Shown here: positions 1 through 24,782 of the stretch, one piece after another
Position numbering within the stretch: position 1 is the first letter of the stretch
How the letters are laid out: every line of letters starts with the position of its first letter
IMG/VR virus record: IMGVR_UViG_3300017963_002326
Location: 1 to 24,782 of that record
Reading direction: 5' to 3' (one strand)
Origin: a virus
Length of the DNA: 24,782 nt
Notes under the pieces: model-generated
The model's input: the letters and a program-made list of their open reading frames with translations, nothing else
Told to the model about the DNA's origin: nothing
The model's database searches: none
Position numbers and translations under genes: made by a program

Positions 1-3000
1 TCCCGTCGAGCAGCTCGACGTGCGCTCTCGTGCTGATACTCGCCAGCGGGCCGGCGCTGCCATCCTCGATCGCGTCAGCGATGCGAGCCATCGTGCGCCC
101 CGTCGCGATGTTGTTGCGGGCTTGCTGGCGAGCACCCGCCGCCATCGAAGCCCGCCGCGCCGTGTTTTCGAGGCGGTCGGCGTTGTGCGACTCGCGCCCC
201 GCCGCTTCGAGACTCTTCGCCTGGTCACGAAGCCGCGAGATCGCCTTCGCTTCGCGTCGCTGTCGCGTCGCAGCGGTCGAGACGGGTCTACGCTCGCGTT
301 TCGCCTTCGGAGCCTTCTCGCGCGATTCTGGAGGGGCTGACGGCGACATCCCCTTGAGGTGCTCACGAGCGAATGCTTCGGCAGCCTCCGAGCTGCGGAA
401 CGCATACCCCTTGTCGGCATAGCTGTACCAACCGCCCGCTTCCTTGGCAGCCGCGATGAGTCGCGCGCGGTCTTCTTTCGGTGTGACGCCGGTTGCCGCT
501 ACCCAGATCGGCTTGTTGCGTTTCTTCGTGCGGCTCTCGACGATCGGGATCTTGCCGACCGTTGCCACCGGGGCGGGGGCGGGCTTCGCCGCCGGGGCGG
601 GCTCGGCAGTCTCAACCGGCGCCTTGAATTGCGGACGTTCAACGTCACTCGCCGCCATCTTCACGTCAGGATGTCGTGTCGCGCTGGAATACGAATAGCC
701 TTCAACGAACGTGCCGCGCTTCGCCAGCTCCAACCGGATCGCAGCCGACCGGCGAGACATCGAAACCGCCCGGTCCCAAGCGGTTGGATCTGTTGCAGCT
801 TCGTGCGCTCTGAACGCTTTGACCGCTGCCTCACGAGCTGAGAGATATTGCCGCTTCAACTCGACTGTAGGCGCGTCAAGCCCGCCCTGCGAGTACCGCC
901 CCGATGCGATCTCGACCTCGGCGCCCATCTCTCGAAAGGCGTGCTTCCGATCCTCGCCTTCCGCGACTGTCTTCGCTCCCTTCTTGTGCCCATGAAGTGT
1001 GATCCAACCGCCAAGCATTGCATCTGCTTCTTGCCGTTCCTTCACGACCTGTTCGTATGGGCGAATCACTCCCGGCTTAGCGCCTGCTTGCATCGGGGGC
1101 AGCGGTGCAGACTTCTCGGCTTTCTTTCGCGGCTTGCGCTTCGTCGACGGCTTCGCCTTCGGCTCGGGCGCGGGCTCGGGCTGCCCTGTTGCCTGTCGCA
1201 ACCGCTTCTCAATCTCCGCGATCGCCTTGCGCTGCTTGTTGACCTCGCGTTTCTTCGTGCGCTCGCTGTACCACGAACGCCCTTCAACGTCCGCCAGCTC
1301 TTTGCGCGCTTCCTCCAGCTCTTTGCGGATGTTCTCGGGGTCATTCCGATGCGCCTCGATCTCCGCCTTGATCTCCGCGGTACGTGCTGCGCGACGCGCC
1401 TTCTTTGCGTCGATCTCCACTTGGTTGAAAGGCGAAGCCGCTTTCTTCGGCGCGAGCCCCCAATCGTTCGCGAGCACCCGGCCCATATGCTCGATCGCGG
1501 AAGCCACAGTCGGGAAGCGCTTGGCGAGGTGTTTGGGATCTTTCTGCGCGGTTTCGTAGAGCAACCGGCCCGCGTGCTCGACCTCCTGACGCTGTGCAAC
1601 CGACAGCTTGTGCTCCGTTTCCAGCTTCGCGAGAGCGAGCTTGGCTGCCTTGTCGAGCGGCTCCTCACTCACCGCCGGCGGGTCTTCAACCCGTGTGATC
1701 ATGTCCTCAGTCGGCGCCACCGGCGGCACAATCGCGCCCGTCGATCCGGGTAGGATCCCGTCCGCCTTGAACGCTTCGATCGCCGCTACGAGCTTCGCCT
1801 GCAACTCGACGCGCTCATCGCCGTGTGGGTAAGGCTGTGCCTCGATCGCTTCGTGCTCTTTGCGTGCCTCGCGCGATGCCCTGACCACGTCCCGCCGGGC
1901 TTCGTAGTAGTCATCGATCGCTTTCTTCACGTACGGGGATCGGTACGTGAGCTTCGTGAGCACCGCGTCAGATACGCCCCAATAGGTCCAGGCGTCCTTT
2001 TTCGCCTTCGGGGCGACCCGAGGCAACTCAGCGGCGATCGTCGCGTGTACGTCGTGCTCTAGCTCTGACACCCGCGCGTGTGCTGCGACGACCCGCGCAT
2101 CCGAGCTGACATCCGGGTCAAGCTGTACCATCGTCGGATACTGCTCGCGCGTGCCGACCGCAAGGTACGTGTTCGCACGTTCCTGAGCGTGCAACGAGTC
2201 TTCAACCGTCGACTCGAAGAGCCGCGCGAACAGCTCGGCGGGGTCGCTGTAGTAGACCGACTCTTTGCCGCCGTCGAGCGCGACCGCGTGCACGTAGTAA
2301 TCCGACTCTCGGATCGCTTTCTTGAGCTGCTTGACCGCTTCTGCGCTGCGCTCCGGTAGCTGCGGCTTGTCGTCCGTCGCGAAGGTCGCCTTGCCCTTGC
2401 CTGCCTTGCCCGCCTGCGCGTCAAGGAAGTGCCCCCATTCGTGCGCCAACGATCCGACGCCCCGGTGCTTTGTGATGTTGACGATGTCGAGATCGGATTC
2501 GTAGTGCGCCGACGCTCGGGCTTGCTGCGGTGTCTTGCCACCGCGAGCACCAAGCCCGATCGCGAGCTGCCCCTTGACCGACATCGAACGATCACCAACC
2601 CGCAGCACGTCAGCCATGTCGGCAAGCGCGCCTGCTACGCCCGTCAAATGCTGGTGACGGTCGCGCTGCCGCATGTAATCGCCGTATTGAATGTTCGTGA
2701 TCCCACCGAAGCGCTTGGCGATTGCTTCGCCCTCGATCTTGCCCGGATCACGACCGCCCTTGCGGTAGAACCCGCCAGCCGCCCGGATGTCGGATTCCTT
2801 GAATTTGCGCGGCTTGGCGATCGACTCCGCGTACGCAACCGCCAGTTTCTCAGGCTTCGATCCGAACGCCTCCGCGAGAGCCTCGACCTTCTGTGCCGTC
2901 CGAAGTGCTTTCTTCTGACCGTCCGACGCCTGCCACGTGCCGAACGCCTTGAGGCGCTCGAAACGCGAGCCGAACGCCTTGCGTTTCTTCTCTTTCTCGG

Positions 3001-5629
3001 GGCTGACGTACTTCTTCACGGTGCGCCCAGACCAGTATTGCACCGCGCTATCGAGCACGTACCCCGCGGGGGGTGTCTCGCCCGGCACGACCTCGACCGC
3101 GCCCCAATCCGACAGCTCTTCGATCGCCGTCTTGACGTCTTCGATCGTCTTCGCCGAATCGAGCGTGCGCTGAGCGAGCGTCATCGCTTCAAGGTACGTC
3201 TCGTTATCAACGCCCTTCGGGGTCTTCGCCGCGAGCATGGTGCGGGTCCATTCCTTGAGGTGATACCCGCCGATTGTCCCGCCGGTCGTGAGGTGCTCCA
3301 ACAGGTTGAACTGCCCGAAGATGGTGTCGCGTTTGACCGGCTTGCCGCCTGCCTCTTCGAGCACTTCATCTTTGCGGCTCTTGATCATCGCGAGATCGGC
3401 GCGCGACCCGAAGACGTGCTCGCCGACCTCTTCGTGCTTGGGGATCACTTCCGCCGCTTTCTTAGCCTCGCGCTTGAGCTGCGTCTCGATCTTGAGCCCG
3501 AGCCGCTTCGCTTCGTCGCGGATCCGCTGGCGTTGCTTCGGGGTGCCCGTCTTCATCGCTTGTCGTAGATCCCGAATGAGCTTCTGACGGTGCGCCTCAT
3601 AGGCTTCGGCGTGCTCTGTCCGCAACAGCTCTGAGAGCTTCTGCTTGCTGATCTCGCGCGTCTTGCCACTCTCGTCATGCCGGACCATCACACGATCACC
3701 ACGAACGGCGGTGACGTGGTAATGCCCGTCGCCGTGCTGGAACGCGGCACCAACCTCGAAATGCTCCTCATGCGCGACGCCGCGCCCGTGCTGGATCTTG
3801 TAGAAGTACCGATACCGCCGGCGCCCGTGCTTGTCCGTGAACGGAACCCGCTTGACGTACTTGTGTCCCTTGGCCTTGAAGAGCCAATCCCCGACGTTGT
3901 CGGGCAGTCTGATTTCGCCGCCGAGCTGCTGCCGCACGAACCGGATGATCGCCTTCTCGACCGCCTTCTTTTCTGCTGGCGTAGCGGGCTTCTCCGCGGT
4001 CTTCGCCGCCTTCTCCGCCTTCGCTTCCTTGCCCTTGTCGCTCTTCGCGCTCTTCGCCTTCGGCTTGCTGGTCAAGACCCGTTCCATCCCAGCGCGCACG
4101 AGCTGTGTCGCGGTGAGCTTCCCGGCTTCCGCCTTCGCGTGTAGCTTCTGCCACGCCGGATGCTCCGGTGTCTCCGGGTAGTGCGCGAGCCAACGCTTGC
4201 TGACCTCGGCGGGCTTCGGCTTGCCTAGCTTCTCGACCTTCTCTTTGACCTGTGCTGACCGCTCGGCAGCCGCAGCTTTCGACGCTGCCTTCGCCTTCGT
4301 CTTCGCTTCCGCCTTCGCCTTCTCTTTCGCCTTGTGCTCGGCGACCGCCTTCTTTGCGGCTTGCTCGATCATGGTCGCGACCGCGGGATGTTTCGCTAGC
4401 TCCTCCGGGGACGTAGGCATCGGCTCGCCGGCGGTCGCGGGCTTCCCGGGCTCGGGTTTCTTCTCGGGTGCGTGCCCGTGTGCTTCTTTGAGGTGCTTGA
4501 CCGCTTCGTCGAGCTTGGCTTGCGCGATCGGGTGCGGTGTCTTCGCGCCCTCTAGCTTTTTGATCACCGCAGCGATCTCGCTCTTCGTGCCCAGCTTGCC
4601 GGCCTTGACCTCGCCGAGTTGCTCCTCTGTGAGTCGCTCTTGCTTCGCTGCAACGGCGGGCTTGTCCGCTGGCGCCTCGACCTTCATCTCGCCGGTCTTG
4701 CTCTCGCCGGTCTTGCCCGACTCGACACCCGCGGCCTGAGCCGCGCGCATCTTCGCGCGCATCGTGGCGCGTACCTCTTCCTTGCGCGCTTCCTTGCCCG
4801 CCGCCTGCCCGCGAGTGTGTACGTTGTGCAAAAACGCGCTCTCAGCCTGCGACGCATGGTGCTCGTACTGGTCGAGCAGCCGCTTGTGCTCCTCGGGCGA
4901 TACGCGCTTCTTTCCGCGCCCGATTCGGTCGAGCTTCTTTCGCAGCGCTCGTGCCTGCCCGAAGTGATGTTTGCCCGCTCGAAAGCTGTGCTTCGCGCTG
5001 GGGTAGAAGTACACGTAATGGTCGCCCTCGCGCTTCCGATACCCCCCATGCTTGCCGTGCATGATGGGTTCCCAACCCCCGCCAGCCGGCATCGCTGCCT
5101 TGTGCATGTCGGCGACAACCGCCGCAAACTTGGTGCGTTGCTTGTTACCGCCGCGCCCGTCGAGCCATCGCTTGAACGCGGGAACACTGGTGACGGTGTG
5201 CCCGCCGTAGAAGCCCGGCTTGTCGTAGTGCCGCCGGTACTCCGTGAGCGCCTGCCGCACGCCGTCAAAACCCAACATCACCTTGTCTTCATCGTACCGC
5301 TTCGAGCCCGGAACCTTCTGCCGGACCACAACCACGGTCGGGCTGTCGTGATTTGGGCCCACGTAGCAGTCAACCGGGTCGCCGTCAGCGCCCGTCGTGC
5401 CTCGGATCTCCCCGTAGTGGTGCATCATCTTCGTGCGCCAACCATCGCCCTTGCGCACCGAGCCGCGCCGGTTTTCGAGGTGCACCGGGATCCCCTGGAA
5501 ATCGACGACCCCCTGATAGGGATGCTCGGGTGCTTCGCGCGAACGAGCACGCGCAGCGACCGCGTCAACAGCCTGGAGCTTCACAGGGAACGCCGTTCCC
5601 TTGGCGACGATTTGCACGAATGAAGGCAT
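1..5629 (-). CDS. Giant polyvalent protein (InPase and LPD1-type domains), 3' end outside window
   Basis: I translated the minus strand from the ATG at 5629 and found no stop codon down to base 1: at least 1876 residues, C-terminus missing. An AGGGGG Shine-Dalgarno lies 6 bases before the start. Residues ~40-160 form a pyrophosphatase-like domain; DGDPVDC (82-88, Asp82, Asp84, Asp87) fits the soluble inorganic pyrophosphatase signature, and DEDKVMLGF (113-121) also fits the polyvalent-protein InPase family. A Lys/Ala-rich linker covers ~430-525. Residues ~970-1145 look like LPD1: GLGARGGK, AHYES, then SLAHEWGHFLD with the metallopeptidase-type motif HEWGH at 1063-1067, and YYSDPAELFARLFE further on. 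A GGWYSYADKGYAFRSSEAA segment near 1727 is also typical of polyvalent proteins. Known of the family: large phage or plasmid proteins proposed to enter the host with DNA and counter its defences. Position beside the head genes fits packaging in the virion. The target is unknown. Confidence 0.85.
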   Translation of the reverse strand, partial: MPSFVQIVAKGTAFPVKLQAVDAVAARARSREAPEHPYQGVVDFQGIPVHLENRRGSVRKGDGWRTKMMHHYGEIRGTTGADGDPVDCYVGPNHDSPTVVVVRQKVPGSKRYDEDKVMLGFDGVRQALTEYRRHYDKPGFYGGHTVTSVPAFKRWLDGRGGNKQRTKFAAVVADMHKAAMPAGGGWEPIMHGKHGGYRKREGDHYVYFYPSAKHSFRAGKHHFGQARALRKKLDRIGRGKKRVSPEEHKRLLDQYEHHASQAESAFLHNVHTRGQAAGKEARKEEVRATMRAKMRAAQAAGVESGKTGESKTGEMKVEAPADKPAVAAKQERLTEEQLGEVKAGKLGTKSEIAAVIKKLEGAKTPHPIAQAKLDEAVKHLKEAHGHAPEKKPEPGKPATAGEPMPTSPEELAKHPAVATMIEQAAKKAVAEHKAKEKAKAEAKTKAKAASKAAAAERSAQVKEKVEKLGKPKPAEVSKRWLAHYPETPEHPAWQKLHAKAEAGKLTATQLVRAGMERVLTSKPKAKSAKSDKGKEAKAEKAAKTAEKPATPAEKKAVEKAIIRFVRQQLGGEIRLPDNVGDWLFKAKGHKYVKRVPFTDKHGRRRYRYFYKIQHGRGVAHEEHFEVGAAFQHGDGHYHVTAVRGDRVMVRHDESGKTREISKQKLSELLRTEHAEAYEAHRQKLIRDLRQAMKTGTPKQRQRIRDEAKRLGLKIETQLKREAKKAAEVIPKHEEVGEHVFGSRADLAMIKSRKDEVLEEAGGKPVKRDTIFGQFNLLEHLTTGGTIGGYHLKEWTRTMLAAKTPKGVDNETYLEAMTLAQRTLDSAKTIEDVKTAIEELSDWGAVEVVPGETPPAGYVLDSAVQYWSGRTVKKYVSPEKEKKRKAFGSRFERLKAFGTWQASDGQKKALRTAQKVEALAEAFGSKPEKLAVAYAESIAKPRKFKESDIRAAGGFYRKGGRDPGKIEGEAIAKRFGGITNIQYGDYMRQRDRHQHLTGVAGALADMADVLRVGDRSMSVKGQLAIGLGARGGKTPQQARASAHYESDLDIVNITKHRGVGSLAHEWGHFLDAQAGKAGKGKATFATDDKPQLPERSAEAVKQLKKAIRESDYYVHAVALDGGKESVYYSDPAELFARLFESTVEDSLHAQERANTYLAVGTREQYPTMVQLDPDVSSDARVVAAHARVSELEHDVHATIAAELPRVAPKAKKDAWTYWGVSDAVLTKLTYRSPYVKKAIDDYYEARRDVVRASREARKEHEAIEAQPYPHGDERVELQAKLVAAIEAFKADGILPGSTGAIVPPVAPTEDMITRVEDPPAVSEEPLDKAAKLALAKLETEHKLSVAQRQEVEHAGRLLYETAQKDPKHLAKRFPTVASAIEHMGRVLANDWGLAPKKAASPFNQVEIDAKKARRAARTAEIKAEIEAHRNDPENIRKELEEARKELADVEGRSWYSERTKKREVNKQRKAIAEIEKRLRQATGQPEPAPEPKAKPSTKRKPRKKAEKSAPLPPMQAGAKPGVIRPYEQVVKERQEADAMLGGWITLHGHKKGAKTVAEGEDRKHAFREMGAEVEIASGRYSQGGLDAPTVELKRQYLSAREAAVKAFRAHEAATDPTAWDRAVSMSRRSAAIRLELAKRGTFVEGYSYSSATRHPDVKMAASDVERPQFKAPVETAEPAPAAKPAPAPVATVGKIPIVESRTKKRNKPIWVAATGVTPKEDRARLIAAAKEAGGWYSYADKGYAFRSSEAAEAFAREHLKGMSPSAPPESREKAPKAKRERRPVSTAATRQRREAKAISRLRDQAKSLEAAGRESHNADRLENTARRASMAAGARQQARNNIATGRTMARIADAIEDGSAGPLASISTRAHVELLDG

Positions 5630-5642
5630 GGGGATCCCCCTG

Positions 5643-6329
5643 CTAGAACCCCTGCCGCTGCTGCAACAGGTACAGATGCCCGTCGTGAGTGCTCGCGAGC
5701 TGCGGCAACAGGTCTTCCAAGCCCGCAGTGTACTTCCCGCGCGCCTTGAGCTGCTCGATCATGCGGTCGAGGTACGCCATGAAAGCGCGCTCTTGCGCCA
5801 GCGCCCGCTCGACCAGATCCGCGCTGGCGGTCATGTTCGCGCGCTCGTGACGCGCCACAGCGAGCGGATCGACGGTCGCGACCCCGTGATACCCGACCGC
5901 ACGCTCGGCGACCTGATCGATCTCGCCCTTCACGTCATCGTACAACCGCGAGAACAGCTCGTGATCGCCGTAGAACGAAGGACCCCGCGTCTGCCAGTGT
6001 GCTGTCCAGTGCGACCAGAAGAGCGCCTTGAGACGCCCGAGCAGCTCGACCATCATGGCGGCGCACGTCTGATCAGACGCCATCCCTGGCATCCCAGCGA
6101 TCGCCTTCTCGAAGGGCCCACGCTGGCGCCCTCGCGAAAGCGCCTTCTCGAAGGGCCCGCGCTTCTGCTTGCGCGTGCCCTTCTCAACTTCGTAGTCCTC
6201 TTCGCCTTCGATCGCGTCGCCTTCATCCTCGCCAGATCCGAGCGGCGTTGCGTCTTCGTCTTCGTCTTCGTCGGCTTTCTTGAGCTTCGCCTTGACCTCA
6301 GACCATTCTTTCTTGCTACCGCACGGCAT
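5643..6329 (-). CDS. Dps-like ferritin-fold protein with acidic N-terminal extension
   Basis: 228 residues. Residues ~88-225 resemble Dps (DNA protection during starvation) proteins. The stretch TAHWQTRGPSFYGDHELF, followed by IDQVAERAV, lines up without gaps with E. coli Dps from memory, and the four ferroxidase ligands are present: His111, His123, Asp138 and Glu142. Family role: oxidises and stores iron, sometimes binds DNA, and forms a dodecamer. The N-terminus (1-85) is not Dps-like: it is very acidic (DEDEDED near 20-26, EGEED near 41-45) and contains RGPFEKA twice (57-63 and 70-76). The gene lies between the Mu F-like head protein (10-base gap) and the giant polyvalent protein (13-base gap), so a virion or capsid-interior role is possible; this is inference. 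The acidic tail argues against simple DNA coating. Confidence 0.75.
   Translation of the reverse strand: MPCGSKKEWSEVKAKLKKADEDEDEDATPLGSGEDEGDAIEGEEDYEVEKGTRKQKRGPFEKALSRGRQRGPFEKAIAGMPGMASDQTCAAMMVELLGRLKALFWSHWTAHWQTRGPSFYGDHELFSRLYDDVKGEIDQVAERAVGYHGVATVDPLAVARHERANMTASADLVERALAQERAFMAYLDRMIEQLKARGKYTAGLEDLLPQLASTHDGHLYLLQQRQGF
6102..6158 (-). repeat. 18-base perfect direct repeat inside the Dps-like gene
   Basis: The 18-base word CGCCTTCTCGAAGGGCCC (plus strand) occurs at 6102-6119 and 6141-6158. The offset is 39 bases, or 13 codons, so frame is kept and GPFEKA is encoded twice. It looks like a recent in-frame tandem duplication in the linker ahead of the ferritin domain. Confidence 0.9.
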
Positions 6330-6339
6330 GTCTTTGCTC

Positions 6340-7449
6340 CTACTTCGATGGCACTAGCGACCAGTCGTCAGTGTACTCGTACCCAGGCGGTACAGCTTGC
6401 GTGCCGCACCGACAATGCGGATGGATGGGCCAAGTAGTACAACGCCAATCCGCCTGACGTCGCCCGACGTTCGTACCATTGGCGATGAGTTGCTGCGCCG
6501 ACCAGACAATCGGCCTGCCCTCGCTGTCAAGGCACACGCGCTCGCAATGCTCACAAGCCCCGGGCTCGGGCACCCGAGCAACGGGCGCGTCGGGCCCTTC
6601 CCAGCGAATATGATCGATGATCACGCCCTCGTTGTACGCGCCCTGTAGCTCGGTCCGCGCGATGCGAAGCCAGTCCCGCGACCAGTCCCCGGTCGCGTGC
6701 CCGAAATCACTTGCAAGGTCTTCGGCGGTCTTGCGGTGCGCCACAGCTTCCGCAGTCAGCTCGCGAATCTTCTCGCGCGTCACGACGCGCAACCCTTCGT
6801 CGGCGGGCGCGACTAGCTCTTCGCCTTCCCATTTCTCGACGACCAGATCCCGAAGCTGCGCGTCAACCACGTTGCCGAGCCCGCGAGCGTACTCGCCCGC
6901 CCGTGTGCGAGCCTGGATCCAAGCGTCGCGCTCCAGCCCTTCAAGCCAATCCGGGGGCTCCGGGGGCTCCGCCGGCGGCCCACCCGCGCCGGGAGGCGGA
7001 GGCGGGGGCGGGGGCATGTCCGGCGGCGGAGCCCCGGGAGGCGGGGGCGGTCCAGCTTCGCGCCTGCGATCAATCTCATCGTCGACGACAGCTTGCCAGC
7101 GCGAGAGCGGCCAATCTGCCATCGCGGTTTGCTGCTCGGGCTCTGCGCGTGTCGTCATTACGCCCATCAACAGCGCCATCGCTTGCGGGTCAACCTCGTT
7201 TCGCATCCCCGGGACCAGCGTGCCTCGCTGATCGGCTTCGTCGAGGTATCCCGTCTCGACCAGCTCTGCAACGCGCTCCGATGACACACCGGAATCCGCG
7301 CCCAGCTCTTCTACCGCCCAAGCGTCTGTATGCCCGCGAGCATCCCGCGACACGCGCCCGAGCAGTCGATCGATCCAGCGCACGGGAGCTGCGAGAGCTT
7401 CCTTGGCTGCGCGCCCGATGCGGCGCGCTATGGACGCGAAGCTAGGCAT
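6340..7449 (-). CDS. Mu gpF / SPP1 gp7-like head morphogenesis protein
   Basis: 369 residues. The C-terminal third has the features of the phage Mu F-like (minor head) family: ARTELQGAYNEG, then GACEHCERVC (CxxC and a third Cys), and NVGRRQADWRCTTWPIHPHCRCG close to the end, which may bind zinc. Family role: minor head protein near the portal, needed for procapsid assembly or DNA ejection. An almost pure proline/glycine stretch lies at about residues 133-165, between a helical N-terminal half and the family domain. The start ATG overlaps the end of the preceding 81-residue gene by 8 bases. The neighbours are the portal upstream and the Dps-like and polyvalent genes downstream, an order common for portal-MuF cassettes. 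Confidence 0.85.
   Translation of the reverse strand: MPSFASIARRIGRAAKEALAAPVRWIDRLLGRVSRDARGHTDAWAVEELGADSGVSSERVAELVETGYLDEADQRGTLVPGMRNEVDPQAMALLMGVMTTRAEPEQQTAMADWPLSRWQAVVDDEIDRRREAGPPPPPGAPPPDMPPPPPPPPGAGGPPAEPPEPPDWLEGLERDAWIQARTRAGEYARGLGNVVDAQLRDLVVEKWEGEELVAPADEGLRVVTREKIRELTAEAVAHRKTAEDLASDFGHATGDWSRDWLRIARTELQGAYNEGVIIDHIRWEGPDAPVARVPEPGACEHCERVCLDSEGRPIVWSAQQLIANGTNVGRRQADWRCTTWPIHPHCRCGTQAVPPGYEYTDDWSLVPSK
6945..7050 (-). repeat. Low-complexity proline-codon tract in the MuF-like gene
   Basis: The plus strand is a run of GGCGG/GGGGGC-like triplets that encodes runs of Pro with Gly and Ala on the minus strand. It is a flexible linker inside the gene, not a separate element. It is G-rich on the plus strand and could cause sequencing or assembly errors. 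Confidence 0.8.
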
Positions 7450-7687
7450 CCGGGTCCTTCACCGCCTTCACAGCAGCTCGCGCGAGCTGTCGAGCCCGTC
7501 GCTTTTGCTGCCGCATCATTAGGTCTTCAAGCTCGCCGAGAGCCTTTACTTGCCCGTACTTGAGCCCGGTCGCTTTGGCGATACCGCGACGCGCGATCGC
7601 GAACGCCTTTGACAACCGAGCATTGACCTCCGAAGCGCCGAGCCGCTCGACCTCGCCGGGCTGGTCTTCAACGATGACGAGCTTCAT
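7442..7687 (-). CDS. Hypothetical 81-residue helical protein between portal and MuF-like gene
   Basis: I chose the ATG at 7687 (MKLVIVEDQPGEVERLG) because it forms an ATGA overlap with the portal stop; an upstream in-frame GTG at 7708 would overlap the portal more deeply. The protein is basic and helical in its second half (LEDLMMRQQKRRARQLARAAVKAVK), with no domain I recognise. Its place between portal and minor head protein suggests a small head or head-completion accessory, but that is inference from position only. Confidence 0.7.
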   Translation of the reverse strand: MKLVIVEDQPGEVERLGASEVNARLSKAFAIARRGIAKATGLKYGQVKALGELEDLMMRQQKRRARQLARAAVKAVKDPDA

Positions 7688-9435
7688 TCGGGCACCTCTA
7701 CCATCCACGCAGACACCCCGGGCTCGGTCGCGTCGACGAGTGCCCAGCGCTTCCCGGGACGCGGGAGCCTGCCGCCGGGTGCCTTGCTGAGAATCTGACC
7801 TCGCTCAAGAGCCCGTCGCATGACGCCTGAGAGCGCCTTCTCCGCAGCCTCGCCTGCTTCCTCCATTGTCGAGCCTGGAGCGACCTGGAAAGCGCCCCCG
7901 CCCTCTTCCTCGCCGGGCAGCCCGCCCTCTTCCTCGCCAGGCAGCCCGCCCATGTCTTCGCCGGGCAGCCCGCCCATGTCTTCGCCGCCAGCGGCTTCGG
8001 CTTGCTCTTGCTGCATGAGCATCTGTGTGATCTGGATCGCTTGCGGCGACAGGATGAGCCCGCCGACCTCGTCACCTCGCTCTTTGAGATCCATCTCGGC
8101 GCGCGCTTCGTCGACCGTCTTCCAGTGCGCGACCTCTTGCGCGAGCAGCTCGACCTTCTCTTTCTCGCTGATGCTGTCGAGCCCGGCCAGCTCGACCATG
8201 AAGGATTCCCAGGGTTCCCAGCACCACACGAGCATCTGATTGAGAACCCGCTGATAGAAGCGCACGAGCGGTCGCAAGCCTGACTCTTTGCTGTAATTGA
8301 GTCTGTCGCGCGGACCCCCCTGCGAGAGTGCCGAAGTGACGCCTTCGGCGCCAAAAACAAAGCCGATCTCGCTCGGGTCTATGCCATACATGGCACATAT
8401 GAGTTTGATCTTGAAATTGACGTGGTTGCTGAATTCCATATCCTTGGCTGACATGGAAAGGTTGATCGATTTCAGCTCCTCGTTCTTGTCGGGATCCAGC
8501 TTGATCAGCGGTGTCTTCTTTGCGTTCCGCGGGCCCGTCAGCAATGCGCGGAGATACCGCTTGACGGCGCGGAAGGTCTGCGGCTCCATTGCGGATTTGA
8601 GCGCGAGGATGGTGGAAACATGGATGCCGTTGGTGAAATTGGCATCGTTATACATTTCGGCATTTAGCAGCGACCGCACAACCGACGTCATCTGCCCAAG
8701 CTCAGGGTTGCCGTAACCGAAAACGTCAATATCCGTGCGAGGATGCCGAATCCCCCACGCCATATCTTCCTTCTCGAATTCGGCGACGACCTTCTGCTGC
8801 CGTGGCAAATGCTGGACATACTTGATCTTGTTAGGATCGTACTGCCCCTCGCTGCGCGTCAGCTTCGGCAGCTTCGCGAGCCGCATCGTCTTCGCGTCGA
8901 CACCTCGCATCCCGTACGGGCGACCGCCGCGCTCGCGGATCACCTCGAAATTGAGCTGATCGTAGACCAGCGAATCCCACATCACCGCGCGGGTGAACGC
9001 CTCGAAACTGCCGTTGCCGTAGTCGCCACCGGCGCGCATGATCATCGTCTCGATCTCGCGGGCAGTCTTCTCGCCGGCGCGCGTCATCTTCTCCTTTGGG
9101 TCACGCAACCGGACCTTGAGCCCGATGCTGTACCGGGACTGTTGCGGGGTGCAGAATTCCGCGATCTGGTCGCACCGCCGCTTCAAGATCGGCGCGATAA
9201 CGCTGACCTTCGACATCGCGTCAAGCACGTCGTACGGCAGCCCGAACGTGCCCGGGTGAAAGTAGTCGGGTACGTCGCCGCCGAAATGGAGCTGCTCGGC
9301 GAGCGGATCGTACCACCACGCCTCGGGTGGGCTGACCTTGGCGTTCTCGACCTCTTGCACACGATCGCGCGCTTCCTGGTTCGCCCGCTCCGCCCGCTTG
9401 CGCGCCCGCTTCGCTTTCCAAAGCCAGTCGACCAT
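7684..9435 (-). CDS. Phage portal protein
   Basis: 583 residues, within the usual range for portals. Portal hallmarks are visible: SVIAPILKRRCDQIAEF near the N-terminal third, then FGYGNPELGQMTSVVRSLLN followed by FTNGIHVSTILALK, and YGIDPSEIGFVFGAEG. These match the lambda/HK97-type portal family. Portals form the dodecameric ring at the head vertex through which DNA enters and leaves. Near the C-terminus (~residues 484-515) is a Gly/Glu-rich 8-residue repeat (GGLPGEDM / GGLPGEEE). The ATG at 9435 shares one base with the TAA stop of the candidate spanin gene (TAATG), and the stop makes an ATGA overlap with the next small gene, so translation is probably coupled. Confidence 0.9.
   Translation of the reverse strand: MVDWLWKAKRARKRAERANQEARDRVQEVENAKVSPPEAWWYDPLAEQLHFGGDVPDYFHPGTFGLPYDVLDAMSKVSVIAPILKRRCDQIAEFCTPQQSRYSIGLKVRLRDPKEKMTRAGEKTAREIETMIMRAGGDYGNGSFEAFTRAVMWDSLVYDQLNFEVIRERGGRPYGMRGVDAKTMRLAKLPKLTRSEGQYDPNKIKYVQHLPRQQKVVAEFEKEDMAWGIRHPRTDIDVFGYGNPELGQMTSVVRSLLNAEMYNDANFTNGIHVSTILALKSAMEPQTFRAVKRYLRALLTGPRNAKKTPLIKLDPDKNEELKSINLSMSAKDMEFSNHVNFKIKLICAMYGIDPSEIGFVFGAEGVTSALSQGGPRDRLNYSKESGLRPLVRFYQRVLNQMLVWCWEPWESFMVELAGLDSISEKEKVELLAQEVAHWKTVDEARAEMDLKERGDEVGGLILSPQAIQITQMLMQQEQAEAAGGEDMGGLPGEDMGGLPGEEEGGLPGEEEGGGAFQVAPGSTMEEAGEAAEKALSGVMRRALERGQILSKAPGGRLPRPGKRWALVDATEPGVSAWMVEVPE
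7897..7990 (-). repeat. 24-base tandem repeat in the portal gene
   Basis: A 24-base unit (plus strand begins CCCGCCC and ends GGGCAG) repeats nearly four times: about 7897-7920, 7921-7944, 7945-7968, and a partial copy from 7969. Copies differ mainly by CTCTTCCTC versus ATGTCTTCG, so they form two sub-types. It encodes four 8-residue GGLPGE(D/E)(M/E) units and is prone to copy-number change by slippage. Confidence 0.9.
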
Positions 9436-9908
9436 TACTTCACCTCGTACGCGAGCACCACCGCGAGCGCTGTGACTGTGCCTGTGACGACCACGGACGC
9501 GATCGCCACGAACGCCGGGTGCTCGTGCCAGGGCGTTTCTTCGGCCGGCTGCGGCTGAATCTTGAGCGCGTCGTCGAGCGCTGTCTCAAGCGCCTGGATC
9601 CGTGTCTTCGCTGCCTCGACCTCGGCGCTCTTGCTCACGAGCTTCGCGTCGGCGACCTTGACCGCCTCCTTTGCCTGCGAGCGACAATCCTGCAACTCGA
9701 TCTTGAGCCCCGCGAAGTACAACGAATCGGCCTCACTGAGCGTCCAGCCGTCACACGGCGACGGCTTGCCTGTCTCCGCTTTCGTCGGCTCGCCATCGGG
9801 GCACGGCGTCGCGGCTGCCGCATCCTGCCCGCACGTTGCGACGAGCACGAGCGCAATCGCACCGAGCATCATGGCAGCGGTCCGCCCGCTGGTGTCCTCA
9901 GTCGTCAC
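9435..9908 (-). CDS. Candidate unimolecular spanin (u-spanin-like) membrane protein
   Basis: 157 residues with a hydrophobic segment at each end. The N-terminus has an Arg, then MMLGAIALVLVATC, which looks like a signal sequence ending at Cys26. The middle (~70-118) is a charged helical, probably coiled-coil segment after a Pro/Cys-containing stretch. The C-terminus (131-153) is a clear transmembrane helix followed by EVK. An N-terminal lipoprotein-type signal plus a C-terminal membrane helix is the u-spanin plan (phage T1 gp11), which joins outer and inner membranes in the last step of lysis. The lipobox is imperfect: Thr precedes the Cys where Gly, Ala or Ser is usual. The GTG start overlaps the preceding gene by 11 bases. 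It could instead be a periplasmic Rz-like protein. Confidence 0.5.
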   Translation of the reverse strand: MTTEDTSGRTAAMMLGAIALVLVATCGQDAAAATPCPDGEPTKAETGKPSPCDGWTLSEADSLYFAGLKIELQDCRSQAKEAVKVADAKLVSKSAEVEAAKTRIQALETALDDALKIQPQPAEETPWHEHPAFVAIASVVVTGTVTALAVVLAYEVK

Positions 9909-10266
9909 GCTTCAAAGCCTCCCGTAGCGCGTCGCGCACCTTGTCTTCATCGCCGAAGGCGTCGCGCAATGACTCGCGCGCAGCTTCGATGCCCGCCCGC
10001 TCCTCTTCCCGTTCCGCCTCCGCAGCCGCGACCGCCTCGGTTTCCTTCTGTCGAGCTGCGTCAACCGCCTCGTGTTCTACGCTGGCAGCCTTGCGTCGTG
10101 CCGCTTCGATTGCTGCCTTGCGCTCTGCGTTTGCTGCTCGCAGCTCCGCCGCCTTGCGCTTGAGGTACTCCGACCGCAACAACGCCGCGAGCACAATGAG
10201 CCCGAGCACCGCCACCGCAGCGACGGCGATCTTGACGTTGCCCCATGCGGTCGAAAGCCAGCTCAT
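9898..10266 (-). CDS. Inner-membrane coiled-coil protein, Rz/i-spanin-like
   Basis: 122 residues from the ATG at 10266, which gives an ATGA overlap with the stop of the holin-like gene; an in-frame start at 10302 would lie inside that gene. Residues ~12-30 (VKIAVAAVAVLGLIVLAALL) are one transmembrane helix. Everything after residue 33 is a long Ala/Glu/Arg/Lys heptad-like helix. One N-terminal anchor plus a long periplasmic helix is the shape of inner-membrane spanins (Rz), which act after the peptidoglycan is cut. No sequence motif proves this. It sits next to the candidate u-spanin and the lysins. A holin partner or another membrane-anchored accessory role remains possible. Confidence 0.5.
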   Translation of the reverse strand: MSWLSTAWGNVKIAVAAVAVLGLIVLAALLRSEYLKRKAAELRAANAERKAAIEAARRKAASVEHEAVDAARQKETEAVAAAEAEREEERAGIEAARESLRDAFGDEDKVRDALREALKRDD

Positions 10267-10715
10267 TCGCCGTTCCCGTTGCCCACGCGACGCTTGAGCC
10301 AACCGAGCAGAAGGTCACTCGCCTTGTCGCCGATCTTGCGCAGCGCCTTCATCCAGAGCCCGTTGAGCACCGCCAGCGCTCCGAACGCGGCGCCGTAGCC
10401 CATGCCCAGCGCGCCAAGCGCCCCGACCCCGACCCCGATCGCAGCTCCGCCGACCAGCGACACACCCCAGATCAAGACCGGATACCACGGGAATTGCTTG
10501 CTGATGCGCTTCAACACCGTGCGCTCCGTCGCGGTCTTCGGCGGGCTCCTCTTGAGCTTGGCGATCGCGGTCGCCTTCATTACCTCGACGACAGACCACA
10601 TCACGAAGGTCGCGACCAGCCACGCGATGATCGCTTCGAAGATCGGGAACGCTGCGGCATCCGCCGCCACACTATCGAGCACGCTTTGTGCTGCTGCCTC
10701 TGCTGTCTCTTGCAT
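10263..10715 (-). CDS. Holin-like protein with three predicted membrane segments
   Basis: 150 residues. Hydrophobic stretches lie at about 22-47 (FPIFEAIIAWLVATFVMW), 78-98 and 99-123; the last two are Gly/Ala-rich (GVSLVGGAAIGVGVGALGAL). A basic linker (residues 51-75) separates the first from the second, and the C-terminus is basic (LKRRVGNGNGE). A small multi-span protein beside endolysin and spanin-like genes is the best holin candidate in the window. Holins form the timed lesions in the inner membrane. I do not recognise the holin family, so this is a positional and topological call. A TAGGGGG Shine-Dalgarno overlaps the stop of the preceding gene, whose end is 9 bases upstream. Confidence 0.5.
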   Translation of the reverse strand: MQETAEAAAQSVLDSVAADAAAFPIFEAIIAWLVATFVMWSVVEVMKATAIAKLKRSPPKTATERTVLKRISKQFPWYPVLIWGVSLVGGAAIGVGVGALGALGMGYGAAFGALAVLNGLWMKALRKIGDKASDLLLGWLKRRVGNGNGE

Positions 10716-10724
10716 GTCCGCCCC

Positions 10725-11021
10725 CTACTGCGCCCGCTCCGGGTGTGTGAGCCGACACGTCGTTTCCAGATCGCGAATGCGACCGCCTTGTTCCTTGTCC
10801 GCCTCGTACAGCTTGGCCCGGCTGCGCTTGGCTTCTGTCGCCGCGTTCTCGATCGCGGCAAAACGTACGGCGTGTGCTTCGATCGTGGCATCGAGCTTCG
10901 CATCCATCAGGTCGATCCGCCCTACGATGCGCGTCTCCGTCTTCGCTCGCGACCAGACCACGCCCACAAACGACGCCAACGGCGCTGCGACTGCGATTGC
11001 GATTGCGAGCCATTCCGGCAT
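10725..11021 (-). CDS. Small membrane-anchored coiled-coil protein in lysis block
   Basis: 98 residues. Residues 3-23 (EWLAIAIAVAAPLASFVGVVW) form one transmembrane helix; residues ~28-85 are charged and helical, probably coiled-coil. The shape resembles small phage lysis accessories such as XhlA-like or DUF2730-type proteins, but I cannot assign a family. The ATG at 11021 follows the amidase stop with a single base between them, so expression is coupled to the amidase. It could be a single-span holin, an antiholin or an inner-membrane spanin. Three separate membrane proteins follow the endolysins here, more than a minimal lysis cassette needs. Confidence 0.6.
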   Translation of the reverse strand: MPEWLAIAIAVAAPLASFVGVVWSRAKTETRIVGRIDLMDAKLDATIEAHAVRFAAIENAATEAKRSRAKLYEADKEQGGRIRDLETTCRLTHPERAQ

Positions 11022-11022
11022 G

Positions 11023-12042
11023 TCACACTGCCTTCGCGAGCTGTAGCTCGCCCGTGAGGTACAAACCGAGATGATCCCAGCGATTGCTACGCCCCTGGCA
11101 GTGGTGATACCAACCGGGCGGCATTAGCGCCTTGTTCGCCTTCGTGCCCCGCTTGATCGCGCCCTTGTACCCCTTCACAGGTACGATGCGTTCCGGGTGC
11201 TCAGGATCGTCGAGCGGCGCCGTCATCGGGATCCCGAGGTGCACGTGTAGCGCCTTCATTAGCGCCCGCAACGCCTCGCGCTGGGCATCGGTTGCGCCCA
11301 GGAACATCCCCGGGTTCCAGCGCTTGAAGTAGAAGCCCGACAGCACCGGGCGCTTCGGCTGCCCGAGCTTGACAAGCTGCTTGTTGGCTTCCGCAGTCTT
11401 GTTGAGCGCGACCGGATTCGTCAGGTCGACCCCGATCGAGGTGTCGTTGAACCAGCCGATCCCGTAGTGGTACGCGCGCTTCGCGAGATCGATGAGCTGA
11501 TAGATCGTGCCATCCCAATCGATTTCCAGATGCGTCGACACGCTGCGCTTCTGCGACCACGACGCCCGCCACGAATGTTGGATCGACCGGGTGCCCGTCC
11601 AGTGCACACCTACGCGGCAGATCGAGTCGAGCCCGCCGGTGCGATTCTTGAAGCGGGTTCCTGTCTTGCCGTTCTTCTTCTCGTACGTGCGCTCGACCAC
11701 GAAAGCGCCCTCTTCACCAGCGGTCACGACCCGCGGCCAGTCGATCGGGCACAGCTTGCCGTCGATCAAGAGGTTGTCGGTCATCGCCGGCGGGTCGGCG
11801 ACCTCGGCGGGATCGGGGTCTTCCCAGAACCAACCCGCGAGCCATTGCAGCAGCCGATTGTAGGTCACCGCGTCGACGATGCCGGACGCCTCGATCCCCT
11901 CAGCGAGCTGAAACGCCTTGACCTGTTCTGTCAGCTCGTCGCCGTACTCGTCCGCCGGCATTGACCACAGCTCGGGCGACCATCCGAGCACCTCGGCGCT
12001 CTCGCGGTTGTCCGCGTACTCTCGCTCGGTGTCTTCGCTCAT
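11023..12042 (-). CDS. Peptidoglycan amidase (Amidase_2-like endolysin) with N-terminal peptidoglycan-binding region
   Basis: 339 residues. Residues ~14-68 (LGWSPEL...VKAFQLAEGIEASGIVDAVTYNRLL) look like a peptidoglycan-binding domain. Residues ~143-327 resemble the Amidase_2 / PGRP fold of T7 lysozyme: VHWTG (His147), THLEIDWDGTIYQLID, RAYHYG (His192), SIGVDLTNP, and near the end HHCQGR with DHLG. His147 and the late His313/314 are the likely zinc ligands. Predicted reaction: cleavage between N-acetylmuramic acid and L-alanine. There is no signal peptide, so export would depend on a holin. The start has an ATGA overlap with the glucosaminidase stop. The spacing between the core motifs is longer than in T7 lysozyme (insert ~205-300). 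Confidence 0.8.
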   Translation of the reverse strand: MSEDTEREYADNRESAEVLGWSPELWSMPADEYGDELTEQVKAFQLAEGIEASGIVDAVTYNRLLQWLAGWFWEDPDPAEVADPPAMTDNLLIDGKLCPIDWPRVVTAGEEGAFVVERTYEKKNGKTGTRFKNRTGGLDSICRVGVHWTGTRSIQHSWRASWSQKRSVSTHLEIDWDGTIYQLIDLAKRAYHYGIGWFNDTSIGVDLTNPVALNKTAEANKQLVKLGQPKRPVLSGFYFKRWNPGMFLGATDAQREALRALMKALHVHLGIPMTAPLDDPEHPERIVPVKGYKGAIKRGTKANKALMPPGWYHHCQGRSNRWDHLGLYLTGELQLAKAV

Positions 12043-12692
12043 ACCGTGATCTCCTGGTCGTCAAACGTGATCTCTTCGAACGGCAGCCGACGCAGCTCGG
12101 TTTGCAGCTCGAAATCCGCCACCGCCCACCGAGACGGGCCCGGGTGCTCGCGATCCATGCACGCTAACGACCGCGCCAGCCCTTCGTCGATGGGCGGTGG
12201 CGCGAGCCCGTCGACATCCGGCAGCTTGCGAGCGAGCTTCACGAGCCGCTTGCGAAACCGCCGAGTGTACTTGCCCGGGGCGAGCGTCGCATACCCTTTG
12301 CCGACCACGTACGCGATCCAGCGCAGAGGCTCGTCAGAGAGCACCGCAGCGCCCGCGTAACGACTCCGAGAGACAAACGCGACCCAACCCCTCACCCCTT
12401 GCTCGACGCTATCCCAGCCGCAGAAATCCGCCTCTACGCGCCGACGCTTCCCATCGTGCCCGTACTCCGTTGTGAGCTTGCGCACGGTATGCGTGTGCCC
12501 GGTGATGCTGGTCTTGTCCCGCCGGAAGCGCGGCTTGACACCCCAGAAGTTGAACGATTGCGCGAGTACGTTGGTGCCCTTGCCGGATTCGAGCCGCGCT
12601 TGCGCCCAACAGACCTGCCACGGCACGCCCAGCTCGGTACAGATGGCACGCGCCGGCTTGCCGACGACCTCGACCCATTCGGCGAGCTTCAC
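12039..12692 (-). CDS. Peptidoglycan beta-N-acetylglucosaminidase (GH73 / FlgJ-like)
   Basis: 217 residues. The N-terminal half reads AICTELGVPWQVCWAQARLE followed by SGKG, then SFNFWGVKP, which is the GH73 glucosaminidase pattern; Glu35 is the likely catalytic acid. FCGWDSVEQGVRGWVAFVSRS and the RWIAYVVGKGYAT stretch match the later conserved part (shape plus 'Y.TD'-like region). Predicted role: cuts the glycan strand of peptidoglycan, either in lysis or as a virion lysin during entry. The C-terminal ~45 residues are not recognised. It is overlapped at both ends by ATGA junctions with the patatin and the amidase, so three envelope-attacking enzymes are co-translated. No signal peptide. Confidence 0.75.
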   Translation of the reverse strand: MKLAEWVEVVGKPARAICTELGVPWQVCWAQARLESGKGTNVLAQSFNFWGVKPRFRRDKTSITGHTHTVRKLTTEYGHDGKRRRVEADFCGWDSVEQGVRGWVAFVSRSRYAGAAVLSDEPLRWIAYVVGKGYATLAPGKYTRRFRKRLVKLARKLPDVDGLAPPPIDEGLARSLACMDREHPGPSRWAVADFELQTELRRLPFEEITFDDQEITV

Positions 12693-13522
12693 GCTGCCCC
12701 CGTCTCGCCGAGCTGCCAGCGCCAGGCGTTCGTCTGCGGTGAGAAATCGAGCCCATCGCCAAGATCGCGATCGGGACGGTAGATCACGACCGCGGCATCA
12801 TCCCGCACGCCCGCATAGTTGCACCGAAGGTCATCCGCAAGGATCTGGTAGCTCATCGTGTCGACAGCCGCGAGCCCCGCCTCAAGAGCGTTTGACGCTG
12901 GCGCTGCGACCGGCGGATCGAACGGGAAGCACACGACCGCGTCGACCTCGGTACATCCCGCCCGGATGAGCGGCTCGACGGGCGCGACCGTCTGCACCCC
13001 GCCATCGAAGTACAGCGGGCCCGGAGCTGTCTCGGTCGGGCTGACGAGCTGCGGCACCTCTTGCGGCTCGAAAGCGTACGGGATCGCGCAGCTCGCGAGC
13101 ACCGCGTCAATCAAGACCACGTGGTCTAGCTCCGTCCATTCGACCCACTGCCGCGACGAGTAAGTCACCGCCCCTACAATGAGCTTGCGCCCGCTGTCGC
13201 GCACCCGCCACGGCTCAAGGTGTTTGCGCAGAAACGAGCGCAGCGGTCGCAGGTCACGGACCCCCTTGCGCCACAGGCTGTGAATCATCCCGAACGGGCA
13301 CCATCGCTTGTGCACGTCGGATGTCTTGAGCGTGTGCCACAGCTTCCGCAAATCCTCGAAGGCTTGCGCCTCCTCACCGACCGGGTACTGCGCGAGGTGC
13401 GCTGCGTTGACCGCGCCGACGCTGACCCCCGCGACGACATCCCACGGACGCGCCAGCGAAGCGGCCTTGCCCGCCTGCCAAGCGCCCCGTGCGGCACCAC
13501 CACTGAGAGCCAGCCCGAGCAT
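12689..13522 (-). CDS. Patatin-like phospholipase
   Basis: 277 residues. All three patatin signatures are present: the oxyanion-hole loop LSGGAARGAW (residues 6-15), the nucleophile elbow GVSVG with Ser34, and the catalytic Asp in FDGG (Asp173). Length and spacing fit a single minimal patatin domain. These are Ser-Asp dyad lipid acyl hydrolases (phospholipase A activity). In bacteria they act as toxins or in lipid turnover, and some are defence effectors. A phage gene in an ATGA overlap with a glucosaminidase suggests membrane damage in lysis or entry; this is inference from context. No signal peptide or membrane helix is visible. The ATG at 13522 starts 3 bases after the preceding stop. Confidence 0.85.
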   Translation of the reverse strand: MLGLALSGGAARGAWQAGKAASLARPWDVVAGVSVGAVNAAHLAQYPVGEEAQAFEDLRKLWHTLKTSDVHKRWCPFGMIHSLWRKGVRDLRPLRSFLRKHLEPWRVRDSGRKLIVGAVTYSSRQWVEWTELDHVVLIDAVLASCAIPYAFEPQEVPQLVSPTETAPGPLYFDGGVQTVAPVEPLIRAGCTEVDAVVCFPFDPPVAAPASNALEAGLAAVDTMSYQILADDLRCNYAGVRDDAAVVIYRPDRDLGDGLDFSPQTNAWRWQLGETGAA

Positions 13523-13525
13523 GTC

Positions 13526-14149
13526 TCACGTCCCCACGTAGCTGTCGCGAGCTGCCTCCGCCGCTGCGATGTCCGCAGCCGCCCAGACACCAGCGATCGC
13601 GGTGTCGCAGGTCTGTATCTCGCCGAGCACCGCGTCTCGTACATCGCCGTAGATCGCTTTGATGTCGTTGGCGCTCGCGAAGCTGTGCGAGTCTTGCTCA
13701 TCCCACGTGCGCAACACCACCGGGTACGTGAGATCGTCTTTGGCGCCGTACAGCGCGTCCCAATACTGCTGATCGACGAACCCGACCGACCACAGCTTGC
13801 CGCTCGCAGCAGGGTATTCCACCGACATCCCGCCCTGGTCGACCGGCGCGTTCATCTTGAGATCGCGCCAATCCTTGCACTCTTGCGTGCACCGGGCCTT
13901 CGCCTCGCTGAGCGTCTCCTCGACGTGTCCCGCGACGAGCGCGTCGAGCGCTGCGATCTGCCCAGCGTCGAGCGTCTCCGCGAAGCGGTATCGCACCGCC
14001 TCGACTCCCGCTTCACCGTGCACACAACGCACTCCGGTGAGCGTGAGCCCGCCGAGCGTCGCATCGTTGACAACGCGACGGTGAAGCACCGAAGCGTCAA
14101 GACTGGCGCCGTCAGGGTAGTCGCCGATCGTGTAGCTGTGATCACTCAT
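13526..14149 (-). CDS. Putative fibre-associated protein, 207 residues
   Basis: The ATG at 14149 overlaps the fibre stop (ATGA). The N-terminal half is mixed; residues ~62-93 are helical (AGQIAALDALVAGHVEETLSE). The C-terminus has DQQYWDALYGAKDDLTYPVV, then a final ~40-residue alanine-rich helix. Genes translationally coupled behind a tail fibre are often chaperones or fibre-tip adaptors, and the helical C-terminus vaguely recalls such proteins. I cannot name the family. The role as fibre partner is inference from position. Confidence 0.65.
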   Translation of the reverse strand: MSDHSYTIGDYPDGASLDASVLHRRVVNDATLGGLTLTGVRCVHGEAGVEAVRYRFAETLDAGQIAALDALVAGHVEETLSEAKARCTQECKDWRDLKMNAPVDQGGMSVEYPAASGKLWSVGFVDQQYWDALYGAKDDLTYPVVLRTWDEQDSHSFASANDIKAIYGDVRDAVLGEIQTCDTAIAGVWAAADIAAAEAARDSYVGT

Positions 14150-17100
14150 AGCCCAAGCGCCCCCGCGTTGATCTGCTTGACGTGGATGGATGAGAACACG
14201 GACGAAGCCGTGCCAGAAGCGTTCTCGGTGCCGATCTCGGTCGAGAATTTGACCCCGGGCCCGGTACGCCCGGATCCCAGAATGCGGATCGCGTCGCTGA
14301 CGCAGACCGCCCGCTTAGTCGTGACCTGCATGTTCTCTTGCACGTACTCGTCCCCGATGAGATCGCTACCCGTCTTGTCATCCCAACGAGCCCGCACGAA
14401 CACGTCGTAACTCCCGTTGCTGCACTTGACCGTCATGCACCACGTCACTTGCCAGGCTTGATCGCTCGGAATCAGCGGTGAGTTGAATTCGATCACGTCA
14501 TCGAAGGCAGCCGGCGCAACCGTCGTCGAGTCAACCTGACTCGCGTTGCGCGCCGAGAATTCCCAACCACCGGGCGGATCCCAGCGCCCGTTAGAGCCCT
14601 CGATCGTCAACTCCAACAGGCCCGCCGGTGAATAGCCGTCTCCGACGATGTTGACCCGTGCGCGGCTTGGCTTCAACGCAGAATCAATGACGGCTGCGGC
14701 TGCGTCGCCAGGGAACGTCGCGCCCTTGCCGTAGTGCCCGACGCACTCGTCATAGAGCGGCGACGGCTGCCCCGCAATGTATACGCGCGTTCCGCTGGGC
14801 ACGTACCCGCCGCTATTGGCGACGATGACCTGCCAGCCGGAATCATTCGACCACTGGATGAGATCGCCGATCGCGACCGTCGCGCTCCCCGAGTAGGCGG
14901 GTGTCCCCGCCGACTCCGCACGCACCGTCATCCCCGTATAGTGGTCGTTCACGCCCATCAGGTCGAGCTGCGCGACGGTCCGCCCGCCCATGTACCAAGC
15001 CGACAGGCAATCGTCCTGTAGCTCGATCGTGGGCCCGTGATGGCTGTGTGCGTCGGGGTCGACCTCCAGCCCGCTACCGCCCTCGACGATCGTGACATCG
15101 TCTGCAAGGCTGCCCGGGTCGACCTCCAACGTGCCGCCATTGTCCACAATGGTCGTACCGTCGATCGACGGGATGATCTGCGAGCTGCCATCAAACGTCA
15201 TCCCGCTGCCTAGCTTGACCTGGAGCCAGTACGGGCCAGACATACCCAAGCCCTGCCCGAGTACCCCGTCGCTGATGCCAGCGGGAAGCCAAGCCTTTGC
15301 AGCTCCGATCTCGACGTAGCCAAACAGAGTGAGCGCGCCTAGCTCTCCTCCTGAGCAGTGATACAGCCAACCCTTGCTTGGTGCGATGAATGCCGGCGTC
15401 AAGCTCGTGCCGCCCCATTCCGCCACCTTGACGCTCTGCCCTGTCGCCGGGGCGTACAACGTGTCGCCGATGTCCGTCGACGCGACCAGCATCCGCACAC
15501 CCGCTGCGGGATACCCGCCGACGTTGTCTCGAATCTTGACCCACTTGTCTTCGTCGGCCTTGTACTGCGCGGCATCGCCGATCGCGAGCGTGTCGGAACC
15601 GGCCTTGCTCGGCGTCCCGTTGCTGGTCGCGATGACGGTGATCCCCCAATCCGACACGCTCAGGCTCAAAGCGTCGATCTCGCCGATCGAACGGTTGCCG
15701 ACGTAGCGCGGGCTGATAACGGTGTCGACGCCCGCCACACGTGTCCCGGCTGCGGTAGTCGCCTGGAGCGATTGACCATCGCGCTTGAGCCGCACCGAAG
15801 CGCCCTGTACTTCGAGCCCGACCTCTGCGACGACCTCTAGCTGTCCGGTGTCATCGTTGCGCGCCAGCCCGGGGCCTGCGTCGTAGTACGTGAGGTTGTG
15901 CGGATCCCAATAGCCATCAGGCACCGCTCCGATGAGCTGATGCTCGCGTCCGACGTAGAACGCAGCCGCGTTCGTGACGACAGCTCGGGCGCCCTTGCTC
16001 GGCGTCACGAGTGTCGGCGTCAAACTGCCTCCCGGGAAGACCGCGATCTTGCCGTTGTCCGTGTCATCGGTAAGCGGTGCGAAAAGCGTCTGATACGCGC
16101 CCGCCACACACAGCCGCGCGCCCACCGGAGGCGTCCCGCCGCTGTTCGCGACCACAACCCGCCAACCCGGCGCCAACGCCGCAGCGCCTCGCCATTCGAC
16201 GATGTCGCCGATCGCGACTGGCGGCCCGCCGCCCGCTGGTGTCCCGGCCGAGCCCGCAACCGCCGTTGTGCCCCAGCGCTTCGACAGCGCGTCCAGCTCG
16301 GCGACCGTGCGCGTGCCTCGGTAATCGACGCCGTCGACGGCGAACGGGAGCAACGCCACCGGGTCTACTCCCGACGCCGGATCGTGACTGCTGCCGTGTG
16401 GGTCGAGTAGGTCGACCGTCGCACCATCGAACAGCGTCCCCGTGAAGGTTCCCCAGGTTGACAGGTCGCACTTGAAGCTGCCCGCCGGACCGTACCAGTC
16501 ACCCCCCACGCGGCAATCGTTCAAGTAGCCGTTGCTGGCTTCTGACACGATGACATCGCCAGCAAACGAGCAATGAAACTGATCCCCCAGGATCTTCTTC
16601 ACTCGCACGCTACCCGAGTAGTCCGTCTCGCGCCCCTTCAAGATCACACCCGTTGTCGGGGCGTACACAACCCCCGCGACGTCGCAATCTCGGAAGTTGA
16701 TCCGAGCCTCTGCGGTCATTCCCGACCCGTCAAAGGCGTACGTAGCGCCGATCCCGACCAGCGCCCCAACCTCCAGTGAGAAGGTCTGCGGCTCGCCGGC
16801 CCCAACATCTGACACCGTGACGCCGCCCGAGATGACCCAAGCGCCTGATCGAGCAGCAAGGAAATTGAGCGCCGGGTCGATTCCAGCGATCGCCACAGCC
16901 GGATCCGTGACCCGAGACACGTTGCGCGGGCTCGTCGGAATGATGCCCACAAACGTGTAGACCTCGGCGATCATGTTCCAGACCCCGCCGTCTACCGGGA
17001 TCGTGATGTCTTCATCGAAAACGCGCCCGCCGATGACCTTGACCGTGCGCTGAGCTGCGTTCGTGCCGATGCCGGGGATCGCTGCGATGTCGTCAACCGC

Positions 17101-17379
17101 GTCTTGAATCGACGCGAACGGGCGCGCCTCTGTGCCATCTGGATCGGGGTCCGTGTTGGTGCCGTCCACGTAGCGCGTGAATTGCTCTAGCAACGCCTCG
17201 GGCCAGGCTTCTACGTCGGTACGCTGCCACGTCGTACCGCCGTCAAGGTTGCTCCATTCCGCCGAGCCGTCGACCATGCGCGCCGTCGACGCCCGCGGCG
17301 CCGCCTCGACCCCGCTCGGGTCAGAGTCGACGACCAGATCCCACGTATCGCCCGATGATTTGCGGCTCAGGACTGCCAT
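14146..17379 (-). CDS. Tail fibre / tail spike-like protein with three repeated modules
   Basis: 1077 residues. Residues ~69-350 look like a parallel beta-helix entry: TRYVDGTNTDPDPDGTEARPF, then ASIQDAVDDIA, a motif typical of pectate-lyase-like phage spikes, followed by short beta-rich turns. A ~120-residue module then occurs three times at about 353-473, 559-677 and 796-916. Shared pieces are Y(R/V/M)G.R(T/S)(V/I).(E/Q)(L/I)D, GTP, (V/L)AIGD, W.V, (V/A)(G/A).R and, in the first two, LTPT/LTPA...PSKG. The C-terminal ~150 residues are different. An AGGGGG Shine-Dalgarno overlaps the preceding stop. Family role: receptor recognition or surface polysaccharide binding or cleavage. No catalytic residues could be assigned, so spike enzyme activity is unproven. 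Confidence 0.75.
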   Translation of the reverse strand: MAVLSRKSSGDTWDLVVDSDPSGVEAAPRASTARMVDGSAEWSNLDGGTTWQRTDVEAWPEALLEQFTRYVDGTNTDPDPDGTEARPFASIQDAVDDIAAIPGIGTNAAQRTVKVIGGRVFDEDITIPVDGGVWNMIAEVYTFVGIIPTSPRNVSRVTDPAVAIAGIDPALNFLAARSGAWVISGGVTVSDVGAGEPQTFSLEVGALVGIGATYAFDGSGMTAEARINFRDCDVAGVVYAPTTGVILKGRETDYSGSVRVKKILGDQFHCSFAGDVIVSEASNGYLNDCRVGGDWYGPAGSFKCDLSTWGTFTGTLFDGATVDLLDPHGSSHDPASGVDPVALLPFAVDGVDYRGTRTVAELDALSKRWGTTAVAGSAGTPAGGGPPVAIGDIVEWRGAAALAPGWRVVVANSGGTPPVGARLCVAGAYQTLFAPLTDDTDNGKIAVFPGGSLTPTLVTPSKGARAVVTNAAAFYVGREHQLIGAVPDGYWDPHNLTYYDAGPGLARNDDTGQLEVVAEVGLEVQGASVRLKRDGQSLQATTAAGTRVAGVDTVISPRYVGNRSIGEIDALSLSVSDWGITVIATSNGTPSKAGSDTLAIGDAAQYKADEDKWVKIRDNVGGYPAAGVRMLVASTDIGDTLYAPATGQSVKVAEWGGTSLTPAFIAPSKGWLYHCSGGELGALTLFGYVEIGAAKAWLPAGISDGVLGQGLGMSGPYWLQVKLGSGMTFDGSSQIIPSIDGTTIVDNGGTLEVDPGSLADDVTIVEGGSGLEVDPDAHSHHGPTIELQDDCLSAWYMGGRTVAQLDLMGVNDHYTGMTVRAESAGTPAYSGSATVAIGDLIQWSNDSGWQVIVANSGGYVPSGTRVYIAGQPSPLYDECVGHYGKGATFPGDAAAAVIDSALKPSRARVNIVGDGYSPAGLLELTIEGSNGRWDPPGGWEFSARNASQVDSTTVAPAAFDDVIEFNSPLIPSDQAWQVTWCMTVKCSNGSYDVFVRARWDDKTGSDLIGDEYVQENMQVTTKRAVCVSDAIRILGSGRTGPGVKFSTEIGTENASGTASSVFSSIHVKQINAGALGL

Positions 17380-17390
17380 CGCCGATCCCC

Positions 17391-17891
17391 CTAGTTGTGC
17401 TTGATCAGGCGGTACGCGACCCGCCAGTCAATCGTGAGCCCGGCCTTGCCGTCGACACGCAGCGACACGTTCGCATCGCTCCCGGTGACGTAGATGGTCG
17501 CGGTCGTGTCCGTGTCGCCGCCGTCTACGTCGACGTCATCGTTAGGGCTCCCGCTCGTGTGCGTCGCGTTGCCGCCCCCGGTCCGGTACACGTTCGCGGT
17601 GCGCTTGTACGTGACCCCAAAGCCCGCCCCGTCGCTTCCGGTGAAGACCGCCTCGACCGTGTACGCGGCGCCGTCGTCGAGCGCGATCGTTGCCAGGTCT
17701 GCGACCGCGTCGCCGACCGTCTGCCCGGTCGCTTCGAGCCACACCCCGCCACCGGGCACGTACCCGTCGATCGTGTCGCTGACACGTCGCAGTGTCTCGC
17801 CGTCCACGATGGTCGAGAACGTGAGCCGGTCGCCGCCTTCGATGGCGATTTGATTCGCCTCGATCGGCGGGTAGTATTCGATGCTGGGCAT
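17391..17891 (-). CDS. Hypothetical beta-rich structural protein, 166 residues
   Basis: The ATG at 17891 is preceded by AGGAG with a 6-base spacer, a strong start. The protein is rich in Thr, Gly, Val and Asp, with no long helices, as expected for a virion or tail protein. GGGNATHTSGSPNDDVDVDGG is a polar, Asp-rich loop near residue 106-126. I do not recognise the family. It sits upstream of the fibre by 11 bases and downstream of another unknown structural-type gene, so a tail or baseplate role is likely but only by context. Confidence 0.6.
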   Translation of the reverse strand: MPSIEYYPPIEANQIAIEGGDRLTFSTIVDGETLRRVSDTIDGYVPGGGVWLEATGQTVGDAVADLATIALDDGAAYTVEAVFTGSDGAGFGVTYKRTANVYRTGGGNATHTSGSPNDDVDVDGGDTDTTATIYVTGSDANVSLRVDGKAGLTIDWRVAYRLIKHN

Positions 17892-17900
17892 GAGCTACTC

Positions 17901-18497
17901 CTACGGCGGAAGGGCCGGAAGATGGCTGTAGAGCATGAAGAACGAGATCCGGCCGCGGATCAGGTTCGTGAGGTTCGTCGGCGACACCGTGAGCGTTGCC
18001 GTCATCCGCTGATTGAGCGGCAGCCGGACCGTCGTGCCGTCTTTGAGCTGCGTCGCCTTCGTCACCGCGTCAAGAATCCACGTGTTCGAAGGCGTGCCCA
18101 GGACATCGAACGAAGTACGATAGGCGTCCACGTCCGGCGTGTCGTCTTCGCCGATCTGCATGTCCGCGTTGGCAATCGGGCTACCCGAGAATTGCTCGTG
18201 CAGATACGCGAAGACATCGTGCACGATGACATCGCCCTCAATGCCGTCTTGCGCAATGGGCGCGAACAAGTTGGCTGTGTATGACGCGACCGCCCCGCCG
18301 GCCTGCCAGGCTGTGTAGTCCAGCGTCCCGACATAGAGTCTCTGCGCCCCTGGAATCCGATGCTCTAGCGCCTTGAGATAGACCTGATTCAGCTTGGTGA
18401 CAGACCCGAGCGTGAGCTGTCCAGGTTCAAGCAAGGTCACCGCCGAGCCTTGCTTCGGCAGCCTGATAATGTCGACGAGTAGACTACCGCGCGCCAC
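17901..18497 (-). CDS. Hypothetical structural-type protein, 198 residues
   Basis: I place the start at the GTG at 18497, two bases after the preceding TAG stop (MARGSLLVDIIRLPKQG). The open frame extends further upstream to 18569, but that part overlaps the previous gene and reads as a basic, non-phage-like shadow. The protein is beta-rich with a central acidic loop (IGEDDTPDVDAY) and ends YSHLPALPP. Family not recognised. Likely a head-tail connection or tail component from its place in the run of small genes between large terminase and fibre. Confidence 0.6.
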   Translation of the reverse strand: MARGSLLVDIIRLPKQGSAVTLLEPGQLTLGSVTKLNQVYLKALEHRIPGAQRLYVGTLDYTAWQAGGAVASYTANLFAPIAQDGIEGDVIVHDVFAYLHEQFSGSPIANADMQIGEDDTPDVDAYRTSFDVLGTPSNTWILDAVTKATQLKDGTTVRLPLNQRMTATLTVSPTNLTNLIRGRISFFMLYSHLPALPP

Positions 18498-18499
18498 GG

Positions 18500-18823
18500 C
18501 TAGAACCCGCTCGTCTGGTACGACTGCACCGTGACCTTGCCCGCGCCGCCGGTGCCTACGAACGTGCACCGCAGCTCAGGGAACGGCGTCGAGACGACCA
18601 GAATGTCATCCTCGACCTTGCCGCTCGTCACAGGCGCGTACGTGCCCGCCGGCCCGAGTAGCTCGACCGTGACCGAGCCGCCTCCGAGGTTCGTGAATTG
18701 GAGCACGTGTTGCCTGTACGAGCCTTCGGGGTCGACCCCCAGCTCTTGAGCGCGCAGATAGACTAGGTTCGCCCCGTTCTCGGTGAAAACCCGAGGCTCC
18801 GGGTGGAGTGCGTTGCCGGCCAT
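18500..18823 (-). CDS. Hypothetical beta-rich small protein, 107 residues
   Basis: The ATG at 18823 has an AGAGGTG Shine-Dalgarno just upstream. Residues 50-107 are dominated by Gly, Thr and Val with short beta strands (GGGSVTVELLGPAGTYAPV, GAGKVTVQSYQTSGF), as in small virion decoration or tail proteins. Not recognised. It is the first gene after the large terminase, after a 63-base gap, and is closely followed by the next gene (2-base gap). Confidence 0.6.
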   Translation of the reverse strand: MAGNALHPEPRVFTENGANLVYLRAQELGVDPEGSYRQHVLQFTNLGGGSVTVELLGPAGTYAPVTSGKVEDDILVVSTPFPELRCTFVGTGGAGKVTVQSYQTSGF

Positions 18824-18886
18824 GTAGCACCTCTATGTCGGTCGTCGCGTCGACGCCCGAAGCCTACCCGGCTTGAAACCCCCTGG

Positions 18887-20644
18887 TCAATCAAGAGCAT
18901 AGAGCCCGTCGGGATCCGCGTCGAGATCGTCATCGCCGCCGATGCCCAGCACCTCTAGCTCTCCCCAGAATTGTCGAGCCTGAGCTGCGCGTCGCTGCGC
19001 CATGTCGACCTTCGGCTTGTTGATACCCGCGTTCAGGTCTTCATCCTCGGGCCGGCTTTGAACCCCGACCGCGACCTCTTCGTCATCCGTCATCGCCGAG
19101 CCGACCTCGTGCTCGAAGACGGCGCGCGCTTCCTCGCGAGCGAGCCAAGCTGCCATCAGCCGGTCGCCTGTATGCGCCGCGGGGTCATAGCTCAGCATCT
19201 CGCCGATCCAAGCCTCGACCTCGGGCTCGCATCGGAGCAAGCCCTGTGAGTCTTCCTCACACGGGATGAGCCACAACCCGAGCGACAGCTCGACCGCGAC
19301 GCCCTCGACCCCGTGCTCGGCGTGGTGCTTGTTGCGCCCCGTCGTCGCACCCCGCACCCGCATCCCGGGCATGTCGATTGCGAGATCCTGCACCACGTAC
19401 ACTTGCGCTGCGTTGTCCTCTACCCGGAAGCGGACCCCCGGGAAGCGCTCGTGAACCGACGCCAGCCGCGCCTTGATTTCCGGGCTCGTCCAGCGCCCGA
19501 CCTCGATCCAAAGCGGGCGCACCAAGGGCTTGCGAACCGCCAGCTCGCTCGGGTCAATCCCGAACGCGACCGCTGGCCCGACCATGGCGACGAAGATGCA
19601 CGTGAGATCATGCTGCGTCCCTTTGCGCGTTGCCAGGTCGACACCAGCGACGAGTGTGCAGCCCTCGGGCACCCGGTCGACAGCGTGCACGAGCGTGAGC
19701 CCTTGGCCCAGCCGCTTGCACTTGTTGATCCAAGCGCTCTGAAAGCGCCGCTGCGCGTCGCTGCGCGCTTTGCACCAGATGACCCGTGGAGCGACCGCCG
19801 GCGGGTACTGGTCGACCCGCTTCTGAGGCCAGACCTCGGGCCAGCGCGTCTTACCCCACGGGTGCGCCGAAGAGCGCGTCGCAGGGAGCGCGATTGGTGT
19901 CTCGACCAGATGCCAGCCATGGTCGCGCGCGAGCTTGTGCCCCGCGTCGTACTCTTCCCAGGCATTCATTAGCAGCGCGATCTTGCCGTCGACACCGTGC
20001 CCGGATGCGCGCTGATGGCTCATGCGCGACTCGACCTGTAGCAGAATCCACATCAGCACAAGGTCGCTGCGGTACTCAGTGCGCGTGTTTTCGATATCCA
20101 TGATGTCATCGAAACACGCCCACGTGCACCGCGAGCCGAGCACCGCCGCATCGGGCCCGGCTGGCTGGACGCTGGGATCCTTGACCGGATCCCAATCGCC
20201 GCCGCGCTTGACGGTGAAGCCTTCCCGCGCCGACCACGGGCGACCACGGGCCAGGTCTGGGAACACCTCGCGCACCCGCGGGTTGCCCTCGATATGGCGC
20301 ATGATGGTCGCGAGAAACTTCTGGCTCGCGATCTTCTGCGTCTTGCTCCCGAGGATGATTCGCGCGGTGTCGGGATCCTGCCCGAGCGTGAAGATGCTAC
20401 GCCCGATGGTGATCTGCTGCGTCTTGCCTGTCTCCGGGCTCGTGAGGATGACGACGCGATCATGCTGCTCGATCGCCGTGTGCCAGTCGATCTGAAAGCT
20501 CTGCTGCTTGATCGGCTTGTTCGTCTGCTCGTCGACGAGCGCGTACTCGCAGAACGCGATCGGGTCTTCCCGGGCGAGCACCCGCAAGGGCGACTGAGCG
20601 ACGTGTGCCCCCTGCCGGATGCGGCGCATCAGGTCGCCACGCAT
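18887..20644 (-). CDS. Phage terminase large subunit
   Basis: 585 residues from the ATG at 20644, which overlaps the previous stop by one base (TGATG) and has AAGG 7 bases upstream. Frames opening further upstream (to 21031) read into other genes. Walker A-like TSPETGKT lies at 68-75, and Walker B with catalytic acid at 176-181 (ACFDDI, Asp179-Asp180). The C-terminal RNase H-like nuclease shows AGVDLATRKGTQHD (Asp336, Asp346), VEDNA (Glu409-Asp410) and TGDRLMA (Asp494). Role: ATP-driven DNA packaging motor that cuts concatemers at the portal. The C-terminal ~70 residues are acidic and disordered-looking (DDDLDADPDG). It is separated from the portal by about 9.5 kb of fibre and lysis genes. 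Confidence 0.9.
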   Translation of the reverse strand: MRGDLMRRIRQGAHVAQSPLRVLAREDPIAFCEYALVDEQTNKPIKQQSFQIDWHTAIEQHDRVVILTSPETGKTQQITIGRSIFTLGQDPDTARIILGSKTQKIASQKFLATIMRHIEGNPRVREVFPDLARGRPWSAREGFTVKRGGDWDPVKDPSVQPAGPDAAVLGSRCTWACFDDIMDIENTRTEYRSDLVLMWILLQVESRMSHQRASGHGVDGKIALLMNAWEEYDAGHKLARDHGWHLVETPIALPATRSSAHPWGKTRWPEVWPQKRVDQYPPAVAPRVIWCKARSDAQRRFQSAWINKCKRLGQGLTLVHAVDRVPEGCTLVAGVDLATRKGTQHDLTCIFVAMVGPAVAFGIDPSELAVRKPLVRPLWIEVGRWTSPEIKARLASVHERFPGVRFRVEDNAAQVYVVQDLAIDMPGMRVRGATTGRNKHHAEHGVEGVAVELSLGLWLIPCEEDSQGLLRCEPEVEAWIGEMLSYDPAAHTGDRLMAAWLAREEARAVFEHEVGSAMTDDEEVAVGVQSRPEDEDLNAGINKPKVDMAQRRAAQARQFWGELEVLGIGGDDDLDADPDGLYALD

Positions 20645-20889
20645 CACTCGACCTTGGCCGGCGGCTTGGGTTGGATTTCCCGCATCGGGTCGCCTTCTAT
20701 GAACACGCGCCGATGCTCGGCCGGCTGCGCCCGCAGGAAGGGCCCTGCGAGCACTTCGGCAGCTTCGAGCAGCTCGACCACACGCCCCCTCGGGATCATG
20801 CGACCCGCGTACGCTTCGAGCAGCTCTCTCGTGCGCCGTACAACCTGCAACGCCTCGATCGTGGTCGTCTTCGTGGTCGGTTTCGTCAT
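20644..20889 (-). CDS. Hypothetical 81-residue helical protein between GroES-like gene and large terminase
   Basis: The ATG at 20889 gives an ATGA overlap with the GroES-like stop; the upstream in-frame start at 20925 would run inside that gene. The N-terminus is Thr/Lys-rich (MTKPTTKTTT), followed by two probable helices (IEALQVVRRTRELLEAYAG and GRVVELLEAAEVLAGPFL), and it ends PKPPAKVE. I do not recognise it. It may be a small DNA-packaging accessory because both neighbours in the operon are terminase-related; this is inference. Confidence 0.65.
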   Translation of the reverse strand: MTKPTTKTTTIEALQVVRRTRELLEAYAGRMIPRGRVVELLEAAEVLAGPFLRAQPAEHRRVFIEGDPMREIQPKPPAKVE

Positions 20890-21320
20890 CGGACGAGCCC
20901 CGGGCGCAAGACCCACCCGATGCACTCCGAGCCGTGCGTCGCCCTGGTCTTGCCGAAGACCTCGCCGGTGCCCTCGAAGCCCTCACACGTCCCGAACGGC
21001 TCGCCAGCTCGCCAGCCGCGACAGGTCGCACAGCATCGCTCGACGACTAGCGCGACCCCGGGCTCGCGAATGAGCTGTGTCGCGTAATCGCCGTCGACAG
21101 CCTCACCGAGCCGCCATTTCGTCACGACCACGTCGCCGACCTTGACGCTCATCGGGGCCCGCTCCGCCGACCCCGGAAGGAATCGCCCCGGGCCCACTGC
21201 GAGCACCTTGCCGACCTGCCAGGGCCCGCAGTCGGCTCGCGGATGCACGAGCCCGCCGGGCAGCTCTTCGGCCGGCGGGATGACCGCCACTAGCAACCTG
21301 TCATTGATTGGGTTCAGCAT
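20886..21320 (-). CDS. GroES-like co-chaperonin with C-terminal cysteine-rich extension
   Basis: 144 residues from the ATG at 21320, with GGGAG 7 bases upstream; it overlaps the preceding gene by 20 bases. Residues 1-94 follow the GroES/Cpn10 pattern: NPINDRLLVAVIPP, a mobile-loop-like EELPGGLVHP (19-27), GKVLAVGPGR (37-46), and VKVGDVVVTKW (59-69). Residues 95-144 are not part of GroES: CCATC (96-100), Cys112 and Cys133 may bind a metal. Family role: caps GroEL during folding; phage T4 gp31 replaces GroES for the capsid protein. Here it may fold the phage capsid or terminase. No phage GroEL is in the window, so it would need the host's. Its place beside the terminase genes is unusual. Confidence 0.75.
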   Translation of the reverse strand: MLNPINDRLLVAVIPPAEELPGGLVHPRADCGPWQVGKVLAVGPGRFLPGSAERAPMSVKVGDVVVTKWRLGEAVDGDYATQLIREPGVALVVERCCATCRGWRAGEPFGTCEGFEGTGEVFGKTRATHGSECIGWVLRPGLVR

Positions 21321-22068
21321 GTTTCGACTCCCGTTGTAGCTGAGCATAGGCACGCTCGGCGGCTGCCGATGCCGTGCGGGTGATATGGATCGCTTCCTCG
21401 ACCGTCAGCTCGGGCACCTTGTCGCCCGCGCTGTCCCCTTCGCCAAGGCAAAGCTGCGACAGCTCGTGCGCTCGCTCGTACCCGTTGACCGCCCGTTCTT
21501 GCAGGCTCACGAGCCGTTCAAGTAGTCCGACAATCGTGTCGGGCTTCGTGTCGGGGTCCGCCGCGAGTGCCTCGATACGGACGGCTAGCGCCTCGCTGAG
21601 CTGCGCCGCCGCTTTGGTGGCTTCGCCGATCTTCTCAAGCAGCATCGCGCCAGACCGCGTCGCGTGCCTCGCCGCAATGGCGTCGAGCACCCGCACCGTC
21701 GCCACGTCGCGCCGGATCGCTTCGATGTCTACCGAGCCCGTCGAATGCGCCTTCAAGACCTGCGACAGCGTCTCTGCGTCGTGCGACTGCTGCAACACAG
21801 TCTGCCGGCCTTGGGCACCGTCAATGACCTCGACCGCGGTGCGCACCTCGGGATCGAGCGTCTCCCGCTCGGGCACCGCCACGATGAAGGTCTTGATCGG
21901 CGGCGCCCAATCGAAGCGACCCCAGCCTTCATCCCACGCCTTCCGCACGAACCCGCGCGAGACGCCGAGAGCCTGCGACGCAGCTCGGAAGTTGCCGGGC
22001 TTCTGCCGGAAGACCTTGACCAGCTCCGCATACGTCTCGCGCGTCTGCCTCGCCCTACCGCCCGCCAT
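21301..22068 (-). CDS. Helix-turn-helix protein, probable terminase small subunit
   Basis: 255 residues from the ATG at 22068, which shares a base with the preceding TGA stop (TGATG) and has AGGGG 8 bases upstream; an upstream in-frame start (22122) would run inside the previous gene. Residues ~13-46 read YAELVKVFRQKPGNFRAASQ followed by ALGVSRGFVRKAWDEG, a helix-turn-helix of the type in small terminase subunits. The rest is a long Ala/Glu-rich helical region. Family role: recognises the packaging site on phage DNA and recruits the large subunit. Support: helix-turn-helix, oligomerising helices, and large terminase two genes downstream. A transcription regulator is the main alternative. Confidence 0.6.
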   Translation of the reverse strand: MAGGRARQTRETYAELVKVFRQKPGNFRAASQALGVSRGFVRKAWDEGWGRFDWAPPIKTFIVAVPERETLDPEVRTAVEVIDGAQGRQTVLQQSHDAETLSQVLKAHSTGSVDIEAIRRDVATVRVLDAIAARHATRSGAMLLEKIGEATKAAAQLSEALAVRIEALAADPDTKPDTIVGLLERLVSLQERAVNGYERAHELSQLCLGEGDSAGDKVPELTVEEAIHITRTASAAAERAYAQLQRESKHAEPNQ

Positions 22069-22820
22069 CAGAGCGACCCCTGGCAGGTCGCCAGCCGCAC
22101 CCGGCGCGCTTCGCTGATCCAACCCGGCCCCGCCTGCATGTCCAGCGCCTTGTCATCCTGGTCGCGCGTGGTCGCCGCGAAATCGACGACTAGCAGCTTC
22201 CCACCACCGACCGCGGCTGCATACGTCCACCGGGCTGGCGTCGGGAGCGTGATGCGCCCGAGGTGCTGCGGGCTCGGGATTGCGTCGAGCAAGATGCTGT
22301 AGAAGCGCGTCGCAGGCTTCGGTAGGAACGAGACGTGAAACACGACAGTCGGCGCTTCATCGCCAGGGCAGAGCACGAGAGCCCAGCCCGCGCCCCACGC
22401 CCGGATCTGCGTCCCGATGGGCGGCTTCTGTCCGCCGAAGACATGCGGCAGCACCTCGAAAACATCAGCAAGCCACCGCGGGTTCGCGTCCCGGTCGTCA
22501 AACGCTTCGAGAAGCTGATCAGCGTCTCGCGAGCCCAGAAACGAGCGCAGCGCGATCCGTGACACCGTGAGCCACGCGGGCGGAGCATCCGACAGCTCGA
22601 TCGCCCGCCGCCCCTTGTCCGTGAGCACCGCAAGCAGGCTCGAAGGGCGCCCCGGTGCTTCGATGCGCACGAGCCCGCCCCGCTCTAGCGCCTTGAGAGC
22701 GCTAGGCGGCGCCTCGGGCTGTGGCAATCGCGAGCCCTCAAGACTCGCCCCGTCGAGGTAGCGGAGCACCGCCAGCCTCGCCTTCGTGATCCTGACTCCG
22801 CCGATCTTCAACTCCGACAT
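22068..22820 (-). CDS. Putative winged-helix DNA-binding protein, 250 residues
   Basis: I choose the ATG at 22820 (MSELKIGGVRITKARLAVL) because GGAGG lies 9 bases upstream at 22830-22834. The frame also opens at 22865, but that would translate the repeat array. Residues ~9-78 read as a compact helical domain with a wing-like turn (ITKARLAVLRYLDG, SALKALERGGLVRI, LLAVLTDKGRRAIEL), similar to MarR/PadR-type winged helices. The rest (~80-250) is not recognised; it has several Trp and Gly/Val-rich strands. It sits directly downstream of the TGTCATAA array, whose last copy is within 30 bases of its start codon. A regulator or origin-binding protein that uses those sites is the obvious hypothesis, but it is unproven. 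Confidence 0.5.
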   Translation of the reverse strand: MSELKIGGVRITKARLAVLRYLDGASLEGSRLPQPEAPPSALKALERGGLVRIEAPGRPSSLLAVLTDKGRRAIELSDAPPAWLTVSRIALRSFLGSRDADQLLEAFDDRDANPRWLADVFEVLPHVFGGQKPPIGTQIRAWGAGWALVLCPGDEAPTVVFHVSFLPKPATRFYSILLDAIPSPQHLGRITLPTPARWTYAAAVGGGKLLVVDFAATTRDQDDKALDMQAGPGWISEARRVRLATCQGSL

Positions 22821-22856
22821 GGCCCGCAACCTCCGAGGGGTGTCATAACTCCGCCG

Positions 22857-22877
22857 TTGTGACACCCCCTGTCATAA
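22857..22877. repeat. Dyad 1: TTGTGACA-N5-TGTCATAA
   Basis: Two opposed half-sites separated by CCCCC (22865-22869). The left half has G instead of A at its third base, the right half is perfect. Total 21 bases, a size suited to a dimeric DNA-binding protein. Confidence 0.75.
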
Positions 22878-22929
22878 CTCACGGAAGCCCCCGAATCAAC
22901 GTCGGAATCGGCCCGGTCAGACGGGCGAG

Positions 22930-22951
22930 TTATGACAGGGGGGTGTCATAA
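22930..22951. repeat. Dyad 2: perfect TTATGACA-N6-TGTCATAA
   Basis: Two perfect 8-base inverted arms around GGGGGG (22938-22943). This is the best-formed dyad in the array. Confidence 0.85.
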
Positions 22952-22970
22952 AACGGGCTCTCAGGCGCCG

Positions 22971-22991
22971 TTATGACAGGGGGTGTCACGA
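22971..22991. repeat. Dyad 3: TTATGACA-N5-TGTCACGA
   Basis: A perfect left arm and a right arm with two mismatches (CG for TA) around GGGGG (22979-22983). It is followed by further direct half-sites at 22993-23000 (TTATGACC) and 23004-23011 (TTATGACA, then CCCC). Confidence 0.75.
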
Positions 22992-23039
22992 GTTATGACC
23001 CACTTATGACACCCCAGCCCCCGCCCGGGGCCCGCCACG

Positions 23040-23070
23040 CTCACCACGATCGGTGAGGGGTGTGAGGGGT
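23040..23070. repeat. Inverted repeat CTCACC/GGTGAG and tandem GTGAGGGGT pair
   Basis: CTCACC (23040-23045) and GGTGAG (23052-23057) are perfect inverted arms around ACGATC. The right arm runs into a perfect 9-base tandem, GTGAGGGGT at 23053-23061 and 23062-23070. No T tract follows on either strand, so I do not call a terminator. The tandem shares GGGGTGT with the main array motif and may be a degenerate copy. Confidence 0.7.
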
Positions 23071-23080
23071 TGAAAAAGAT

Positions 23081-23093
23081 TCTCAGTATGAGA
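23081..23093. repeat. Short inverted repeat TCTCA-GTA-TGAGA
   Basis: Two 5-base arms with a 3-base centre in the A-rich patch of the non-coding region. Size fits a small operator but it is too short to be sure. Confidence 0.4.
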
Positions 23094-23197
23094 CGAAAAC
23101 GCGCTAGCCCGCAGCACACCTCGCCGAGCCTACCGTTTCGTTTTTGAGCACACCAGCCCCGAGAGCACCCGAAAATCGGCCCGAAATCGCCCTCGGA

Positions 23198-23231
23198 GGG
23201 GTGTCATAGGGGTGTCATAGGGGTGTCATAA
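23198..23231. repeat. Three tandem 11-base units GGGGTGTCATA
   Basis: Perfect copies start at 23198, 23209 and 23220, a period of 11 bases, close to one turn of B-DNA, so bound proteins would sit on the same face. The third is extended by AACTCA and meets the stop codon of the methyltransferase gene (23233-23235). This is the clearest iteron-like element in the window. Confidence 0.9.
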
Positions 23232-23232
23232 C

Positions 23233-24036
23233 TCAGCCGCCCACGATGATCAGCTCGGGCACCGGCTGTCGCCCGTTGCCGTCGCAGGACACCGACCGAG
23301 GCGCCGATACTTCGTGAAGCTGCCACGCCGCCGGCGGATACAGCTCGCGCACTAGCTCGCAATCCGGTAGCGACACGACCACACGATGCCGCGCCGACAC
23401 CGACCGCGCGAGCTGCGCGAGCTTCCTGTGTGCTGCCTCGCCGAAGCCCGCCGCTGTGTACGACGTGAAGCCGCCCGGATACGGCGGGTCGAGGTACACG
23501 ACGTCACCCGGTCGCAGCCCCTCGAAGACCCACGCGAACGAGCCGTGCGTCAGCGTCGCCCCCTGCAACACCGACGACGCAGCCCGGAGCGCGACCGCAT
23601 CGGCGAGCGGCTTCGGTGTCCGCCCATAGGGCACGTTCATTCCGCCGGTCGAGTTGACCCGCCACACCCCGTTGAAGGCGCAGCGATTGAGGTAGTACGC
23701 CCGTGCCCCGCGGTCGTGGTCGTCGAGCCTGAGCAGCTCGTTGTGTTCCATGTTCCGAAGCGCGTAGTACAGAGCCTTGTCCGCCTCGACCTCGCCCAGC
23801 TCCGCAATCAGCCCCTCGACGTTGTCGCGGACCGTGCGATACAGCGCCATCAGATCGCCGTTCGCGTCATTGAGCCACACGGGCACGGCGCGCTTCTCCC
23901 GTCCGCAAAGCGTGAAGAAAACCGCCGCCCCGCCCGCGAACGGCTCGACGAGCCGCTCTAGCTTCCGTGGGATATGCTCTAGCACCCGCGGCGCGAGCTT
24001 CCGCTTCCCACCCGGCCAGCGCACGAACGGCATCAT
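23233..24036 (-). CDS. dam: D12-class (Dam-type) adenine-specific DNA methyltransferase
   Basis: 267 residues from the ATG at 24036, with AAGGGGG 5 bases upstream; longer in-frame ORFs upstream (to 24327) are shadow. Motifs in order: FVRWPGGKRKL at 4-14 (AdoMet-binding motif X), EPFAGGAAVFF near 40 (motif I), NRCAFNGVWRVNSTGGMNVP and YGR in the middle, and DVVYLDPPYPG with the catalytic DPPY (motif IV). Length fits Dam (~260-280). It transfers a methyl group from AdoMet to adenine N6, typically in GATC. In phages it protects DNA from restriction or marks it for packaging or replication. GATC and CGATCG occur often in this window, but the site is not proven. No cognate endonuclease is seen. 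Confidence 0.9.
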   Translation of the reverse strand: MMPFVRWPGGKRKLAPRVLEHIPRKLERLVEPFAGGAAVFFTLCGREKRAVPVWLNDANGDLMALYRTVRDNVEGLIAELGEVEADKALYYALRNMEHNELLRLDDHDRGARAYYLNRCAFNGVWRVNSTGGMNVPYGRTPKPLADAVALRAASSVLQGATLTHGSFAWVFEGLRPGDVVYLDPPYPGGFTSYTAAGFGEAAHRKLAQLARSVSARHRVVVSLPDCELVRELYPPAAWQLHEVSAPRSVSCDGNGRQPVPELIIVGG

Positions 24037-24161
24037 GCCCGCCCCCTTCTCAGCGTCGCCACCGTGCCGCCGTTTTTGCCCTCTGAGCGCGTCGAGACGC
24101 TTCGCACGACCGAAGACCCGTCCGAAAGCTCCGACGCCGTACAACGCGAAAACGGCGGCAT
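24033..24161 (-). CDS. Possible 42-residue small protein
   Basis: It starts with an ATG at 24161, 5 bases after the stop of the preceding 130-residue gene, and its TGA stop overlaps the methyltransferase ATG (ATGATG). It would fill the only gap between the two with no waste, as elsewhere in this genome. The sequence is basic and Ser/Arg-rich (MPPFSRCTASELSDGSS) and matches nothing I know. No strong Shine-Dalgarno: the nearest purines are AGGATTGACCAGG. It could be leader or chance. Confidence 0.35.
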   Translation of the reverse strand: MPPFSRCTASELSDGSSVVRSVSTRSEGKNGGTVATLRRGRA

Positions 24162-24166
24162 CCTGG

Positions 24167-24559
24167 TCAATCCTCGCAGCACGTACAATCGCACCGCTCG
24201 ACCTTCGGCGCCAGACAGCCCGACTCTGCCCACACGAGCACGTCGACGAGCGCGTCGCCGAGCCGCACCACGTCGGCATTGAAGACGACCCGCCGCAGCG
24301 ACCGAACCTGTACGTTCCAACGCCCATCGGGCAGCAAGCGAAGCGTCAGCTTGCGATACCCGAGAAGCTCCGCGAGGTGTTGATACGACCATGCAGGCGG
24401 CAACTCACACGGCTCGCTCGGCGCCGCAGGATCCGGCGCGGGCACCTCGATCGGCGGCTCCCCTTCCCGCGAGAACATCCGCGGATGTCTCGGCGGCCAT
24501 TGCATCTTGCCTTCGTACGGGTTCTCACCCCGCAATCCGTCGTGTGGTTTCCCGCTCAC
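24167..24559 (-). CDS. Hypothetical protein with C-terminal cysteine cluster, 130 residues
   Basis: The GTG at 24559 overlaps the VRR-NUC stop (GTGA). The N-terminal ~55 residues are Pro/Glu-rich and flexible. Residues ~57-115 are predicted mixed alpha/beta (YQHLAELLGYRKLTLRLL, LRRVVFNADVVRLGDALV). The last ten residues carry four cysteines, ERCDCTCCED, plus one Cys near 112. No family recognised. The position between a nuclease and a methyltransferase suggests DNA metabolism, but this is only by context. Confidence 0.6.
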   Translation of the reverse strand: MSGKPHDGLRGENPYEGKMQWPPRHPRMFSREGEPPIEVPAPDPAAPSEPCELPPAWSYQHLAELLGYRKLTLRLLPDGRWNVQVRSLRRVVFNADVVRLGDALVDVLVWAESGCLAPKVERCDCTCCED

Positions 24560-24782
24560 AGCTCATACCCCCATGCCCTGAGTTGCTCGACCGCCGCCGC
24601 GCACCCGTTGCACACCGCGGTCAACCATCCGCGCTTTGCCAGCTTCGCCAGCTCGCGCTGTTGTTCCTGTGACGCACCACGCCCGCCATCCGCGCGTTTC
24701 AGCTCGATCGCGACCCCGGGCGGTTGTCGCCCGCCTTCCGACACCGCCTTGCGCAGCGCATCCGGCGGCGGATCGAAGATCA
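24556..24782 (-). CDS. VRR-NUC-type nuclease, C-terminal part only
   Basis: The frame is open to the window edge, so the 5' end lies outside. Visible residues include IFDPPPDALRKAVSEGG, then GVAIELKRADGGRGASQEQQ, and GWLTAVCNGCAAAVEQLRA. These match the C-terminal half of phage VRR-NUC domains: a Glu-x-Lys core (IELKR) and the 'aVC.g...a...l' end. Family role: PD-(D/E)xK nuclease, associated with phage replication, repair or recombination. The upstream catalytic Glu/Asp is not visible. It is the first gene of the visible operon, overlapping the next by 4 bases. Confidence 0.75.
   Translation of the reverse strand, partial: IFDPPPDALRKAVSEGGRQPPGVAIELKRADGGRGASQEQQRELAKLAKRGWLTAVCNGCAAAVEQLRAWGYEL

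Follow-up and report, generated by a model that had tools for sequence, protein, structure and literature searches.

A clustered twelve-site array in a phage intergenic gap as a candidate iteron-type replication origin

Results

A non-coding gap between apparent early and late genes

The window, by which we mean the whole 24.8-kb stretch of viral DNA that was analysed, is a fragment whose main genes lie on the minus strand. In the order of transcription these encode a VRR-NUC-like nuclease, a 130-aa orphan and a Dam-family methylase and, beyond a non-coding gap, a 250-aa protein, the small terminase (TerS), a GroES-like protein, the large terminase (TerL) and then the tail, lysis and head proteins (Table 1). 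Judged by these genes, the gap looks like the boundary between an early block (VRR-NUC-like nuclease, Dam methylase) and a late block (the 250-aa protein, which resembles winged helix-turn-helix (wHTH) proteins, TerS and TerL). The profile matches of the 250-aa protein fall below significance (HTH_20, E 0.22; DUF6293_C winged helix, 0.29; MarR/CouR, 1.2), the AlphaFold model, with a mean pLDDT of 45, cannot be relied on, and our searches found no relatives of it. No replication initiator was recognised on the contig, which ends 1.5 kb upstream of the array described below.

Several other genes of the window deserve mention. The gene for the GroES-like co-chaperone (20886-21353) lies between those for TerS and TerL and has a homologue in L005, the contig with the closest TerL; a patatin-like phospholipase gene (12689-13522) adjoins the lysis genes; the head-gene region encodes a Ferritin/Dps-like protein with a long N-terminal extension (5643-6329); and a 1876-aa polyvalent protein with an inorganic pyrophosphatase domain and LPD1 (2-5629) runs off the contig.

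Table 1. Coordinates of the genes, the gap and the sites within it (window positions; array sites are given by their start on the + strand)
Feature	Position	Strand	Remarks
VRR-NUC-like nuclease, C-terminal part	24556..24780	-	weak Pfam match, E 0.17; relative in L005, E 6e-7; at contig edge
Dam-family N6-adenine methyltransferase	23233..24327	-	because the domain spans residues 98-362 of the ORF, true start is probably near 24039
Non-coding gap, candidate origin	22821..23232	.	from Dam methylase stop codon to start of wHTH-like gene
Three tandem 11-bp units GGGGTGTCATA, sites 10-12	23198..23231	+	beside methylase stop codon
AT-richest 30 bp of contig, 70% AT	23070..23099	.	between both clusters; candidate unwinding element
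Same-orientation pair 11 bp apart, GGTCATAA and TGTCATAA, sites 8 and 9	22993..23011	-
Imperfect dyad TTATGACA-GGGGG-TGTCACGA, sites 6 and 7	22971..22991	.	G5 spacer; inverted 20-bp copy of first dyad
Perfect dyad TTATGACA-GGGGGG-TGTCATAA, sites 4 and 5	22930..22951	.	G6 spacer
Imperfect dyad TTGTGACA-CCCCC-TGTCATAA, sites 2 and 3	22857..22877	.	C5 spacer
Site 1, GGGGTGTCATAACTC	22837..22851	+	16 bp from ATG of wHTH-like gene, beside its GGAGG ribosome-binding sequence
Array sites 1-5	22841, 22857, 22870, 22930, 22944	+, -, +, -, +	site at 22857 is TGTCACAA
Array sites 6-9	22971, 22984, 22993, 23004	-, +, -, -	site at 22984 is TGTCACGA, 2 mismatches; site at 22993 is GGTCATAA
Array sites 10-12	23202, 23213, 23224	+, +, +	sites at 23202 and 23213 are TGTCATAG
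250-aa orphan, possible N-terminal winged-helix-like domain	22068..22820	-	weak profile matches; possible ligand of the sites
TerS, probable small terminase	21301..22122	-	homologous to L005 gene upstream of TerL
TerL, large terminase	18887..21031	-	phrog_38, E 2e-30

The gap contains twelve sites in two clusters around an AT-rich core

Between 22837 and 23231 the gap carries twelve TGTCATAA-type sites, distributed over both strands, of which seven are exact, four have one mismatch and one has two. With up to one mismatch allowed, the window as a whole has 12 matches, of which 11 fall in the gap, against an expectation of 3.9 ± 1.8 for the whole window, and none of 100 shuffles reached 12; the top 8-mer in the gap is present in 8 copies, the maximum in 2000 Markov-simulated gaps being 3. 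A weight matrix made from the twelve sites finds a single comparable match elsewhere, at 19178 inside terL, and all others outside the gap score clearly lower. The twelve-copy array reported in the preliminary description of this DNA is thus real, and chance is excluded. A short word clustered at one locus, here 12 sites in 395 bp, is what an iteron-type origin calls for.

Nine of the sites form a left cluster (22841-23011) that consists of three head-to-head dyads and single sites, and the three tandem units form a right cluster (23198-23231). The preliminary description had listed three dyads with pure G or C spacers and three 11-base tandem units at the far end. The tandem units are indeed present, as 3 x GGGGTGTCATA at 23198-23230, and so are the three pairs and their spacers (5, 6 and 5 bases), but only the dyad at 22930-22951 is perfect and the other two each have one imperfect half. 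To these features we add a second 11-bp-spaced pair (22993/23004), the finding that the first and third dyads are perfect 20-bp copies of each other in mutually inverted orientation (22859-22878 and 22970-22989), and an AT-rich stretch of 30 bp between the two clusters.

An AT-rich element beside or between the iterons is a further mark of iteron origins, and here it is evident at 30 bp and modest at 50 bp, where the maximum in the gap is 54% AT and 79 windows elsewhere are richer. The GC content of the gap is 0.61, as compared with about 0.65 for the contig. Folding of a single strand of the gap gives large stem-loops (z of -4.1 for RNA and -5.0 for DNA), as expected from the inverted sites. 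We found neither a GC-skew switch at the gap nor a DnaA box within it.

The array is absent from the closest TerL relatives

Direct searches with the gap sequence were uninformative: blastn against phages and plasmids gave no meaningful match, an exact 15-mer scan of viral contigs gave only two matches (the one in L003 lying in coding sequence) with an array at neither locus, and a dyad scan returned 24 contigs with single dyads and no array like that of the window. A literature search on TGTCATA words yielded only papers with no visible connection, presumably through primer sequences.

The closest TerL relative, L005 (G001), is about 51% identical over the best segment, and its 77.9-kb contig contains neither the motif nor any short-word array. 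No TGTCATA cluster was found in some 70 further TerL relatives, and the window's motif does not occur at the same place in the TerL relatives of 35% identity; such repeats as we inspected in the latter were rejected as coding or otherwise unrelated. Absence of the motif from the same locus in close relatives had been named beforehand as an observation that would count against a functional array, and this absence is what we see in L005 and in the other TerL relatives. It is not decisive, because the array word changes between nearly identical phages of a more distant group (see below).

L005 carries a homologue of the VRR-NUC gene and a replisome-organizer-like gene (the latter read from the sequence by eye) at the opposite end of its contig, in the same direction. 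If L005 is circularly permuted, these two genes lie just upstream of its methyltransferase, ParB-like, HTH and TerS genes. The order of the genes across both contig ends suggests that L005 is a circularly permuted or complete genome.

In a few distant phages the array word follows the helix-turn-helix of the helicase

The relatives were subjected to three repeat screens, with 8-mers, with TGTCA pentamers and with 7-mers, of which the pentamer screen was seeded with the window's own core, and a distant array-bearing group came out of all three together. The TerL proteins of this group are 21-25% identical to that of the window, the portal is also similar, and the arrays lie between a replication gene and terS. 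The words are TGTCAGTG in L096, GCTACT in L097 and L098, TGTTAC in L099 and TGTCAC in L100 and L101. In L100 the array comes after a Prim-Pol gene and the gene for an AAA_25 ATPase, the C-terminal region of which we read as a wHTH.

L096 and L097 are 97% identical in the ATPase and 99% in TerS, whereas their wHTH regions are only 59% identical and their words are wholly different (TGTCA versus GTAGC). Conversely, L097 has the GTAGC word in common with L112, and L096 the TGTCA word in common with L100, the wHTH regions being 61% identical in either pair. L114 has a TGTCA array after a helicase gene and no terS directly next to it. On these alignments, in a small sample of four distinct helicases whose arrays were already known when the comparison was designed, the word of the array is tracking the C-terminal helix-turn-helix of the replication helicase and not TerS. 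The comparison points to a pairing between the short-word arrays of phage gaps and the helix-turn-helix of the replication protein encoded beside them; if this holds more widely, origins and initiator words could be read straight from metagenomic sequence.

Arrays adjoin replication genes in unrelated phages

A tandem scan, for two copies of GGTGTCATA within 30 bp, gave 94 viral contigs. Four independent cases among the non-coding or gene-end TGTCATA/GGTGTCA arrays adjoin unrelated replication genes, in a tally that was made by inspection and not as a calculated enrichment, from a scan seeded with the TGTCATA word itself. In L153 (3490-3760) the array directly follows the genes for a Prim-Pol and a VapE helicase; in L144 (13380-13690) it follows a Toprim-VapE primase-helicase gene, and both gene and array are near-identical in L182; in L145 (4150-4460) and L165 the repeats lie inside a wHTH gene that is followed by DnaB; and in L142 (2600-2840) they occupy the end of a wHTH gene of the MarR type whose product weakly matches O-like initiation proteins. 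Other non-coding arrays adjoin an integrase gene (L122), a DNA invertase gene (L117), a portal gene (L203) or genes for which no function was recognised.

The VapE helicase of L153 had 625 matches in INPHARED, and six phages were taken from among the 15 listed. A primase- or replication-type gene directly precedes the helicase gene in five of these six, and a gap of 150-300 bp follows it in all; the boundaries of these gaps are annotated gene ends, while those of the metagenomic loci were set by hand. The count of the top 7-mer exceeds that of all 300 simulated gaps in four of the phages (TMW 1.1397 P1, PLE2, bIL312 and phiJB), and in the same four the AT-richest 40 bp lie between the first and the last copy of the word. 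For H1-Guo and phiOE33PA, the 7-mer count of the gap that follows the helicase gene did not differ significantly from the 300 simulated gaps. What the phages with Prim-Pol and VapE (TMW 1.1397 P1, PLE2, phiJB, H1-Guo and phiOE33PA) and bIL312, with VapE, have in common with the window is a phage-specific word that flanks an AT-rich core, clearly so in the four with significant counts. They differ from it in that their gap follows the helicase gene, with VRR-NUC next in H1-Guo and phiOE33PA, whereas in the window VRR-NUC and the methylase precede the array.

Discussion

The preliminary description had proposed that the mixture of repeats and dyads fits cooperative protein binding, a proposal that the geometry of the sites suits, and had offered an operator, a replication iteron, a packaging site or a partition site without choosing among them. 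The iteron option gains from our comparisons, because unrelated contigs have TGTCATA arrays within replication genes or on their 3' side and because two-sided arrays follow the VapE helicase gene in most of the named phages; the packaging option loses, since the same TerS occurs with different arrays and L005 has no array. The best reading of the gap is that it is an iteron-type replication origin, to which we would give an even chance. A phage-encoded initiator with a helix-turn-helix domain would bind cooperatively to the TGTCATAA sites that flank the AT-rich element, open the DNA at this element and load a helicase onto it. We infer such binding, unwinding and replication at the window's array from the comparisons above. 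The initiator may be encoded upstream of the contig edge, much as in L005 the replisome-organizer-like gene seems to precede the same region, or may be the adjacent 250-aa wHTH-like protein. The array offers a testable origin in an uncultivated group of phages.

The position of the gap after the early block speaks for an origin, as do the VRR-NUC homologue and replisome-organizer-like gene that precede the same region of L005 if that genome is circularly permuted. Against it, the array is met by the 3' end of a methylase gene rather than of a helicase gene, L005 lacks any array, the AT content of the core is only modest, and neither a skew switch nor a DnaA box was found. Several of the non-coding TGTCATA arrays in the word-seeded scan, moreover, lie away from recognised replication genes.

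Known origins resemble the gap in different respects. The helicases SaPI Rep and SCCmec Cch2 use their C-terminal domain to bind iterons that lie immediately 3' of the helicase gene (PMC7581432). As in the window, multiple short repeats, both direct and inverted, are collected there in one non-coding gap in an early-gene neighbourhood; in those elements, however, the initiator helicase adjoins the iterons, whereas the neighbours of the window's array are the Dam methylase and the orphan wHTH-like gene. The lambda O origin likewise combines iterons with an AT-rich tract, but its iterons lie inside the O gene (PMC7466680) and no O homologue was recognised on the window; L142 and L145 carry TGTCATA in an O-like setting. 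Phage Sfi21 has a non-coding origin (PMC6356513). The pRN1 origin, downstream of a prim-pol/helicase/wHTH gene, has a stem-loop and no iterons (PMC4234260). It is comparable to the gap of the window, which also folds into large stem-loops, as a non-coding origin next to replication genes, and differs in the lack of iterons. The two-sided layout around an AT-rich patch is the one by which many phages and phage satellites mark the start of replication.

Second to the origin comes an operator cluster, with the packaging and partition readings less likely again. The 250-aa wHTH-like protein, the product of the first gene of the late block, would bind the dyads in front of its gene and control the promoter of the terminase and head operon. 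This is the main rival because the dyads lie immediately upstream of the start of that gene, the array beginning 16 bp from its ATG; a wHTH regulator that acts as a dimer would go well with inverted dyads, and the site is at the early/late boundary. We nevertheless consider an operator rather unlikely, if by no means negligible. For an operator, twelve sites spread over 395 bp, with the tandem trio at a distance of 360 bp, is a large number; the evidence for a wHTH in the 250-aa protein does not reach significance; and no sigma-70-like promoter was found in the gap, weak evidence in that the phage is GC-rich and the promoter type of its host may differ.

Alternatively, the array could be a packaging site (pac or cosB-like) that is bound by the small terminase, perhaps with modulation by the Dam methylase that the phage itself encodes, much as pac of phage P1 is modulated by Dam methylation. 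The array is indeed close to the terminase genes, only one gene from terS, and adjoins a dam-family gene. Sites for packaging would be expected to co-vary with TerS, however, and in the distant relatives L096 and L097 they do not, the array words being completely different next to TerS proteins that are 99% identical. Together with the array of L114, which has no terS directly after it, the lack of an array in the nearest TerL relative, and the absence of GATC from the motif (the gap holds a single GATC), this makes a packaging site improbable.

Origin and operator might also coincide, a combination that we regard as a long shot: the orphan 250-aa wHTH-like protein would be a new kind of initiator, with its iterons adjacent and its gene overlapping terS, and the array would be both the origin and the operator of the late operon. 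If true, this would link replication to the packaging switch.

It is very unlikely that the gap is a partition site, resembling a centromere, to which an extrachromosomal prophage would direct a wHTH or ribbon-helix-helix adaptor. The sites of the gap, tandem and inverted with 11-bp spacing, look like those of iteron centromeres, and a wHTH-like gene (a weak match) is adjacent; no partition ATPase/GTPase or ParB-type gene was recognised on the contig, though, which is a fragment, and the flanking genes are those for the methylase and the terminase.

Stoperators, the dispersed sites for a repressor that are found in mycobacteriophage L5, are barely credible here, even though the sites of the window, with TGTCA after a G-rich run, resemble the L5 stoperator. 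L5-type stoperators are repeated short phage sites too, but they are scattered over the genome in an orientation that follows transcription (PMC9283540), whereas all good sites of the 24.8-kb window except one coding match form a single cluster in one gap, in both orientations.

Other repeats seen in the scans

The tandem-scan matches in L127/L162, L140 and L138 were rejected as coding tandem repeats. L006 (14580-15140) and L063 (5150-5385) contain long tandem repeats of short units that appear to be coding. In L122 (7150-7720), TATGACA and GTATGACCG repeats occupy the gap beside the integrase gene, with a tRNA-like stretch, noted by eye, nearby. Some 5.4 kb before TerL, L092 has a long stretch (4500-5000) in which several different words are repeated and palindromes occur (TTTCGTRCACGAAA).
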